From Paracoccus zhejiangensis (GTDB taxonomy: Bacteria > Pseudomonadota > Alphaproteobacteria > Rhodobacterales > Rhodobacteraceae), in the NCBI RefSeq assembly GCF_002847445.1, contig NZ_CP025430.1:1984001-2048000 (forward strand): a stretch of DNA of 64,000 bases, read 5' to 3'. Numbering within the stretch: the stretch's first letter is position 1; each line of letters opens with the position of its first letter. The notes below the pieces were generated by a model. The model was not told the origin of the DNA, searched no databases, and saw only the letters and a program-made list of their open reading frames with translations. The position numbers and the translations under genes are program-made. Below, one piece after another: positions 1 through 64,000 of this stretch.

Positions 1-1857
1 GGCGAAGGCGTCGAACAGGCGCCCGGCGATCTCGTCGGAAATCCCGGCGCCGCGATCGGTCACCTCGATCACCGCCTGCCCTTCCTCGACAGCCAGCCGG
101 ATCTGCACGGTGTCGCCGCTGCGGGTCTCGGCCATGGCCTCCATGCCGTTGCGGATCAGGTTGATCAGCACCTGTTCCAACAGGATGCGGTCGGCCTCGA
201 TGACCGGCGCGACCTCGATCCGTGTCTCCAGCGTGACCCGGTGCTCGCGCGCATCGGCGGCCAGGAAGCCCACCGTCTCGGCGACCACGGCATCCAGTGG
301 CGTGGGGGCAAAGCGCGGTTCGCGCTTCTTCACCAGATCCTGGATATGGCGGATGATCTTGCCGGCGCGGTCCGCCTGCACCCCCAGCTTGCGATTGGCC
401 TCGGCCAGCATCGCCGGATTGCTGCCCGGCCGCTCGAGCAGGTTCGACATGCCGGCGGAATAGGAGGCGATGGCGGACAGCGGCTGGTTCAGCTCATGGG
501 CAAGAGTCGAGGCCATCTCGCCCAGGGTCACCAGCCGGCCGGTGCGGGCCAGCGTCTCGTCCTGCTGGCGGGCATTGCGTGCGGCGCGCTTTTGCTCGGT
601 GATGTCGATGATCGAGCCCATCCAGCCGCGATGCCGGCCCGCCGCATCGATCAGCGGCGATTCGAAGACCTGCACATCGATCATCTTTCCGTCGCGGTGA
701 CGAAAGCGGGACTCGAAGCTTTGCTGGACCGGACCGCCCTCTTCCAGCTTTCGGTGCCGGGCCTCGGTCTCCTCGATCCGCAGTGGGTCCCAATAGGGCA
801 TCGGCGGCTCGCGCCCGACCAGCTCCGCGGCCTCCCAGCCAACCAGATCGCAGAAGGCGGAATTGACATAGAGGATGCGCCCGTCATGGTCGCGCGCCCT
901 GAGCCCGACGGTCAGGCTTTCCTCCATCGAGCGACGGAACGCCGTCTCGCCGCGCCAGCGTGCCTCGGCCGCGCGGCGGCGGGCGGCGTTGCGGAAAAGG
1001 ACCAGCAGGGCAAGGATGGCAAAGCTGGCCAGCGCCGCGATCGCCCCCATCATGAGCGCAGAGCGGACGGCGGCGGGGGCGTCATAGGCGGTGATGGTCA
1101 ACAGCGTGCCGCGCAAGGGCGGGTCGAAGCTGATGCTGTGCGAGGGGTTGCTGTCCGGCGGCTCGACCCGCTGGCGGGTGGCGAAATCGGTTCCGGCCGC
1201 ATCTCGGATGCGCGCGCCATATTGCTCGGCGATCCACCAGGGCACATGCCGGTCGAGCAGCAGCTTGAGCGAGGTCGTGGCGGTCACGAAGCCCGCGCCA
1301 CCTTCCAGCGGCAGTCCCATCGTCACCGTGCCATCGGGCTGCACCGCGCCGTAAACCGGGCGCACGGCCTTGCGGGCCGAACCGGCCAGGAGCCGCAGCA
1401 GGTCGGGATCGCCGGTTGGCCCCAGCCCCGGCACCACCCGCAAGGGCTGGCCGGCGCCGTCATACCAGTTGACCGACAGGATCTCGGGATTGTTGGCGAT
1501 GTGCAGCCGGGTGCGGGCATCCAGCGCCGCCACATCGGCGCCGCCCGCCGATTCCAGCGACAGCCGGGCCAGCATGTCCTCGTCCATCGACATCTGGAAG
1601 CGCAGCGTCTGCTCGACCCAGAGCGCATCGGTGGCCAGCTTGATCCGCGCCTGTTCCGTCTCGTTGCGGCTGACGGCCCAGACCACCGCCGCAACCAGCG
1701 TCACCAGCGCGATGATCGCCACCAGCGGCACGATGGACAGCATGTCCCAACGACGACCCGGCTGCTGCCCGCCTTCGGGCAACCAGGGGTCGCCGGGCAG
1801 TGCGCCTTGCACGCGGCCACCGCGGCTGCCCTTCGCCAGACCGATCCTGTCGCGCAC
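1..1857 (-). CDS. Sensor histidine kinase, DctB-like (3' end outside window)
   Basis: Membrane sensor kinase, probably controlling the divergent dctPQM TRAP operon. The open frame runs off the left edge. A first membrane helix lies near residues 39-62, then an extracytoplasmic region of about 200 residues, a second helix near 263-285, a PAS domain (about 290-410), and a HisKA domain with the motif LAHELNQPLS and phospho-acceptor His near residue 454. The N box (INLIRNGMEAM) and G1 box (DRGAGI) of the ATPase domain are present; the remainder is missing. I chose the GTG start at 1857 because AGGGGG precedes it by 9 bases; an in-frame ATG at 1743 has no good ribosome site but begins right before the first helix. 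A response regulator should lie beyond the left edge. Family and divergent context are clear; the dicarboxylate signal is inferred. Confidence 0.85.
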   Translation of the reverse strand, partial: MRDRIGLAKGSRGGRVQGALPGDPWLPEGGQQPGRRWDMLSIVPLVAIIALVTLVAAVVWAVSRNETEQARIKLATDALWVEQTLRFQMSMDEDMLARLSLESAGGADVAALDARTRLHIANNPEILSVNWYDGAGQPLRVVPGLGPTGDPDLLRLLAGSARKAVRPVYGAVQPDGTVTMGLPLEGGAGFVTATTSLKLLLDRHVPWWIAEQYGARIRDAAGTDFATRQRVEPPDSNPSHSISFDPPLRGTLLTITAYDAPAAVRSALMMGAIAALASFAILALLVLFRNAARRRAAEARWRGETAFRRSMEESLTVGLRARDHDGRILYVNSAFCDLVGWEAAELVGREPPMPYWDPLRIEETEARHRKLEEGGPVQQSFESRFRHRDGKMIDVQVFESPLIDAAGRHRGWMGSIIDITEQKRAARNARQQDETLARTGRLVTLGEMASTLAHELNQPLSAIASYSAGMSNLLERPGSNPAMLAEANRKLGVQADRAGKIIRHIQDLVKKREPRFAPTPLDAVVAETVGFLAADAREHRVTLETRIEVAPVIEADRILLEQVLINLIRNGMEAMAETRSGDTVQIRLAVEEGQAVIEVTDRGAGISDEIAGRLFDAFA

Positions 1858-1960
1858 GCCGCAGATCCCCCTATTGCGGGAACCCACAATAGCGATGCAG
1901 GTTTCGTCGTGGCAAGAGCTTCCGGACCGCCGGGAGGGCGGAACCAACGGAGGATATCCC

Positions 1961-2971
1961 ATGCTGAACCGTCGCAGCTTTGCGCGCCTTGCCGGCGCTG
2001 CCGTGATTGCCCTGTCTGCCGCGCTGCCGGCGCTGGCGCAGGAACCGATCACCATCAAATTCAGCCATGTCGTCGCGCCCGATACGCCCAAGGGCAAGGG
2101 CGCCGAGAAGTTCAAGGAACTGGCCGAGCAATATACCGAGGGCCGGGTCACGGTCGAAATCTATCCCAACAGCCAGCTCTACAAGGACAAGGAAGAACTC
2201 GAGGCGCTGCAACTGGGCGCGGTGCAGATGCTGGCCCCGTCGCTGGCGAAGTTCGGTCCGCTTGGCGTCCAGCAGTTCGAACTGTTCGACCTGCCGATGC
2301 TGTTTGATGGCCGCGACCAGCTGCGCAAGGTGACCGAGGGCGAGATCGGCAAGGAAATGCTGGGCCTTCTGCAGGACAAGGGCATCACCGGGCTGGCCTA
2401 TTGGGACAACGGCTTCAAGATCATGTCGGCCAACAGCCCGCTGCAGGTGCCCGATGACTTCCTCGGGTTGAAGATGCGCATCCAGTCCTCGAAGATCCTC
2501 GAGGCGCAGATGGAGGCGCTTGGCGCCGTGCCGCAGGTCATGGCCTTCTCGGAGGTTTACCAGGCGCTGCAGACCGGCGTGGTCGACGGCACCGAGAACC
2601 CGCCCTCGAACATGTATACGCAGAAGATGAACGAGGTTCAGAAGCACGCCACGCTGTCGAACCACGGCTATCTCGGCTACGCGGTGATCGTGAACAAGGC
2701 CTTCTGGGACGGGCTGCCCGAGGACGTGCGGGCCGAGCTGGACAAGGCGATGGCCGAGGCGACCGTCTATGCCAATGGCATCGCCGAGGAAGAGAACAAG
2801 CTGGCGCTGCAGGCGATGATGGATGCCGGCACCACCGAGTTCCACGAGCTGACCGAGGAAGAGCGCGCCGAATGGCAGGAAGTGCTGCGCCCAGTGCACG
2901 AGGAAATGGCCGACCGCGTCGGGCCCGAGCTGCTGCAAAAGGTCTATGACGCGCTGGGGACCAACAGCTGA
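1961..2971 (+). CDS. dctP: TRAP transporter substrate-binding protein DctP
   Basis: Periplasmic solute receptor of a tripartite ATP-independent transporter, 336 residues, the usual DctP length. A twin-Arg-like N-terminus (MLNRRSF) and hydrophobic signal ending in ALAQ are followed by mature ITIKFSHVVAPDTPKGKGAE, typical of the DctP family. The ATG at 1961 follows a strong GGAGGA site. It is first in the dctP-dctQ-dctM operon and separated from dctQ by a GC hairpin (3033-3055), which probably keeps the receptor transcript more abundant than the membrane subunits. The substrate is likely a C4-dicarboxylate or another organic acid, inferred from the family and the divergent DctB-like kinase. Confidence 0.93.
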   Translation: MLNRRSFARLAGAAVIALSAALPALAQEPITIKFSHVVAPDTPKGKGAEKFKELAEQYTEGRVTVEIYPNSQLYKDKEELEALQLGAVQMLAPSLAKFGPLGVQQFELFDLPMLFDGRDQLRKVTEGEIGKEMLGLLQDKGITGLAYWDNGFKIMSANSPLQVPDDFLGLKMRIQSSKILEAQMEALGAVPQVMAFSEVYQALQTGVVDGTENPPSNMYTQKMNEVQKHATLSNHGYLGYAVIVNKAFWDGLPEDVRAELDKAMAEATVYANGIAEEENKLALQAMMDAGTTEFHELTEEERAEWQEVLRPVHEEMADRVGPELLQKVYDALGTNS

Positions 2972-3032
2972 CCCCGGGGTCGCTGAACCCGGCACACGGA
3001 CCACCCTTTCCTGACCAACTTCCCTGACACGT

Positions 3033-3055
3033 GGGGCGCCCCGCTGCGGCGCCCC
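3033..3055 (+). terminator. Intercistronic GC hairpin between dctP and dctQ
   Basis: GGGGCGCC (3033-3040) pairs perfectly with GGCGCCCC (3048-3055) across a 7-base loop. No T-run follows, so it more likely stabilises the dctP mRNA or partly attenuates transcription than fully terminates it. Confidence 0.55.
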
Positions 3056-3074
3056 CATACCCCCGAGGTTTGCC

Positions 3075-3704
3075 ATGTTCCTGCGCATCCTCGACCGCTT
3101 CGAAGAAATCCTCATCTCGGTGCTGATGGCCCTCGCGGTCATCCTGATCTTCGTTGCGGTCGTTCATCGTTTCTCGATCGGCTTTGCCGCCGATCTGGTC
3201 GGTTGGGCCCGCGCCCATGAGATGCCCGGCCTGCAAGACACCGCCCGCTCGGTCTTCAAGGCGATCAACTCGATCAAGCTGACCTGGGCGCAAGAGGCCT
3301 GCATCTACCTGTTCGTCTGGATGGCCAAGTTCGGCGCCGCTTATGGCGTGCGGATCGGCATCCATGTCGGCGTCGATATCCTCGCCGAGAAGCTGGAGGG
3401 CCGGGCCAAGACCATCATCACCACCATCGCCATGTCGGGGGGCATCCTCTTCACCGCCATCATCGCCTGGATCGGCACCGATTTCGTCTGGCATGTCTAT
3501 CACGGCGGACAGACCTCGCCCGATCTCGAGCTGAAGATGTGGATCATCTATCTGGCCGTGCCGCTGGGTTCGGCGCTGATGTGCTTCCGCTTCATCCAGG
3601 CGCTCTATCTCTATCTGACCACCGGCTACATCGCCCATCACGACCTCGGCGCGGTGGATGGCATCGAGGACGAGGCCGAGACGGCCGCGGAGGGCAAGGC
3701 ATGA
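3075..3704 (+). CDS. dctQ: TRAP transporter small permease DctQ
   Basis: Small membrane subunit of the TRAP transporter, 209 residues. Hydrophobic helices are visible near residues 13-32, in the central WAQEACIYLFVWMAKFGAAY segment, around 115-138 and near 155-180, matching the four-helix DctQ fold. A hydrophilic insert (roughly residues 38-70) between helices 1 and 2 makes it longer than typical DctQ proteins of 160-180 residues. It ends inside the dctM start (ATGA overlap), so the two are translationally coupled. Confidence 0.9.
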   Translation: MFLRILDRFEEILISVLMALAVILIFVAVVHRFSIGFAADLVGWARAHEMPGLQDTARSVFKAINSIKLTWAQEACIYLFVWMAKFGAAYGVRIGIHVGVDILAEKLEGRAKTIITTIAMSGGILFTAIIAWIGTDFVWHVYHGGQTSPDLELKMWIIYLAVPLGSALMCFRFIQALYLYLTTGYIAHHDLGAVDGIEDEAETAAEGKA

Positions 3705-5026
3705 CCGCACTCATCATCTTTCTGATCCTTGCGGCCCTGCTGGTCACCGGCATGCCGGTCTCGATCGCGCTTGGCCTGACGGTCTTTTCCTTCCTCTTCG
3801 GCTTTACCCAGATCCCGATGGACAGCATCGCGCTGAAGCTGTTCACCGGCATCGAGAAGTTCGAGATCATGGCAATCCCGTTCTTCATCCTCGCCGGCAA
3901 CTTCCTGACCCATGGCGGGGTGGCGCGGCGGATGATCCGCTTTGCCACGGCGATGATCGGGCACTGGTATGGCGGCATGGGTCTGGCCGCGGTCTTCGCC
4001 TGCGCCCTCTTCGCGGCGATCTCGGGCTCCTCGCCCGCAACCGTGATGGCGGTCGGCTCGATCCTGATCCCGGCCATGGTCAAGCAGGGCTATCCGCCAC
4101 AATTCGGCGTGGGTTCCATCGCCACCGCCGGCGGGCTTGGCATCCTGATCCCGCCCTCGATCGTGATGGTGATGTATTCGGTCGCCACCTCGGGCATGGT
4201 CGTTACCGGCCCCGATGGCGAGACGGTGCTGTCGGCCTCGATCGGCACGCTGTTCATGGCCGGCGTCATTCCCGGCCTGATGCTGGCGACGATGCTCGGC
4301 GGCACGACCACCTACCGCGCCTGGAAGAACGGCTATCCGCGCATGCCACGCGCAAGCTGGGGTGAGCGTTGGCAGGCCTTCCGGTCCTCGGTCTGGGGTC
4401 TGATGCTGATCGTCATCATCATGGGCGGCATCTATGGCGGGATCTTCACGCCGACCGAGGCCGCTGCTGTCAGCGCCGTCTATGCCTTCGTCATCGCCGT
4501 CTGGGTCTACAAGGACATCAAGCTGCGCGACGTGCCGCGGGTGCTGCTCAGCTCGGCGGCGATGGCGGCGATGCTGCTCTATATCATCACCAATGCGGTC
4601 ATGTTCGCCTTCATCCTGACCAGCGAACAGATCCCGCAGGCGATGTCGTCCTGGATCGTCGACCTGGGCCTTGGCAAGATCGGCTTCCTGTTGATCGTCA
4701 ACGTGCTGCTGCTGTTGATCGGCATGGTGATGGAGCCTTCGGCCATCGTCCTGATCATGGCGCCGATCCTCTATCCGGTCGCCGTCAAGCTGGGCGTCGA
4801 TCCGGTGCATTTCGGGATCATGATGGTGGTCAACATGGAGATCGGGCTGTGTACGCCACCCGTGGGGCTAAACCTCTATGTCGGCTCGGCGATCTCCCGG
4901 CTTGGGCTGACGCAGGTCAGCAAGGCGGCGATCCCGTGGCTGCTGACGGCGCTGATCTTCCTGATGCTGGTGACCTATATCCCCGAGATATCTCTGTTCC
5001 TGCCACAGATGCTGGGCATGAACTGA
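3701..5026 (+). CDS. dctM: TRAP transporter large permease DctM
   Basis: Large 12-helix subunit forming the cation-coupled translocation path of the TRAP transporter, 441 residues, family-typical. Recognisable are the N-terminal FLILAALLVTGMPVSIALGL, the conserved FAAISGSSPATVMAVGSI loop, IPPSIVMVMYSV, and the C-terminal HFGIMMVVNMEIGLCTPPVG signature. The start at 3701 overlaps the dctQ stop by 4 bases. A longer in-frame extension upstream is only a reading through dctQ. A strong terminator follows at 5054-5078. Confidence 0.95.
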   Translation: MTALIIFLILAALLVTGMPVSIALGLTVFSFLFGFTQIPMDSIALKLFTGIEKFEIMAIPFFILAGNFLTHGGVARRMIRFATAMIGHWYGGMGLAAVFACALFAAISGSSPATVMAVGSILIPAMVKQGYPPQFGVGSIATAGGLGILIPPSIVMVMYSVATSGMVVTGPDGETVLSASIGTLFMAGVIPGLMLATMLGGTTTYRAWKNGYPRMPRASWGERWQAFRSSVWGLMLIVIIMGGIYGGIFTPTEAAAVSAVYAFVIAVWVYKDIKLRDVPRVLLSSAAMAAMLLYIITNAVMFAFILTSEQIPQAMSSWIVDLGLGKIGFLLIVNVLLLLIGMVMEPSAIVLIMAPILYPVAVKLGVDPVHFGIMMVVNMEIGLCTPPVGLNLYVGSAISRLGLTQVSKAAIPWLLTALIFLMLVTYIPEISLFLPQMLGMN

Positions 5027-5053
5027 GGATCCCAACACGGATGACACACGGAG

Positions 5054-5078
5054 ACGGGCGGGCCATTGGCCCGCCCGT
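5054..5078. terminator. Bidirectional hairpin terminator between dctM and the phosphatase gene
   Basis: A perfect 11-bp stem, ACGGGCGGGCC / GGCCCGCCCGT, closes a 3-base loop between two convergent genes. It is followed by TTC on the + strand. The position and strength fit a shared terminator. Confidence 0.75.
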
Positions 5079-5080
5079 TC

Positions 5081-5899
5081 TCATGTCGGCAGCACCCAGT
5101 CGGCCTCGTCAAAACGGGTCAGCGCGGCGATGGCATCATAATCACGCCGGGTCGCGCCAAGGACGGCAAAGCCGGTCGCGTGCCGGGCGCTGTCGGCGGT
5201 GCTGGCCACGCGACCGCCTGCCGCCTCGATCAGCGCATAGGCAGCGAGGCAATCCCAGAGGCTCATGCGCGGCTCGCAATAGCCGACCAGCCGGCCAGCG
5301 GCGACATAGGCCAGCATCAGCGCCCCCGAGCCATAGCGAACCCAGGCGATGTTGCGGGCCGCAAGCTCGCCATGCAGGTCCGCGAGCCGCGCCGGTGGCA
5401 CGCGGTCATTCGCGCCCAGCCCCAGCAGGCCCGAGGTGAGATCGAAGCGTTCGGTCACCCGGATCGCCCGCCCGTTCAGTGTCGCCCCAAGGCCGCGCCC
5501 GCCCAGGAACATCTCGTCCAGAACCGGCGCGAAGATCGCGCCCATCAGCGGGCCATCGGCATCCATCAGCCCGATCGAGACGCACCAGCCGGGCAGACCG
5601 TTCAGGAAGGGCGCGGTGCCGTCGATCGGGTCCACCACCCAGGTCAGCCCGCTACGCCCGGGCATTAACCCATATTCCTCGCCCAGCATCGCATCCTCGG
5701 GATAGGCGGAGAGCAGTTCAGACCGGATCAGCTCCTCGACCTCGCGGTCGGCAATCGAGACCATGTCGGTCAGCGACCGCTTGGTCTCGATCTCCAGCGC
5801 GTCGCGGCTATGGAAATGGCGCAGGGCCAACGCCCCCGCCTTTCGGGCGATCTGCTCCACCTGCGCCAGCCGTGCGGCAAGGTCGATCTCTGTCAGCAT
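5081..5899 (-). CDS. Inositol monophosphatase family phosphatase
   Basis: Mg-dependent phosphatase of the IMPase/HisN/CysQ superfamily, 272 residues. Metal-site motifs are visible: GEEYG near residue 78, the hallmark WVVDPIDGTAPF near 95, and the C-terminal LWDCLAAYALIEAAGG. It lies 9 bases downstream of an ABC transporter ATPase gene in the same direction, so it is probably the last gene of the 10242-5081 operon. The family includes inositol-phosphate, histidinol-phosphate and sugar-bisphosphate phosphatases; sequence alone does not separate these. The operon suggests that it dephosphorylates whatever the transporter imports. Confidence 0.88.
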   Translation of the reverse strand: MLTEIDLAARLAQVEQIARKAGALALRHFHSRDALEIETKRSLTDMVSIADREVEELIRSELLSAYPEDAMLGEEYGLMPGRSGLTWVVDPIDGTAPFLNGLPGWCVSIGLMDADGPLMGAIFAPVLDEMFLGGRGLGATLNGRAIRVTERFDLTSGLLGLGANDRVPPARLADLHGELAARNIAWVRYGSGALMLAYVAAGRLVGYCEPRMSLWDCLAAYALIEAAGGRVASTADSARHATGFAVLGATRRDYDAIAALTRFDEADWVLPT

Positions 5900-5908
5900 G
5901 TTGTCCCC

Positions 5909-6964
5909 TCAGGCGATCAAAGCCGCGCCGCCCGGCCGCAGGCCCAGCCTGACCGGTGCCCCCTGCGGCAGCGGGTCGGTGCCGCTGCTGTCCATGACGA
6001 ACAGCCGGCCGGCCGGTCCGTCGATCTCGTATTCGATATGGTCACCCAGATAGGCGGCGCTGACCACGCGCCCCTCGAGCCCCGGCCCCTCCCCCGTGAC
6101 GGCAAAGGCATTCGGCCGAACCGCCAGACGTGCCGGACCGGGCGCCGCCCTGCGTGCGGGCAGGTCAAGCTCTGCCGTTCCGACGCGGATGCGCGCCTGA
6201 TCGCCGCCCACCGCCAGCACCTCGCAATCGATGACATTCGCCTCGCCGATGAAATCGGCGATGAACTCCGAGGCGGGGGATTCATAAAGTTCGCGCGGGG
6301 TGCCGTCCTGCGCGATGCGACCGTCCTTCATCACCACGATCCGGTCCGAGACCGCCAGCGCCTCGTCCTGGTCATGGGTCACATAGACGGCGGTGAACCC
6401 CAGCCGCTGCTGCAGCTCGCGGATCTCGGTGCGCACCCGGCGGCGCAGGCGCGCATCGAGGTTCGACAGCGGCTCGTCGAGCAGCAGGACCTGCGGCTCC
6501 AGCACCAGCGCGCGCGCGACGGCCACCCGCTGCTGCTGCCCGCCCGACAGTTCCGAGGGCAGCCGGTCGCCGAGACCCGAGAGGCCCACAAGCTCCAGCC
6601 CCTGCCCTGCCGCCGTCCGCGCCTCGGCCCGTTTCAGCCCGCCCGATTCCAGCCCGTAGGCAACATTGTCGATCACGCTCATATGCGGGAACAGCGCATA
6701 GCTTTGAAACACCATGGTCACGTCGCGCCGGTTGGGCGGCAGGCGGGTCACATCCTCGCCACCGATCAGGATCGCGCCTTCGCTCGGCGTCTCCAGCCCC
6801 GCCAGCATCCTGAGCGTCGTGGTCTTGCCGCAGCCCGAGGGGCCCAGCAGCGTGACCAGTTGCCCCGGCTCGATCCGCAGGTCCAGCTGCGGGATGGCGG
6901 TGAAGGCGCCGTAATTCTTGCGCACGGCGCGAAACTCGACCGCGCCTCTCTGGGCGTTGTTCAT
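5909..6964 (-). CDS. ABC transporter ATP-binding protein, FbpC/AfuC/PotA type
   Basis: Cytoplasmic ATPase of the importer, 351 residues. Walker A GPSGCGKTTT is at residues 41-50, the signature LSGGQQQR near 139 and Walker B VLLLDEP near 160, then a D-loop and the switch His (YVTHDQDEA). The C-terminal ~110 residues form a TOBE-like regulatory domain, as in PotA/FbpC. The start overlaps the permease stop by 4 bases. Such ATPases are often named iron(III) or spermidine transporters; neighbours here (phosphatase, LacI regulator) favour a phosphorylated carbohydrate. Confidence 0.93.
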   Translation of the reverse strand: MNNAQRGAVEFRAVRKNYGAFTAIPQLDLRIEPGQLVTLLGPSGCGKTTTLRMLAGLETPSEGAILIGGEDVTRLPPNRRDVTMVFQSYALFPHMSVIDNVAYGLESGGLKRAEARTAAGQGLELVGLSGLGDRLPSELSGGQQQRVAVARALVLEPQVLLLDEPLSNLDARLRRRVRTEIRELQQRLGFTAVYVTHDQDEALAVSDRIVVMKDGRIAQDGTPRELYESPASEFIADFIGEANVIDCEVLAVGGDQARIRVGTAELDLPARRAAPGPARLAVRPNAFAVTGEGPGLEGRVVSAAYLGDHIEYEIDGPAGRLFVMDSSGTDPLPQGAPVRLGLRPGGAALIA

Positions 6965-9165
6965 GCGCTTGCCTCGCTTGCGACAGGAGGGGTGGGGCGG
7001 CGGCGCAGCCGGCGCTCTCCGACCAGGAGTTGAAAGCCGCCGATGACACTGATCATCACCACGATCAGAACCGAGGAATAGGCGATGGCCACGCCATATT
7101 GCCCATTCTCGACCAGCCCGACGATATAGGCCGTCGCCATGTTGTACTTGGCCGAGACGAGAAAGATCACCGCCGAGATCGAGGTGATCGCGCGCACGAA
7201 GCTGTAGACCAGCGCGGCGATGATCGCCGGGCGCAGCAGCGGCAGGATCACCCGCCGAAGCGTTCGCCCCGAAGTCGCGCCAAGCGTCAGCGAGGCCTCG
7301 TCGAGACTGCCATCCAGCTGCGCCATCGCCGCCACCCCGCCACGCACACCGACCGGCATGTTACGGAAGACAAAGCAGACGATCAGGATCAGCGCGGTGC
7401 CGGTCATCTGGATCGGCGGCAGGTTGAAGGCCATGATGTAGCTGATGCCGATCACCGTACCGGGGATGGCAAAGCTCATCATCAGCATGAATTCGAACAC
7501 CGATTTGCCGGGGAATTTCTGCCGCGCGATCAGCCATCCGGTCACGAGGCCCACGGCGGCGGTCAGCGGCGCCGCGATCAGCGCGATCAGCATGGTGGTC
7601 CAGAAACTGTTCCACGCCACGCCGGTCCAGCGGAAGCCGCCCTCGAAGGTGACGCCGAAGGCGCGGGCGTAATGGTCCAGCGTCAGGCTGTGATCCAGAC
7701 CCCAGATCTTCACGAAACCGCCGAACAGGATCATCGCGTAGACGATGACGGTGAAAGCAGCCCACGCGGTGACAATGCCGATCACCGGCACGGCGACACG
7801 CGCCGGCAGCATGGCATGGCTGCCGCCATCGCCCTTGCCGCCGACGGTGGCGAAATTGCGCCCCGAGAGCCAGAGCCTCTGGGCCAGAAAGGCCGAGAGG
7901 GTGAACATCAGCAGAACCGCCGCCAGCACCGCCGCCCGCGAGGGATCGTTCTGTGCGCCGACGACCGAGAAGAAGATCTCGGTCGACAGCACCCCGCCCG
8001 AGCCGCCCAAAACCAGCGGATTGCCGAAATCGGCCATGCTCTCGATGAAGCCGATCAGGAAGGCATTGGCCAGCCCCGGCGCCATCAGCGGCAAAGAGAC
8101 CCGGCGGAAGGTGCGCCAGCGGTCCGCGCGCAGGGTCTGGCTGGCTTCCTCCATCGAGGGGCTGACGCCATCGACCACGCCAATCAGCACAAGGAATGCG
8201 ATGGGGGTAAAGCTGAGCACCTGCGCCAACCAGATGCCGGTGAGGCCGTAAAGCCAGCGCCCCAGCTCCCATCCGGTGGCGGCCTCGATCATCTGGGTCA
8301 GCGTGCCCGAGCGCCCCAGCAGCATGGTCAGCGCCAGACCGACGACGAAGGGCGGGGTGATGATCGGCAGCACGGTCAGCAGCCGCAGACCCTTCTTGAA
8401 GGGAAAGCGGGTGCGAGTGGCGGCCAGCGCGAAGGCCAGCCCGAGCGCGGTGGTCGCCGAGGCGGTGCAGAGCGCCAGGAACAGCGTCCGCCAGGCCACG
8501 CCGCAATAGCCGCCTGTCAGGCAGGAGAGGCTCCAGATCTTCGGATCGCCGATATTCTTCAGCACGCCTGCCGAGGTGAAGGAGCCATCGAAATCCTGGA
8601 AGGCGACGATGAAGATCGACAGGATCGGGTAGAAGACGAAGACCGCGACCAGCAGGATCAGCACCGCGATCGCGGTCAGGATGAAGGCATCGCCCTTCAG
8701 CGCCCCGCGCTCGGCCGCGCCGAAGGAAATGAGGCAGGTGAAGACCAGCCCCAGCAACACCGCCCCCGCGCCGAAAGCCGGCTGGCCCGCGACCTCGCCC
8801 AGGGTGGATTCGAGCAGGCCCCAGTTCCAGCCGCGCGTGCCGACCGACAGTCCCTCGACCGCCAGCCAGATCAGCCCGGCAACGCCGAGCCGCATCAGCC
8901 AGTGCCCACGCGCCGGACCGGCCGGGCGTGTCAGCCGCAGCCACAGGGCCAGCGCGACAAGGACCAGCACCGGCCAGAGCTGCCAGCGGCCTATCGCTGC
9001 CTGCAGCGCGCCTGGCCAGAGATCGGCCTTGCCCGGCAGGTCGCCCAGCCAGCCAAGACCGAAGATGCCGCCCCGGACCTTGTACCAGGGCAGGATCAGC
9101 AGCGCGAGGATCGCCACCGCAAGCGCCCTGTCCAGCCGCCGGTCGTCAGCACGCATCAGCGGCAT
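6961..9165 (-). CDS. Fused two-domain ABC permease, FbpB/AfuB type
   Basis: Inner-membrane permease of 734 residues carrying two BPD-type permease domains in one chain. The first EAA-like loop is MEEASQTLRADRWRTFRRVS (mid-protein) and the second is LDEASLTLGATSGRTLRRVI (about residues 620-640). An extra N-terminal region of about 200 residues contributes several more membrane helices than the ~500-690 residue FbpB/AfuB proteins. It is followed by the ATPase gene with a 4-base overlap and preceded by the binding-protein gene. A single polypeptide provides both halves of the channel, as in FbpB and AfuB. Confidence 0.9.
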   Translation of the reverse strand: MPLMRADDRRLDRALAVAILALLILPWYKVRGGIFGLGWLGDLPGKADLWPGALQAAIGRWQLWPVLVLVALALWLRLTRPAGPARGHWLMRLGVAGLIWLAVEGLSVGTRGWNWGLLESTLGEVAGQPAFGAGAVLLGLVFTCLISFGAAERGALKGDAFILTAIAVLILLVAVFVFYPILSIFIVAFQDFDGSFTSAGVLKNIGDPKIWSLSCLTGGYCGVAWRTLFLALCTASATTALGLAFALAATRTRFPFKKGLRLLTVLPIITPPFVVGLALTMLLGRSGTLTQMIEAATGWELGRWLYGLTGIWLAQVLSFTPIAFLVLIGVVDGVSPSMEEASQTLRADRWRTFRRVSLPLMAPGLANAFLIGFIESMADFGNPLVLGGSGGVLSTEIFFSVVGAQNDPSRAAVLAAVLLMFTLSAFLAQRLWLSGRNFATVGGKGDGGSHAMLPARVAVPVIGIVTAWAAFTVIVYAMILFGGFVKIWGLDHSLTLDHYARAFGVTFEGGFRWTGVAWNSFWTTMLIALIAAPLTAAVGLVTGWLIARQKFPGKSVFEFMLMMSFAIPGTVIGISYIMAFNLPPIQMTGTALILIVCFVFRNMPVGVRGGVAAMAQLDGSLDEASLTLGATSGRTLRRVILPLLRPAIIAALVYSFVRAITSISAVIFLVSAKYNMATAYIVGLVENGQYGVAIAYSSVLIVVMISVIGGFQLLVGERRLRRRPTPPVASEASA

Positions 9166-9210
9166 CCCCTTTCCATCTGGATCGGACGGCAGGGCAGCCC
9201 TTTCCGCCGA

Positions 9211-10242
9211 TCATTCAGCCGCGGCACGCCCGCCGACATCGCTGTCCCAACGCGACAGCAGCGCCTGCCGCCGCTCGGACGAGCCATACTCGGCGAAGTC
9301 ATAGTCGATCAGCTTGATCTGGCTGAGATCGGGTGCATGTTCCGAGGCCACGGCCGCCTTGTTCGAGGGCAATTGGAACGAGCCGGCTGCGGGCATCAGG
9401 TTCTGCACCTCGGGAGTCAGCACCCAGTCGTAGAAGACCTTGGCCTCGTCCGGGTTCTGCGCCCCCTCGATCAGCGACATCGAGCCGACCTCGTAGCCGG
9501 TGCCCTCGCAGGGCGCGACGGTCTTGATCGGGAAGCCCTCGACCGATTGCGACACGGCGTCATGCATGAAGACGATGCCCAGCCCCGCCTCGCCCCGCGC
9601 CGCCGCCTTGACCGGGGCTGAACCCGACTTGGTATATTGCGACACGTTGGCGTTCAGGCTTTTCAGATAAGTGAAAGCCTCCTCCTCGCCCATCAACTGC
9701 ACCAGCGTCGCGAGCGCCGTGTAAGCCGTGCCCGAGGAGTTCGGATCGGCGATCTGGATCTCGCCCTTCAGCGAAGGGTCCAGAAGATCCGCCCAGCAGG
9801 TCGGTTCCTTCAAGCCCTTCTTCTCGAAGATCTCGGTATTATAGCCCCAGCCCAATGCGCCACTGTAGACGCCGACGGTGCGATAGCCCGAGGTCTCGGC
9901 CTGCTCGACCGCCCAGTCCTGCAGGTCCGGCAGCAGCGGCGACTGGTATTCCGCGGTCAGCCCGTCGGCGGCCGCCTGCAGATGCGGATCGCCGGTGCCG
10001 CCCCACCATAGGTCGGTCTGCGGATTGCGCGCCTCGGCACGAACCTTGGCATAGGCCTCGCCCGAGGACATGCGGACCATGTTCACGCTGATATCGGAAT
10101 GGGACGCCTCGAACTCGGCCACCAGCTTCTCGCAGATGACCACATCGGCCGAGCAGATCAGGTTCAGTTCGGCAGCGAGCGCGCCCGAGGCCGGCAAGGC
10201 CAGAACGGCGCCGGCGGTGGCGGCGGCAATACGGATCTTCAT
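9211..10242 (-). CDS. ABC transporter periplasmic binding protein, FbpA/AfuA type
   Basis: Extracellular solute-binding protein of 343 residues and first gene of the importer operon. The signal peptide MKIRIAAATAGAVLALPAS ends at ALAA, then mature ELNLICSADVVICEKLV. The WWGGTGDPHLQAAADG segment matches the family-1/FbpA-like fold that covers iron(III), 2-aminoethylphosphonate and hexose-phosphate receptors. The ATG at 10242 is preceded by GGGAGGAAC; an upstream extension to 10326 lacks a ribosome site. I do not see the paired Tyr motif near the C-terminus that holds Fe(III) in FbpA, so iron is not assumed. Divergent from the LacI gene. Confidence 0.9.
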   Translation of the reverse strand: MKIRIAAATAGAVLALPASGALAAELNLICSADVVICEKLVAEFEASHSDISVNMVRMSSGEAYAKVRAEARNPQTDLWWGGTGDPHLQAAADGLTAEYQSPLLPDLQDWAVEQAETSGYRTVGVYSGALGWGYNTEIFEKKGLKEPTCWADLLDPSLKGEIQIADPNSSGTAYTALATLVQLMGEEEAFTYLKSLNANVSQYTKSGSAPVKAAARGEAGLGIVFMHDAVSQSVEGFPIKTVAPCEGTGYEVGSMSLIEGAQNPDEAKVFYDWVLTPEVQNLMPAAGSFQLPSNKAAVASEHAPDLSQIKLIDYDFAEYGSSERRQALLSRWDSDVGGRAAAE

Positions 10243-10278
10243 GATGTTCCTCCCTTGCCCCTGTCGGGGCAGCCCTTT

Positions 10279-10294
10279 TTGCAAAGCTGTGCAA
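10279..10294. promoter_or_regulatory. Candidate LacI-family operator 1 (TTGCA-N6-TGCAA)
   Basis: Inverted repeat TTGCA / TGCAA with a 6-base centre, 37 bases upstream of the binding-protein start. The same TGCA-N6-TGCA layout recurs at 10378-10393 next to the LacI gene. That repeat across one divergent intergenic region is the evidence; the regulator assignment is inferred. Confidence 0.45.
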
Positions 10295-10377
10295 TCAGGT
10301 TCCGTTGCGAATCGCCAATCTGTCAAGAAATTTCAGGAAGGTTTCGCTTTCTTGCTATCGCTCCCGTCGGTATGGTT

Positions 10378-10393
10378 CTGCACAGGATTGCAG
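10378..10393. promoter_or_regulatory. Candidate LacI-family operator 2 (CTGCA-N6-TGCAG)
   Basis: Second inverted repeat of the same architecture, centred 99 bases from the first and just before the LacI ribosome site. Two like sites would allow looping or autoregulation. The core is not the CG-centred palindrome usual for LacI proteins, which lowers confidence. Confidence 0.4.
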
Positions 10394-10416
10394 CCGCTCG
10401 CTGAGGGAGCCACCGA

Positions 10417-11472
10417 TTGCGCAAGAACGCCGTCAGCGCCAAGGATGTCGCCGAGTTGGCGGGCGTCTCGCGGGCGGCGGTGTCGCGCTGCTTTACCCCC
10501 GGGGCCAGCATCTCAGCCGAGACCCGTGCGCGCATCCTGAAGGCCGCCGATCAGCTGGGCTACCAGGTGAACCGGCTGGCCAGCGGACTGATCCGCAATG
10601 AAAGCGGGCTGGTGGCGCTGATCGCCTCGGAGATCGCCACCCCCTATCGCTCGGAACTGCTGTCGGCGCTGACGCAGGCGCTGCAGCAGGCCGGCAAGCT
10701 GGCGCTGGTCATCAATACCGACCGCTCGGATGACAGCGTGGAACGCGCGCTGCGGCAGGCGATCAGCTATCGCACCGACGCGGCGATCTTCCTTTCCGGT
10801 ATGCCGGCGCGTTCGCTCAGCGAGACCTGCCTCAGGAACGGGATGCGGCTGGTGCTGATCAACCGCGACGAAGAGCGCCCGGGATCGCTGCGCGTACGCA
10901 TCGCCGATGCCGAGGCTGGCCGTCGCGCCGTTGCCCTGCTGGTCGCCGCCGGCTGCCGCCGGCTGGCCGTCGCCACCTCGAGCGCCGATACGCCGAGCCT
11001 CAAGGAACGTGAACGCGGTTTCATCGAGGCGGCGCGGGGGGCAGGGATCGACTGGACGGCACTGCGCGGCGGGCCGACCTCGTACCAGACCGGGCAGGAC
11101 CTGGGCATGGACCTCTTGACCCGGCCCGAGCGGCCGGACGCGATCTTTTGCACCACCGACCTGATGGCCTGCGGGATTGCGGATGTGGCCCGCTGGCGGC
11201 TGGGGCTGGCGATCCCGCAGCAACTGTCGCTGATCGGTTTCGACGACATCGCCCAGGCCGGATGGGACGGCTATGACCTGTCAACCTTCCGCCAGCCGGT
11301 CGACGAGATCGCGGCGAAAAGCGTGGCCTGGCTGTCAACGGTCGCCGACGATCACCCGGCCGACCTGATGATCGAACCTAGGTTGGTGATGCGCGGTTCG
11401 CTGGCGCGGAAGAATCACACCGTATCGAGATACAGCTCCACCGTCTCCTCGTCCGACAGTTCCGCCATGTAG
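10417..11472 (+). CDS. LacI-family transcriptional regulator
   Basis: Repressor-type regulator of 351 residues, probably of the divergent ABC/phosphatase operon. The N-terminal helix-turn-helix reads VSAKDVAELAGVSRAAVSRC with hinge LGYQVNRLASGL, followed by a periplasmic-binding-like effector domain (GLVALIASEIATPYRSELL; IFCTTDLMACGIADV; SLIGFDDIAQAG). The start is TTG at 10417 with GAGGGAG upstream; no ATG fits the helix-turn-helix. LacI regulators usually sense sugars or sugar derivatives, which supports a carbohydrate-like substrate. The last ~19 codons overlap the 3' end of the convergent glutamine synthetase gene by 58 bases. Confidence 0.92.
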   Translation: MRKNAVSAKDVAELAGVSRAAVSRCFTPGASISAETRARILKAADQLGYQVNRLASGLIRNESGLVALIASEIATPYRSELLSALTQALQQAGKLALVINTDRSDDSVERALRQAISYRTDAAIFLSGMPARSLSETCLRNGMRLVLINRDEERPGSLRVRIADAEAGRRAVALLVAAGCRRLAVATSSADTPSLKERERGFIEAARGAGIDWTALRGGPTSYQTGQDLGMDLLTRPERPDAIFCTTDLMACGIADVARWRLGLAIPQQLSLIGFDDIAQAGWDGYDLSTFRQPVDEIAAKSVAWLSTVADDHPADLMIEPRLVMRGSLARKNHTVSRYSSTVSSSDSSAM

Positions 11473-12746
11473 TGCAGTTCCTGGCGCTTGGTCATCAGGT
11501 AGTTCTCGATGAGATGGGCGGGGAAGATACTCTTGATGTCGGGGCAGCTGGCGAAGGCCTCGATCGCTTCCTGCCAGGTGCCGGGCAGCTGGTCGAGCTT
11601 CTGGTCATAGGCGTTGCCCTGGAAGGCCGGGGTCGGTTCCAGCTTTTCCTCGATCCCGTTCAGCGCCGCACCGAGGATGGCGGCGACGGTCAGGTAGGGG
11701 TTCACGTCACCGCCGGCCACCCGATGCTCGATCCGGCGGGCCTTGGGACCGGATGAGGGGATGCGGATCGCGGCGGTGCGGTTCTCGTAGGCCCAGCCAA
11801 TGCCGGTCGGCGCGTGGGCATTGGGGACCAGCCGGTCATAGGAATTCTCGTGCGGGGCAAAAAGCAGGGTCGAGCCGGGCATGGCGCGCAGGCAGCCGCC
11901 GACGGCGTGGCGCAACTGGTCGGTGCCCGCATCGCCGCCATTGTCGAAGATGTTCTTGCCCGCTTTGGTCAGCACCGAGAAATGCATGTGCATCCCGTTG
12001 CCGGGCCACATGTTATAGGGCTTGGCCATGAAGCTGGCGGCAAAGCCGTATTGCCGGGCGACGCCCTTGACCAGCATCTTGAACAGCCAGGTGTCATCGG
12101 CGGCCTTGAGCGGGTCGGCCTGATGCATCAGGTTGATCTCGAACTGCCCCGGCCCGGCCTCGGAGATGGCGGTATCGGCAAGGATGTCCATCGATTCGCA
12201 GGCATCGTAGAGCGAGGTGAAGAACTGGTCGAAGGCGTCGAGCGCGCGCAAGGACAGCACCTCGCCCCCGGTCCGGCGCTTGCCCGAACGCGGGCTCGGC
12301 GGCACGCGCAGCGTGCGGCCGGAATCGTCGATCAGGTAAAACTCCAGTTCGGTCGCCACCACCGGCACCAGACCGGCGGCGTCATAGCGCGCGACCACCT
12401 GCGCCAGCGCCTGCCGCGGGTCGCCGTCATAGGGCCGGCCATCGGGATGAAACATCCACAGGGGCAGCAGCGCCGTCGGCGCATCGAGCCACGGCATGGG
12501 CAGGAAGCCGCGCTCGGTCGGCAAGAGCACGCCATCGGGATCGCCGGATTCGAAGACCAGCGGGCTGTCCTCGATATCCTCGCCCCAGATGTCGAGGTTG
12601 AGCACCGAATAGGGGAACTTGGTCCCCTCGGTCAGCACCTTCTCGGCAAAGCGGGCGGGCACACGCTTGCCGCGCGCGACCCCGTTCAGGTCGGCGGCGG
12701 CAATGCGGATCGTCTTGACCTCAGGGTGTTCCCTCAGCCAGTCCAT
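11415..12746 (-). CDS. Glutamine synthetase family protein (gamma-glutamylpolyamine synthetase-like)
   Basis: ATP-dependent ligase that joins glutamate to an amine, 443 residues. Glutamine-synthetase metal and substrate motifs are visible: VVATELEFYLI, EAGPGQFEINLMHQ, GNGMHMHFSV, RLVPNAHAPTGIGWAYENRTAAIRIP, and IEHRVAGGDVNPYL. The divergence from housekeeping GlnA and the place at the end of a polar amino acid ABC operon (4 bases after the permease) fit the PuuA-like group, which glutamylates putrescine or other amines as the first step of their breakdown. The true amine is not visible from sequence. Its 3' end overlaps the LacI gene. Confidence 0.88.
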   Translation of the reverse strand: MDWLREHPEVKTIRIAAADLNGVARGKRVPARFAEKVLTEGTKFPYSVLNLDIWGEDIEDSPLVFESGDPDGVLLPTERGFLPMPWLDAPTALLPLWMFHPDGRPYDGDPRQALAQVVARYDAAGLVPVVATELEFYLIDDSGRTLRVPPSPRSGKRRTGGEVLSLRALDAFDQFFTSLYDACESMDILADTAISEAGPGQFEINLMHQADPLKAADDTWLFKMLVKGVARQYGFAASFMAKPYNMWPGNGMHMHFSVLTKAGKNIFDNGGDAGTDQLRHAVGGCLRAMPGSTLLFAPHENSYDRLVPNAHAPTGIGWAYENRTAAIRIPSSGPKARRIEHRVAGGDVNPYLTVAAILGAALNGIEEKLEPTPAFQGNAYDQKLDQLPGTWQEAIEAFASCPDIKSIFPAHLIENYLMTKRQELHYMAELSDEETVELYLDTV

Positions 12747-12750
12747 GAAT

Positions 12751-13575
12751 TCACCTGATCAGTTGCGGTCGGTATTTGATGCGCCTGGTGGCGCCGGGCA
12801 GATGCCGGTTCAGCCGCCGGTTCACGATTCCGAACAATCCGATCAGAAGCAGCGTCAGCAGGATGAAGTAGCCTGCGACGATGGGATAGGCGACGAAGGG
12901 GTTGAAGGTATTGTCGGCGAAGTAGTCGGCGTAATAGAGGCTGTCGCCCCTCTGCTGGAAGGCCGGGAAGCTGGCGAAGAAGACCAGCGTGGTGGCGTGG
13001 AACAGGAAGATCGCCTCGTTGGTATAGGAGGGCCAGGCCAGCCGCATCATGGTCGGCCAGACGATCTTGCGGAAGCGTTTCCAGCCGGTCATGCCATAGG
13101 CATCGGCCGCTTCGAGATCGCCCTTGGGCACCGATTGCAGCGCACCATAGAAGATCTGCGCCGAATAGGCGGCGGTGTTCAGGATCAGCACGATCAGCGC
13201 GCCAGCCCAGGCCCGGGTCAGCCAGCCCGTTGCAATGGTGATGCCGAAGATGTTGATCCCCTGCTTGGGCAGCATGACGAGCGCCGCATAGGCGAGGAAG
13301 AACTGGATGAACAGCGGGCTGCCCCGGAACAGGAAGATGAAGCCGTTCGCGGGTTTTCTCAGCCAGGGATTGGGGCTGGCCTTGGCCAAGGCCAAGCCAT
13401 TGGCGAGGAAGAAGCCGAAGAACAGCGCCAGGATGCCGAAATAGAGGTTCCAGATCAGGCCCGAGCCGATCAGCACGAATTGCTGGCAGAGGTCGAAATC
13501 CGAACGCGGCAGCAGCCGCTCGCCAATGCCGATCGAGCGCAGGGCATAGTCTTGGAAGGTCTGAGCGCAGCTCAT
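12751..13575 (-). CDS. Polar amino acid ABC permease (HisM/ArtM type)
   Basis: Inner-membrane permease of 274 residues, one of two in this operon. It has the HisMQ-type conserved block: RGSPLFIQFFLAYAALVM near the first third and the EAA loop LEAADAYGMTGWKRFRKIVW, followed by a C-terminal helix. Its start overlaps the previous permease stop by 4 bases, and the glutamine synthetase follows after 4 bases. It should pair with the 13572-14453 product to form the channel. Confidence 0.92.
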   Translation of the reverse strand: MSCAQTFQDYALRSIGIGERLLPRSDFDLCQQFVLIGSGLIWNLYFGILALFFGFFLANGLALAKASPNPWLRKPANGFIFLFRGSPLFIQFFLAYAALVMLPKQGINIFGITIATGWLTRAWAGALIVLILNTAAYSAQIFYGALQSVPKGDLEAADAYGMTGWKRFRKIVWPTMMRLAWPSYTNEAIFLFHATTLVFFASFPAFQQRGDSLYYADYFADNTFNPFVAYPIVAGYFILLTLLLIGLFGIVNRRLNRHLPGATRRIKYRPQLIR

Positions 13576-14453
13576 GTCGTACCTGCCTTGCGCAGCGCTT
13601 CGCCTGCCAGTGTCGCCTGTCCGCGCGACAGCCGCCCGGTCAGCCGATGGATGATCTTTTCCGAGATCCAGGTCATGAACAGGTAGAAGACCAGCAGGAA
13701 CAGGAAGTAGTAGAGCCGCCAGTCGGGATGGGGATAGGCAAAGGCGCTGGTCTTAGTGCCGCCCAGTTCGCGCGCCCAGTAGACGATGTCCTCGATGCCA
13801 AGGATGAACAGCAGCGGCGTCGCCTTGATGAGGATCATCCACAGGTTCGACAGGCCCGGAATGGCATAGGTCCACATCTGCGGGATCAGCACCCGGCGAT
13901 TCACCTGGCGGGGCGACATACCATAGGCCTCGGCGGTTTCCAGCTGCGCGCGCGGGACCGCCTGCATGGCGCCGTAAAGGACGTTGGCGGCGAAAGCGCC
14001 GAAGACCACGGCAAAGGCCACGACAGCGGTGGTAAAGCCATAGGCCTGATGCACCCATTCGGGGCTGTTCGACAGCGGCAGCTTGGCCGCGGCGCAGACG
14101 ATGAAGTCATTGCCCTGCCGCACCGGCGCATCGCTGTCGCACAGCACCTTGTGGCGCATCCATTCCAGCCCCTGGTCCAGCGCGATGGGCACGAAGAGGA
14201 AGAAGATGATATCGGGAATGCCGCGCACCATGGCGGTATAGGTTTTGCCGAAAAGCCGCAGCGGCGCGAAGCCTGATCGCGCGGCCATCGCCCCACCAAA
14301 TCCGAACAGCAGCGCGATAGGGGCGGTGATGGCCAGAAGCGCCAGAACCGTGCCGAAACTGGCATAGAACTGCAGATGCGTGCTGGATGTGAGATAACAC
14401 ATCAGCCAGGACAGGCCTTCAAGCGAGGCCGGATCGGAGCAATGGGCGAACAT
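13572..14453 (-). CDS. Polar amino acid ABC permease (HisQ/ArtQ type)
   Basis: Second permease subunit, 293 residues. MVRGIPDIIFFLFVPIALD is the HisMQ entry motif and LETAEAYGMSPRQVNRRVLI the EAA loop that contacts the ATPase. It carries an insert of roughly 40 residues (around 110-150, with two Cys) between these motifs, longer than in typical 230-240 residue HisQ proteins. It follows the binding-protein gene after a 53-base gap that contains a strong hairpin. Confidence 0.92.
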   Translation of the reverse strand: MFAHCSDPASLEGLSWLMCYLTSSTHLQFYASFGTVLALLAITAPIALLFGFGGAMAARSGFAPLRLFGKTYTAMVRGIPDIIFFLFVPIALDQGLEWMRHKVLCDSDAPVRQGNDFIVCAAAKLPLSNSPEWVHQAYGFTTAVVAFAVVFGAFAANVLYGAMQAVPRAQLETAEAYGMSPRQVNRRVLIPQMWTYAIPGLSNLWMILIKATPLLFILGIEDIVYWARELGGTKTSAFAYPHPDWRLYYFLFLLVFYLFMTWISEKIIHRLTGRLSRGQATLAGEALRKAGTT

Positions 14454-14468
14454 GATAAGTCCTGGCTT

Positions 14469-14497
14469 GCCGCCGCCGGTGTCAGGCCGGCGGCGGC
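14469..14497 (-). terminator. Intercistronic hairpin between binding-protein and permease genes
   Basis: An 11-bp GC stem, GCCGCCGCCGG / CCGGCGGCGGC, with a 7-base loop lies right after the binding-protein stop. There is no T-run. It is a likely mRNA stabiliser or partial attenuator favouring the binding protein. Confidence 0.55.
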
Positions 14498-14506
14498 GGC
14501 TTCAGA

Positions 14507-15244
14507 TCATTCGAACAGCTGCGAGTCTTCGCCGAACCACTTCTTCAGCATCTCGTTCAGCGAGCCGTCTTCCTTCATCGCGGTAATGGCCGCGTCGAAT
14601 TTTTCCTTCAGCTCGTTATCCGACTGGCGCAGGCCCATGCCGATGCCCTCGCCCAGCTTCACCGTGTCAAAGCCATCGACCCAGACCAGCTCGCCATTCG
14701 ACTGCTCGACCAGCGGCTTCAGATAGTCCTTGTCGGCAAAGACGGCGTCAGCCTCGCCATTGCGGACGGCGGCCACAGTCTCGTCGGGGGTGGCGAATTC
14801 CATCAGCGTCGCGCCCGATTCGGCGACATGGCTGGCCTGAATGGTACTGGTCTGCGCGGCAACGACGCCGCCCTTGATGTCGGCATCCGCGGCCAGCGCG
14901 GCATAGGCCGAAGGCAGGCCCGGCGTGTAGGGCTGGGTGAACTGGATGACCTTCTTGCGTTCCTCGTTGATGTTCATGCCCGCCATGATCGTGTCATAGT
15001 TCGAGGAAACGAGGTTCGGGATGATCGAATCCCAGTCGTTCTTGACCCAGGTGCAGGTCAGTTCGGCCCGCTTGCACAGCTCGTCGCCCAGCTCGCGCTC
15101 GAAGCCGTCGACCTCGCCGGTCTGGTCATTGATGAAGTTGTACGGAGGATAGGCGCCCTCGGTGCCCATGCGGACAGTGTCCTGCGCCAGGCCCATGCCC
15201 GCGGTCAGGGCCAGAGCGGCGGCGGCAAGCATCAGTTTCTTCAT
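14507..15244 (-). CDS. Polar amino acid ABC periplasmic binding protein
   Basis: Receptor of the importer, 245 residues. Signal peptide MKKLMLAAAALALTAGMGLA, then QDTVRMGTEGAYPPYNFIND, the classic entry of the lysine/arginine/ornithine (HisJ/ArgT) family. ELGDELCKRAELTCTWVKND and IMAGMNINEERKKVIQFTQPY are the expected lobe motifs. ATG at 15244 with a purine-rich GGAG upstream. Family members bind basic amino acids, opines or related compounds; the linked glutamine synthetase suggests an amine-bearing substrate. Confidence 0.93.
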   Translation of the reverse strand: MKKLMLAAAALALTAGMGLAQDTVRMGTEGAYPPYNFINDQTGEVDGFERELGDELCKRAELTCTWVKNDWDSIIPNLVSSNYDTIMAGMNINEERKKVIQFTQPYTPGLPSAYAALAADADIKGGVVAAQTSTIQASHVAESGATLMEFATPDETVAAVRNGEADAVFADKDYLKPLVEQSNGELVWVDGFDTVKLGEGIGMGLRQSDNELKEKFDAAITAMKEDGSLNEMLKKWFGEDSQLFE

Positions 15245-15273
15245 GTTTTTTTACTCTCCTGTTGGAATCTTTA

Positions 15274-16065
15274 TCAAGCGACCATGGTGGCGCTGAGAAA
15301 TTGCTGCAACCGTTCGGTCTTGGGGGCGCCGAACAGTTCGGCGGGCGGGCCTTCCTCGCAGATCAGGCCCTGATGCAGAAAGACGACATGGTCACTGACA
15401 TCCGCCGCAAGGCGCATGTCATGGGTGACGATGATCATGGTGCGATGCTCGCCGGCCAGGTCCTTGATGACCTTGACCACTTCCTGCTGAAGTTCCGGGT
15501 CCAGCGCGCTGGTCGGCTCGTCAAAGAGAAGCGCGGTGGGCTGCATGCAGAGCGCCCGGGCGATGGCCGCGCGCTGTTGCTGCCCGCCTGAAAGCTGGGC
15601 TGGCCAGTTGTCGGCCTTGTCGCCGATGCCGACCTTGGCCAGCAGCGAACGGGCGCGGGTCTCGACCTCCGCCGGGTTCTCGCCCAGCACCGTCACCGGC
15701 GCCTCCATCACGTTCTGCAGGATGGTCATGTGCGACCACAGATTGAACTGCTGGAACACCATGGACAGGTTGGTACGGAACCGGGTCACCTGCGCCCGGT
15801 CAGCCGGATGGCGGTGAAGCCCCGTTCCCTTCCAGCGAACCTCTTCGCCATTGAACAGGATCTGGCCCTGCTGGCTGTTTTCCAGAAGGTTGCAACAGCG
15901 CAGCAAGGTCGACTTGCCCGAACCGGAGGACCCGATCAGGCTAAGCACATGACCGCGCGGCGCGGTCAGGGACACGCCCTTGAGCACCTCAAGAGAGCCA
16001 TAGGCCTTGTGGAGATCCCGGATCTCGATGACCGGGGCGGGGGATTGGGGCGCGTTTGTCTGCAT
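15274..16065 (-). CDS. Polar amino acid ABC transporter ATP-binding protein
   Basis: HisP/GlnQ-type ATPase, 263 residues and first gene of the five-gene operon (ATPase, receptor, two permeases, glutamine synthetase). Walker [25 protein letters not shown] signature, Walker [14 protein letters not shown] and IVTHDM switch are intact. HisP-like inserts ([20 protein letters not shown]) are present. I used ATG at 16065; an upstream in-frame start at 16230 would add a 55-residue tail with no domain and run into the purS end. Confidence 0.92.
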
Positions 16066-16172
16066 CGTTCGGGCATAGGGCGATATTATTTCGCCAAATG
16101 CAACGGTCACATCGCTCTCGCCATGTCGGTTAATTCGGGCAATCTGCCCGGAATTCCGGCCGGAGCGGCGTC

Positions 16173-16412
16173 TCAGAGGATCTCGACGCTGTATTTCTCG
16201 ATGACCGTATTGGCCAGCAGACCCTCGCACATCCGGGCGACCTCGGCCTCGGCGGCGGCCTTGTCGGCACCCGTCAGGTCAAGCTCGATCACCTTGCCCT
16301 GACGCACGCCGCTGACCCCCTTGTGGCCCAGCCCGGCCAGGGCATGGCGGATCGCCTCGCCCTGGGGATCAAGGACGCCGTCTTTCAGCATGATGGTGAC
16401 ACGGGCTTTCAT
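16173..16412 (-). CDS. purS: Phosphoribosylformylglycinamidine synthase subunit PurS
   Basis: Small accessory subunit of the FGAM synthase complex (PurL-PurQ-PurS) of de novo purine synthesis, which channels ammonia between PurQ and small PurL. 79 residues, family-typical, beginning MKARVTIMLKDGVLDPQGEA and containing RQGKVIELDLTG. It starts 13 bases after purC. The usual next gene, purQ, does not follow; an unrelated amino acid transporter operon does. Confidence 0.95.
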   Translation of the reverse strand: MKARVTIMLKDGVLDPQGEAIRHALAGLGHKGVSGVRQGKVIELDLTGADKAAAEAEVARMCEGLLANTVIEKYSVEIL

Positions 16413-16425
16413 CGGCGGCAGTCCT

Positions 16426-17190
16426 TTAGTTGATCAGCGTCGGTTTGGTCAGATTGGCGGTATTGGCGGGCAGAACGCCAAGGCGGCGGGCCACCTCGGT
16501 ATAGGCGTCGGTCAGGTTGCCCAGATCGCGGCGGAACACGTCCTTGTCCAGCTTCTGGCCGGTCTTCACGTCCCACAGCCGGCAGCTGTCGGGGCTGATC
16601 TCGTCGGCCACGATCAGGCGCATGAAATCGCCGTCCCAGATGCGGCCGATCTCGATCTTGAAGTCGATCAGCTTGATACCGACACCGTAGAACACGCCCG
16701 AGAGGAAGTCGTTCACGCGCAGCGCCAGCGACACGATATCGTCCAGATCCTGCTGGCTGGCCCAGCCAAAGGCGACGATGTATTCCTCGCTGACCATCGG
16801 GTCGCCCAGCTCGTCATTCTTGAAGCTGTATTCGACGATGGGGCGCGGCAGCGCGGTACCCTCTTCCAGCCCCAGGCGCTTGGACAGCGAACCCGCGGCA
16901 AAGTTGCGCACGATCACCTCGAGCGGGATGATCTCGACCTGGCGGATCAATTGCTCGCGCATATTGATGCGGCGGATGAAATGGTTGGGCACACCGATAT
17001 TGGTCAGCCCGTTCATGAAATATTCCGACAGGCGGTTGTTCAGCACGCCCTTGCCTTCGATCGTGGCCTTTTTCTGGGCGTTGAAGGCGGTCGCATCATC
17101 CTTGAAATACTGGATCAGCGTGCCGGGCTCGGTGCCTTCGTAAAGGATCTTGGCCTTGCCTTCGTAAATCTTCTTGCGCCGCGGTGCCAT
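16426..17190 (-). CDS. purC: Phosphoribosylaminoimidazole-succinocarboxamide synthase
   Basis: SAICAR synthetase, joining CAIR and aspartate with ATP in purine synthesis. 254 residues. Signature stretches [11 protein letters not shown] at the N-terminus, [17 protein letters not shown], and the C-terminal [10 protein letters not shown] and [16 protein letters not shown] match the short bacterial PurC. Start ATG at 17190 with AGGACAGG upstream. It heads the purC-purS pair. Confidence 0.97.
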
Positions 17191-17321
17191 GCGTGACCTG
17201 TCCTTTCGGGTGTCGCCCCTGAGCTTGCGCTATAGGGCATGGACGGGGTCAGGGGCAATAAGGGTTGCGGCAAGGCCCGGCAATGGGCATATCAGGTTCA
17301 CGTTTTTTGCTGGAGGCCTGA

Positions 17322-17639
17322 ATGACCACCTTTGACGACCGCGAACGTTCCTACGAGACGAAATTCGCGCTGGATGCGGAACTGCGCTTCAAGGCCGAGG
17401 CCCGGCGCAACCGGCTTCTGGGCGAATGGGCGGCCGGGCTTCTGGGCAAGGAGGGCGACGCCGTGCGCGCCTATGCCATGACCGTGGTCACCTCGGATTT
17501 CGAAGAGCCCGGCGATGACGATGTCTATCGCAAGCTCGCCGGCGACCTGGAAGGCCGTGCCGACGAGAAGACCATCCGCACCAAGATGGTCGAGCTGATG
17601 ATCGAGGCCAAGAAACAGGTCATCGACGAGGCGCGCTGA
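17322..17639 (+). CDS. F1-ATPase inhibitor subunit zeta (DUF1476)
   Basis: 105-residue member of DUF1476, known from Paracoccus denitrificans as the zeta subunit that binds F1-ATPase and blocks ATP hydrolysis through its N-terminal segment. The N-terminus TTFDDRERSYETKFALDAEL and the following RRNRLLGEWAAGLLG are the family hallmarks, and a C-terminal helix bundle follows. It is divergent from purC with a 131-base gap. ATG at 17322 with GGAGG upstream. Role is taken from the family; the sequence shows full length. Confidence 0.9.
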   Translation: MTTFDDRERSYETKFALDAELRFKAEARRNRLLGEWAAGLLGKEGDAVRAYAMTVVTSDFEEPGDDDVYRKLAGDLEGRADEKTIRTKMVELMIEAKKQVIDEAR

Positions 17640-17654
17640 GCGCCCGACATGGCG

Positions 17655-17673
17655 GCGGGGGCCCTGCCCCCGC
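17655..17673. terminator. Hairpin between zeta and MATE genes
   Basis: GCGGGGG / CCCCCGC around a 5-base loop, between two convergent genes. No clear T-run on either side, so termination strength is uncertain. Confidence 0.45.
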
Positions 17674-17704
17674 ATCCCGAGAAGATCTGCGTAGGGCTGA
17701 TTCG

Positions 17705-19066
17705 TCAGCCAGCGACAGGTTGGGCGGCCGCCTCGGCCCGCGGATAAAGCCGCGCCATGCTGAGGCCGCGCATTATGTTCAAGACCATCAGCGCCGCCCA
17801 GAGCCCGTGATTTCCGAGAAGCGGCGGCAGCACCAGCAGCGCCACGGCATAGACCGCCACCGATTGCAGCATCGCGATCCGCATCTCGCGCGTCAGGGTG
17901 GCGCCGATGAAAATCCCGTCGAACATCCAGCTGGCAATGCCGATCAGCGGCGCGATGGCGAGCCAGAGCAGGTAATGCCGCGCCTCGGCCCGGACCTCGG
18001 GCGAGGTGGTCAGCAGATCGATGATCGCCGGCCCGCCCAGCAGGAACACCGCGCCCAGCGCCGCCGCCCCCGCAACACCCCATTGCGAGGTCAGGATCGA
18101 GGCCCGCCGCACCCGCGCCGGCTGGCGCGCGCCGACCGCCTGCCCGACAAGGCTCTCGGCGGCAAAGGCAAAGCCGTCCAGCGCATAGGCGGTGATCGAC
18201 AGGAATTGCAGCAGCACCTGATTGGCGGCCAGCGTCACATCCCCCTGCCCCGCGGCCATGAACATGAAGGTGGTGAAGCTGGCCTGCAGGATGACCGAAC
18301 GGATCATGATATCGCCATTCACGCGGGCAAAGCGCGACAGCTTGTCGCGGGCGAACAGCGTGGCGGCATTGCGCGCGGCAGCGATGGCCGCGCGCAGGGC
18401 GTGGCGCGCGAACCAGAGGCCAAGCGCCAGCCCCGACCATTCGGCAATCAGCGTGGCCCAGGCCACCCCCGGCACGCCGAGGCCAAGCCCCAGCACGAAC
18501 CAGATGTCGAGGCCGACATTCAGCCCGTTCTGCAACAGTTGCAGCGCCAGCACCGCGCGGGTCCGCTCAATGGCGATCAGCCAGCCGGTGATGGCGTAAA
18601 GCCCGATGCTGGCCGGCGCACCCCAGATGCGAATCGCCAGGTAGTCGCGGGCCATCGCCTCGACCTCGGGCGTCGCCGGTGCCAGTTGGAAGGCCGCCCA
18701 GAACAGCGGCAGTTGCAGCAGGATCATCGCCAGCCCGGCCCCGCCGGCAATGACCAGCGCCCGCAAAAGGTGCGCACCGACCTCGGCCCCGTCGCCGGCG
18801 CCGTGGCTTTGTGCCACCAGCCCCGAGGTGCCCATGCGCAGGAAGCCGAAGACCCAGTAGATCGAGGTCAGCACCACCGCGCCGATGCCGACCGCCCCGA
18901 TGGGCGCGGCCTGACCCAGTTGGCCGACCACGCCGGTATCGACCAGCCCCAGCAGCGGCACGGTCGCATTCGACAGCACGATCGGCAACGCGATCGCCAG
19001 CACCCGGCGATTGGTCAGTGGTGCCCCTTCGACCGGCACCGCCCCTTGCGGGACGGGTTCAACCAT
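17705..19066 (-). CDS. MATE family efflux transporter (DinF-like)
   Basis: Multidrug and toxin extrusion exporter of 453 residues with about 12 membrane helices. The repeated half motif is visible: NRRVLAIALPIVLSNATVPLLG, GLVDTGVVGQLG, then in the second half LQASFTTFMFMAAGQGD and YALDGFAFAAESLVGQAVGA. These are DinF/NorM-type features. I chose ATG at 19066, which overlaps the thioesterase stop by 8 bases; the longer frame adds only an unlikely tail. The substrate is unknown. It is probably co-transcribed with the two thioesterases upstream. Confidence 0.9.
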   Translation of the reverse strand: MVEPVPQGAVPVEGAPLTNRRVLAIALPIVLSNATVPLLGLVDTGVVGQLGQAAPIGAVGIGAVVLTSIYWVFGFLRMGTSGLVAQSHGAGDGAEVGAHLLRALVIAGGAGLAMILLQLPLFWAAFQLAPATPEVEAMARDYLAIRIWGAPASIGLYAITGWLIAIERTRAVLALQLLQNGLNVGLDIWFVLGLGLGVPGVAWATLIAEWSGLALGLWFARHALRAAIAAARNAATLFARDKLSRFARVNGDIMIRSVILQASFTTFMFMAAGQGDVTLAANQVLLQFLSITAYALDGFAFAAESLVGQAVGARQPARVRRASILTSQWGVAGAAALGAVFLLGGPAIIDLLTTSPEVRAEARHYLLWLAIAPLIGIASWMFDGIFIGATLTREMRIAMLQSVAVYAVALLVLPPLLGNHGLWAALMVLNIMRGLSMARLYPRAEAAAQPVAG

Positions 19067-19562
19067 TCTTCGGCATGACGAAATGCCCGGTAGCCTGCGC
19101 GATCGGGCGGCTGCGGTCATCCTGCCAGGCCTCGACCTGCACGCTGGCATAACGCCGGCCCGACCGCACCACCCGCGCCCGTGCATAGGCATCACGCGGC
19201 AGGCCCGAGCGCAGGTAGTCGACGGTCATGTCCACGGTCTTCGGCAGGCGCGGCATGCTGCTCGGATCGGCCGGATCGGGGGTCAGCCGGCCTTCCTCCA
19301 CATCGGCCCAGGAGGCGGTCCATGACAGCTCGATGATGGCGGCGATTTCCAGAAAGGCCGCCGTGGCCCCGCCATGCAGCGCCGGCAGCATCGGGTTGCC
19401 GATCAGCTTCTCGTCAAAGGGCAGCACCGCCGTCAGTTCGTTGCCGCGGCGGTCGAAATGGATGCCCAGCCAGCGGATGAACGGCACGCCTGCGACCAGC
19501 GCCTGCAGGGCCGCATCGCGGCGGCTCTTGATCTGCGACAGGGGTTCGTTGCGGTCAGCCAT
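19059..19562 (-). CDS. PaaI-type acyl-CoA thioesterase (hotdog fold)
   Basis: 167-residue hotdog-fold thioesterase. GNPMLPALHGGATAAFLEIAA is the conserved substrate-entry helix (HGG), followed by SMPRLPKTVDMTVDYLRSG, the typical strand pair of the PaaI family. It overlaps the next thioesterase gene (19555-20001) by 8 bases and the MATE gene by 8 bases. Likely hydrolyses acyl- or aryl-CoA thioesters; the specific substrate is not visible. Confidence 0.85.
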   Translation of the reverse strand: MADRNEPLSQIKSRRDAALQALVAGVPFIRWLGIHFDRRGNELTAVLPFDEKLIGNPMLPALHGGATAAFLEIAAIIELSWTASWADVEEGRLTPDPADPSSMPRLPKTVDMTVDYLRSGLPRDAYARARVVRSGRRYASVQVEAWQDDRSRPIAQATGHFVMPKNG

Positions 19563-20001
19563 GGCGCGGCGCCTCGATGGTGAAGGCGCCAGTGGCGCTG
19601 GCCACCGGGTTCTCGCTGTCCTCGTCGGTGGTCACCGCCCGCACGAAGGCGACCGAGCGGGTGATGTGATAGCATTCGGCCCGCGCACTCAGCCGCTGGC
19701 CGGGTTTCGCCGCGCGCATGTAGTCGATGCGCAGGTCCAGCGTCGCCGTGCTCGAGCGGACGGACGGATGGCTCAGCACCGCCGCGCCGCAGCAGGTATC
19801 CATCAGCGCCGAGACCACACCGCCATGAATCACGCCGCTGTGTGGGTCACCGACAAGGTGATCGGCAAACGGCATCGACACCACCGCCACGCCCTCGCCC
19901 AGCTCGTCGATCCGCATCCCGAGCGCCCTTGCATAGGGCAGCGCGGTTATGAATTGCTGCGCCCGATCGATTTTCACCGGGCCGTCTGTCGCGTCCGTCA
20001 T
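19555..20001 (-). CDS. PaaI-type acyl-CoA thioesterase (hotdog fold), paralogue
   Basis: 148-residue hotdog thioesterase with HSGVIHGGVVSALMDTCCGAA (HGG and the catalytic-helix Asp) and the strand TATLDLRIDYMRAAKPG. It is related to the neighbouring gene and the two may form a heteromer or act on different chain lengths. I chose ATG at 20001 (GGTAAGGC upstream) over a GTG at 20022. Divergent from the MerR gene at 20138. Confidence 0.85.
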   Translation of the reverse strand: MTDATDGPVKIDRAQQFITALPYARALGMRIDELGEGVAVVSMPFADHLVGDPHSGVIHGGVVSALMDTCCGAAVLSHPSVRSSTATLDLRIDYMRAAKPGQRLSARAECYHITRSVAFVRAVTTDEDSENPVASATGAFTIEAPRHG

Positions 20002-20137
20002 TGCCTTACCATCCAGATTCACCGGCTTTCGCCTTGCGGTCCCTTCATACCATCGACAAGTCTATGCAATCTATGCGGTGGTTGTGATATGAGAGACAAG
20101 TACTTAGTCTTGCGATGTAAGCGTGCGGAGGACCGGG

Positions 20138-20518
20138 ATGCCAGACAATCAGCTTGTCAGTTTCAAGGAAATGTGCGCGCGATTTGAAGTAACGCCACGC
20201 ACCCTGCGCTATTACGAATATATTGAACTGCTGAGCCCCAACAAGGTTGGCCGCGCCCGCTTTTACGGACCCCGGGAAATCGCCCGGATGACCCTGATCC
20301 TGCGCGGGCGGCGCTTTGGCTTCTCGCTCGAGGAAATCCGGCAATGGCTGCTGATGTACGAGCAAGCGGGCAACCGCGATCAGCTGCAATACTGGATTCG
20401 CCGGGCGGACGAACAGCTTGACGCGCTGAACGAGCAGATCCTGGAGCTTGAAGTGGCGCGCACCGACCTCAAGCAGCTCCGCGACGAATCCGCGCAGGAG
20501 CTGAGCAAACTCGGCTGA
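20138..20518 (+). CDS. MerR-family regulator (beta-oxidation locus, first copy)
   Basis: 126-residue regulator. The N-terminal winged helix-turn-helix is VSFKEMCARFEVTPRTLRYY with EYIELLSPNKVG, the wing FYGPREIARMTLILRGRRFG, and then a coiled coil (residues about 80-120). No metal-binding Cys pair is present, so it resembles the metabolite-linked or LiuR-like MerR group. ATG at 20138 follows GGAGG; a GTG 15 bases upstream is less likely. It is a paralogue of the next gene. Confidence 0.88.
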   Translation: MPDNQLVSFKEMCARFEVTPRTLRYYEYIELLSPNKVGRARFYGPREIARMTLILRGRRFGFSLEEIRQWLLMYEQAGNRDQLQYWIRRADEQLDALNEQILELEVARTDLKQLRDESAQELSKLG

Positions 20519-20567
20519 GCCGGCCCCCGGCGTCGCCCTTTCGATCGCCGAAAGTCGTGACGCCGCG

Positions 20568-20587
20568 TTACGCTTACGCGAACGTAA
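20568..20587. promoter_or_regulatory. LiuR-like operator overlapping the -35 of the second merR gene
   Basis: TTACGCTTACGCGAACGTAA is an imperfect inverted repeat (14 of 20 positions symmetric). It resembles the LiuR-type operator core, TTACG-TTACG-AACGTAA. It overlaps a -35-like TTACGC (20574-20579), 17 bases from a -10-like TATAGC (20597-20602). Regulator binding is inferred. Confidence 0.5.
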
Positions 20588-20642
20588 ACTTTGGTCTATA
20601 GCGGGGTTCAGAGGAGCCGCAGCCCGCGAAAGGCCGCCACAC

Positions 20643-21044
20643 ATGCCAGACTCATTGATGACGATCCGCCAGATGTGCGACGCGTTCGATGTGACGCCGC
20701 GCACCCTGCGCTTCTACGAGGCGCGAGAGCTGATCTTCCCCGAACGCCGCGGGCAACACCGCCTGTATGACCGGCGCGACCGCGCCCGGCTGACGCTGAT
20801 CCTGCGCGGCAAGCGCTTTGGCTTCAGCCTCGAGCAGATCCGCCAGCTGCTGGAACTTTACGAACCCGGGCCGAATAACCGGGCGCAGATCGAAGCCACG
20901 ATTTCCGCCTCGCGCGAAAGACTGACCGACATGGAACGGCAATATGCCGAACTGCGCGGCGCGATCGAGGAACTGAAAGACCAATTGATCGAATCCGAAC
21001 GGCGCCTTGCCGCCATCACGGCTGATGACGAGACAACAGGATAA
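20643..21044 (+). CDS. MerR-family regulator (LiuR-like, second copy)
   Basis: 133-residue MerR protein with helix-turn-helix [20 protein letters not shown], wing [20 protein letters not shown] and the signature [18 protein letters not shown], then a coiled coil to the C-terminus. It shares most of these with the preceding gene (both have [18 protein letters not shown]). It ends 4 bases before the acyl-CoA dehydrogenase start, so it is in the same transcript and is the likelier direct regulator of the locus. Confidence 0.9.
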
Positions 21045-21048
21045 CACC

Positions 21049-22824
21049 ATGCCCATCTACAACGCCCCTACCCGCGACATGCAGTTCATCCTTCACGACG
21101 TGCTGAACGTGTCGCAATCCGGCCTGCCCGGCCATGACGAGCTGGATCGCGACTTTACCGACGCTATCCTGGAAGCCGCCGGCAAGCTGGCCGAGGAAGT
21201 GCTGGCGCCGCTGAACACGGTGGGCGACCAGCAGGGCTGCGTACTGGAGAACGGCGTGGTCCGCACGCCGAAGGGCTTTTCGGAAGCCTTCGAGCAGATG
21301 AAGGAAGGCGGCTGGACCGCGCTCGACTGCGACCCGGAATATGGCGGTCAGGGCATGCCCTACCTGCTGGGTGTCGCCACGGGCGAGCTGTTCGTCTCGG
21401 CCAACATGGCGTTCAACATGTACCAGGGCCTGACCCACGGCGCCTATTCGGCGATCCATGCCCATGGCACCGACGCGCAGAAGCAGACCTATCTGCCGAA
21501 GATGGTCAGCTGCGAATGGACCGGCACCATGAACCTGACCGAGCCACATGCCGGCACCGATCTGGGCATGCTGCGCACCAAGGCCGAACCGCAGGCGGAT
21601 GGCAGCTACCTGATCACCGGGCAGAAGATCTTCATCTCGGCGGGCGACCATGACATGTCCGAGAACGTCATCCACCTGGTGCTGGCCAAGGCCCCGGGCG
21701 GTGGCGAAAGCACCAAGGGCATCTCGCTGTTCATCGTGCCGAAATTCCTGGTGAACGAGGATGGTTCGCTTGGCGAGCGCAACGCGGTCAGCGTCGGCAA
21801 TATCGAAGAAAAGATGGGCATCCACGGCAACTCGACCTGCGTCATGAACTATGACGGGGCCAAGGGCTGGCTCCTTGGTGATCTGCACAAGGGCATGCGC
21901 GCCATGTTCACCATGATGAACGAGGCCCGCGTCGGCGTCGGCCTGCAGGGCTACGCCGTGGCGGTGCCCGCCTACCAGAACGCCGTCGCCTATGCCAAGG
22001 ACCGCCTGCAGGGCCGCGCCGTCACCGGTGACGCCAATCCCAAGGGCCCGGCCGATCCGCTGATCGTGCATCCCGATATCCGCCGCTCGCTGATGGATCA
22101 GAAAAGCTTTCTTGAAGGCGCGCGGATGATGACGTTCTGGGGCGCCCACATGATCGACCGCGCCCATTCGGGCGATGCCGCAGCCGAGGGCATGATCTCG
22201 CTGCTGACCCCGGTGCTGAAAGGCTTCCTGACCGACAAGGGCTTTGACACCGCGGTCATGGCGCAGCAAGTCTTCGGCGGTCACGGCTATATCGAGGAAC
22301 ATGGCATGAGCCAGTTCGTCCGCGACGCCCGGATCACCATGATCTACGAAGGCGCCAATGGCGTGCAGGCGCTGGACCTGGTGGGCCGCAAGCTGGCAGC
22401 CGATGGCGGCAAGCCGGTCATGGCCTTCTTCGAGATGGTCAAGGGCTTCTGCAAGGAACATGGCGCCAACGAGAAGCTGGCCGCCGATTTCATAGAACCG
22501 CTGAAGGCCGCCTCGAAGGATCTGCAGACTGCCGGCATGTTCTTCATGCAGAACGGCATGAAGAACCCGAACGCGGCGCTGTCGGGCAGCTATGACTTCA
22601 TGCATCTCTTCGGCCAGACCGTGATGGGCCTGATGTGGGCGCAGATGGCGGTTGCGGCTCAGGCCAAGCTGGATGCCGGCGAAGGCGATGCCCAGTTCCT
22701 GAACACCAAGCTGGCCACCGGTCGCTATTTCATGAAGCGCCAGCTGCCGATCACCGCCACCCACCTGGCGCGCATCCAGTCGGGCGCCGAGCCGGTCATG
22801 GCGCTGGACGCCGAGCAGTTCTGA
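21049..22824 (+). CDS. Acyl-CoA dehydrogenase (long ~590-residue FadE/DmdC-like type)
   Basis: FAD-dependent enzyme that introduces the 2,3-double bond into acyl-CoA, 591 residues, the length of the DmdC/FadE5-like group rather than the 380-residue short-chain type. Motifs include [20 protein letters not shown] (flavin/substrate), [10 protein letters not shown], and near the C-terminal half [35 protein letters not shown], in parts, with the catalytic-region Glu in YEGANG. A C-terminal extra domain follows. It opens the beta-oxidation genes and is translationally close to merR (4-base gap). Confidence 0.92.
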
Positions 22825-22830
22825 TCCCTC

Positions 22831-23041
22831 ATCCCCGGCGGAGTGCCGTGTGCCGCCGCCGGGGATATTTGAGTGAGAAAGAAGGGCCGCCCCGGCCCGC
22901 GCGTTACCGGCGGGCGGTGAAAACCGGGGCTTTCTCCTTCAGCGGTCATCGGCTTCCCAGCCTCGACCGCGAGGCCGAGACGAGGGAAGAAGGGTTGCGG
23001 GACGGTTAATCCGCCCTTTCTTCTTCAGGAAAATATCCCGC
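22831..23041. repeat. Inverted pair of GGGATATTT intergenic elements with hairpin
   Basis: After the dehydrogenase stop, ATCCCCGGCGG (22831-22841) pairs with CCGCCGGGGAT (22856-22866), and the 3' arm runs into GGGGATATTTGAGTGAGAA. A second copy lies in the opposite orientation at 23013-23041; its minus strand reads CGGGATATTTTCCTGAAGAA. Elements of this form recur at gene ends in Rhodobacteraceae. No gene is supported in 22825-23089. Confidence 0.6.
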
Positions 23042-23089
23042 GGGAGTGCGGGGACCGCGCAGGCCCCCGCTGTCGAGGAGGAACCGCAG

Positions 23090-23716
23090 ATGACCGCGAC
23101 ACTCTGGTGCTTTGGCGAAAGCGGCAATGCCTACAAGGCAGCGCTGACCATGGAACTGGCCGGTTACGACTGGCAGCCGGTCTATGTCGATTTCTTCGGC
23201 GGCGAATCCCGCAGCCCGGCCTTCCGCGCCCTCAACGAGATGGGCGAGGTGCCGGTCTTCCGCGAGGATGACCTGACCCTGACCCAGTCGGCGGTGATCC
23301 AGTTGCACATCGCCGAGAAGACCGGGAAATTCCTCGGCACCGACCGCAACGAGACCCTGCGCTGGCTGATGTTCGACAATCACAAGCTGTCGGGCGTGGC
23401 GGGTTCGACCCGTTTCCTGATGAATTTCCTGCCCGAGGACAAGCGCCCGGCCGAGGTCATCGCCTTCCAGCAGGGCCGGCTGAAAAGCACCTACAAGATC
23501 CTGAACGACCACCTGTCGCGCAGCACCTGGGTTGCGGGCACGGATCCCAGCATCGCCGACTTCGCCTGCTGCGGCTATCTCTATTACCCCGAGCCTTTCG
23601 GTTTCGACCGTGCCGACTGGCCCCATATCAACCGCTGGCTGGACGCGATCGCCGCCCTGCCCGGCTGGAAACACCCCTATGATCTGATGCCCGGCAATCC
23701 CTCCGACCGGGCCTAA
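23090..23716 (+). CDS. Glutathione S-transferase family protein
   Basis: 208-residue cytosolic GST-like protein. The N-terminal thioredoxin-like domain (TLWCFGESGNAYKAALTMEL, with GEVPVF and the TQSAVIQLHIAEK glutathione-binding stretch containing the QSA motif) is followed by the helical domain with WVAGTDPSIADFACCGYLYY, where SIAD is the conserved N-capping motif. It sits between acyl-CoA dehydrogenase and thiolase, 10 bases before the latter. A role in handling reactive or aryl-CoA intermediates is possible but not shown. Confidence 0.88.
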   Translation: MTATLWCFGESGNAYKAALTMELAGYDWQPVYVDFFGGESRSPAFRALNEMGEVPVFREDDLTLTQSAVIQLHIAEKTGKFLGTDRNETLRWLMFDNHKLSGVAGSTRFLMNFLPEDKRPAEVIAFQQGRLKSTYKILNDHLSRSTWVAGTDPSIADFACCGYLYYPEPFGFDRADWPHINRWLDAIAALPGWKHPYDLMPGNPSDRA

Positions 23717-23726
23717 AGGAGGACCA

Positions 23727-24938
23727 ATGACCGAAGCCTTTATCTATGACGCCGTCCGCACCCCGCGCGGCAAGGGCCGCGCCGATGGCAGCCTGCACGA
23801 AGTCACCTCGCTGGCGCTGTCCGCCCGCCTCCTGAATGCCGTGAAGGACCGCAACAACCTGGAAGGTCACGCGGTTGAGGACGTCATCTGGGGCAATGTC
23901 ACCCAGGTCAAGGAACAGGGCGCCTGCCTTGCCCGCTCGGCCGTGCTGGCCTCGAACCTCGATGAATCGATCCCGGGTCTGGCGATCAACCGTTTCTGCG
24001 CGTCCGGCATGGAGGCGGTGAACCTGGCCGCCAACCAGGTCAAGGGCGGGGCCGGTCAGGCCTATATCGCCGGCGGCGTGGAAATGATGAGCCGCGTGCC
24101 GATGGGCAGCGACGGCGCCGCCATTGCCGTTGACCCGACGCTGACCTTTGGCACCTATTTCGTGCCGCAGGGCATCAGCGCCGACATCATCGCCACCGAA
24201 TACGGTTTCTCCCGCGAAGAGGCCGATGCGCTGGCGGTTGAATCGCAGCGCCGCGCCGCCGAGGCCTGGGCCGACAACCGTTTTGCCCGCTCGATCGTGC
24301 CGGTTCTGGACCAGAACGGCCTGACCATCCTGGACCGCGACGAATACATGCGCCCCGGCACCACGGTCGAGGACCTGGGCAAGCTGAAGGCCAGCTTCAA
24401 GGACATGGGCGAGGTGATGCCCGGTTTCGACAAGGTGGCGATGCTGAAATACCCCCATCTCGACCGCATCAACCACATCCACCATGCCGGCAACAGCTCG
24501 GGCATCGTCGATGGCGCCGGCGCCGTGCTGATCGGCAACGAGGAATTCGGCAAGGCCTATGGGCTGAAGCCCCGCGCCCGCATCCGCGCCACCGCCAAGA
24601 TCGGCACCGATCCCACGATCATGCTGACCGGCCCGGTGCCGGTGACCGAGAAGATCCTGCGTGACAGCGGCATGTCCATCAAGGACATCGACCTCTTCGA
24701 AGTGAACGAGGCCTTCGCCTCGGTCGTCCTGCGCTTCATGCAGGCCTTCCAGGTCGATCCGGCGCTGGTCAACGTCAATGGCGGCTCGATCGCCATGGGT
24801 CACCCGCTGGGGGCGACCGGCGCGATCATCATCGGCACGCTGCTGGACGAGCTGGACCGTCAGGACAAGAACGTCGGCCTCGCCACGCTCTGCATCGCGT
24901 CCGGCATGGGCGCGGCCACCATCATCGAACGCGTGTAA
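23727..24938 (+). CDS. Acetyl-CoA acyltransferase (3-ketoacyl-CoA thiolase, FadA/FadI-like)
   Basis: Last step of beta-oxidation, thiolytic cleavage of 3-ketoacyl-CoA, 403 residues. Nucleophilic Cys is residue 91 in NRFCASGMEA; NVNGGSIAMGHPLGATGA carries the catalytic His near 356, and CIASGMGAATIIERV the second Cys near 390. Start follows AAAGGAGG. It is 15 bases from the multifunctional beta-oxidation gene, giving the thiolase/FadB-like pair of a trifunctional complex. Confidence 0.95.
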   Translation: MTEAFIYDAVRTPRGKGRADGSLHEVTSLALSARLLNAVKDRNNLEGHAVEDVIWGNVTQVKEQGACLARSAVLASNLDESIPGLAINRFCASGMEAVNLAANQVKGGAGQAYIAGGVEMMSRVPMGSDGAAIAVDPTLTFGTYFVPQGISADIIATEYGFSREEADALAVESQRRAAEAWADNRFARSIVPVLDQNGLTILDRDEYMRPGTTVEDLGKLKASFKDMGEVMPGFDKVAMLKYPHLDRINHIHHAGNSSGIVDGAGAVLIGNEEFGKAYGLKPRARIRATAKIGTDPTIMLTGPVPVTEKILRDSGMSIKDIDLFEVNEAFASVVLRFMQAFQVDPALVNVNGGSIAMGHPLGATGAIIIGTLLDELDRQDKNVGLATLCIASGMGAATIIERV

Positions 24939-24953
24939 GGGGAGGTTTCCGAC

Positions 24954-27140
24954 ATGACCGATTTCACCATGACCAAGGACGCCGACGGCGTCGCCCTGAT
25001 CACCTGGGACGTTCCCAACAAGTCGATGAACGTGCTGAGCCTTGACGGCGCGGCCACGCTGAACGGCCTCATCGATGACGCTCTGGCCGATGCGGCCGTG
25101 AAGGGCATCGTCATCACCTCGGGCAAGAAGGACTTTGCCGGCGGCATGGACCTGAACGTCATCGCCGGGATGAAGCTTAACGGCGGCGCGCAGGGCGTGT
25201 TCGACGGCGTGATGACCCTGCATCACCTGCTGCGCAAGATCGAGCGCGCCGGCATGGATGCCAAAACCCTGAAGGGCGGCAAGCCGATCGCGAGCGCCCT
25301 GCCCGGCACCGCGCTGGGGATCGGGCTGGAGCTGCCGCTCTCGACCCATCGCATCTTCGCGGCGAACAACCCCAAGGCCAAGATCGGCCTGCCCGAGATC
25401 CTGGTTGGCATCTTCCCCGGCGCCGGCGGCACCACCCGCCTGTCGCGCAAGCTGGGCGCGATGGCGGCGGCCCCCTTCCTGCTGGAAGGCAAGATGTCCG
25501 ACCCGGCCAAGGCCAAGGCTGCAGGGCTGATCGACGAGGTCGTCGATGATCCGGTTGCCGCTGCGCGCGACTGGGTGCTGAAGGCCACTGACGCCGAAAT
25601 CGTCAAACCCTGGGATGCCAAGGGCTACAAGATGCCGGGCGGCGACCCCTACAGCGCGCCAGGCTTCCCGACCTTCGTCGGCGCCAGCGCGATGGTGCAT
25701 GGCAAGACCATGGGTGTCTATCCGGCGGCCAAGGCGCTGCTGTCGGCGGTCTATGAAGGCGCGATGGTGCCCTTCGATCAGGCGCTGAAGATCGAGGCGC
25801 GCTGGTTCACCAATGTGCTGATGAACCCCTCCTCGACCGCGATGATCCGCAGCCTGTTCATCAACAAGGAAGCCTTGGAGAAGGGCGCGAACCGTCCCGA
25901 AGCGCCGGACCAGTCGGTGAAGAAGGTCGGCATCCTTGGCGCCGGCATGATGGGCGCGGGCATTGCCTATGTCTCGGCCATGGCCGGCATTCAGGTCGTG
26001 CTGATCGACGCCAAGCAAGAGTCGGCCGACAAGGGCAAGGCCTATTCGGAAGGTCTGCTGGACAAGGCGATCAGCCGCAAGAAGTCGACCGAGGAGAAGA
26101 AGGCCGAAGTTCTGGCCCGCATCACCGCGACCACCGATTATGCCGCGCTGGACGGCTGCGACCTGATCGTGGAAGCCGTGTTCGAGGACGTGGCCGTGAA
26201 GGCCGAGGTGACCAAGAAGACCGAGGCGGTGATCCCCGCCGACGCGATCTTCGCCACCAACACCTCGACCCTGCCGATCAGCGAGTTGGCGAAGGCCAGC
26301 AGCCGTCCGGACCAGTTCATCGGCATCCACTTCTTCTCGCCGGTCGACAAGATGCTGCTGGTCGAGATCATCAAGGGCAAGCAAACCGGCCCGCGCGCCG
26401 TCGCCAAGGCGTTGGATTTCGTCCGCCAGATCAAGAAGACCCCGATCGTCGTCAACGACGCCCGCTTCTTCTATGCCAACCGCTGCATCATCCCCTATAT
26501 CAACGAAGGCATCCGCATGGTCGGCGAGGGCGTCAGCCCGACCCTGATCGAGAATGCCGCCAAGCTGATGGGGATGCCGCTCGGTCCGCTGCAACTGGTC
26601 GACGAAACCTCGATCGATCTGGGCGTGAAGATCGCCAAGGCGACCCGCGCGGCGATGGGCGATGCCTATCCCGATGGCGCGGTCGATGAGGTGCTGTTCA
26701 AGCTCTACGATCAGGGCCGTCTGGGTCGGAAGTCGAACTCGGGCTTCTATGACTATGACGAGAAGGGCAAGCGCGGTGACTTCTGGTCCGGCCTCGCCAC
26801 CGAATGGCCGGTCTCGGACGAGCAGCCCGAACTGACCGACGTTCAGCATCGCCTGATGTTCGCGCAGTCGCTGGAGGCCGTCCGGGCGCTGGAAGAGGGC
26901 GTGCTGGAAGACATCCGCGAAGGCGATGTCGGCGCCATCCTCGGCTGGGGCTTTGCGCCCTGGTCGGGCGGCCCGTTCAGCTGGCTCGACATGCTGGGCG
27001 CAACCCGCGCGGTTGAGATCTGCGACCGTCTGACTGCCGCCCATGGCGATCGCTTCAAGACGCCCGCCCTGCTGCGCGACATGGCCGCCAAGGGCGAAAG
27101 CTTCTACGGCCGCTTCGGCCAGCAGAAGAAAGCGGCCTGA
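24954..27140 (+). CDS. Multifunctional 3-hydroxyacyl-CoA dehydrogenase / enoyl-CoA hydratase (FadB/FadJ-like)
   Basis: 728-residue two-part enzyme carrying out hydration and NAD-dependent oxidation. The N-terminal crotonase domain has KKDFAGGMDLNVIAGMK (oxyanion-type) and GLPEILVGIFPGAGGTTRLS with the catalytic Glu pair region. The central Rossmann domain begins near residue 326 with GILGAGMMGAGIA, followed by NTSTLPISELA and GIHFFSPVDKMLLVEII, the hydroxyacyl dehydrogenase signature. The C-terminal domain repeats the 3HCDH fold. Ends at an intrinsic terminator. Confidence 0.95.
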   Translation: MTDFTMTKDADGVALITWDVPNKSMNVLSLDGAATLNGLIDDALADAAVKGIVITSGKKDFAGGMDLNVIAGMKLNGGAQGVFDGVMTLHHLLRKIERAGMDAKTLKGGKPIASALPGTALGIGLELPLSTHRIFAANNPKAKIGLPEILVGIFPGAGGTTRLSRKLGAMAAAPFLLEGKMSDPAKAKAAGLIDEVVDDPVAAARDWVLKATDAEIVKPWDAKGYKMPGGDPYSAPGFPTFVGASAMVHGKTMGVYPAAKALLSAVYEGAMVPFDQALKIEARWFTNVLMNPSSTAMIRSLFINKEALEKGANRPEAPDQSVKKVGILGAGMMGAGIAYVSAMAGIQVVLIDAKQESADKGKAYSEGLLDKAISRKKSTEEKKAEVLARITATTDYAALDGCDLIVEAVFEDVAVKAEVTKKTEAVIPADAIFATNTSTLPISELAKASSRPDQFIGIHFFSPVDKMLLVEIIKGKQTGPRAVAKALDFVRQIKKTPIVVNDARFFYANRCIIPYINEGIRMVGEGVSPTLIENAAKLMGMPLGPLQLVDETSIDLGVKIAKATRAAMGDAYPDGAVDEVLFKLYDQGRLGRKSNSGFYDYDEKGKRGDFWSGLATEWPVSDEQPELTDVQHRLMFAQSLEAVRALEEGVLEDIREGDVGAILGWGFAPWSGGPFSWLDMLGATRAVEICDRLTAAHGDRFKTPALLRDMAAKGESFYGRFGQQKKAA

Positions 27141-27144
27141 TCCC

Positions 27145-27594
27145 TCAGGTCCGAGACGACGCGGGGGCCTTCGGGCCCCCGTTTCTTTTTGTCCGACGCC
27201 GCGCGGCCTCGGTGCTGACCCGCATCAGGCGCTGGAATTTCGGGCATTCGAGATGCGAGGGCGCCGGACAGTCGGCGACATGGCGCAAGGCATCCGCAAG
27301 CGCCTCCAACTGCCGCACCTGCGCCTGCAGCGCGTCGGCGCGACGATGCAAATCGTCGCGCGGTAGCTCGGGCCGACCATCGCCGCCGAACATCGCGCCG
27401 ATCTCGGCCAGCGAAAAGCCGGCGGCCTTGCCCATATTGATGAGGCCCAGTTGCAGCACCACGCCCGGCAGGTATTGCCGCCTCAGCCCGTGCCGCGCCG
27501 CCGACAGAACCAGCCCCTGTTCCTCGTAATAGCGCAGCGTCGAGGCCGGCACGCCGCTGGCCTCGACCACCTCGGCAATATCCAGAAGTTTCAT
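27145..27594 (-). CDS. MerR-family regulator of the divergent MFS gene
   Basis: 149-residue MerR protein: helix-turn-helix MKLLDIAEVVEASGVPASTL, wing RYYEEQGLVLSAARHGLRRQ, dimerisation helix, and a C-terminal Cys pair in DCPAPSHLECPKF that could bind a metal or respond to redox, though not the four-Cys cluster of SoxR. I chose ATG at 27594; upstream codons run into the operator. Its 3' end contains the convergent fadB terminator hairpin, so its last ~16 codons form that hairpin. Confidence 0.88.
   Translation of the reverse strand: MKLLDIAEVVEASGVPASTLRYYEEQGLVLSAARHGLRRQYLPGVVLQLGLINMGKAAGFSLAEIGAMFGGDGRPELPRDDLHRRADALQAQVRQLEALADALRHVADCPAPSHLECPKFQRLMRVSTEAARRRTKRNGGPKAPASSRT
27162..27190 (+). 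terminator. Intrinsic terminator of the beta-oxidation genes (inside merR 3' end)
   Basis: CGGGGGCC / GGCCCCCG with a TTCG tetraloop (27162-27181), followed by TTTCTTTTT. It is the best rho-independent terminator in the window. It lies within the coding end of the convergent merR gene (stop at 27145). Confidence 0.9.
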
Positions 27595-27596
27595 AC

Positions 27597-27627
27597 TTGA
27601 CCTCAAGTTGACTTGAATTCGTAGCCT
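27597..27627 (+). promoter_or_regulatory. MerR-type promoter with SoxR-box-like operator, 19-bp spacer
   Basis: -35-like TTGACC at 27597-27602 is exactly 19 bases from TAGCCT at 27622-27627. The over-long spacer is the mark of MerR-activated promoters. The spacer region holds CCTCAAGTTGACTTGAAT (27601-27618), nearly the known SoxR box CCTCAAGTTAACTTGAGG. It drives the MFS gene at 27664. Confidence 0.7.
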
Positions 27628-27663
27628 GCCCGTCAGACCCCGAATCTGCAAGAGGGCAGCCCG

Positions 27664-28860
27664 ATGACCGAGACCGAATTCCCCGAAAGCAAGGCGCTTC
27701 GCCATGATCCCCGCGCCCTCGCGCTGCTGCTGGCCGCGAGCCTGACGGTGATGGCGGCGGCGACGATCAGCCCGGCCTTACCGGGGCTGGAACGACAATT
27801 CCCCGACACCGCCGCGAATGCCTGGCTGATCCGGCTTCTGGTGCCCGCGCCCTCGCTGGCGGTCATCCTGACCGCCGCGCTCTGTGGCATCGCCGCCGAG
27901 CGGATCGGGCGCAGGCCGCTGCTGCTAACCGGCATCACCCTTTTCGCACTGGCCGGCAGTGCTGGGCTGGTTCTACAGGACCTGAACCACATGCTCGCCA
28001 GCCGGCTGGTTCTCGGCGTGGCGCTGGCACTGATCATGACCGCGCAATCGGCGCTGCTGGGCGACTATTTCTCCGGTGCGGCGCTTCATGCGCTGAGCGG
28101 CGCGCAGGTTGCCGCGCGGAATTTCGGCGGCTTCGCCTTCATCACCCTTGCGGGTGCCTTGGCCAGCCTCTCGGCCCGGCTACCCTTCGCCATCTACGCG
28201 CTGCCGACGCTGGTCTTGCCCTTCATGGCGCGCGCCATCACCGAACCACCACGCCGCATTCGTGGCGACAGGATCGCAACTGATCCGGCGGCAGCACCGG
28301 GCTGGGGGCTGGGCGTCGGCCTGTTGTCGCTGGGGCAGATGCTCGTCACCACGATCTTCTTCACCATGCCAACGCAACTGCCCTTCTATCTCGAAGTGCG
28401 CGGATATGCCGAACCCGCGCTGACCGGCGCGGTTCTGGGCGTGCTGATGATCGCCGGTGGCATTTCCGCGCTGTTCTATCCGCGTCTGCGTGCGCGCATC
28501 GGCAACCTTGGAAACTGGGCCATCGGCCTGGCGCTGATGGCTCTGGGCTTCGCGCTCCTCGTCAGCGGCAGCGACATCGCCACCATTGGCACGGCCGCCG
28601 CTGCCATCGGCGCCGGCTATGCCCTGACCATTCCCGGCTTTACCGCGCTGTCGCTGCAGCACAGCCCGGCCCATCGTCGCGGCACTATGGCGGCGATGTT
28701 GACCGCTTCGGTCTTTCTGGGCCAGTTCCTCTCGCCTCTGCTCAGCATCCCCGCCATCGCGCATTGGGGCTGGCAGGCCTCGGGGCTGGGTCTGGCCGGT
28801 CTGCTGGCCGCCGCGGCCCTTGTCCCGGCTGCATTTGCGCTGCGATCCGGTAGGTCGTGA
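27664..28860 (+). CDS. MFS transporter (exporter type, MerR-controlled)
   Basis: 398-residue major facilitator protein with 12 hydrophobic helices. It starts ATGACCGAG at 27664 and has the MFS loop CGIAAERIGRRPLLLTG between helices 2 and 3. The C-terminal half has a second conserved helix set and a short basic tail. Adjacent operator and MerR regulator suggest inducible efflux of a toxic compound or metabolite, but the substrate is not visible. Confidence 0.9.
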   Translation: MTETEFPESKALRHDPRALALLLAASLTVMAAATISPALPGLERQFPDTAANAWLIRLLVPAPSLAVILTAALCGIAAERIGRRPLLLTGITLFALAGSAGLVLQDLNHMLASRLVLGVALALIMTAQSALLGDYFSGAALHALSGAQVAARNFGGFAFITLAGALASLSARLPFAIYALPTLVLPFMARAITEPPRRIRGDRIATDPAAAPGWGLGVGLLSLGQMLVTTIFFTMPTQLPFYLEVRGYAEPALTGAVLGVLMIAGGISALFYPRLRARIGNLGNWAIGLALMALGFALLVSGSDIATIGTAAAAIGAGYALTIPGFTALSLQHSPAHRRGTMAAMLTASVFLGQFLSPLLSIPAIAHWGWQASGLGLAGLLAAAALVPAAFALRSGRS

Positions 28861-28950
28861 CCGGAACTTTCCCCGGGCACATGCTGTTGAACCGCCGGGA
28901 TTTCAGCCTATGCTGCCCCGCAACAGCCGACGCAGACAAAGGACCGGCCC

Positions 28951-30144
28951 ATGAGCACTGACAGCAAGACGCGCGCCGAGGCCGCGGCGAAGGACATCGA
29001 AGAGCTGACCGCCGTGGTCCTGCCCGAGCCTGCGCCCGAGATCGTGCCGCTGACCGATGCGCCCGCCCCGGTGGCCGAGGAAATCCGCAAGCGGATGGAC
29101 GAGATCGACCTGAAGAATACCGGCTCGGTGGTGAATTTCGGCAGCCGCGCGCAGGCCGGCCTGCAAGAGATCAGCCAGAAGATGCTGGCCGATGTGAAGA
29201 ACAAGGATGTCGGACCCGCCGGGGAATCGCTGCGCGAGATCGTCACCACCATTCGCGGCTTCTCGGTCAACGAGCTCGACATGCGCCGCAACCGCAGCTG
29301 GTGGGAAAAGCTGACCGGCCGCGCAGCGCCCTTTGCCCGTTTCGTGGCGAATTACGAAGAGGTTCAGACCCAGATCGACAAGATCACCACCGATCTCGAA
29401 AGCCACGAACAGCGGCTCTTGGTCGATATCAAGTCGCTCGACGTGCTCTATGAACGCACGCTGGCCTTCTATGACGAGCTGGCACTCTACATCGCCGCCG
29501 GCGAGGAAAAGCTGCGCGAGTTGGACTACGAGACCATTCCCGCCAAGGATGCCGAGTTGCAGGCCGCCGGCGGTGCCGATCAGGTGATGGAGGCGCAGGA
29601 ACTGCGCGACCTTCGGGCGCTGCGCGATGATCTGGAACGCCGCACCCATGACCTGAAGCTGACCCGGCAGGTAACCATGCAGTCGCTGCCTTCGATCCGG
29701 CTGGTTCAGGAGAACGACAAGTCGCTGGTGACCAAGATCAACTCGACGCTGGTGAACACCGTGCCGCTGTGGGAAACCCAGCTGGCGCAGGCCGTGACCA
29801 TCCAGCGCAGCGCACAGGCCGCCGGTGCGGTGAAGGCGGCCACCGACCTGACCAACGAGCTTCTGACCCGCAATGCCGAGAACCTGCGCCAGGCCAACAG
29901 CGCCATCCGCACCGAGATGGAGCGCGGCGTCTTCGACATCGAATCCGTCCGCACCGCCAATGCCCATCTGATCGCCACGATCGAGGACAGCCTGCGCATC
30001 GCCGACGAGGGCAAGGCCCGCCGTGCTGCCGCCGAAGAGGAGTTGCGGCAGATGGAGGGCGATCTGCGCGACGCGCTGGCCTCGGCCCGCGCCCGTCCGG
30101 TCTCCGCCGCCGGTCAGCCCGCCCGCATCACGTCCCCGAGGTAA
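28951..30144 (+). CDS. telA: Toxic anion resistance protein TelA-like
   Basis: 397-residue TelA family protein, long mostly helical with coiled-coil content. Conserved stretches: VVNFGSRAQAGLQEISQKML near residue 55, RNRSWWEKLTGRAAPFARF near 115, SHEQRLLVDIKSLDVLYERT, and the C-terminal RLVQENDKSLVTKINSTLVN and ETQLAQAVTIQRSAQAAGAV. TelA is known from tellurite and chemical stress resistance clusters and is thought to act at the membrane. It leads a four-gene block with DUF2927, SPFH and zinc-ribbon genes. Confidence 0.9.
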   Translation: MSTDSKTRAEAAAKDIEELTAVVLPEPAPEIVPLTDAPAPVAEEIRKRMDEIDLKNTGSVVNFGSRAQAGLQEISQKMLADVKNKDVGPAGESLREIVTTIRGFSVNELDMRRNRSWWEKLTGRAAPFARFVANYEEVQTQIDKITTDLESHEQRLLVDIKSLDVLYERTLAFYDELALYIAAGEEKLRELDYETIPAKDAELQAAGGADQVMEAQELRDLRALRDDLERRTHDLKLTRQVTMQSLPSIRLVQENDKSLVTKINSTLVNTVPLWETQLAQAVTIQRSAQAAGAVKAATDLTNELLTRNAENLRQANSAIRTEMERGVFDIESVRTANAHLIATIEDSLRIADEGKARRAAAEEELRQMEGDLRDALASARARPVSAAGQPARITSPR

Positions 30145-30148
30145 ACCG

Positions 30149-31192
30149 ATGGCGGCTGGCCTGTTCATGAGTTTTCGTCCCCGCGTTCCGGCCGCCCCGT
30201 TTCTGGCTGCATTGCTGGCCCTGACCGCCTGCACCGACACCCCACCCCCTGCCCCGCCACCGGTGGTCGAACCCGAACCGGAACCCGAGGGACCGACGCC
30301 CGAGGAACTCGCCTCGCTGCGTCAGGCCGAGATCCGCGAGGCACGGGCCGAACGTGCCCGCGCCACCAATGCCGCCGCCCGTTTGGAGGACAGCGCCCCG
30401 GTCGGCAATATCCGCAGCTATCTGGCCAGCAGCGAGGCCGCGCTGATTGCCCGTGGCAAGCTCAGGACCGAGCGCGTGCCCGAGGATGTCTCCTTCACCG
30501 CCGAGGATCTGGCCCGCGATTTCCTGCAGGTCGCCCTGCGCGACGAATATGGCCGCGACGGCCAGCGCCTCGTCGCCGATCATCACACCGCGCCACTGCG
30601 CCGCTGGCAGGACCCGGTGCGGATGCAGATCGAATGGGGGCCGTCCAGCGACATCGCCACCCAACGCCGCGACCGGGGCGAGATCGCCGCCTTCGCCTCG
30701 CGCCTCGCCCGTGTCACCGGCCACGAGGTCGGGCTGGTCAGCGAGGGCGGAAATTTCGCCGTCATGATCCTGAACGAGGACGAGCGCCGCGAGATGGGCC
30801 CGAGGCTGGAACGCCTGCTGCCCGGCATCCCGAATACCGACGTGGCGGCGCTGCGCGATCTGGACCGAGGCAATTTCTGCACCGTCTTCGCCTATTCGCG
30901 CGGTGCTGGCTCGACCTATGTGAATGCCGTGGCGCTGATCCGGGCCGAACTGCCGCCGCGCCTGCGCAGCTCCTGCATCCACGAGGAACTGGCGCAGGGC
31001 ATGGGTCTGGCCAATGACAGCCCCGAGTCCCGCCCCTCGATCTTCAACGATGACGAGGAATTCGCGCTGTTGACGCTGCATGACGAATTGCTGCTGAGGA
31101 TCCTCTATGACCGCCGCCTGCGCCCCGGCATGTCGCAGGCCGAAGCCGCCCCGATCGTGCGGCAGATCGCTGCCGAGTTGCTGGACGGCTGA
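30149..31192 (+). CDS. DUF2927 lipoprotein
   Basis: 347-residue predicted lipoprotein. Hydrophobic signal ends in the lipobox LTAC (Cys at residue 28), followed by a Pro/Glu-rich stretch (PPPAPPPVVEPEPEPE). The folded part carries DUF2927-like segments such as NFCTVFAYSRGAGSTYVNAV and LRSSCIHEELAQGMGLANDS, an HEEL motif which could be a metalloprotease-type active site but is not proven. It ends 29 bases before the SPFH gene, and starts 4 bases after telA, indicating an operon. Confidence 0.82.
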   Translation: MAAGLFMSFRPRVPAAPFLAALLALTACTDTPPPAPPPVVEPEPEPEGPTPEELASLRQAEIREARAERARATNAAARLEDSAPVGNIRSYLASSEAALIARGKLRTERVPEDVSFTAEDLARDFLQVALRDEYGRDGQRLVADHHTAPLRRWQDPVRMQIEWGPSSDIATQRRDRGEIAAFASRLARVTGHEVGLVSEGGNFAVMILNEDERREMGPRLERLLPGIPNTDVAALRDLDRGNFCTVFAYSRGAGSTYVNAVALIRAELPPRLRSSCIHEELAQGMGLANDSPESRPSIFNDDEEFALLTLHDELLLRILYDRRLRPGMSQAEAAPIVRQIAAELLDG

Positions 31193-31221
31193 TCGCAACC
31201 CCTTTCCCGACGGAGCATCCC

Positions 31222-32364
31222 ATGGGCATTCTCGATTTCCTCTCTGGCGAGTTCATCGATGTCATCGAATGGACCGATGACACCCGCGACACCATGGTCT
31301 GGCGGTTCGAGCGTTACGGCCACGAGATCAAGTACGGCGCCAAGCTGACCGTGCGCGAGGGGCAGGCCGCCGTCTTCATCCACGAGGGGCAACTGGCCGA
31401 TGTCTTCGGGCCGGGGCTCTATCTTCTGGAAACCAACAACCTGCCGATCCTGACCAAGCTGCAGCATTGGGATCACGGCTTCAAAAGCCCGTTCAAGTCC
31501 GAGATCTATTTCGTCAACACGACGCGGTTCAACGATCTGAAATGGGGGACGAAGAACCCGATCATCGCCCGCGACCCGGAATTCGGCCCGGTGCGGCTTC
31601 GCGCCTTCGGCACCTATTCCATGCGCGTCACCGACCCGGCCAAGTTCATGGCCGAGATTGTCGGCACCGATGGCGAATTCACCAAGGACGAAATCAGCTT
31701 CCAGCTGCGCAATATCATCGTGCAGGAATTCTCGCGCATGATCGCTGGTTCGGGGATTCCGGTGCTCGATATGGCGGCGAATACCGAACAGCTGGGCAAG
31801 ATGGTCGCCAAGGCCATCGCGCCCACCGTCGCAGCCTACGGGCTGACCATCCCGGAATTCTACATCGAGAATATAAGCCTGCCGGATGAGGTCGAGAAGA
31901 TGCTGGACAAGCGCACCAGCATGGGAATCATCGGCGATCTGGACCGCTTCAACCAATATGCGACCGGCGAGGCGATGCTGAATGCCAGCACCAATCCGGG
32001 CGGCGCGGGCGCAGGTCTGGGTGCCGGGCTTGGCGCAGGCATGGGCATGGGCATGGCGATGGGCGGGATGGCCATGGGGCCATGGGGTGCCCGTCCAGCG
32101 CAGGCGGGCGCGGCGACTCCTCCGCCAATGCCCAAAGCTTCGGAAACGGTCTGGCACATCGCCGTCGATGGCGCAGCGCAGGGTCCCTATGGACGGGGCC
32201 ATCTGGGTCGTCTGGCCGCCGAGGGCACGTTCACCCGCGAGACGCTGGTCTGGACCCCCGGTCAGGACGGCTGGAAACCCGCCGACGAGGTGACGGAACT
32301 GGCGCAGCTTTTCACCAACATGCCGCCGCCCCTGCCCACGCCGCCCGCACCGCCGCAGGCGTAA
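31222..32364 (+). CDS. SPFH-domain protein with C-terminal GYF_2 domain (YdjI-like)
   Basis: 380-residue protein. The N-terminal ~270 residues form a virion-core/SPFH-type domain (GHEIKYGAKLTVREGQAAVF, FGPGLYLLETNNLPILTKLQ, FTKDEISFQLRNIIVQEFSR), followed by a Gly/Met/Ala-rich linker near 255-300, and a C-terminal GYF_2/DUF4339 domain (WHIAVDGAAQGPYGRGHL; ETLVWTPGQDGWKPADEV). It resembles B. subtilis YdjI, which belongs with YdjG and PspA-like YdjF. The next gene's ATG follows its stop directly. Confidence 0.87.
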   Translation: MGILDFLSGEFIDVIEWTDDTRDTMVWRFERYGHEIKYGAKLTVREGQAAVFIHEGQLADVFGPGLYLLETNNLPILTKLQHWDHGFKSPFKSEIYFVNTTRFNDLKWGTKNPIIARDPEFGPVRLRAFGTYSMRVTDPAKFMAEIVGTDGEFTKDEISFQLRNIIVQEFSRMIAGSGIPVLDMAANTEQLGKMVAKAIAPTVAAYGLTIPEFYIENISLPDEVEKMLDKRTSMGIIGDLDRFNQYATGEAMLNASTNPGGAGAGLGAGLGAGMGMGMAMGGMAMGPWGARPAQAGAATPPPMPKASETVWHIAVDGAAQGPYGRGHLGRLAAEGTFTRETLVWTPGQDGWKPADEVTELAQLFTNMPPPLPTPPAPPQA

Positions 32365-33651
32365 ATGCCGACGCCGCAGTCCGAATACCGCTATCCCTGC
32401 GAGAATTGCGGGGCCAGCCTGCGCTTCCAGCCGGGTCAGGAGGTGCTGGTCTGCGACTATTGCGGGCACACGCAGCGCATCGGACAGGGCCAATCCCGCG
32501 CCCCCGCCCGGCAGAAACAGGGCGGGGCAGATGGCGAGGCGGCGATCCTGCTGGATCCCTCGACCGGCCGGGCGCTGCAATGGGACGCGCAGCACAAGTC
32601 ACCGGGACTGGTCGAGATCCCGCTCGACAAGGGCCTTCGGCTGGATCAGGGCAGCGAGTTCGTCGAGGAGGTGCGAACCCTCTCCTGCCCGAATTGCGGC
32701 GCCAAGATCGAGGTGGATGCCGACAGCCACGCCACCGAATGCCCCTTCTGCGCCACCCCGGTCGTCACAGATACCGGCGTCACCCGGCAGTTGAAGCCGC
32801 AGGGCGTGCTGCCTTTCGTGCTGGACGAGGGCAAGGCGCGGGCTGCGATGGAGGACTGGATGGGCCGGCTGTGGTTCGCGCCCTCGGGCCTTCTGGCCTA
32901 TGCCCGGCGCGGGCGGAAGATGACCGGGGTCTATTCGCCCTTCTGGACCTTCGACGCGCGCACGCGGTCGGACTATTCCGGTCAGCGCGGCGATTACTAT
33001 TACGAGACGGTCTATGTCACCCAGCAGGTGAATGGCCGCAGCCAGCGGGTCGCCCAGCAGGTGCGCCGCATTCGCTGGCGCCGCAGTGCGGGACAGGTGG
33101 CGCGGGATTTCAACGATGTTCTGGTTCTGGCCTCATCGTCACTGCCGCGCCGCTTCACCGACGGGCTGACGCCCTGGGACCTGTCGCATCTGGTCGATTA
33201 CCGGCCCGAATACCTCGCCGGTTTCGAGGCCGAGCGTTACACCATCCCGCTGTCCGAGGGGCATGGCATCGCCCGGCAGGAGATGGCCGGGGTGATCATG
33301 ATGGATGCGCGCCGCGACATCGGCGGGGACGAGCAACGGGTGGAGCAGATCCGCACCGATTTCTCGGGCGAGACCTTCAAGCACATCCTGCTGCCGGTCT
33401 GGACCGCCGCCTATAAATACAACGGCAAAAGCTATCGCTTCATCGTCAACGGCCAGTCGGGCCGGGTGCAGGGCGAACGGCCCTATTCGGCGTGGAAGAT
33501 CGCAATGGCGGTGCTGCTGGCGGCGCTGGCGATCGCGGCGATGGTCTGGCTGGCGAACGAGGGCGGCTATGTCCAGTTCGACGGCGGCGGCGGGCTGAAC
33601 CTGCCGGGCGGGTTCGACCGCGATGGCGACTACATCATCCAGGGCTATTAG
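32365..33651 (+). CDS. Double zinc-ribbon membrane protein (YdjG-like)
   Basis: 428-residue protein. Two CxxC...CxxC ribbons are visible: CENCG...CDYCG at the N-terminus and CPNCG...CPFC near 110-135. A long beta-rich middle region follows, and near the C-terminus is one membrane helix (IAMAVLLAALAIAAMVWLA) before a glycine-rich tail. This matches the TFIIB-type zinc-ribbon protein found beside SPFH/YdjI genes. It starts immediately after the SPFH stop, implying coupled expression. Confidence 0.85.
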   Translation: MPTPQSEYRYPCENCGASLRFQPGQEVLVCDYCGHTQRIGQGQSRAPARQKQGGADGEAAILLDPSTGRALQWDAQHKSPGLVEIPLDKGLRLDQGSEFVEEVRTLSCPNCGAKIEVDADSHATECPFCATPVVTDTGVTRQLKPQGVLPFVLDEGKARAAMEDWMGRLWFAPSGLLAYARRGRKMTGVYSPFWTFDARTRSDYSGQRGDYYYETVYVTQQVNGRSQRVAQQVRRIRWRRSAGQVARDFNDVLVLASSSLPRRFTDGLTPWDLSHLVDYRPEYLAGFEAERYTIPLSEGHGIARQEMAGVIMMDARRDIGGDEQRVEQIRTDFSGETFKHILLPVWTAAYKYNGKSYRFIVNGQSGRVQGERPYSAWKIAMAVLLAALAIAAMVWLANEGGYVQFDGGGGLNLPGGFDRDGDYIIQGY

Positions 33652-33781
33652 CGGGTCTGGGGCGCGCCCAGGTGGCGCAAGTTCTGGACAATCCGCCCTT
33701 CCTTGCCGCAACCTCTCAAGGGGGCTGTTTCGCGCCATTGTCATACGCTAACATACCGGCATTATTCGAGGGAGGGCCAGA

Positions 33782-34693
33782 ATGATCCTGTGCACGGGCG
33801 AATCGCTGATCGACATGGTGCCGGAGAACGGCCAGTACCGTCCGCTGTCGGGCGGGGCGGTCTATAACACCACCGTCGCGCTTGGCCGGCTTGGTGTCCC
33901 CACGGCCTATTTCTGGCCGATCTCGCGCGATCCCTTTGGCGAGCAATTGCTGCGCCCGCTGGTCGAGGCCGGGGTGGATATCGACCTCTGCCCGCGTACC
34001 GACCGGCTGACCACGCTGGCCTTCGTCACCCTGACGGGCGGCGAGGCGCGCTATTCCTTCTATGACGAGGGATCGGCGGGGCGGATGCTGCACCCGGACG
34101 AAGTGCCCGCCCTTCCCTCGCAGATCACCGCGCTTTTCGCCGGTGGCATCAGCCTTGTCCCCGATCCCTGCGGCGCGGCGGTCGAATCGCTGGTGGCGCG
34201 GGAACGCGGGCGCTTGCCGATCATGCTCGACCCGAACATCCGCCCCTTCTTCATCCAGGACGAGGCCGCCTATCGCGCCCGGCTTTCGCGGATGCTGCCC
34301 ATGGCCGATATCGTGAAGCTGTCGGGCGACGATCTGGAATGGCTGCATCCGGGCGCCTCGCATGAAGAGGCCGCGCGCGCCGTGCTTGGCCTTGGTCCCA
34401 AGGTGGTGCTGCAGACCGGCGGTTCCGAGGGCGCGCGGGCGCATTGGGCGGGCGAGACGGTCTTTGCCCCCTCGTTCCGGGTGCAGGTCGCCGACACCAT
34501 CGGCGCCGGCGATACCTTCAATGCCGGCGTGCTGACCAGCCTGTCGCGCCAGGGGATGCTGACCCCCGAGGGGCTGGAGTCGCTTGCAGCCGAGCATCTG
34601 CTGGCGGCGCTGACCCTTGGCGCACAGGCCGCCTCGATCACCGTCTCGCGCCACGGGGCGAACCCGCCCTGGGCGCATGAGATGACGGCATAG
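33782..34693 (+). CDS. PfkB-family carbohydrate kinase (fructokinase-like)
   Basis: 303-residue sugar kinase of the ribokinase/PfkB family. The N-terminal motif is GESLIDMVPENGQYRPLSGG, and the C-terminal ATP/catalytic motif is VADTIGAGDTFNAGVLTSLS with the catalytic Asp in GAGD. It begins with ATG at 33782 preceded by GAGGGAGG. The substrate is probably a hexose such as fructose; no sugar transporter neighbours it, so this rests on family resemblance. Confidence 0.9.
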   Translation: MILCTGESLIDMVPENGQYRPLSGGAVYNTTVALGRLGVPTAYFWPISRDPFGEQLLRPLVEAGVDIDLCPRTDRLTTLAFVTLTGGEARYSFYDEGSAGRMLHPDEVPALPSQITALFAGGISLVPDPCGAAVESLVARERGRLPIMLDPNIRPFFIQDEAAYRARLSRMLPMADIVKLSGDDLEWLHPGASHEEAARAVLGLGPKVVLQTGGSEGARAHWAGETVFAPSFRVQVADTIGAGDTFNAGVLTSLSRQGMLTPEGLESLAAEHLLAALTLGAQAASITVSRHGANPPWAHEMTA

Positions 34694-34845
34694 CAAAGCT
34701 ACGCTTGCAGGGTTGAGGGCCGCGACCGTCCCTCGGGTGGGCGCTCGCGGCGACTCGGTTGCAGAACTTTATGGTGCAAGCCACATCCAAGCCTTGTGCT
34801 GATGGCGGCGTTGCAATGCGCCCTCCCGGTGGGAGGGTCGGGCGC

Positions 34846-34868
34846 GGCCCGTGCTGGTCGCACGGGCC
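34846..34868. terminator. Hairpin between the convergent kinase and monooxygenase genes
   Basis: A 9-bp stem, GGCCCGTGC / GCACGGGCC, closes a 5-base loop in the 187-base gap between the two stops. No T-run. A further small repeat (CCCTCCC...GGGAGGG) lies just upstream. Probably a termination or mRNA-end structure. Confidence 0.5.
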
Positions 34869-34880
34869 ATACCGCTTTGG

Positions 34881-36680
34881 CTACCCCTTGTGATGCACCT
34901 CTTGCAGCGCATAGACGGGGGTATCGATCCCCTCATGCCGCGCCTTCAATTGCAGCGCGAGATACAGCGAATAGTGCCGCGACTGGTGCAGGTTGCCGCC
35001 GTGGAACCACAGGTTCTGCTGCCGGGTCGGCTTCCACATGTTGCGCTGCTCTCCCTCCCAGGGGCCGGGGTCCTTGGTCGTGTCCGAGCCGAGGCCCCAG
35101 ACCTTGCCCACCTTGTCCGCAACCTCGCGGCTGATCAGGTCGGCGGCCCAGCCATTCATCGAGCCATAGCCGGTGGCCAGCACGATCAGATCGGCCTCGA
35201 GCTTCGTGCCATCCGACAGCACCACGCCGTCAGCCTCGAAGTGATCCACCTGCCCCTTCACCAGCTTCACCTTGCCGTCGATGATCAGCTGGCTGGCGCC
35301 GACGTCGATGTAATAGCCCGAGCCGCGGCGCAGGTATTTCATGAACAGGCCCGAACCGTCATCGCCCCAGTCGAGATCAAAGCCGGCCCGTTCCAGACCG
35401 GCATAGAATTCGGCATCCCGTTCCCGCATCTGGTCGTAAAGCGGGATCTGGAATTCGTGCATGATCTTGTAGGGCAGCGAGGCAAAGATCATGTCGGCCT
35501 TCTCGGTCGTCATGCCGTTCTGCACCGCCTCTTCGGAATAGAGCGAGCCCAGCCCGATCTCCATCAGCGAATCCGAGCGCACGATATGGGTGGAGGACCG
35601 CTGCACCATGGTCACGTCTGCGCCGTTTTCCCACAAGGCGGCGCAGATATCATGGGCCGAGTTGTTCGAGCCGATGACCACCACCTTCTTGCCGCTCCAG
35701 CGGTCCGGCCCCTCGTGCTCCGAGCTGTGCTGGATCTCGCCCTTGAAGTCGTCCATGCCGGGGAATTTCGGCTTGTTGGCCTTGCCCGACATGCCGGTGG
35801 CCAGCACCAGCTGCGTCGGCTGCAGCACGACCTTTTCACCGTCGCGATTGACCTCGACCGTCCATTTACCACTGGCCTCGTCGAAGCTGGCCTTTGTCAC
35901 CTCGGAGCGGGTCCAATAGTTCAGCTCCATCACCTTGGTGTACATTTCCAGCCAGTCGCCGATCTTGTCCTTGGGGGTAAAAACCGGCCAATTGTCGGGA
36001 AACTTCAGATAGGGCAGGTGGTCGTACCAGATCGGGTCATGCAGGCACAGCGACTTGTAACGGCTGCGCCACTGGTCGCCCGGACGGTTGTGCTTGTCGA
36101 GGATGATGGTCGGAACGCCCATCTGCCGCAGCCGCGCGCCAAGGGCGATGCCGCCCTGCCCGCCGCCGATGATGACCGTATAGGGCTGGGTCTCGTAGCC
36201 GAGGGTCGCATCCTCGTGCTCGCGCTTTTCCTTCCATGTCTGGCGATCCTTGTCGGCGCCATGTTCGGCCCCCATCGGGCGGCGGAAGTTCTTCGGCTCC
36301 TCGTGATCCTTCAGCTCCTGCAACGCAGTGAGCAGGGTCCAGATGCGGTCCTCGCGAATTCTTACCAGCCCCCAGCCGCGCCCCTTGGCGGTCTCGAAGG
36401 TGATCCAGCCGGTGGTGACGCCGCCGTCTTCCGCCGGCACCTCGCCGTCCTGGATCTGGAAGCGCACCGGCTGCACTTGCGACAGCTGCGCGTCGAGCAT
36501 GGCCTTGACCGCCTCGGGCCCCTCGACAGTCTTGAGGTTCCAGGTAATGGCGACCAGATCGCGCCAGTAGCTGTCGGTCAGGAACAGCGCGGCGGCGGCG
36601 GCGGTGTCACCCTTGGCCAGCGCCTCGTTCAGCCGGTCCAGAATGATCTGGACGCGATCGCTTGCGGTTGTGTCGAGCAT
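34881..36680 (-). CDS. NTF2-like domain fused to flavin-containing monooxygenase
   Basis: 599 residues. Residues 1-125 form a SnoaL/NTF2-like domain (IILDRLNEALAKGDTAAAAA). Then comes a class B flavoprotein monooxygenase: FAD Rossmann TVIIGGGQGGIALG near 167, the signature FKGEIQHSSEH (FxGxxxHxxx) near 311, NADPH Rossmann VVVIGSNNSAHD near 330, and the LATGYGSMN motif near the C-terminus. ATG at 36680 with GGGAGGAG. Such enzymes oxidise a soft nucleophile or ketone; the substrate is unknown. The upstream AcoR-like gene is its probable regulator. Confidence 0.9.
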   Translation of the reverse strand: MLDTTASDRVQIILDRLNEALAKGDTAAAAALFLTDSYWRDLVAITWNLKTVEGPEAVKAMLDAQLSQVQPVRFQIQDGEVPAEDGGVTTGWITFETAKGRGWGLVRIREDRIWTLLTALQELKDHEEPKNFRRPMGAEHGADKDRQTWKEKREHEDATLGYETQPYTVIIGGGQGGIALGARLRQMGVPTIILDKHNRPGDQWRSRYKSLCLHDPIWYDHLPYLKFPDNWPVFTPKDKIGDWLEMYTKVMELNYWTRSEVTKASFDEASGKWTVEVNRDGEKVVLQPTQLVLATGMSGKANKPKFPGMDDFKGEIQHSSEHEGPDRWSGKKVVVIGSNNSAHDICAALWENGADVTMVQRSSTHIVRSDSLMEIGLGSLYSEEAVQNGMTTEKADMIFASLPYKIMHEFQIPLYDQMRERDAEFYAGLERAGFDLDWGDDGSGLFMKYLRRGSGYYIDVGASQLIIDGKVKLVKGQVDHFEADGVVLSDGTKLEADLIVLATGYGSMNGWAADLISREVADKVGKVWGLGSDTTKDPGPWEGEQRNMWKPTRQQNLWFHGGNLHQSRHYSLYLALQLKARHEGIDTPVYALQEVHHKG

Positions 36681-36788
36681 CGTCTCCTCCCGTCTGTCAA
36701 CATGGGTCCAAGGTGACGCAAGGGCGCGATTCCGGGCAGTCCCCAAATCCGGCGCTTACGACCTTGGTCTAGCCTTGCCGGCGGGCGA

Positions 36789-36816
36789 TGTTGCGCGCGC
36801 AACAGAACGCGCAACA
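36789..36816. promoter_or_regulatory. Palindromic operator candidate upstream of the monooxygenase
   Basis: TGTTGCGCGCGCAACA at 36789-36804 is a perfect 16-base palindrome, and a further half site GCGCAACA lies at 36809-36816, 12 bases from the first GCGCAACA. It sits between the AcoR-like gene (ends 36822) and the monooxygenase start (36680), about 110 bases upstream of that start, a typical enhancer or activator distance. Confidence 0.6.
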
Positions 36817-36821
36817 ACCCG

Positions 36822-38573
36822 TCACTGCGGCACGGCAATCCCGGCCTTGCGCATCCGCCTGAGGATGGTCGAGCGGTTGACTCCCAGCCGGCGCGCCGCC
36901 TTGGACATGTTCCAGCCGCAGGCTTCCAGCACCCGTTCCAGCTCGTCATCCGGGGCCTCGTCCGCCGCGACCGGGGCAGCAAGCGGAGGCGGCAGGTCGG
37001 TCAGGTCGATGACGGGGCTGCCGGCGAGTGCCACGGCCACATCCAGCACCCGCTCAAGCTCGCGGATATTGCCGGGCCAGTTGCGGCCGGCCAGTTCGGC
37101 GCGGGCGGCGGGCGACAGGCGCGGATCGTCCGACATGCGCCGGCGCAGCAACCGGTCGACCAGCCAGTCGAAATCCCGCCGCTGCCGCAGGGGCGGAACC
37201 GCCAGCACCGCGCCGCTGACGCGGTAGAGGAGATCGGGCCGCAAGAGCCCCGCCAGATCGCGCCGGGCCGATGTGACGATCCGCCATTCGGGATGCGCGT
37301 CGAGGAGGGCCGACAGCTGCGGCTGCTGATCCTGCGGCAGGTCATCGAGCCCACGCAGAAGCAGCGTGCCTGCCCGACCCTCGCCGCCCGCCATCGCCGC
37401 CTCGAGCCGGGCGATGTCCAGCCGGGCGCAATCCTCGACCAGCAGGCGCGCACCGGGGCGCCCGATCGTATGGATGGCACGCGCCAGCCGCGCCTTGCCG
37501 GTGCCGGTCTCGCCGGCCAGGACGAGCGGAATATCGGTCGGTGCCAGCCGCTCGGCCTGACCCAGAAGCGCATCCATCGCCGGATCGGCACCGGCCAGAT
37601 CGGCCAGCGCGCCCCCGCGCCGGGTTGCCGCCGGCGCTGCGCGCCCGACGCGCGGGTTCTGCGGCGCGATGGCATGGCCGAAGAGCGCGCCCCCGTTGCG
37701 GGTGCGGATCAGCCGCTGCTCGGTCGGGCGGTCGCGCATCAGGTCGGGCAGTTCATCGACCGACAGGTCCAGATAGCTGTCGATGCTTTGCCCCAGCAGC
37801 GCCCCCGCCCCGCCCTCGGCCAGCATCGCCGCCGCCCCACCGGTAAAGCCGACAATGCGGCCCGACCCGTCCAGCGTGATCGCGGCCTCGGGGTCCACGT
37901 CCAGAAACTCGGGCCGCTCGGCCAAGCGCAACACCCATTCGCGGCGGCTCTCGGCCATCAGGTTCGCCAGTTCCACCCGGCGCGCGGAGGATGTCACCAG
38001 CGTCATCGCCAGACGCTGGCTGGATTTCGGCCCCGGCGAACGCAGCAGCGAGATGTCCAGCACCGCCGTCAGCTTGCCCAGACTGTCAAAGATCGGCGCG
38101 GCGGTGCAGGACAAGGGCGTATGGGCGATGCCGAAATGGTCGGTCTGATGGATGGTCAGCGGCTGGCCGGTATAGAGGCAGGCCCCGACCGCGCTGGTGC
38201 CCGCCCGGTCCTCGGCCCAGTCCGAGCCGAGAAAAAGACCTGAGCCGCGCAATTCATCCTCGAATTGCGGATCGCCGAAATAGTCGACGCAGACGCCCTT
38301 GGCATCCGAGAGAAGCAGCACGTAATTCTGCCCGGCCACCTGCCGGAACAGCGATTGCAGCCCGGACCTTGCGGTGGCGATCAGCCGCTCGGATTGCTCG
38401 CGATGTTCGCGCAATTCGGTATCGGTGACGATATGCGCCGGGTCGCGCCGCGCGGGGTCAAGGCCGTAAAGCTCGACACAGCGCCGCCAGGACTCGGACA
38501 CCAGATCGTCACGCCCGGTCGCCCGCCCCCGCAGCGCGTGCTCGATTTCCTCGATATGGACCTTGTCGCTCAT
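36822..38573 (-). CDS. AcoR-like enhancer-binding-type regulator with degenerate AAA domain
   Basis: 583 residues. N-terminal region (ESWRRCVELYGLDPARRDPA) and a GAF domain (about 55-190) as in AcoR family activators, then a PAS-like segment, a shortened AAA+ domain near 345-520, and a Fis-type helix-turn-helix at the C-terminus (NMSKAARRLGVNRSTILRRM). Walker A is GETGTGKARLARAIH, but the GAFTGA loop is absent (about 35-40 residues missing) and Walker B reads GTLLLRGLDDLP instead of FLDEIGD. It therefore probably does not remodel sigma-54 polymerase. I chose ATG at 38573. Confidence 0.88.
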   Translation of the reverse strand: MSDKVHIEEIEHALRGRATGRDDLVSESWRRCVELYGLDPARRDPAHIVTDTELREHREQSERLIATARSGLQSLFRQVAGQNYVLLLSDAKGVCVDYFGDPQFEDELRGSGLFLGSDWAEDRAGTSAVGACLYTGQPLTIHQTDHFGIAHTPLSCTAAPIFDSLGKLTAVLDISLLRSPGPKSSQRLAMTLVTSSARRVELANLMAESRREWVLRLAERPEFLDVDPEAAITLDGSGRIVGFTGGAAAMLAEGGAGALLGQSIDSYLDLSVDELPDLMRDRPTEQRLIRTRNGGALFGHAIAPQNPRVGRAAPAATRRGGALADLAGADPAMDALLGQAERLAPTDIPLVLAGETGTGKARLARAIHTIGRPGARLLVEDCARLDIARLEAAMAGGEGRAGTLLLRGLDDLPQDQQPQLSALLDAHPEWRIVTSARRDLAGLLRPDLLYRVSGAVLAVPPLRQRRDFDWLVDRLLRRRMSDDPRLSPAARAELAGRNWPGNIRELERVLDVAVALAGSPVIDLTDLPPPLAAPVAADEAPDDELERVLEACGWNMSKAARRLGVNRSTILRRMRKAGIAVPQ

Positions 38574-38684
38574 CCGGTGCGGCCCCCCGATCTTGGGACA
38601 GCCTAGCAGAGATCGTCGGGTTTCACCCTGCCACTTTAGTCGCCAACCCCGCGCGGGCAGTCCCGCAACGGAGGGCGGTGACAA

Positions 38685-38951
38685 TCAGCGGCAGACAGTG
38701 CTCTCGCGCTCGGTCGTCGCCCCGTCAGCCTCGGCCTGATCGCCCGTTTCGGTGGCGTTCTGCGCCGACGCATCCTGCACCTCCGCAGCCTCGTCGCAGG
38801 CCGCGCTGGTTTCGGCATCTTGCGGCATGGCCTGGGCGGCCTCGGCTGCGGGCTCGACCGGCGCGGGCGCATCGCCATGCGAATGGCCGGCGTGCGCGTT
38901 CGCGGCCTGCGCGAGCATCAGGAGAAAGATGGGGGCGAGAAAACGACTCAT
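38685..38951 (-). CDS. Small exported His/acid-rich protein (unrecognised)
   Basis: 88-residue predicted secreted protein: signal peptide MSRFLAPIFLLMLAQAANA, then mature HAGHSHGDAPAPVEPAAEAA with three His near the N-terminus, and a tail rich in Asp, Glu, Ala and Gln, with three Cys in the mature part including the end (TVCR). ATG at 38951 with GAGG upstream. The His cluster could bind a divalent metal such as Cu or Zn. I do not recognise the family; it is separated from the AcoR-like gene by 111 bases. Confidence 0.6.
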   Translation of the reverse strand: MSRFLAPIFLLMLAQAANAHAGHSHGDAPAPVEPAAEAAQAMPQDAETSAACDEAAEVQDASAQNATETGDQAEADGATTERESTVCR

Positions 38952-39374
38952 TCCGGAACCTCGGTGGTCATGGACATCAGGACGCAGGTCCAAGTCCTAG
39001 CCCATTGTCGCGGTTGCTGACCAGAGCCAGCGGCGCAGCCAAGGGTTGTGGGGGAGAGCAGCCCCGCATCCCCGAGGACAAATGCGCCTCGGCGTACCCG
39101 CGATCCAAGATGAGCTGCCGGATGGTGCGCGAGCTATTGCAGGCAATAGGCCAAGGGGCCTTCGGGCATGAGATCGCGAGCAATCCGGAAATATTCTCCA
39201 TCGCGCAGTCATACGGCGGAATTTCATGTTGATTTACAATGCGTTAATATAATTATTGGCATTTCCAACATAGAGTTCATCCACCGATCATAATTGTAAT
39301 AAATATCTTCTATTTCTGCCAATATTAAATCATAATATAATAATCGCTCGCCCGATCCCGTGGGGAGAATACCC
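38952..39374. promoter_or_regulatory. 423-base AT-rich gap with promoter signals for the caspase-metalloprotease genes
   Basis: No gene is supported here. From 39225 to 39350 the sequence turns AT-rich, unlike the surroundings, and contains two exact TATAAT hexamers at 39248-39253 and 39336-39341. No good -35 is spaced correctly for either. The second would give a leader of roughly 25 bases. AT-rich leaders before GC-rich genes are often found on horizontally gained operons. A short open + frame (39100-39232) is not convincing. Confidence 0.55.
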
Positions 39375-42080
39375 ATGTCACTGGTCACCGATTTCCGCAT
39401 CCTGCGCAGCCCGACCGAGATCGAGGCCTTTTTCTGGCGCATCGCCCCCTTCGTCGACGCCCAGGGCATCCGTGCCTTGGTCGAGCATGGCCCCGCCCTG
39501 ACGCGGATCGGCAGCTATGAGGCGCTGGTCGATCGCGCCGGGCGGACCGCCGCCGAGGAAGAGATCACCCATGAGATCGCCCGGGCCAGCAATGGCAGGG
39601 GTCTGCCGCAACTGATCCTTCTGCCCTCTGGCTCGCTGGCGGTGATGGGCTATTTCGGCCGGCTCGAACAGCAGGACAAGGAGAAGCCGGTCGACACGAT
39701 CATCCGGGTGATGATCTGCCCCGCCGCGCCCGATCAGGCCGCGCCCATGCTGGCGGCACTGGCACAGGCCCTGCTGGGCCTGCGCGACTGTGTCGGCGAC
39801 AAGCCGGGGCGCGCGCCCCTGCGCGGACGCCGGGAGATGGCCTGGCCGGAAGCGGTTGCGGCACTCTTTACGCGCGACGCGGTCGAGGCGGCTTATAACC
39901 AGCTGGCAGAGCAGCGGGAGAGCACCGGCGTGCAGCGGCTCACATCGCGTCACCGCGACGTGGTCGAAGCGCATGTCCGCTGGTTTGCCGAGCGGCGCAA
40001 GGATGATGACGAGAGCCTTGCCCGGGAAAAGGCGGCGGCCTCAACGCCCAAGCGCGCGGCCTCGCCAGCCATGCGCACCGCCGGCGCAGATGTCGACATG
40101 AAGCTGCACATCATCAACATGCGGCAAGGCGAGCTGTCGGATCGGGGCTATTTCCAGACCACGGAAAGCGATGTGGCGCGCATCGCCGCCGAGGCCCGCG
40201 ACTGGATCGCGGCAGGCAACGGGCGGAGGCTGGTGGTCTATGCCCATGGCGGGTTGGTCAGCGAGGAAGACGCGGTCAGATACGCGCGCGACACCGTTGG
40301 CTGGTGGCTGGAGAACGATGTCTACCCGGTCTTCTGCATCTGGGAGAGCGACGCCCTGACCAGCATCCTGCAGTTGGTCCGCGAATCCCTGGGCGGCGAC
40401 CGGCGCGGTCCCTTCGACTGGGGCGAGATGCGCGACGCGGCGATCGAGCGGCTGGTTCACCTGCTGGGCCAACAGGTCTGGGACGTGATCAAGCGCAGCG
40501 CGGCGCGCTGTTCCGCCGATGGCCGGCAATTCGGACTGACGCTGTTCGCCGCCAAGTTGAACGAGGCGTTTGGCACCGGTTTCCCGCCGATCGATCTGGT
40601 CGGTCACAGCGCCGGTTCGATCCTGCATCTTGCCTTCCTCGCACGGCTTCGGGTCGAGAAGATCCCGGTGGAAACACTCCAGACCCTGGCCCCGGCGGCG
40701 AGTTGCAGGCTCTACGCCGATGGATTGGCTGCGCATGGTGACGTGCTGAAAACCCGCATATACGCGATGCAGGATCGGTTCGAGCGTGACGACAATGTCA
40801 TGGGCCTCTATGGCAAGTCGCTGCTCTACCTGGTGTCGCGCGGTTTCGAAGAACAGTTCGGCGAGCCGATTTCGGGTCTGCAAAAGGATTTGCTCGCGGA
40901 CCGGCGCCTTGTCGGCTTGCTGTCGAATTGGTCGGGGGGCGTCACACGCGAGGCGATGGTGTTCTCGCCGACGCCCCCGGATGCGCCCAAGCGGCTCAAG
41001 TCCGGCGCGATCAGTCACGGCGCGTTTGACACTGACTCGGAAACCATGTGGTCGGTCATGGCGCTGATCCGCGGCGACGGCGATCCGGACAGGATCACCG
41101 AATTCCCGAAGCTCGAGGACAGCGCGCGCGGGGACAGCGCGCACAGCCCTAGCTTTGATCTGCCCGAGGAGGTTCGTACCTATCTTGCGCTCGCACGATC
41201 CGGCGTGCCTGCGGGCGGCACAGGCTCGACTGACCCGGCGCCCGCGCCCTCGCTTCCGGCCGAAGCGCGGCAGGGTCGCAAGCTGGCGCTGACCATCGGC
41301 ATCAACGACTATGACGTGATGAACCGGCTGCAGGGTTGCGTGAACGACTCGAACATCTGGCGCGACCTTCTGTTGGCGCAGGGGTACAACGTCACGCAAC
41401 TGATCCGGGGCGAAGAGACGGGGCGCGACCAGATCACCCGGCAATTGCGCGACTTTGTCGGGCAATCGGCGCCGGGCGATAGCCTGGTCTGGCATTTCTC
41501 GGGCCACGGGATGGAGATAGAGGGGGTCGTGGGCGATGACAATGATGCCGAGATCCGCGGCGTCGATCAGGCCATTGTTGCCGCGAATGCCAGCGAAACC
41601 CTGACCGGACAATTGTCCCATGCGATCATGGATGACGAGCTGCACGCCATCCTGCAGGGCGTGAACCCGCAGGCGGCCTGCTATGTGTTTCTGGACAGCT
41701 GCTTTTCCGGCTCGGCCACCCGCTTCTCGGTTCGCGGTCGCAAGCGCAGCCTGGGAACCCTGCGCATGGCGGGCCGCAGCGGTCGCGGCAGGGGGCTGAC
41801 CGCGCCGATCAACCCCGGAATCCGCAGCGCCTATGACGGCACCGGCCATGTGCTGTTCAGCGCCTGCTCGGCCACGCAGACGGCGATGGAGGACGGCACG
41901 CCGCCGCAGGGCCTGTTCACGCGCGCGGTTCGCGACCTGCTGCAGAACCCGGGAGCGACGCTGAGCAACGCGAACTTCTGCCTGCGCGTGAACGAGCTGA
42001 TCCCCGGCAATGACCAGACCCCGGGCCTCTACTGCGACCCATCCCGGCGCGACCTTGCCTTTCCGCTGGCCGGGCGCTGA
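39375..42080 (+). CDS. Alpha/beta-hydrolase fused to caspase-like (C14) peptidase
   Basis: 901 residues in three parts. Residues 1-240 are not recognised. About 285-580 is a serine alpha/beta-hydrolase: YAHGGLVSEED near 289-299 and the nucleophile elbow GHSAGS at 410-415 (Ser412). A Pro/Ala linker (about 596-635) leads to a metacaspase-like domain: KLALTIGINDYD at 636, WHFSGHG with catalytic His711, FLDSCFSGS with nucleophile Cys776, and the p10-like SACSATQTAMEDG. ATG at 39375 has GGGGAG 9 bases upstream. No signal peptide, so it should act in the cytosol. The next gene begins 3 bases after its stop. Confidence 0.88.
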   Translation: MSLVTDFRILRSPTEIEAFFWRIAPFVDAQGIRALVEHGPALTRIGSYEALVDRAGRTAAEEEITHEIARASNGRGLPQLILLPSGSLAVMGYFGRLEQQDKEKPVDTIIRVMICPAAPDQAAPMLAALAQALLGLRDCVGDKPGRAPLRGRREMAWPEAVAALFTRDAVEAAYNQLAEQRESTGVQRLTSRHRDVVEAHVRWFAERRKDDDESLAREKAAASTPKRAASPAMRTAGADVDMKLHIINMRQGELSDRGYFQTTESDVARIAAEARDWIAAGNGRRLVVYAHGGLVSEEDAVRYARDTVGWWLENDVYPVFCIWESDALTSILQLVRESLGGDRRGPFDWGEMRDAAIERLVHLLGQQVWDVIKRSAARCSADGRQFGLTLFAAKLNEAFGTGFPPIDLVGHSAGSILHLAFLARLRVEKIPVETLQTLAPAASCRLYADGLAAHGDVLKTRIYAMQDRFERDDNVMGLYGKSLLYLVSRGFEEQFGEPISGLQKDLLADRRLVGLLSNWSGGVTREAMVFSPTPPDAPKRLKSGAISHGAFDTDSETMWSVMALIRGDGDPDRITEFPKLEDSARGDSAHSPSFDLPEEVRTYLALARSGVPAGGTGSTDPAPAPSLPAEARQGRKLALTIGINDYDVMNRLQGCVNDSNIWRDLLLAQGYNVTQLIRGEETGRDQITRQLRDFVGQSAPGDSLVWHFSGHGMEIEGVVGDDNDAEIRGVDQAIVAANASETLTGQLSHAIMDDELHAILQGVNPQAACYVFLDSCFSGSATRFSVRGRKRSLGTLRMAGRSGRGRGLTAPINPGIRSAYDGTGHVLFSACSATQTAMEDGTPPQGLFTRAVRDLLQNPGATLSNANFCLRVNELIPGNDQTPGLYCDPSRRDLAFPLAGR

Positions 42081-42083
42081 GCC

Positions 42084-43895
42084 ATGGGCGATCTTCCCCG
42101 CTGCACCGTCTCCGCGTTCATCGGCCGCGAGGCCGGGGTGGCCGCGGCCTGTTACCTGCTGAAGGGCAACATCCCCGCGGCGCTGCGCAAGGGTCAGGTC
42201 TATACGGTCGACAGCGCGATCCGCATTTCCGAAGGCGCGTTCTCCGAGATCAGCATCCCGCACGAGCCGCTGCGGCCCGGACCCGAGGGCAAGCTGTTCG
42301 CCGTCAGCGCCACCGATTTCGAGACCGGGCTGGACCGCAGTTTTCCCGATCTCGACCGCAGCAGGGGCGGTGAGTTCGGCTTTGACCAGGGCGATTTCGA
42401 GACCCATTGCCGCAATGTCTATTTCTCGGCCATGTCGGTCTATGAACTGTTCCGCCGCGCGCTGGGGCGGCCGGTGGCCTGGGCCTTCTGGAGCGAGGAC
42501 AAGCACCCGCCGCTGCGCCTGCGACCCTTCGCCCAGAGGGCGCTGAACGCCTATTACGACCGCGACCGGGCCGAGATCGGCTTTGGCTTCGACCGCGCCA
42601 GCCCCGACAGCGCCCGGGCCGATGCCCGGCTGCTGCGCTTTACCGCGCTGTCCAGCGACGTGGTGGCCCATGAGGTGACACACGCGCTGCTGGACGGGCT
42701 GCGACCGGATTACGACTTGCCGGTGCATCCAGATGTCTTTGCCTTTCACGAGGCCGTCGCCGATATCGTGGCGCTGCTGTCGCGCTTTACCCGGCAGAAT
42801 TACCTGGCCTATGTGCTGGCCGATTTCCGCAAGCGCGGGCTGAAATATGACTTCATGACCAGTCTCGCGCCCGAACTGGGCCGGTTGGTGCGGAAATCGG
42901 GGCTGCGGACGCTGACGGTGGAGCCGAACGACTACGACGCCGGTCTCGCGCCCTTCGACACGCCGCGCTATGTCACCGCCGAGCTTGCCGCCCATGAGCG
43001 CGGTGGCCTGTTGTCCTCGGCGGTGTTCGAGGCCTTTCTTCAGGCGCTGATGCGGCGGATCAAGCCGCTGGTGGATCTGGTCGCGCCGCAGGGCAACGGC
43101 GTCGCAGACCGCTATCTGATCGAGCAGATCCAGCACATCGCCGCCACCACCGCAGGGCATTTTCTGGAAATCTGCATCCGGGCGCTGGACTATTGCCCGC
43201 CGGCCTCGATCCGCTTTGCCGATTACCTGCGCGCGCTGATCACCGCCGACCAGATCCTGGTCGCGGATGATCGCTATGGCTATCGCGAGAGCCTGATCGA
43301 GGCCTTTCGCAACCGTGGCATCTATCCCGAGGATATCGATGTCGTCTCCGAGGCCGAGCTACGATGGAACGCGCCCAGCATCCCGGTCTCGCGCATCCCG
43401 GGTCTTGCCCTGTCGGAACTGCGCTTCGACATCTCACCGGTGCTGCCGCGTTCGGCGGATGAGGTGCGCCGGCAGGCACAGGCGCTGGCGCTGGCTATCG
43501 ATGACGATCCGCGACTGGCGCGCGAGATGGGGCTGGCCGACCCCGGCGAGGTCAAGGGTGGTGACGTGTCCCCGCCAGTTGTCACCTCGATCCGCCCGAC
43601 GCTGCGGGTTGGGCGCGAGGGCTATGTGGATTTCTCGATCATCGCCGAGGTGACGCAGGATCGGCTGGTGACCATCGATGGTGGCACCGTGCGTTTGCGC
43701 GGCGGGGCGACGCTGATCCTGGGACCGCAGGGCGATCCGCAGATGATCGTGCGCCAGCGGATCGACAATGAGGCGCGCATCAAGGCCGAGACGGACCATC
43801 TGCAACAGGCCATCGCCGGGCGGCAGTTGGTGCTGCAGGATGGCCGCTATGTGGTCGCGCAGGACTATCGCCACGCGATGTGCGGCAGTCACTGA
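42084..43895 (+). CDS. Gluzincin-type metalloprotease (partner of the caspase-hydrolase)
   Basis: 603-residue cytosolic protein without a signal peptide. The zinc site reads HEVTH at residues 196-200, and the third ligand motif is HEAVAD at 222-227 with Glu223, the arrangement of thermolysin-like gluzincins (HExxH plus a downstream E with conserved Asp). The preceding segment ends NAYYDRDRAEIGFGFD, as in other gluzincins just before the zinc helix. A beta-rich C-terminal region (about 490-603) is not recognised. It follows the caspase gene after 3 bases, so they form one operon; the dusA gene ends convergently 3 bases later. Confidence 0.87.
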   Translation: MGDLPRCTVSAFIGREAGVAAACYLLKGNIPAALRKGQVYTVDSAIRISEGAFSEISIPHEPLRPGPEGKLFAVSATDFETGLDRSFPDLDRSRGGEFGFDQGDFETHCRNVYFSAMSVYELFRRALGRPVAWAFWSEDKHPPLRLRPFAQRALNAYYDRDRAEIGFGFDRASPDSARADARLLRFTALSSDVVAHEVTHALLDGLRPDYDLPVHPDVFAFHEAVADIVALLSRFTRQNYLAYVLADFRKRGLKYDFMTSLAPELGRLVRKSGLRTLTVEPNDYDAGLAPFDTPRYVTAELAAHERGGLLSSAVFEAFLQALMRRIKPLVDLVAPQGNGVADRYLIEQIQHIAATTAGHFLEICIRALDYCPPASIRFADYLRALITADQILVADDRYGYRESLIEAFRNRGIYPEDIDVVSEAELRWNAPSIPVSRIPGLALSELRFDISPVLPRSADEVRRQAQALALAIDDDPRLAREMGLADPGEVKGGDVSPPVVTSIRPTLRVGREGYVDFSIIAEVTQDRLVTIDGGTVRLRGGATLILGPQGDPQMIVRQRIDNEARIKAETDHLQQAIAGRQLVLQDGRYVVAQDYRHAMCGSH

Positions 43896-43898
43896 GGC

Positions 43899-44894
43899 TC
43901 AGCCGACCGGCTGCGCCACCTCGGCCAGCGCCGCGTCATAGACCTCGATCCCGCCGCGGCTCGCGCCCTCCGACAGCACCCGCCGCCAGTTCCGCGCGCC
44001 ACTGCGGCCGTGGAACAGGCCCAGCATGTGGCGGGTCATCTGGTGCAGCCGTCCGCCCGCTGCGAGATGATCGAGCAGCAGCGGCCGCATCGCCAGCGCC
44101 ACATCGACCGGATCGGCAAAGGGCGGCGTGTCGCCCCACAGCCGGTCAGCCTCGCCCAGAATATCCCAGGGCCGGTGATAGGCCGCCCGGCCCAGCATCG
44201 CCCCGTCCATCACTTCCAGATGATCCCGCGCGGCGTCCAGCGTCTCGATCCCGCCATTGATCGACAGGTGGAGATCGGGAAAGGCCGCCTTCATCCGGTG
44301 GACCAGCGGATAGTCCAGCGGCGGGATCTCGCGGTTGTCCTTGGGGCTCAGCCCCTGCAGCCAGGCCTTGCGGGCGTGGATGGCGATGCGACGCACACCT
44401 GCCGCCTGCATCTTCTCCAGAAAAGCGGGCAGCACCTCCTCGGGGTCCTGCTCGTCCACGCCGATGCGGCATTTCACCGTCACCTCGACCGGGCTTTCCG
44501 CGATCATGCCCGCAACGCAATCGGCGACCAGGTCGGGCGTCTTCATCAGCACCGCGCCGAAACAGCCCGACTGCACCCGGTCGCTGGGGCAGCCGACATT
44601 CAGGTTGATCTCGTCATAGCCCCAATCCGCCGCGATCCGCGTCGCCGCCCGGAGCTCCGCCGGGTCCGACCCACCCAGTTGCAGGGCCAAGGGATGCTCG
44701 ACCGCCGCATAATCCAGCAGACGCCCCCGGTCGCCATGGATGACCGCCGGCGCCGTGACCATCTCGGTATAAAGCAGCGCGCGGCGCGAGATCATCCGGT
44801 GGAAGATCCGGCAATTGCGATCCGTCCAGTCCATCATCGGGGCGACGGACAGGCGAGACGCGTCACGAATTACCGATTTTTCGACACTCGACAT
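43899..44894 (-). CDS. dusA: tRNA-dihydrouridine synthase A
   Basis: FMN-dependent enzyme that reduces uridines 20 and 20a in the tRNA D-loop. 331 residues. Hallmarks: LSVAPMMDWTDRNCRIFHRM at the N-terminus, YDEINLNVGCPSDRVQSGCF with the catalytic Cys, and INGGIETLDAARDHLEVMDG with the flavin-phosphate site. It follows gltX after 50 bases on the same strand. Confidence 0.95.
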   Translation of the reverse strand: MSSVEKSVIRDASRLSVAPMMDWTDRNCRIFHRMISRRALLYTEMVTAPAVIHGDRGRLLDYAAVEHPLALQLGGSDPAELRAATRIAADWGYDEINLNVGCPSDRVQSGCFGAVLMKTPDLVADCVAGMIAESPVEVTVKCRIGVDEQDPEEVLPAFLEKMQAAGVRRIAIHARKAWLQGLSPKDNREIPPLDYPLVHRMKAAFPDLHLSINGGIETLDAARDHLEVMDGAMLGRAAYHRPWDILGEADRLWGDTPPFADPVDVALAMRPLLLDHLAAGGRLHQMTRHMLGLFHGRSGARNWRRVLSEGASRGGIEVYDAALAEVAQPVG

Positions 44895-44944
44895 TCACGC
44901 CCACCGTTATCGCTGTTTTTCCAGCGCCTCAGCCTCTCGGGCTT

Positions 44945-46270
44945 TCAGCCCCGCGCCCGGACGACCTGCAGAAGCGGCATCACATCAGCCATCTCGGGAC
45001 CATGCGCCTGCCCGGTCACCGCCTTCCTCAGCGGCATGAACAGGCCCTTGCCCTTGCGGCCCGTCGCCTCTTTCACCGCGGCGGTCCACTCGCCCCAGGT
45101 CGCATCGGTATAGGGCGGCGGCGGCAGCAGTTTCATCGCCTCGGCGATGAAATCGGCATCCTCGGGCTCGATCTGCGGCTCGGCGCCCTCGCTGAAGATC
45201 GTCCACCAGCCGGCCAGATCGTTCAGCTTGGTGATATTGTGGCTGGCCACGCGCCAGAAACGTTCCGCCAGATCGGCCGGCACGCCAAGCGCGGCGATAC
45301 GGTCCTGCACGGCGGCGAAGGGCAGGTGCTGGTTCCGCTCGCGGGTCAGCGGCCACAGGTCATCGGCGTCGAACTTGGTCGGCGAGGCACCGAATTGCGA
45401 CAGATCAAACCCGTCCGCCAATTCGTCCAGCGACATGCGCAGTTCGACCGGCTGGCTCGAACCCAGGCGCGCCATCATCGACAGAAGCGCCTCGGGCGCC
45501 ACGCCCGCCTCGCGCAGATCGCGGATCGACAGCGCGCCGATGCGCTTCGACAATTCCTCGCCCTGCGCCCCGGTCAGAAGGCTGTGATGGGCGAAACGCG
45601 GGGGCGTGCCGCCGATGGCCTTGATGATCTGGATCTGGGTGGCGGTATTGGTCACATGGTCGGCACCGCGCACGATGTCGGTGACGCCCATGTCGGTGTC
45701 ATCGACGGAACTGGCGAAGGTATACAGCACCTGCCCGTCGGCGCGGATCAGCACCGGATCGCTGACCGAGGCCGCGTCGATGGAAATATCGCCCAGGATG
45801 CCATCCGTCCATTCGATGCGCTCCTGGTCCAAGAGGAAGCGCCAGTAGCCCTCGCGCCCCTCGGCCCGCAGGCGGTCCTTGTCGGCCTCGGACAGCGCGT
45901 GTCCGGCACGGTCATAGACCGGGGGCTTGCCCATGTTCAGCTGCTTCTTGCGCTTCAGGTCCAGCTCGGTCGGGGTCTCGAACACCTCGTAAAGCCGGCC
46001 GCTGCCGCGCAGCTGGTTCGCCGCCTCGGCATAGCGGTCAAGACGCAGCGACTGGCGCTCGACACGGTCCCAGTTCAGGCCCAGCCAGTCCAGATCGCGC
46101 TTGATGCCATCGGCATATTCTTCCTTGCTGCGTTCCTGGTCGGTATCGTCCAGCCGCAGGATGAAGCTGCCGCCCGCCTTGCGTGCGATCAGATAGTTGA
46201 ACAGCGCCGTGCGCAGGTTGCCCACATGGATGTGGCCGGTGGGCGACGGGGCGAAGCGGGTGGTGGTCAT
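44945..46270 (-). CDS. gltX: Glutamyl-tRNA synthetase
   Basis: Class I aminoacyl-tRNA synthetase that charges tRNA-Glu, 441 residues. HIGH-type motif PSPTGHIHVGNLRTALFNYL at the N-terminus, RLDDTDQERS following, and the KMSKS-type motif ELSKRIGALS. Family-typical length for the smaller bacterial GluRS. Alphaproteobacteria often carry two GltX copies, one also charging tRNA-Gln; which this is cannot be told from one copy. Divergent from the zincin gene at 46349. Confidence 0.95.
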   Translation of the reverse strand: MTTTRFAPSPTGHIHVGNLRTALFNYLIARKAGGSFILRLDDTDQERSKEEYADGIKRDLDWLGLNWDRVERQSLRLDRYAEAANQLRGSGRLYEVFETPTELDLKRKKQLNMGKPPVYDRAGHALSEADKDRLRAEGREGYWRFLLDQERIEWTDGILGDISIDAASVSDPVLIRADGQVLYTFASSVDDTDMGVTDIVRGADHVTNTATQIQIIKAIGGTPPRFAHHSLLTGAQGEELSKRIGALSIRDLREAGVAPEALLSMMARLGSSQPVELRMSLDELADGFDLSQFGASPTKFDADDLWPLTRERNQHLPFAAVQDRIAALGVPADLAERFWRVASHNITKLNDLAGWWTIFSEGAEPQIEPEDADFIAEAMKLLPPPPYTDATWGEWTAAVKEATGRKGKGLFMPLRKAVTGQAHGPEMADVMPLLQVVRARG

Positions 46271-46348
46271 GGCGGTCTCCTGTACCCGCCCGCTCTTTCA
46301 CAATGGCCGGATTTTGTCCATATGAGGGGCAGAGAAGCGAGGTAACGA

Positions 46349-46756
46349 ATGGCCGACTGGACCGATCTGACCGCCCCCGACGCCGCCGAAATCGAGGCGA
46401 TGGCCCGCGCCGCGATGGCCGCCCTGCCCGAGGCCTTCACCGCCCATGCGCAGAACGTGGCTGTGCAGGTGGCCGAATTCGCCCCCGAAGAGGTGCTGGA
46501 CGAGCTGCAAGTGGATGATGCCTTCGAGCTGACCGGGCTCTACGAGGGCATCCCGCTGACCGAGAAGTCCTTTGCCGACCAACCGGGCTCGCCGGACATC
46601 ATCTGGCTGTTCCGCCGGGCGATCCTGGACGAATGGGCTTCGCGCGGGAATGTCACCCTCGGCGATCTGGTCGGGCATATCGTCGTGCACGAATTGGCGC
46701 ATCATTTCGGCTGGTCCGACGAGGACATCGCCACCATCGACCGCTGGTGGGAGTGA
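46349..46756 (+). CDS. Minimal zincin metallopeptidase family protein
   Basis: 135-residue protein of the small zincin-like metallopeptidase family widespread in Alphaproteobacteria and Actinobacteria. The zinc motif HELAHH starts at residue 114, and the C-terminus ends WWE. Family members have the HExxH site but no full protease fold demonstrated. Its stop overlaps the start of the next gene (TGATG). Confidence 0.85.
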   Translation: MADWTDLTAPDAAEIEAMARAAMAALPEAFTAHAQNVAVQVAEFAPEEVLDELQVDDAFELTGLYEGIPLTEKSFADQPGSPDIIWLFRRAILDEWASRGNVTLGDLVGHIVVHELAHHFGWSDEDIATIDRWWE

Positions 46757-47703
46757 TGCAGGAACCGATCCTGACCATCACGCTGAACCCGGCGCTGGAC
46801 CTGTCCACGGGGATCGAGCGCGTGGTGCCGGACCAGAAGCTGCGCTGCGAGAAGCCCGAGGTCGATCCGGGTGGCGGCGGCATCAATGTCAGCCGCGCCA
46901 TCCAGATCCTCGGCGGGCAATCGACGGCGCTGGTCGCGCTTGGCGGCGCCACAGGCACGCGCATCGCCGACATGCTGAAATCCGACGGGCTCAGCGTCAT
47001 GCGCCTGACCGCGCCGGGCGAGACCCGGCAATCGCTGGCAGTGTCGGAACGCGAGACCGGCCATCAGTTCCGCTTTGTCCTGCCGGGGCCGGAATGGCAC
47101 CGCGCCCATGTGGCCGATGCCATGTCAGCCATCGCCGAGGCGGCGCGGGCGGGAGGCTGGGTGGTGCTGTCGGGCTCGAACCCGCCCGGTGTGCCGGCAG
47201 GCTTTGCGCAGATGCTGGCGGTGCGGCTGAAGGACAGCGCGGCGCGGCTGCTGGTCGATACCTCGGGCGAGGCGCTGCGGGCCATTGCCGCCTCGTCCAC
47301 CCCGGTCGACGTGCTGCGCATGGACAGTCTCGAGGCCGAGGGGCTGGCGGGCCGCCCCCTGCCCCATCGCCGCGACAGCGCCGAGTTCGCCGCCGGGCTG
47401 GTGCGCGACGGCGTGGCCCGGGCGGTGATCGTGGCACGCGGGGCGGATGGTTCCGTGATCGCCGGGGACGAGGGCGTCTGGCACGCCGAGGCGATCTCGG
47501 TGCCGGTGGTCAGCGCCGTGGGCGCAGGTGACAGCTTCGTCGCCGGCTTCCTGCTGGCCACCGCCCGCAACCAGCCGGTCCATGAGACGCTGGCGCTTGG
47601 TGCCGCCGCCGCCTCGGCAGCCTGCATGACGCCCGCCACCGATCTCTGCCGGGCCGAGGATGTCTGGCGCTTCTACGAGCAGCGGGTGGTGACGCAGCTA
47701 TAG
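46756..47703 (+). CDS. PfkB-family kinase (1-phosphofructokinase/PfkB-like)
   Basis: 315-residue sugar or sugar-phosphate kinase. N-terminal TITLNPALDLSTGIERVVPD and EVDPGGGGINVSRAIQILGG fit the 1-phosphofructokinase/tagatose-6-phosphate kinase (PfkB) subgroup, with the catalytic motif AVGAGDSFVAGFLLA near the C-terminus. It starts within the stop of the zincin gene, so translation is coupled. No PTS genes are adjacent, so a role as 6-phosphofructokinase 2 is as likely as 1-phosphofructokinase. Confidence 0.88.
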   Translation: MQEPILTITLNPALDLSTGIERVVPDQKLRCEKPEVDPGGGGINVSRAIQILGGQSTALVALGGATGTRIADMLKSDGLSVMRLTAPGETRQSLAVSERETGHQFRFVLPGPEWHRAHVADAMSAIAEAARAGGWVVLSGSNPPGVPAGFAQMLAVRLKDSAARLLVDTSGEALRAIAASSTPVDVLRMDSLEAEGLAGRPLPHRRDSAEFAAGLVRDGVARAVIVARGADGSVIAGDEGVWHAEAISVPVVSAVGAGDSFVAGFLLATARNQPVHETLALGAAAASAACMTPATDLCRAEDVWRFYEQRVVTQL

Positions 47704-47712
47704 CGACCCGCC

Positions 47713-47742
47713 GAAACGAAAAGGACCGCCCTGCGGCGGTCC
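47713..47742 (-). terminator. Intrinsic terminator of the conserved hypothetical gene
   Basis: Stem GGACCGCC / GGCGGTCC (47723-47742) with a 4-base loop. On the minus strand it is followed by TTTTCGTTTC, so it ends transcription of the 47770-48096 gene. Confidence 0.8.
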
Positions 47743-47769
47743 CTGTTCACCGGCGTTGGTCCTGTTGGA

Positions 47770-48096
47770 TCAGGCGGCTTCGGCCTCGTCCGCCTCGGCG
47801 GCCATGCGGCGTTCGCTTTCCTCGCGCGACAGCGCGACCGAGGTGCGCACGCCCTTGGACACGAATTCCATCAGCCCCTTCACCACCCGCTCGTTCGGGT
47901 CGATGCCGGCGCAGGACAGCACTTCGCGGCCATCGCGCGAGCGCGCCCAACGGGCAATCTGTTCCGGGCCATTGCCATATTTCTTGTCATCGGCAATCGC
48001 ATCATCCAGCGCCGCCAGTACGACGGCGGCAAAAAGCTTGCGGGCGCGCTGACCTTGTTCGAAATTGAAAGCGGAACCGTCAACGAAATCACGCAT
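47770..48096 (-). CDS. Conserved rhodobacteral hypothetical protein (possibly DUF6280)
   Basis: 108-residue acidic protein: MRDFVDGSAFNFEQGQRARK, then KLFAAVVLAALDDAIADDKK and GPEQIARWARSRDGREVLSC, ending in an acidic tail. It is highly conserved in Rhodobacterales as I recall, but no function is known to me. ATG at 48096. The strong terminator downstream shows it is a real expressed unit. It is divergent from efp. Confidence 0.75.
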   Translation of the reverse strand: MRDFVDGSAFNFEQGQRARKLFAAVVLAALDDAIADDKKYGNGPEQIARWARSRDGREVLSCAGIDPNERVVKGLMEFVSKGVRTSVALSREESERRMAAEADEAEAA

Positions 48097-48440
48097 GTCG
48101 TTCGTCCTGTTATTCTGATTAGCAGCCGGCCCATCGGGCCTGCCGTTCGTTTTGCTCGACCGGCGTTTCTGCGGTGCCGCATTGATTAGCCGATCAAACC
48201 CCTGATTCGGTATGCCCCCCAGTGCAGAACAGCCATGCAGTAACTGCATATCGCCACATCCGGCAAGACTTTATTCCGAGACCGACATCTTCTTGCAGTT
48301 GCGCGACAGCGCCGGTAAGCAAGGGCCAACGCCGTCAACCCGCAAAAGGTTGCCAGCCCGGCCCGGCACCGATATAGGTGCGCGCGATTGCCGGTCAACC
48401 GGCGCCTGCCCAAAAAATCACCACAGTTTCAAGGTTTCAA
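48097..48440. promoter_or_regulatory. 344-base divergent intergenic region before efp
   Basis: It contains the efp promoter (-35 TTGCCA at 48350-48355, 17 bases, TATAGG at 48373-48378) giving a leader of about 55 bases, and a small inverted repeat TTGAT / ATCAA at 48183-48198 near the other gene. Nothing else recognisable and no RNA gene. Confidence 0.65.
48350..48378 (+). promoter_or_regulatory. Sigma-70-type promoter of efp
   Basis: TTGCCA, then exactly 17 bases, then TATAGG. Four of six bases match at each hexamer. The likely start is near 48385, about 55 bases ahead of the efp ATG. Confidence 0.7.
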
Positions 48441-49004
48441 ATGCCCAAGATCAACGGCAACGAGATTCGTCCCGGCAATACGCTGGAGCATGACGGGGGC
48501 CTCTGGGCAGCCGTCAAGGTCAACCATGTGAAGCCCGGCAAGGGCGGTGCCTTCGCCCAGGTCGAGCTGAAGAACCTGCGCGACGGCCGCAAGCTGAACG
48601 AGCGCTTCCGCAGCGAAGACAAGGTCGAGCAGGTTCGGCTGGAGCAGAAAGACCAGCAATTCCTGTATGAATCCGATGGCAAGCTGGTCTTCATGGACAG
48701 CGAGACCTTCGAACAGACCGAGCTGGATTCCGACCTGCTGGGCGACCGCCGCCCCTTCCTGCAGGACGGCATGACCGCAACCGTCGAATATTACGGCGAC
48801 GAGGCGCTGTCGGTGTCGATCCCGCAAAAGGTCACCTGCAAGGTCGTCGAGACCGAGCCGGTGGTGAAGGGTCAGACCGCCGCCAACAGCTACAAGCCGG
48901 CGATTCTGGACAATGGCGTCCGCGTCATGATCCCGCCCTTCGTCGGCGAGGGCGAGGACATCATTGTCAATACCGAACTGTTCGAATACAGCGAGCGCGC
49001 CTGA
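48441..49004 (+). CDS. efp: Elongation factor P
   Basis: Translation factor that rescues ribosomes stalled at polyproline, 187 residues. The loop [12 protein letters not shown] puts Lys34 at the tip, the residue modified by beta-lysylation in the EpmA-type pathway. The C-terminal [20 protein letters not shown] matches the EF-P domain 3 signature. ATG at 48441; only an AAGG lies upstream, 7 bases away. An intrinsic terminator follows at 49031. Confidence 0.96.
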
Positions 49005-49030
49005 TACGTCGCGTCACCGTTCAAGAAAAA

Positions 49031-49068
49031 GCGCCCCGGAGCCAGGCTTCCGGGGCGCTTTCCTTTGT
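49031..49068. terminator. Intrinsic terminator between efp and the M20 gene
   Basis: Stem AGCGCCCCGG (49031-49040) / CCGGGGCGCT (49051-49060) with a 10-base loop, followed by TTCCTTTG on + and preceded by an A-run (TTTTTCTTG on the minus strand). It serves both convergent genes. Confidence 0.85.
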
Positions 49069-49091
49069 CCGGGATCATCCCCGGCGCGACA

Positions 49092-50258
49092 TCAGGCCGC
49101 AGGCATCCGTGCCTCGACCATGCCCGCATACCAGCTGCTGCCGGCCGGAATGGTCTCGTCGTTGAAATTATAGGCCGGGTGATGGACCATGGCCGTATCG
49201 CCATTGCCGACCCAGATATAGGCGCCGGGGCGTTCGTTCAGCATATAGCTGAAATCCTCGCCGCCCATCATCGGCTCCATGTCCATGTTGATGTCACCGG
49301 CAATGCCGCGCGCCACGTCGGCGGCCCAGACCGTCGCCTCTTCATTGTTCATCGTCACCGGATAGCCCCGATGATAGACCACCTCGGCCTTGGCGCCGAA
49401 GGCTGCGGCGACGTTGGTGGCGATGCGGGTGATCCCCTCCTCCAGCTGGGTGCGGACATCCGGGTCAAGGCTGCGCGCCGTGCCCTTCAGCTGCACCACC
49501 TGCGGGATGACGTTATAGGCGGTGGAATCGGTCGAGACCACGCAGGTCGAGACCACGGCATTCTTCAGCGGATCGACATTGCGCGAGACGATCGACTGCA
49601 GCGCGGTGATGATCTGGGCCGAGACCAGCACCGGATCGATGGTCGATTGCGGCTTGGCCGCATGGCCGCCCTTGCCGGTGACGGTGATGTCGAACTGGTC
49701 GGCCGCCGCCATCATCGCGCCCGGACGGATCGAGAAGCTGCCGACCGGCATCCCCGGCATGTTGTGCATGCCATAGAATTCCTGGATGCCCCAGCGATCG
49801 ACCAGCCCGTCCTCGATCATCGCCAGCCCCCCGGCCCCGCCCTCTTCGGCCGGCTGGAAGATGACGACGGCGGTGCCGTCGAAGTTGCGCGTCTCGGCCA
49901 GGTACTTGGCCGCGCCCAGCAGCATCGCCGTATGTCCGTCATGGCCGCAGGCATGCATCTTGCCCGGGGTCTTCGAGGCATATTCCACGCCGGTCTGCTC
50001 GATGATCGGCAGCGCGTCCATGTCGGCGCGCAGCCCGATGACCCGGCCCTTGCTGTCGGTTTTGCCGCGGATCACCCCGACCACGCCCGTCTGGCCGATA
50101 CCCTCGACCACCTCGTCCACGCCGAACTCGCGCAGCAGATCGGCGACCCGGCCTGCGGTGCGATGAACTTCATAGAGAAGCTCTGGGTGTTCGTGGAAGT
50201 CGCGTCGCCATGCCGTGATCTCGGGCAGCAGTTCGGCAAATCGGTTCTTGACTGGCAT
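49092..50258 (-). CDS. M20-family amidohydrolase (hippurate hydrolase/AbgB-like)
   Basis: 388-residue zinc amidohydrolase that cleaves N-acyl amino acids or similar amides. Catalytic metal residues lie in KMHACGHDGHTAMLLGAA, VIFQPAEEGGAGGLAMI, EFYGMHNMPGMPVGSF, and MMGGEDFSYMLNERPGAYIW. Length and motifs match the HipO/AmaA group. ATG at 50258. It is convergent with efp. Confidence 0.9.
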   Translation of the reverse strand: MPVKNRFAELLPEITAWRRDFHEHPELLYEVHRTAGRVADLLREFGVDEVVEGIGQTGVVGVIRGKTDSKGRVIGLRADMDALPIIEQTGVEYASKTPGKMHACGHDGHTAMLLGAAKYLAETRNFDGTAVVIFQPAEEGGAGGLAMIEDGLVDRWGIQEFYGMHNMPGMPVGSFSIRPGAMMAAADQFDITVTGKGGHAAKPQSTIDPVLVSAQIITALQSIVSRNVDPLKNAVVSTCVVSTDSTAYNVIPQVVQLKGTARSLDPDVRTQLEEGITRIATNVAAAFGAKAEVVYHRGYPVTMNNEEATVWAADVARGIAGDINMDMEPMMGGEDFSYMLNERPGAYIWVGNGDTAMVHHPAYNFNDETIPAGSSWYAGMVEARMPAA

Positions 50259-50416
50259 CTCGGTTCTCCTTCGCCGGACAGGGTAAGGATTTCGGCGCGG
50301 GTCGCAATGGGCCGGGCGCGGATCAGCCCCGGCGCCGGACCTTCATCGAAAGACTATCGCCCTTGCGCATTATGTCGCAGCAAAATTCCGCCGCTTTCGA
50401 GCCCAAAATTAATCAA

Positions 50417-50432
50417 TTAATTATTTGTTAAC
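50417..50432. promoter_or_regulatory. CtrA-type box TTAA-N7-TTAAC
   Basis: TTAATTATTTGTTAAC is an exact match to the CtrA consensus (TTAA, 7 bases, TTAAC). It lies 106 bases upstream of the diguanylate cyclase start in an AT-rich patch. In Rhodobacteraceae CtrA controls motility, c-di-GMP and gene-transfer genes. Confidence 0.65.
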
Positions 50433-50537
50433 TCTCCTGGCTCTAAACAGGCTGATCGGAATCGTTAACGAGGTCCGCCCGGTCCGCCCTGTTGGTCCGG
50501 GCGGCAGTCAGGGGCCGTTGCCCGGAAAGCAGGCTGA

Positions 50538-51647
50538 ATGATCGGCGATGCACTTGTGGTCCTCAACCAGTTCGGCCTCGTGTCGATCTGCTCGCTCATG
50601 GCTGGGGGCCTGATCCGTCGGACCGGACCGGGTCATCTGCGCTCGACCCTGCTCGGGCTGATTTTCGGCATCGGTTGCTGCACCGCCATGTTGTCGCCGC
50701 TGCATCTGCAGGAGGGGGTGTTCTTCGATCTGCGCAGCCTGTTCATCGGTCTCAGCACCGGCCTTTTCGGGCTGGTCGCCGGTACGGCGACGGTCGTCGT
50801 TGCGATCCTGTTCCGGGTCCAGATCGGCGGCGACGGCGTGGTGATCGGGGTCTCGTCGATGGTGGTCAGCTTCATCGTCTCGGTCGTCTGGCGCAGGGCC
50901 TTCGCCTCGCTTGTCGAGCGGGATGCCGACGCCACCATTCCGCTGGCACTGCTGGGCCTGTCGATGTCGGCCTATCTGGTCGTGGCGCTGATCTGGCCCG
51001 ACTATTTCCTGCGCGCCCTTGCCCATGGCTACCTGCACTATGTCGCCATCGGCAATGTCGTCGGCATGGTCTTCCTCGGCTCGCTGCTGATCGGCGCGCT
51101 GCGCACCATCTCGATGGAGCGCAAGTTCTCGCGCCTTGCGATGCGCGACCCGCTGACCGGGCTCTTGAACCGGCGCGGTCTCAGCGTCGCCTATGAGAAA
51201 TGGCAGGCGGTTGCGCCCAGAGACGCGGGCGCGCTGGTCATCAGCGCCGATATCGACCAGTTCAAGGCGTTCAACGAAAGCCACGGTCATCAGGTCGGCG
51301 ATCGCTGCCTGATCGCGGTTGCCGAGGCGATGCGCCGGGTATTGCACACCGGCGATCTGGCCGCCCGCGTCGGCGGGGACGAGTTCGTCATGATCCTGCG
51401 CGATGTCGCCCCCGAGGACAGCCGCCGGGTGATGGAGCGGGTCTGCCACCAGATCGCCGGCATCACAGTCGATCTGGGTGGCGGCACGCGCCTGCCGGTC
51501 ACGCTGACCTTCGGCAGCCATTACGCCCGGTCGCAGGCCGCGCTGCAGGACGGGCTGAACCTCTCGGACCTGTTGATGATGAAGGAAAAACAGCAGCGCC
51601 GCGCGCCGGTCACGCATGGCAATCTGGCGGTGGTGGCCAGCGCCTGA
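50538..51647 (+). CDS. Membrane diguanylate cyclase (5TM-LYT-like sensor plus GGDEF)
   Basis: 369 residues. Residues 1-195 hold about six hydrophobic helices resembling a 5TM/LytS-type sensor, followed by a GGDEF domain beginning MRDPLTGLLNRRGLS. The active site reads GGDEF at 279-283 with DIDQFKAFNESHGHQVGD, so it should synthesise cyclic di-GMP from GTP. The inhibitory I-site position five residues before GGDEF has HTGD rather than RxxD, so product inhibition is probably weak. No EAL domain. A CtrA-type box lies upstream. Confidence 0.92.
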   Translation: MIGDALVVLNQFGLVSICSLMAGGLIRRTGPGHLRSTLLGLIFGIGCCTAMLSPLHLQEGVFFDLRSLFIGLSTGLFGLVAGTATVVVAILFRVQIGGDGVVIGVSSMVVSFIVSVVWRRAFASLVERDADATIPLALLGLSMSAYLVVALIWPDYFLRALAHGYLHYVAIGNVVGMVFLGSLLIGALRTISMERKFSRLAMRDPLTGLLNRRGLSVAYEKWQAVAPRDAGALVISADIDQFKAFNESHGHQVGDRCLIAVAEAMRRVLHTGDLAARVGGDEFVMILRDVAPEDSRRVMERVCHQIAGITVDLGGGTRLPVTLTFGSHYARSQAALQDGLNLSDLLMMKEKQQRRAPVTHGNLAVVASA

Positions 51648-51666
51648 GCCGGCGCCGTCCGCCTGC

Positions 51667-53499
51667 TCAGGAATGGGTGACCGGGTCGATCAGCACCCGA
51701 TGCCCCGGCGCGATCTCGCGATAGCGCGAGGGCTGGGCCTCGTAATCCACCGGATGCATCGGCGAGGGAATCGGTTTGAAGTTCAGATCCTCGCTGATCT
51801 TCTTCTCGCGCGGATCGGCCACCGGCACCGCCAGCATCAGCTGCCGCGTATAGCTGTGCTGCGGGTTCTCGAAGACCTGCTGGCGGGTGCCCATCTCGAC
51901 GATGCGACCCAGATACATGACGCCGACATAATGGCTGACACGCTCGACCACGGCCATGTCATGGCTGATGAACAGCATCGAGATGCCCAGTTCCTGCTGC
52001 AACTCCATCAGCAGGTTCAGCACCTGCGCCTGCACCGACACATCCAGCGCGCTGACGGCCTCGTCGGCAACGATCAGCTTGGGGTTCAGCGCAAGCGCCC
52101 GGGCGATGGCGATGCGCTGACGCTGACCGCCTGACATCTCGTGCGGATAGCGGCGCATGAAGCTGCGTGGCAGCTCCACCCGGTCAAACAGACCGGCAAT
52201 CCGGTCCTGCCGTTCCGAGCGATTGCCGATGCCATAGTTCAACAGCGGCTCGGCCACCTGATCGTACAGCTTCATATGCGGGTCGAGGCTGGCGAAGGGG
52301 TCCTGGAAGATCATCTGCATGTCGCGCCGGGCCTTGCGCAGCCCGCCCTGCGACAGCGCCAGGATATCGGTGCCGTCCAACGTGACGCTGCCCGATTCCG
52401 GCTCCACCAGCCGCAGGATCGAGCGCGCCACCGTCGACTTGCCCGAGCCCGATTCGCCAACCAGCGACATGGTTTCGCCGTTGTTGATGGTGAAGCTGAC
52501 ATCCTCGACAGCATGGACCCGCGCGACGGTGCGGCGCAGCACCCCGCCCTTGACGGCAAAGCGCGTCGTCAGGTGTTCGACCTTCAAGAGCGGACGCGGA
52601 TCCTTGGAAATCACCGGCGCCGCCGCCTCTCGCGTGCCGTCGCGCATCAGCCGCATCGGCTCGGGTGCGGCCTTGCCGGTCATTTCCCCCAGCCGCGGCA
52701 CGGCGGCCAGGAGCATCTTGGTATAATCCTCGCGCGGCGCCTCGAAGATCTGTTCGACCGGGCCCTCTTCGACCTTGTCACCGCGATACATGACCACCAC
52801 CCGGTCGGCCATCTGCGCCACCACCGCCATGTCATGGGTGATGAACAGCACGGCGATCTGCTTTTCGCGCTTCAGCCGGTCGATCAGCGCCAGAATCTCG
52901 GCCTGGATGGTCACATCCAGCGCCGTGGTCGGCTCGTCGCAGATCAGGAGGCGCGGTTCGCAGGCCATGGCAATGGCGATGACCACGCGCTGGCGCATCC
53001 CGCCCGACAGTTCATGCGGGTACTGGTCCAGCCGCCGCTCGGGCTCGGGAATGCGGACCTGTTTCAGAATCTCCAGCGCCCGCGCGCGCGCCTGTTTCTT
53101 GTCCATACCGCGATGGACCATCAGCCCCTCGGTCAGCTGATCGCCGACGGTAAAGACCGGGTTCAGCGCCGTCATCGGCTCCTGGAAGATCATGCCGATC
53201 TGGTTGCCGCGAATGTCGCGCATGACCGGCGAATTCTGCTTGGCAAGGTCGATCACCTCGCCATTGCCACGGTCGAACATCAGCTTGCCATTGGTGATGG
53301 TGCCACCGCCGAATTCGACCAGCCGCATCAGCGACAGCGAGCTGACCGACTTGCCCGAACCGGATTCGCCCACCACACAGACGCATTCGCCCGGCTTGAT
53401 GTCAAAGCTGATATCCTTGACGCCGACGACCACGCCATCGTTGGTTTCAAACTCGACGCGCAGTTTCTCAATGGAAACAAGGGGTTTTTCGTCCAGCAT
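51667..53499 (-). CDS. Fused dipeptide-type ABC transporter ATPase (DppD-DppF-like)
   Basis: 610-residue protein with two complete ABC ATPase domains. First: GESGSGKSVS Walker A, LSGGMRQRVVIA signature, LLICDEPTTALDVT Walker B. Second: GESGSGKST, MSGGQRQRIAIARALALNPK and IVADEAVSALDVSVQAQVLN. A C-terminal oligopeptide-transporter tail (about residues 540-590) follows the second. I chose ATG at 53499 with GGATGGGAACG upstream. It is divergent from the binding-protein gene at 53772, and together these give a complete importer. Confidence 0.93.
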   Translation of the reverse strand: MLDEKPLVSIEKLRVEFETNDGVVVGVKDISFDIKPGECVCVVGESGSGKSVSSLSLMRLVEFGGGTITNGKLMFDRGNGEVIDLAKQNSPVMRDIRGNQIGMIFQEPMTALNPVFTVGDQLTEGLMVHRGMDKKQARARALEILKQVRIPEPERRLDQYPHELSGGMRQRVVIAIAMACEPRLLICDEPTTALDVTIQAEILALIDRLKREKQIAVLFITHDMAVVAQMADRVVVMYRGDKVEEGPVEQIFEAPREDYTKMLLAAVPRLGEMTGKAAPEPMRLMRDGTREAAAPVISKDPRPLLKVEHLTTRFAVKGGVLRRTVARVHAVEDVSFTINNGETMSLVGESGSGKSTVARSILRLVEPESGSVTLDGTDILALSQGGLRKARRDMQMIFQDPFASLDPHMKLYDQVAEPLLNYGIGNRSERQDRIAGLFDRVELPRSFMRRYPHEMSGGQRQRIAIARALALNPKLIVADEAVSALDVSVQAQVLNLLMELQQELGISMLFISHDMAVVERVSHYVGVMYLGRIVEMGTRQQVFENPQHSYTRQLMLAVPVADPREKKISEDLNFKPIPSPMHPVDYEAQPSRYREIAPGHRVLIDPVTHS

Positions 53500-53771
53500 C
53501 GGCGTTCCCATCCATGATGATCGGCAGATGGTTAACGGGTCGGCCTCAAAAGTCAAACCTGAAACCCCGATCAGCTCGAACCGCAATTAAGCTTGATTTC
53601 CGAAACGGTCTCGGCTGAAACTCACCCCATTCCGCCCGCTCAACGAGGCCGGAAGGTGAACGCCAGGGGAGTGACGGCCATCGACGCCGCCAAGTCAGAA
53701 CGACGCCACAAAGACGCGCGCCCTGCGTTTGACTGCCCGCTGACCGGGTTTTCCAACAAGGAGCTTGTTTC

Positions 53772-55475
53772 ATGAAACTCAGAACCATCCTGCTGGGCGC
53801 CGCCGCAACCGCGGTCATGGCTCCCGCCGCCTTTGCCGAGCGCGGCACCGACGGACAGGTGAACATCATCTACTGGCAGGCGCCGTCGACGATGAACCCC
53901 TACCTGTCGTCGGGCACCAAGGACGTGGAAGCCTCGAGCCTGGTGCTGGAAGGGCTGGCCGGCTTCAACGAGAAGGGCGAGGTGATCCCGAAACTGGCGG
54001 CCGAGATCCCGAGCCTCGAGAACGGCGGCATCAGCGAGGACCTGAAGTCGATCACCTGGAAGCTGCAGGAAGGGCTGAAATGGTCCGACGGCACGCCGGT
54101 GACCTCGGAAGATGCCAAGTTCACCGCCAGCTATTGCATCAACCCCGATGTGGGCTGCGCCCAGGCCGCGCGTTACGAGGGCATCGACAATATCGAGACG
54201 CCGGACCCGCTGACCATCAAGATCAACTTCAAGGAACCGCGTCCGAACCCGTTCACGGCCTTCACCGGTGCCACCTCGCCGATCCTGCAGAAAGCCCAGT
54301 TCGAGCCCTGCCTCGGCTCGAATGCGTCGAGCTGCACCGAGCAGAACTTCAACCCGATCGGCACCGGCCCCTTCCGCGTCACCGAATTCAAGACCAATGA
54401 CGTGGTGTCGCTGGAAGCCAACCCGGAATATCGCGATGCTGCCAAGCCGGCCTTCGCCACGGTGAACCTCAAGGGCGGCGGCGATGCAGCGGCAGCCGGT
54501 CGCGCGGTGCTGGAAACCGGCGAGTTCGACTATGCCTGGAACCTGCAGCTGGCCCCCGACGTGCTGGCCAGCATGGAAGCCGCCGGCAAGGGCAAGCTGG
54601 TCACCGGTTTCGGCACGCTGGTCGAACGGATCGAGATGAACCTGACCGACCCCTCCTCGAGCCTGCCCGAGGGCGAGCGCTCGACCACCAAGCACCCGCA
54701 CCCGATCCTGTCGGATGAGAAGGTCCGCCGGGCGCTGTCCATGGCCATCGACCGCACCCTGCTGACGGAAGTGGGCTATGGCACCGCCGGCCGCCCGACC
54801 TGCAACCTGGTGCCGGCACCCGAGCTGTTTGCCTCGGACAATACCGACTGCATCCCGCAGGATATCGAAGGCGCCAAGGCACTGCTGGAGGAGGCCGGCT
54901 GGACCGTCGGCGGCGACGGCATCCGCGAAAAGGACGGCATGAAGCTGAAGCTGCTCTACCAGACCAGCGTCAATGCCGTGCGCCAGGACTTCCAGGCGCT
55001 GGTCAAGCAGTGGTGGTCGGAAATCGGTGTCGATACCGAGCTGAAGACCGTCGATGGCTCGGTGTTCTTCGGCGGTGACGCGGGTTCGCCCGACACCTTC
55101 CAGAAGTTCTATGCCGACGTGGAAATGTACGCCAACAACTTCGACGGCACCGATCCCGAGCCCTACCTGGCGCAATATACCTGCGAGAAGATCCCCAGCC
55201 CCGAGGATCAGTGGCAGGGCGAGAACGTGAACCGTTTCTGCGACGAGGCCTATGACGCCAAGGTCGTCGAACTCGGCAAGACCGGCGAGATCGAGGCCCG
55301 CGCCACGCTGGCGAAACAGATGAACGACATGCTGACCAAGGACAGCATGGTCATCGTCCCGCTGGTCGATCGCGGTCGCGTCTCGGCGCATTCGAACACG
55401 CTTGGCGGTGTCATCCTGAACACCTGGGACAGCGAGCTGTGGAACGCCGCAGACTGGCATCGCGCCGCACAGTGA
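53772..55475 (+). CDS. Dipeptide-type ABC periplasmic binding protein, copy 1
   Basis: 567-residue receptor of the SBP family 5. Signal peptide MKLRTILLGAAATAVMAPAA ends FAERG, then NIIYWQAPSTMNPYLSSGTK and the family-5 signature GLKWSDGTPVTSEDAKFTAS. It is closely related to the next gene (most of GISEDLKSITWKLQEGLKWS, KGGGDAAAAGRAVLETGEF, SSSLPEGERST are shared). Start ATG at 53772 with AAGGAG. A terminator-like hairpin at 55492-55528 separates it from copy 2. Confidence 0.93.
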   Translation: MKLRTILLGAAATAVMAPAAFAERGTDGQVNIIYWQAPSTMNPYLSSGTKDVEASSLVLEGLAGFNEKGEVIPKLAAEIPSLENGGISEDLKSITWKLQEGLKWSDGTPVTSEDAKFTASYCINPDVGCAQAARYEGIDNIETPDPLTIKINFKEPRPNPFTAFTGATSPILQKAQFEPCLGSNASSCTEQNFNPIGTGPFRVTEFKTNDVVSLEANPEYRDAAKPAFATVNLKGGGDAAAAGRAVLETGEFDYAWNLQLAPDVLASMEAAGKGKLVTGFGTLVERIEMNLTDPSSSLPEGERSTTKHPHPILSDEKVRRALSMAIDRTLLTEVGYGTAGRPTCNLVPAPELFASDNTDCIPQDIEGAKALLEEAGWTVGGDGIREKDGMKLKLLYQTSVNAVRQDFQALVKQWWSEIGVDTELKTVDGSVFFGGDAGSPDTFQKFYADVEMYANNFDGTDPEPYLAQYTCEKIPSPEDQWQGENVNRFCDEAYDAKVVELGKTGEIEARATLAKQMNDMLTKDSMVIVPLVDRGRVSAHSNTLGGVILNTWDSELWNAADWHRAAQ

Positions 55476-55491
55476 TGCATCCTTGACCCGA

Positions 55492-55528
55492 TGTGCGGCC
55501 CTGCGCCCTGCAGGGCCGCACAGTTTTT
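55492..55528 (+). terminator. Attenuator-like hairpin with T-run after binding protein 1
   Basis: Perfect 12-bp stem TGTGCGGCCCTG (55492-55503) / CAGGGCCGCACA (55511-55522), then GTTTTTC. This is an intrinsic terminator in form, inside an operon, so only a fraction of transcripts should continue to copy 2. Confidence 0.75.
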
Positions 55529-55553
55529 CGGAACCACAGGGAGGTATGATCCG

Positions 55554-57266
55554 ATGACCAGACGAACCACGCAACTCTTCGCGGCAACCGCATTGGCCGG
55601 CATGGGCCTAGCATCAACCGCGATGGCCGAGCGCGGCAGCGATGGGCAGTTGAATCTGCTTCTGTGGCAGGCCCCTTCGACCCTGAACGTCTACCTGTCG
55701 ACCGGCACCAAGGACATGCTGGCCTCGTCCCTGATCCTCGAACCCCTGGCCGCCTTCGGTCCCGATGGCAGCATCATTCCCCGGCTTGCGGCCGAGATCC
55801 CCAGCCTCGAGAATGGCGGCATCTCGGAAGACATGACCAGCATCACCTGGAAGCTGAAGGAAGGCCTTAAATGGTCGGACGGCACGCCGGTCACCGCCGA
55901 TGACGTGAAGTTCACCGCCGATTACTGCATGAATGATGAGGGTGGCTGTGCCCAGGCCGCCAAGTTCAGCGGCATTACCTCGATCGAAGCGGTCGATCCG
56001 CTGACCGTCAAGATCACCTATGACGGCCCGCGCCCCAATCCCTTCGACGCCTTCGTCGGCAGCCAGGCCCCGGTGCTGCAAAAGGCGCAGTTCGAATCCT
56101 GCATGGGTGCCGCCTCGGCCAGCTGCACCGCGCAGAATTTCGGCCCCATCGGCACCGGCCCCTTCCGCGTAACCGATTTCCGCACCAATGACGTGGCCTC
56201 GCTGGAGGCCAATCCCGAATATCGCGAGGCCGACAAGCCCGCCTTTGCCACGGTGAACCTGAAGGGCGGCGGCGACAGTTCGGCCGCGGCGCGGGCGGTG
56301 CTGGAAACCGGCGAATATGACTATGCCTGGAACATCCAGATCGCGCCCGACGTGCTGGACGGGATGCTGGCCGCCGGCAAGGGCAAGCTCGAGGTCGATT
56401 TCGGCGCCACGGTCGAGCATATCAAGCTGAACATGACCGATCCCTCGTCGAGCCTGCCCGAAGGCGAACGCTCGACGCTGGCCCATCCGCACCCGATCCT
56501 CTCGGATGTGAAGGTCCGCCGGGCGCTGTCCATGGCGATCGACCGTCAGCTCTTGAACGAGATCGGCTATGGCGATACCGGCCGCGCGACCTGCAACATG
56601 GTCCCCGCCCCCGAGATCTTCGCCGCCGACAATCCCGACTGCCTGACCCAGGACATCGAGGGCGCCAAGGCGCTGCTGGACGAGGCCGGCTGGGTGCCGG
56701 GTGCTGATGGCATCCGCGAGAAGGATGGCCAGCGCCTGAAGATGCTGTTCCAGACCTCGGTGAACCCGGTGCGTCAGGACTTCCAGGCGTTGATCAAGCA
56801 ATGGTGGACCGAGATCGGCGTGGAGACCGAGCTGAAGACCATCGATGCCAGCGTCTTCTTTGGCAGCGATCCCGGCTCGCCCGACACGCTGGTCAAGTTC
56901 TATGCCGATGTCGAGATGTACACGGATGTCTATGACGGCACCGATCCGGGCAGCTTCCTGTCGGAACATACCTGCGCCTCGATCCCCAGCCCCGAGAACC
57001 AGTGGCAGGGCGAGAACGCCGCCCGCTTCTGCAGCGAGACCTTCGATGCCATGTCGGTCGAGATGGGCAAGACGGCCGGGCTCGAGGCACGGGCGGAGCT
57101 GGCCAAGACGATGAACCTTATGCTGACCCGCGACGAGATGGTGCTGCTGCCGCTGATCGCGCGGGGCCGCGTCTCGGTCAGCTCGAACGCGCTGGCGGGT
57201 GTCCAGATGAACGCTTGGGACAGCGAGTTCTGGAATGTCGCCGACTGGTCGCGCGCGGCCGAATAA
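55554..57266 (+). CDS. Dipeptide-type ABC periplasmic binding protein, copy 2
   Basis: 570-residue paralogue of the preceding gene, with signal MTRRTTQLFAATALAGMGLA ending TAMAERG. Shared blocks include LLLWQAPSTLNVYLSTGTKD, GLKWSDGTPVTADDVKFTAD and IREKDGQRLKMLFQTSVNPV. Signal peptides and N-terminal residues differ while the mature parts are alike, typical of an old tandem duplication with possibly different substrate ranges. ATG at 55554 with GGGAGG. Followed by a hairpin before the permease genes. Confidence 0.93.
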   Translation: MTRRTTQLFAATALAGMGLASTAMAERGSDGQLNLLLWQAPSTLNVYLSTGTKDMLASSLILEPLAAFGPDGSIIPRLAAEIPSLENGGISEDMTSITWKLKEGLKWSDGTPVTADDVKFTADYCMNDEGGCAQAAKFSGITSIEAVDPLTVKITYDGPRPNPFDAFVGSQAPVLQKAQFESCMGAASASCTAQNFGPIGTGPFRVTDFRTNDVASLEANPEYREADKPAFATVNLKGGGDSSAAARAVLETGEYDYAWNIQIAPDVLDGMLAAGKGKLEVDFGATVEHIKLNMTDPSSSLPEGERSTLAHPHPILSDVKVRRALSMAIDRQLLNEIGYGDTGRATCNMVPAPEIFAADNPDCLTQDIEGAKALLDEAGWVPGADGIREKDGQRLKMLFQTSVNPVRQDFQALIKQWWTEIGVETELKTIDASVFFGSDPGSPDTLVKFYADVEMYTDVYDGTDPGSFLSEHTCASIPSPENQWQGENAARFCSETFDAMSVEMGKTAGLEARAELAKTMNLMLTRDEMVLLPLIARGRVSVSSNALAGVQMNAWDSEFWNVADWSRAAE

Positions 57267-57276
57267 CATGAAACAG

Positions 57277-57309
57277 GCGATCCGCGGACGGCAAGAAGCC
57301 GCGGATCGC
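57277..57309 (+). terminator. Hairpin between binding protein 2 and permease genes
   Basis: Perfect 11-bp stem GCGATCCGCGG (57277-57287) / CCGCGGATCGC (57299-57309) with an 11-base loop, no T-run. Likely to hold up or stabilise transcripts so that receptor copies outnumber the permeases. Confidence 0.6.
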
Positions 57310-57388
57310 ATGACACTGGGGGTGGTCTGATGAACGGAACCAAAGACATGAGGCATGGGTCACGACCCCGGATGCGGAGGGCGTGGCG

Positions 57389-58396
57389 ATGCTGAACTTC
57401 ACCATTCGCCGGACCCTGCTGGCCATTCCGACCTTGCTGTTCATCTCGCTGGTGATCTTCCTGCTGCTGGAAGCCTCGCCCGGCGATCCGCTTGGCGATG
57501 TGCCGCTGACCGTGCCGCCCGAGGTGAAAGAGCGGATGCGCGAGGCGCTTGGCCTCGGTCAGGCCTGGTACATCCGCTATGTCCTGTGGCTGAAGCAGTT
57601 CTTCTGGGTGGAACCGCTGCACTGGTTCGACCAGGTCTTCGGCACCAGCTACAGCGCCGGGATGCAGCGCGTCATCAGCTTCCAGTCGCGCAGCCCGGTC
57701 TTCGACGTGATCGCGCAGCGCGTGCCGCAGACCCTGACCGTGGTCGGCATGTCCTACGTGATCGGCGTGCTGATCGCGATCCCGATCGGGATCATCTCGG
57801 CCTACAAGCAATACAGCTGGTTCGACCAGCTGGGCACCTTCGTGTCGATGGTCGGCTTCTCGATGCCGACCTTCTTCACCGGGGTGGTGCTGATCATCAT
57901 CTTCGGGGTCAAGTTGCAATGGTTCCCCTCGATCTATGACACCACCCATGTGGTCAGGGACTGGCCCAGCTTCCTTGTGCAGGTGAAGCAGATGGTCATG
58001 CCGGTGACGGTGCTGGCGCTCTACAACGCCGCCCAGATCAGCCGCTTCATGCGTGCCTCGATGCTGGACAACCTGAACCAGGATTACGTCCGCACCGCCC
58101 GCGCCAAGGGCCTGTCGGAAAAGACCGTGGTGCTGAAACACGTGCTCAGGAACAGCCTGATCCCGGTCGTCACCGTCATCGCGCTGGGGCTGCCCGCCGT
58201 CTTCGGCGGGGCCATCATCACCGAGCAGGTGTTCAAGGTGAACGGGCTTGGCCAGCTTCTGATCTCGGCCATCCATGCGAATGACATTCCGATGGTGCTG
58301 ACCCTGACCTTCATCTTCGCCATCCTGATCGTCGCCTTCACCCTGATCGCCGATATCGTCTATGGCCTACTAGACCCGCGGATCCGCTATGACTGA
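57389..58396 (+). CDS. Dipeptide-type ABC permease DppB-like
   Basis: 335-residue inner-membrane subunit. First helix LAIPTLLFISLVIFLLLEAS, then SPGDPLGD motif, and the EAA loop NQDYVRTARAKGLSEKTVVL followed by KHVLRNSLIPVVTVIALGLP, the DppB family signature. ATG at 57389 with GGAGG; a GTG 6 bases upstream is also open. It overlaps the DppC-like start by 8 bases. Confidence 0.93.
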   Translation: MLNFTIRRTLLAIPTLLFISLVIFLLLEASPGDPLGDVPLTVPPEVKERMREALGLGQAWYIRYVLWLKQFFWVEPLHWFDQVFGTSYSAGMQRVISFQSRSPVFDVIAQRVPQTLTVVGMSYVIGVLIAIPIGIISAYKQYSWFDQLGTFVSMVGFSMPTFFTGVVLIIIFGVKLQWFPSIYDTTHVVRDWPSFLVQVKQMVMPVTVLALYNAAQISRFMRASMLDNLNQDYVRTARAKGLSEKTVVLKHVLRNSLIPVVTVIALGLPAVFGGAIITEQVFKVNGLGQLLISAIHANDIPMVLTLTFIFAILIVAFTLIADIVYGLLDPRIRYD

Positions 58397-59384
58397 GACC
58401 GAACGCCAGCAGCAGCTGGACACCGCCGAGCTGGTCGCCGAGACCGCCGGCCCCGCCCCAGTCACCGGCGAGCTGCCGCCGAACAACCCGGTCCATGCCG
58501 ACGGCGAGACGCGCAGCCAGTGGCTGGACGTGTGGCGCCAGTTCCGCAGCCATACCGGCGCCATGGTCGCGCTGGTCCTGTTCCTCGGCGTGATCCTGTT
58601 CGTCACCATCGGGCCGCTGATCTGGACCATCGACCCGACCTATGTGGACATCCGCGCCCGCAACAGCGGCTTCACCGCTGCCCATCCGCTTGGCACCGAT
58701 CAGTTGGGCCGCGACATGCTGGCCCGGCTGATGTCGGGCGGGCGGGTCTCGATCGCGGTCGGGCTGACGGCGATGACGCTCGCCATCACCTTGGGCAGTT
58801 TCATCGGCGTCATGTCGGGCTATTTCCGCCGCCTCGACGCGCCCTTGATGCGCATGACCGAGCTGTTCCTGGCCCTGCCCCTTCTTCCGCTCTTGCTGCT
58901 GATGGTCACGCTTTTCCGCGAGCCGCTGTCGCAGACCTTCGGCCCGGCGATGGGGATTTTCCTGCTGATCGTCACCGCCATCGGCGCGACCAGCTGGATG
59001 CAGTCTGCCCGGATCGTTCGGGGCGAGGTGCTGGGCCTGAAGGAACGCGAGTTCATCCTGGCGGCCAAGTCCATCGGCACGCCGCCCCGGCGGATGATCC
59101 TGCGGCATATCCTGCCAAACGTCCTGTCGCCGATCATGGTGGCCGCGACGCTGGGGATCGCCACGGCGATCATCACCGAAAGCGCGCTGAGCTTCCTCGG
59201 CCTGGGCTTCCCGCCCGACTTCCCGACCTGGGGGCGGCTTCTGTTCGACGCCGTTGACCAGATGGTGCTTTACCCGTGGCGGGTGATCCTGCCGGGGCTG
59301 TTCATCTCGCTGACGGTGCTCTGCGTGAACTATATCGGCGACGGCCTCCGCGACGCGATGGATCCGCGCATCCGCGGGCGGTGA
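58389..59384 (+). CDS. Dipeptide-type ABC permease DppC-like
   Basis: 331-residue inner-membrane subunit, DppC family: hydrophilic N-terminus, HPLGTDQLGRDMLARLMSGG (the periplasmic-side motif), EFILAAKSIGTPPRRMILRH as the EAA loop, and the C-terminal NYIGDGLRDAMDPRIRGR. It starts 8 bases within dppB and ends inside the MFS start (GTGA). With the fused ATPase at 51667 and two receptors it forms the transporter. Confidence 0.94.
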   Translation: MTETERQQQLDTAELVAETAGPAPVTGELPPNNPVHADGETRSQWLDVWRQFRSHTGAMVALVLFLGVILFVTIGPLIWTIDPTYVDIRARNSGFTAAHPLGTDQLGRDMLARLMSGGRVSIAVGLTAMTLAITLGSFIGVMSGYFRRLDAPLMRMTELFLALPLLPLLLLMVTLFREPLSQTFGPAMGIFLLIVTAIGATSWMQSARIVRGEVLGLKEREFILAAKSIGTPPRRMILRHILPNVLSPIMVAATLGIATAIITESALSFLGLGFPPDFPTWGRLLFDAVDQMVLYPWRVILPGLFISLTVLCVNYIGDGLRDAMDPRIRGR

Positions 59385-60613
59385 GCGTCTCTGCGACCCT
59401 GCCGGCGCCCGCAACCGGGCGCTGGCGTGCCTTGGCGCTGATCTGCGCCGCTGTGGTGCTGTCGATGACGCCGTGGTTTTCCGCCACTGCGATCCTGCCT
59501 GAACTCAGCGCCCGCTGGCAGATGGATGAGGTGACGGCCTCTTGGATGACCATTGCCGTGCAGCTGGGCTTCGTCACCGGCGCGCTGGGGCTGACCGTGA
59601 CCGGCCTTGCCGACCGGCTGCCGATGCGGCAGCTGATCGGCTGGTCGGCCTGCGCGGCGGGCCTCTGCAACCTCGCCCTGCTGGCCGCGCCGGGACCGGG
59701 CAGCGCCACCCTGCTGCGCTTCCTGACCGGCATGGCGCTGGCCGGGGTCTACCCGCCCGCGATGAAGCTGGTGACGACTTGGTTCATCGGCGGACGCGGG
59801 CTGGCGCTTGGCATGGTGACCGGGGCGCTGACCTTTGGCTCGGCCTTTCCCCACCTGGTCCGCGCCGCCAGCGCCGGGCTGGACTGGCGGGTCGTCGTCG
59901 TCATCACCTCGGCCGCCGCCCTGACCTCGGCGCTGATGGTGGCGCTGATCGTGCGCGAGGGGCCGCATGGCTATGTCCCCGCCGCCTTCAGCCTGTCCGA
60001 GCTGAAGAACATCGTCCTGAACAAACCCCTGATGCTCGCCAATACCGGCTATTTCGGCCATATGTGGGAGCTTTATGCCATGTGGGGCTGGTTTCTTGCC
60101 TTTGCCTCGGGCGCGCTGGCGCAGGCGGGACTGGGTGGCGCGCTGGCCTCGTGGCTGACCTTCTGGGTGATCGCGGCGGGCGCCGTCGGCTGCGTTGCCG
60201 GCGGCTGTCTGGCCGACCGGATCGGGCGGACGGCGACGACGGCGATCATGCTGATCCTGTCCGGCGGCTGCGCCGCGCTGATCGGCTTTGCCTTCACCGG
60301 TCCGGGCTGGCTGCTGGTGCTGCTGGCGCTGGTCTGGGGCTTCACCATCGTGGCGGATTCGGCCCAGTTCTCGACCATGGTCACCGAGCTGTCCGAGCGC
60401 CGGCTGGTCGGCACCGCACTGGCCTTTCAGATGGGCGTGGGCTTCGGCCTGACCGTCATCACCCTGCGGCTGATGCCGGCCTTCGCGCAGTGGATCGGCG
60501 GCTGGCAATGGGCCTTCCTGCTTCTGGTTCCCGGCCCGGTGATCGGCGCGAGCGCAATGATATGGCTGCGTCGCCTGCCAGAAGCCGCGCGGATCAATGG
60601 CGGGCGGCGTTAG
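59381..60613 (+). CDS. MFS transporter (CynX/NimT-like)
   Basis: 410-residue major facilitator protein with 12 helices. Signs are MTPWFSATAILPELSARWQM near the N-terminus, TGLADRLPMRQLIGWSACAA (loop 2-3 basic motif), and in the C-terminal half GGCLADRIGRTATTAIMLIL. The GTG start at 59381 overlaps the dppC stop, so it is co-expressed with the peptide importer. Its stop overlaps that of the convergent iolB gene by 4 bases. The substrate is unknown. Confidence 0.85.
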   Translation: MSVSATLPAPATGRWRALALICAAVVLSMTPWFSATAILPELSARWQMDEVTASWMTIAVQLGFVTGALGLTVTGLADRLPMRQLIGWSACAAGLCNLALLAAPGPGSATLLRFLTGMALAGVYPPAMKLVTTWFIGGRGLALGMVTGALTFGSAFPHLVRAASAGLDWRVVVVITSAAALTSALMVALIVREGPHGYVPAAFSLSELKNIVLNKPLMLANTGYFGHMWELYAMWGWFLAFASGALAQAGLGGALASWLTFWVIAAGAVGCVAGGCLADRIGRTATTAIMLILSGGCAALIGFAFTGPGWLLVLLALVWGFTIVADSAQFSTMVTELSERRLVGTALAFQMGVGFGLTVITLRLMPAFAQWIGGWQWAFLLLVPGPVIGASAMIWLRRLPEAARINGGRR

Positions 60614-61413
60614 GCGTCGCGCTTCAGAATCCAGTCTACCTCGGGGGCCGGCACGAAGCGCCATTTGCGCAGCGGCCCGGCCATGACGTTCAGGTAATAC
60701 ATCTGGAACCCATAGGGCGCGCCGCAGGGATGATGCCCGCGCGGCACCAGCACCACATCGCCGTCCTTGACCGCCATCACCTCGTCCAGCCCGCCATCGT
60801 CGGTATAGACCCGCTGGATGCCGAAGCCCTCGGCCGGCTCGAGCCGGTGATAATAGGTCTCCTCCAGGTAGGTGATGCGCGGAAAGTCGTCCTCGTCATG
60901 GCGATGGCTGGGATAGGATGACCAATGGCCCGCCGGGGTGAAGACCTCGGTCACCAAGAGGCTGTCGGCGACCTCGCGATCCTCCATGGCGATATTGTTG
61001 ATGTAGCGCGTGTTCGTGCCCTTGCCCCGCTCGGTCAGCGTGATGCCCTCGGGTCCAAGCCGCCGCGCCGGATGGGTGCCGTGGCCGGGCGCCGAACAGA
61101 CAGCGATGGTGCAATCCGTCATCGCCTCTGCCCGCCAGTCCTGCCCGTTCGGCACATAGAGGCAATGCGGCGCGCTGCGCTCGAAGACCGACATCCTGTC
61201 ACCCAGCACACCCCAGTCCTGCCCGGCGGCCTGAAGGCTGGCCTTGCCTTCGACCATCACCAGAATGACCTCGCGATCCCCGGTCGCCTCTGCAGCAACC
61301 TCGCCCGCCCGCAACCGGTAGAGCGAGAAGCCGACATAGCGCCAGCCGGCGGATTCGGGCGTGATCTGGTGCACCTTGCCATGCGTGCCAAAGGGTTTCC
61401 GCAGCAGTCTCAT
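60610..61413 (-). CDS. iolB: 5-deoxy-glucuronate isomerase IolB
   Basis: Isomerises 5-deoxyglucuronate to 2-deoxy-5-keto-gluconate in myo-inositol catabolism. 267 residues, cupin type. Motifs: TRYINNIAMEDREVADSLLV, the metal-site HWSSYPSHRHDEDDFPRITY with ETYYHRLEP, and the C-terminal DGDVVLVPRGHHPCGAPYGF. ATG at 61413 overlaps the stop of the upstream small gene by 4 bases (ATGA). Confidence 0.95.
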   Translation of the reverse strand: MRLLRKPFGTHGKVHQITPESAGWRYVGFSLYRLRAGEVAAEATGDREVILVMVEGKASLQAAGQDWGVLGDRMSVFERSAPHCLYVPNGQDWRAEAMTDCTIAVCSAPGHGTHPARRLGPEGITLTERGKGTNTRYINNIAMEDREVADSLLVTEVFTPAGHWSSYPSHRHDEDDFPRITYLEETYYHRLEPAEGFGIQRVYTDDGGLDEVMAVKDGDVVLVPRGHHPCGAPYGFQMYYLNVMAGPLRKWRFVPAPEVDWILKRDA

Positions 61414-61613
61414 GGCTTGTCCGCCGACAGGAACAGGACGTAGAGCAGGTAGATCCCCGCCGCGCCAAAGATCAGCCCCCAGCCGATTTTGCCGGTCGAA
61501 ACCTCGACTCCGGCCCAGATCAGCGGCAGCAACACACAGAGGATGCGGACCCAGAGCGGGCGAAAGAACGGGGCCTTGGGGTCTACGAGCAAACGCGCCT
61601 CCTTCACTGTCAT
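61410..61613 (-). CDS. Small membrane protein within the inositol operon
   Basis: 67 residues with two hydrophobic segments (VRILCVLLPLIWAGVEV and IGWGLIFGAAGIYLLYVLFL), so likely a two-helix inner-membrane protein. It lies between iolE (6-base gap) and iolB (4-base overlap), with no known function that I recognise. Placement between inositol catabolic enzymes suggests a regulatory or transport-linked role; this is inference only. Confidence 0.72.
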   Translation of the reverse strand: MTVKEARLLVDPKAPFFRPLWVRILCVLLPLIWAGVEVSTGKIGWGLIFGAAGIYLLYVLFLSADKP

Positions 61614-61619
61614 GCCAGC

Positions 61620-62513
61620 CTAGCGCAGACCGACGCGGCCCGCGATCTCCTTCAGCGTCCTCAGACCCAGACCCTGGTACTGCAGCGGGTTGCGGATGGC
61701 GCTGTCCTGTTCGGCCTCGATCACCACCCAACCCTTGTAGCCGGCATCGGCGGCGAGTTTCAGCACCGGCTCGAAATCGATGCAGCCCTCGGGATCGCCG
61801 GGCACGGTAAAGGCACCACGCCGGACGCCCTCTAGAAAGGACAGGTTCTGCGCGCGCACCTCGGCCATCATCGCCGGGCGGATGTTCTTGCAATGGATAT
61901 GGGTCACGCGGTCCATGTAGTTCCGCGCCAGCGCCACCGGATCGGCCCCGCCGAACTGCGCGTGCCCGGTGTCCAGCAGCAGCCGCGTCGCCGGACCCGC
62001 CATCGCCATGAAGCGATCGATATCCTCGCCGCTTTCGATGATCGTGCCCATGTGGTGGTGATAACCCATCTTGACCCCCTGCCCCGCCGCATGGGCCGAC
62101 AAGGCCTCGTATCCGGTCGAGAAACGGTCCCATTCGGCATCGGACATGATCGGCCGGTCATTCACCGGCACCGCGTCATTGCCGTGCACTGTATTCGAGC
62201 ATTCGCAGGCATTGATGTGATCGCCACCAGCCGCACGGGTGAAGTCGATCCAGTCCTGCAGCCGGGCGATCTCGGTCTCGAGATCATTGACCAGCAGGTT
62301 GGTCGAGAACCAGCCGGCGGCAAAGCGCAGCCCGTAATCGCCCAGCTTCGCCTTCAGCACGCTGCCGTCATCGGGCATCTTGTGGCCCTTCTCGATGCCG
62401 TCGAAGCCGATCTCGCGGCAATCGGACAGGCAATCGTCCAGAGACAGGTGATCGCCGATGGACCAGTCGTCGTCATTGGACCAGGCGATGGGGTTGGTAC
62501 CGTAAAGGATCAT
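61620..62513 (-). CDS. iolE: Myo-inosose-2 dehydratase IolE
   Basis: Dehydrates 2-keto-myo-inositol to 3D-trihydroxycyclohexane-1,2-dione. 297 residues, TIM-barrel type. MILYGTNPIAWSNDDDW at the N-terminus and GYHHHMGTIIESGEDIDRFM and LLDTGHAQFGGADPVALARN match IolE; the metal-binding Glu/His/Asp residues are present. I chose ATG at 62513 (no ribosome site is seen for either start; GTG at 62522 directly follows the iolD stop). Confidence 0.94.
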   Translation of the reverse strand: MILYGTNPIAWSNDDDWSIGDHLSLDDCLSDCREIGFDGIEKGHKMPDDGSVLKAKLGDYGLRFAAGWFSTNLLVNDLETEIARLQDWIDFTRAAGGDHINACECSNTVHGNDAVPVNDRPIMSDAEWDRFSTGYEALSAHAAGQGVKMGYHHHMGTIIESGEDIDRFMAMAGPATRLLLDTGHAQFGGADPVALARNYMDRVTHIHCKNIRPAMMAEVRAQNLSFLEGVRRGAFTVPGDPEGCIDFEPVLKLAADAGYKGWVVIEAEQDSAIRNPLQYQGLGLRTLKEIAGRVGLR

Positions 62514-62522
62514 GTCACTCAC

Positions 62523-64000
62523 TCAGTCAAAGCTGCGCTGCTGCGCGCTGTTGTCGTTGTATTCGGCGCGGGCACGTTCCAGCCGCTCTGGCCCACCCGC
62601 CTGCGGCACGGCCACATCCCACCACGCCCCGCCAGCACCGGTGCCGGGTACGGGATCGGTGTCGATGACGATGACCGAGGGAATGTCGCGCGCCCGTGCC
62701 GCCACGATCGCGGCCTGCAGCCCGGCAATGCCATCGACCTTCTCGGCATGGGCTCCCATGCTGGCGGCATGGGCGGCGAAATCGATCTGTGGCTGCACCT
62801 CGACTGCACTGTCGCGGTAGAGGTTGTTGAACTCGGCCCCGCCGCAGGCGATCTGCAGGCGGTTGATGCAGCCATAACCGCGATTGTCGGTCAGAACGAT
62901 GGTGAAGGGGACCCGGCGCATGACCGCCGTGGCCAGCTCGCTATTGGCCATCATGTAGCTGCCATCCCCGACGAAGCAGACGACCTCCTTATCGGGCTCG
63001 GCCAGCTTGATGCCCATGGCGCCCGCGACCTCGTAGCCCATGCAGCTGTAGCCGTATTCCATGTGATAGCCGCCGGGAGCCGCCTGCCACAGCACCTGCA
63101 GCGCGCCGGGCATGGTGCCGGCGGCGCACATCACCACGGTTTCGGGCGTGGCCACCCGCTGCACCGCACCGATCACCTGCGCATCGGTGGGAAGGGCGTT
63201 GCTGTCGGAGGGCGCGGCGGTCACGCCGGCAACTGCCTCGAACCAGTCGAGCCGCGACTGCGCGTCGAAATCCGGGGCGCGGTGGCTGCCCAGAAGGGTG
63301 GAAAGTTTTTCCATCGCCACCCGAGCGTCTCCGACCACAGGCAGCGCGCCATGCTTGGTCGCGTCATAGCCATGCAGGTTGATACTGACCAGCCGCCGCT
63401 CGGGGTTCTGGAACAGCGCCCAACTGCCGGTGGTGAAATCCTGGAACCGCGTACCGACGCCGATCACCAGGTCCGCCTCTGCACAGAGCTTGTTCGCAGA
63501 CTCCGAGCCGGTGACGCCGGGGGAGCCGAAATTGAGCGTGTCCTCGCAGCCATTCGCCCCCTTGCCCGCCTGCGTTTCGACGAAGGGGATGTTATGGGCG
63601 CGCGCAAACTCGGCCAGCACGGCCTCGGCCCCGGAATAGATCACGCCCCCGCCCGAGATGATGACCGGTGCCTTGGCCGCACGGATCAACTCCGCCGCCT
63701 CGGCCAACTCGCGCGGGTCGGGTTCGGGGCGGCGGATGCGCCAGACCTTCGGCGCGAAGAACTGGGCGGGGTAATCATAGGCCTCGGCCTGCACGTCCTG
63801 ACAGAAGGCCAGGCAGACCGGCCCGCAATTGGCCGGATCGGTCATCACCGACAGCGCCCGCGGCAGGCAGGTCAAGAGATGCTCGGGCCGGGCGATGCGG
63901 TCGAAATAGCGCACCACCGGGCGAAAGCAGTCATTGGCGCTGACCGTGCCATCGTCGAAATCCTCGATCTGCTGCAATACCGGGTCGGGACGGCGGTTGG
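62523..64000 (-). CDS. iolD: 3D-(3,5/4)-trihydroxycyclohexane-1,2-dione hydrolase IolD (partial at the right edge)
   Basis: Thiamine-diphosphate enzyme that opens the ring of the inositol dione to 5-deoxy-glucuronate. The 492 residues present include NRRPDPVLQQIEDFDDGTVS at the cut edge, the FAD/TPP-fold block APVIISGGGVIYSGAEAVLA, and the TPP-binding GDGSYMMANSELATAVMRRV. The N-terminal ~120-130 residues are outside the window. Upstream of the iolE-iolB genes, it leads this part of the inositol operon. Confidence 0.94.
   Translation of the reverse strand, partial: NRRPDPVLQQIEDFDDGTVSANDCFRPVVRYFDRIARPEHLLTCLPRALSVMTDPANCGPVCLAFCQDVQAEAYDYPAQFFAPKVWRIRRPEPDPRELAEAAELIRAAKAPVIISGGGVIYSGAEAVLAEFARAHNIPFVETQAGKGANGCEDTLNFGSPGVTGSESANKLCAEADLVIGVGTRFQDFTTGSWALFQNPERRLVSINLHGYDATKHGALPVVGDARVAMEKLSTLLGSHRAPDFDAQSRLDWFEAVAGVTAAPSDSNALPTDAQVIGAVQRVATPETVVMCAAGTMPGALQVLWQAAPGGYHMEYGYSCMGYEVAGAMGIKLAEPDKEVVCFVGDGSYMMANSELATAVMRRVPFTIVLTDNRGYGCINRLQIACGGAEFNNLYRDSAVEVQPQIDFAAHAASMGAHAEKVDGIAGLQAAIVAARARDIPSVIVIDTDPVPGTGAGGAWWDVAVPQAGGPERLERARAEYNDNSAQQRSFD

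Follow-up and report, generated by a model that had tools for sequence, protein, structure and literature searches.

Two adjacent genes at positions 39375..43895 of the window (the whole 64-kb stretch of DNA analyzed here) encode a caspase / alpha-beta-hydrolase protein and an M4-like gluzincin metallopeptidase, and they were found to make up a recurrent unit in which the catalytic residues are conserved, the genes are co-inherited, and the partners of the gluzincin differ between clades. We consider it quite possible, if short of probable, that the pair is a conflict module, spread by horizontal transfer and made up of two cytosolic proteases, which may serve in cell death or antiphage defense.

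Gene 1 (39375..42080, plus strand), defined by its ORF translation, by Pfam and by its relatives, codes for 901 amino acids when the ATG at 39375 is taken as the start; the mechanical list of open reading frames begins upstream, at the GTG at 39360. The sole Pfam match in the product was Peptidase_C14 (PF00656; E 3e-25, 89.7 bits vs a cut-off of 21.4), and the PADLOC model 'caspase' also matched it (E 5e-12); its score for NCBIfam NF047832 (EACC1-associated caspase), 35.6 bits vs a cut-off of 140, lies below membership. Together with the alignment of relatives, the Pfam match delimits a metacaspase-type C14 domain at residues 635-891 (41277..42047, plus strand), with a catalytic dyad of His711 (41505-41507), within SGHG at 709-712, and Cys776 (41700-41702), within DSCFSG at 774-779. 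The dyad is conserved in all 41 relatives and aligns to metacaspases-1 and -4, and Asp658 and Asp774, which are equally invariant (41/41), also align with metacaspase positions. These two aspartates are candidates for the acidic residues of an S1 pocket, which would direct cleavage to Arg or Lys, but Ser709, presumably a pocket position as well, is replaced by Ala in 22 of the 41 relatives. Asp731, Asp753 and Asp754 are likewise invariant among the 41 aligned caspase proteins. Metacaspase and thermolysin are both Ca2+-dependent, and gating of the caspase/gluzincin pair by Ca2+ is offered here as an idea.

The alpha/beta-hydrolase domain was placed at approximately residues 237-600 (40083..41174, plus strand). 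The Pfam scan of the gene 1 product made no alpha/beta-hydrolase call, and the fold is proposed from motifs that are kept in the relatives, together with weak matches of the latter. These motifs are an oxyanion-type HGG at 291-293, Ser412 (40608-40610) within GHSAGS at 410-415, and His548; His291 and Ser412 were found in 40 of the 41 caspase relatives, with one gap, Asp473 also in 40 and His548 in all 41. In the same region, two relatives gave matches below the cut-off, one (L105) to Abhydrolase_3 and the other (L106) to DUF900. Both the C14 domain with its two catalytic residues and the GHSAGS serine had been pointed out in an earlier, sequence-only reading of this DNA, and their positions proved correct.

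Residues 1-236 (39375..40082, plus strand) occupy the place of an amidase in most caspase relatives. A peptidoglycan-recognition-type amidase domain is indeed present in 36 of the 47 caspase partners found when the 80 top-scoring of 579 gluzincin loci were examined; by Pfam and profile comparison, no such domain with its zinc ligands was detected in the gene 1 of the window. That the region is a decayed amidase was unsupported (hhalign probability 0.4%), and a search with residues 1-236 alone retrieved only three proteins, all of them close. The amidase of most relatives had been overlooked in the sequence-only reading, as had the other hydrolase partners of the gluzincin and the branch with LmuA-like partners.

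Gene 2 (42084..43895, plus strand; ORF translation and family profile) begins 3 bases past the stop of gene 1 and codes for 603 amino acids. Its HEVTH zinc motif at residues 196-200 (42669..42683, plus strand) is conserved in His196, Glu197 and His200 in 79 of 79 family members, as are the third zinc ligand, Glu223, within FHEA (42750..42752, plus strand), and His304 (42993..42995, plus strand), which we take to stand at the position expected for His231 of thermolysin. The gluzincin assignment, the two motif positions and the 3-base spacing all agreed with what had been read from the sequence alone. Gene 2 thus resembles thermolysin of family M4 in its HEXXH and downstream Glu, and its NAxY and His motifs are presumably in the thermolysin order; it differs in that it scores below the Pfam cut-off and that a signal or propeptide is not apparent. 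Since its score for the M4 model PF01447 was 12.8 bits against a cut-off of 22.4 (E 0.16), it is called M4-like here and not filed under M4. The same model was matched at E <=0.1 by 7 of 34 aligned members of the family, the best at 2e-4. A PDB profile search with the gluzincin found no relative at E 0.01, and gene 2 was without a match among the PADLOC models. A C-terminal region is also conserved, the profile being matched to near its end in proteins with all partner types. The family is large, with 3196 sequences at E <=0.001 among 8000 candidates scored.

A C14 gene was found directly upstream of the gluzincin gene, on the same strand, at 47 of 80 gluzincin loci; these 80 are the best-scoring out of 579 and thus biased towards the type of the window. 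These pairs span at least nine phyla, and 36 of the 47 gaps fall within -11 to +15 bases, as measured from the in-frame start closest to the upstream stop, a measure that favors small gaps. In the 41 caspase and 79 gluzincin proteins checked (the latter being 79 of the 80 rows, as in the gluzincin tree), the C14 His and Cys and the gluzincin HEXXH and Glu were kept without exception. The pair is thus not rarely adjacent, active sites are intact in the relatives, and the idea of a system, first put forward from the sequence alone as a two-gene unit, survives both tests, with both enzymes looking active. The distance matrices of the two genes were strongly correlated in a Mantel test (r 0.92, n=38, 0 of 2000 permutations), for which the 38 of 47 pairs were taken in which both hydrolase and caspase were spanned; r was 0.88 for the 35 pairs left after removal of the Paracoccus clade. 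Moreover, the two trees share cross-phylum groupings, namely Opitutaceae/Chromatiales, Armatimonadota/Methylococcaceae and Desulfobulbaceae/Nitrosomonas, which argues that the two genes travel together. Since related pairs are adjacent in several phyla with intact active sites, the caspase protein and the gluzincin probably form one unit.

Separate occurrences of the two genes were nonetheless found. Full-length amidase-hydrolase-caspase genes with no gluzincin adjacent to them exist at three loci (L128, L129 and L147), and in L128 the relative of gene 1 has a large sensor kinase in its vicinity. In a relative from Paracoccus (L005), gene 2 is retained although the greater part of gene 1 is gone. 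Such cases favor the view that the genes are mere neighbors, transferred together as an operon although their products are cytosolic proteases that act independently, with no functional partnership; we regard this as very improbable, because the distances of the two genes co-vary so strongly and because a gluzincin that lacks a caspase mostly has another hydrolase beside it, as seen at 26 of the 33 non-caspase loci among the best 80 of 579. The seven loci without any hydrolase partner include three that lie at the edge of a contig, as well as L005 with its deletion.

The distribution of the pair is patchy. At E 1e-20, and with at most three first-look candidates scored per genome (at most two in one further scan), 7 of the 390 genomes from the order carried a member of the gluzincin family, as did 7 of the 398 from the phylum. 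Among 101 relatives searched, four had a gluzincin match; in three of these (the genome of the window, G014 and G023) a C14 gene lies upstream, and the fourth match is weak and without C14. Two even genome samples yielded 13 gluzincins including that of the window, of which three had a caspase partner, nine a metallo-beta-lactamase-fold (MBL) partner and one neither. Relatives of the gluzincin were found on 31 plasmid records, and among 20 of these that were listed, four bear an annotation as S8 peptidase. On one of the 31 records, Kovacikia minuta NZ_CP083583, there are matches to the amidase-hydrolase-caspase protein as well as to the gluzincin. A pattern-based scan of IMG/VR viral contigs found no relative.

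As the same gluzincin is found with several hydrolases, it is the gluzincin and not the caspase that constitutes the constant part. At other loci its partner is a protease of the M43 or astacin type, or else an MBL-fold enzyme that resembles LmuA of Lamassu, in which case a fused subtilase is often present too. The PADLOC LmuA model matched all six MBL partners tested, which were picked from 16, although in five of the six the match is confined to roughly one fifth to one third of its length; the MBL partners also matched, more weakly, the Avs1a and RTasMBL models, and the motif THxHxDH is conserved in 16 of 16. The subtilase-gluzincin and M43 proteins tested had no PADLOC match. Five papain-fused proteins, picked from 11 hydrolase-only loci of the even genome samples, were also examined. 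A protein of about 112 amino acids in the M43 branch was considered as a relative of the gluzincin, for which there was no support and no informative PDB match.

The LmuA-like partner in a sister branch would link the family, through guilt by association, to antiphage systems. According to the available part of PMC12799240, the MBL nucleases of AVAST, Hachiman and Lamassu are protease-activated antiphage pro-nucleases, and canu is one that is activated by a caspase. The pair shares with these gated nucleases the principle that a protease, whether of the caspase family or not, acts alongside a hydrolase encoded with it, and the sister branch adds the likeness of its MBL partner to LmuA. It differs from canu in that no MBL nuclease was found among the scanned flanks of the window pair, MBL partners being confined to a separate branch, and in that a metacaspase-like caspase, joined to an alpha/beta-hydrolase, has a thermolysin-like protease as partner. 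In the predicted VMAP / MoxR-vWA ternary conflict systems, the caspase domain is reported always to come with an alpha/beta-hydrolase gene (PMC7159879, available part), a pairing that we count in favor of a conflict module; in the protein of the window, however, caspase and hydrolase are fused, and MoxR, vWA and VMAP genes were not named in the flanks scanned. Finally, four metacaspases fused to Amidase_2, from Polaromonas, Nitrosococcus, Chitinophaga and Desulfobacterium, were linked to autolysis in 2012 (PMC3501461); they are probably amidase-bearing relatives of gene 1. Unlike them, the protein of the window has no detected amidase, and neither an alpha/beta-hydrolase nor an adjacent gluzincin is mentioned in the available part of that paper. 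A keyword search of the open-access literature found no paper describing this composition of caspase-hydrolase and gluzincin, in agreement with the initial impression that no named system has it.

In the conflict module that we propose, the gluzincin would be the constant M4-like protease, teamed with different hydrolases by lineage, and gene 1 would be its C14 partner, contributing a domain akin to esterases and lipases, to which most relatives add a peptidoglycan amidase. Both proteins would be cytosolic and latent until infection or envelope damage activates the caspase domain, which is predicted to cut after Arg or Lys; each protease may then process the other or license it, and the two, aided by the hydrolase domain, would dismantle proteins and envelope, so that the cell is killed or lysed to the benefit of kin. 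No sensor or signaling domain was recognized in the pair. Against a conflict module we count that neither a defense context nor a viral copy was found in the scans made, that unpaired caspases and gluzincins exist, that caspase partners were so few (three of 13) in the even genome samples, and that PADLOC gave no match for gene 2.

Indeed, the idea that defense genes might lie nearby was not borne out by the nearest protein on each side of related loci (150 listed, 121 and then 117 used). Among these 117 proteins no Pfam family recurs more than three times, and PADLOC at E 1e-10 matched 15 families, the commonest (mad2) in 2 of 117, a count made without a random control. With so few defense matches and no recurring neighbor family, the defense-island argument is unsupported.

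This lack of a defense context, along with varied flanking genes, many of them metabolic, and proteins with no apparent signal peptide, would suit an intracellular processing or recycling module that leaves the cell alive, in which the gluzincin and its partner would digest or mature particular cytosolic substrates such as peptides, misfolded proteins or imported peptidoglycan peptides, the amidase and hydrolase domains serving turnover. The retention of gene 2 after loss of most of gene 1 in L005 is easier to understand if the enzymes are non-lethal, and the sensor kinase near the gene 1 relative of L128 also fits; however, patchy distribution, co-transfer across phyla and unrelated partner families by clade are unusual for housekeeping, and the MBL partners resemble antiphage nucleases. 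We consider such a module unlikely, though deserving of serious attention.

Amidase, esterase and protease together are a typical effector repertoire, and the domain combination would accordingly fit an antagonistic effector pair, exported or injected by a type VI-like apparatus or released by lysis, that attacks other cells. Caspase domains do occur in polymorphic toxins (PMC3482391, available part). Nonetheless, a simple hydropathy scan revealed no strongly hydrophobic N-terminus in either protein of the window, consistent with the lack of signal peptides claimed for both, and the same was true of most relatives (up to 14 of each architecture), although values of 1.6-1.8 were reached by a few whose starts are uncertain. 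Furthermore, no secretion or immunity gene recurs among the 117 neighbors (25 commonest of 126 families listed), and the pair is spread over very dissimilar phyla, among them Chloroflexota, Armatimonadota and Planctomycetota, which makes an effector pair rather improbable.

A broader form of the conflict-module proposal, which we advance as a doubtful but conceivable extension, is a large undescribed family of protease cascades, in which a constant, propeptide-less, thermolysin-like protease with exchangeable partners would stay latent as long as the cell is uninfected and its envelope unbreached, and would dismantle the cell thereafter. Its partner would be a caspase that also has a lipase-like and a peptidoglycan-recognition domain, a metalloprotease of the PAPP-A or astacin type, or a subtilisin with an LmuA-like nuclease. 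If true, the fusion of peptidoglycan recognition to a caspase would be a bacterial counterpart, by resemblance only, of the insect PGRP-to-caspase immune route. Protease-activated effectors are a recently recognized principle in bacterial immunity, and a gluzincin family whose partners range, by lineage, from caspases and subtilisins to metalloproteases and LmuA-like enzymes would illuminate the origins of such cascades; the compact two-gene system also suits the long-standing question of a killing role for bacterial caspases.

The GC content of gene 1 (0.666) and gene 2 (0.663) is ordinary for the window (0.655), and the eleven neighboring frames scanned, four of which carry no family name, gave no match to an integrase or phage family; both results speak against the island-like position that had been suggested. 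Families named in the flanks are those of a sigma-54 activator, DUF6280, dusA, PfkB kinases, an M20 peptidase and a class I tRNA synthetase. The AT-rich region noticed before gene 1 does exist: the intergenic stretch at 39233..39362 has 31.5% GC, and the lowest-GC 120-mer of the window (25%) starts at 39220. Sigma-70-like matches within that stretch were weak only, and 38700-44100 holds two promoter-like sites vs 0.8 +/- 0.9 in shuffles. A giant protein (about 2359 amino acids, with a hydrophobic N-terminus), encoded divergently beside the pair in L006-L009, was considered as a member of the unit and excluded, since it had no match in the genome of the window in a search that lacked a positive control. 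As had been stated, dusA (PF01207 by Pfam; 43899-44894, minus strand) directly follows gene 2. It was rejected as an integration hot spot, since 18 other genomes of the genus have dusA without any part of the pair in its flanks (about 1.5 kb or less per side), one of them, G014, carrying the pair elsewhere; in Paracoccus sp. M683 (L006), the pair likewise adjoins dusA.

Gene 1 (39375-42080, + strand) encodes a 901-residue protein whose C-terminus is a C14 caspase domain (PF00656, residues 635-891, E 3e-25 by Pfam), with metacaspases-4 and -1 as its closest solved relatives by sequence. Besides His711 and Cys776, the domain retains two Asp residues, D658 and D774, aligned with positions of metacaspases that we take to be the acidic S1 pocket; S709, presumably the third pocket residue, is replaced by Ala in 22 of 41 relatives. 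The middle of the protein (about 237-600) is, judging from HGG at 291, GHSAGS at 410-415 and an invariant H548, together with weak, below-cut-off hydrolase matches from two relatives, a predicted alpha/beta-hydrolase. Gene 2 (42084-43895, + strand; 603 residues) starts 3 bases past the gene 1 stop, and is an M4-like gluzincin, yet falls under the Pfam cut-off. It contains HEVTH at 196-200 and E223, as well as NAYY at 155 and H304, which we assume to occupy the positions of thermolysin Asn112 and His231. The sequence-only reading stands in its coordinates and residue numbers for both genes, in the C14 and gluzincin residues and in the candidate hydrolase, the GHSAGS serine of which is conserved in relatives. 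Its further claims of missing signal peptides and an AT-rich upstream region agree with the lack of a strongly hydrophobic N-terminus in either protein and with an intergenic stretch 5' of gene 1 that contains the lowest-GC 120-mer of the window. A 1039-residue open frame (40041-43160, - strand) runs antisense to both genes; nothing marks it as a gene, and it is likely a by-product of high GC.

When GTDB species genomes were searched with a profile of the gluzincin, at least 579 relatives came up, of which the best 80 loci were analysed. A C14 gene was found immediately 5' on the same strand in 47 of these 80, with a gap of -11 to +15 bases in 36 of the 47 pairs (taking the start nearest the upstream stop). 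The paired loci span at least nine phyla, namely Pseudomonadota, Acidobacteriota, Chlorobiota, Planctomycetota, Gemmatimonadota, Verrucomicrobiota, Chloroflexota, Armatimonadota and Thermodesulfobacteriota. The C14 catalytic His and Cys were kept in 41/41 caspase proteins, the hydrolase Ser in 40/41 (one gap) and His in 41/41, while gluzincin H196, E197, H200, E223 and H304 were each invariant (79/79). Pairwise distances of the two proteins were correlated (r 0.92, 38 pairs, 0/2000 permutations), also when the Paracoccus clade was removed (r 0.88, 35 pairs). Several phylum-crossing groupings are common to both trees, and the genes therefore travel together; they very probably form one unit. 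Rare adjacency and loss of catalytic residues in homologues, either of which the sequence-only reading had considered fatal to a two-gene system, are therefore both contradicted in these loci.

Two side observations concern related loci. In an uncultured Paracoccus (L005:9133-9994), gene 1 is reduced to residues 1-254 and 865-901, so that the whole hydrolase and the greater part of the caspase domain are missing, by either natural loss or assembly error; the gluzincin frame is intact and 98% identical to gene 2. In four Paracoccus/Acuticoccus-type loci (L006:2-7078, minus strand, in Paracoccus sp. M683, and L007-L009), the pair is flanked by a divergent gene for a giant protein of about 2359 residues with a strongly hydrophobic N-terminus; Pfam gave no match for the one of four scanned, nor did a search of the window's own genome.

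By architecture, the 47 C14 partners comprised amidase + hydrolase + caspase (33), hydrolase + caspase (8), amidase + caspase (3) and proteins matched in the caspase part alone (3). Amidase_2 was thus present in 36/47; no relation of it to the gene 1 N-terminal region was detected. The one amidase compared with the PDB (L017) had Drosophila PGRP-LB as its best solved relative (E 2.5e-9), and an H...H...C pattern, presumably the zinc ligands, is conserved over 38 sequences and fits a zinc site. In five of five proteins examined from 11 hydrolase-only loci, the gene 1-type hydrolase domain was fused to a papain-like protease; one of these (L131:7830-10520) adds a GH19 (chitinase/lysozyme-like) domain, a further putative wall hydrolase + protease + esterase combination. 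An astacin-like gene, possibly a third protease, lies directly 5' of the pair in L019 (5595-6926) and of the caspase gene in L159 (2-1195).

Across partner types, the gluzincin is the constant part. The 33 loci without a caspase contained an M43 (PAPP-A-type) metalloprotease and an approximately 112-residue protein (7), a 3' astacin-like gene (3), a subtilase fused N-terminally to the gluzincin and followed by an MBL-fold gene (11), or an MBL gene alone (5); the other seven had no recognised partner, three being at contig edges and one being L005. In the gluzincin tree, the subtilase/MBL, astacin and M43 loci (the last including contig-edge locus L059) form three clades, those of astacin and M43 being nested among caspase-paired gluzincins with moderate support. 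Partner motifs were retained: THxHxDH in 16/16 MBL proteins, the HE.GHY.NLRH residues in 7/7 M43 proteins, and the GTS region in most of the 11 subtilases. The small protein sits between the M43 protease and the gluzincin (L035:4486-4824 and six more loci); it had no Pfam match and an uninformative PDB search, and that it is an inhibitor or immunity protein is a guess.

All six MBL partners tested (of 16) matched the PADLOC model of LmuA, a Lamassu antiphage protein (E 3e-10 to 1e-14), although in five the match spans only 73 to 109 of 345 model positions; Avs1a and RTasMBL models were matched more weakly. Gene 1 matched the PADLOC 'caspase' model (E 5e-12), and gene 2 matched none of the PADLOC models. 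A Science 2025 paper (PMC12799240) describes AVAST and Hachiman MBL nucleases as pro-nucleases switched on via a partner protease, the activator in canu being a caspase. According to PMC7159879, an alpha/beta-hydrolase always accompanies the caspase of predicted VMAP systems, and PMC3501461 catalogued Amidase_2 metacaspases in 2012 and tied them to autolysis. Taken together, these analogies and associations point to a conflict/death role as the best single reading, albeit a tentative one. Proximity to defence genes, another point raised by the sequence-only reading, was not borne out, since the nearest neighbours of related loci (117 of 150 listed) revealed no recurring or defence-rich neighbourhood; a pattern-based scan of IMG/VR viral contigs found no relatives. 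The mechanism that we favour is a two-protease module that would stay latent in the cytosol, with the caspase as its switch and with execution falling to the gluzincin and the hydrolase domain(s). Its service in conflict or self-killing is possible, if somewhat short of probable, and activation of the gluzincin by the caspase is less likely than that.

At E 1e-20, the gluzincin occurred in 7/390 genomes of an order sample and 7/398 of a phylum sample. The 13 distinct loci, including the window's, had a caspase in three, MBL in nine (three with subtilase) and neither in one; the caspase type is therefore a single branch that is outnumbered in these samples. The gene 1 profile matched 37/398 phylum-sample genomes, near full length in only three, i.e., the window's own and two without an adjacent gluzincin. 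When 11 genomes with other gluzincin types were searched with gene 1 (E 1e-40), ten had no match and one had the hydrolase only; 19/19 caspase-type genomes matched, as expected by construction. A third gluzincin-less case is a second amidase-hydrolase-caspase gene (L147:1294-5669) in the Granulosicoccus genome of L010; what follows it 3' is not a gluzincin but a 512-residue frame that includes a portion of this hydrolase domain. The first two such genes (L128:302-7735 and L129:13509-14141) lie near genes with response-regulator-like N-termini, as judged by eye, and in L128 there is also a 1694-residue protein that combines Ser/Thr-kinase, AAA, GAF and histidine-kinase domains.
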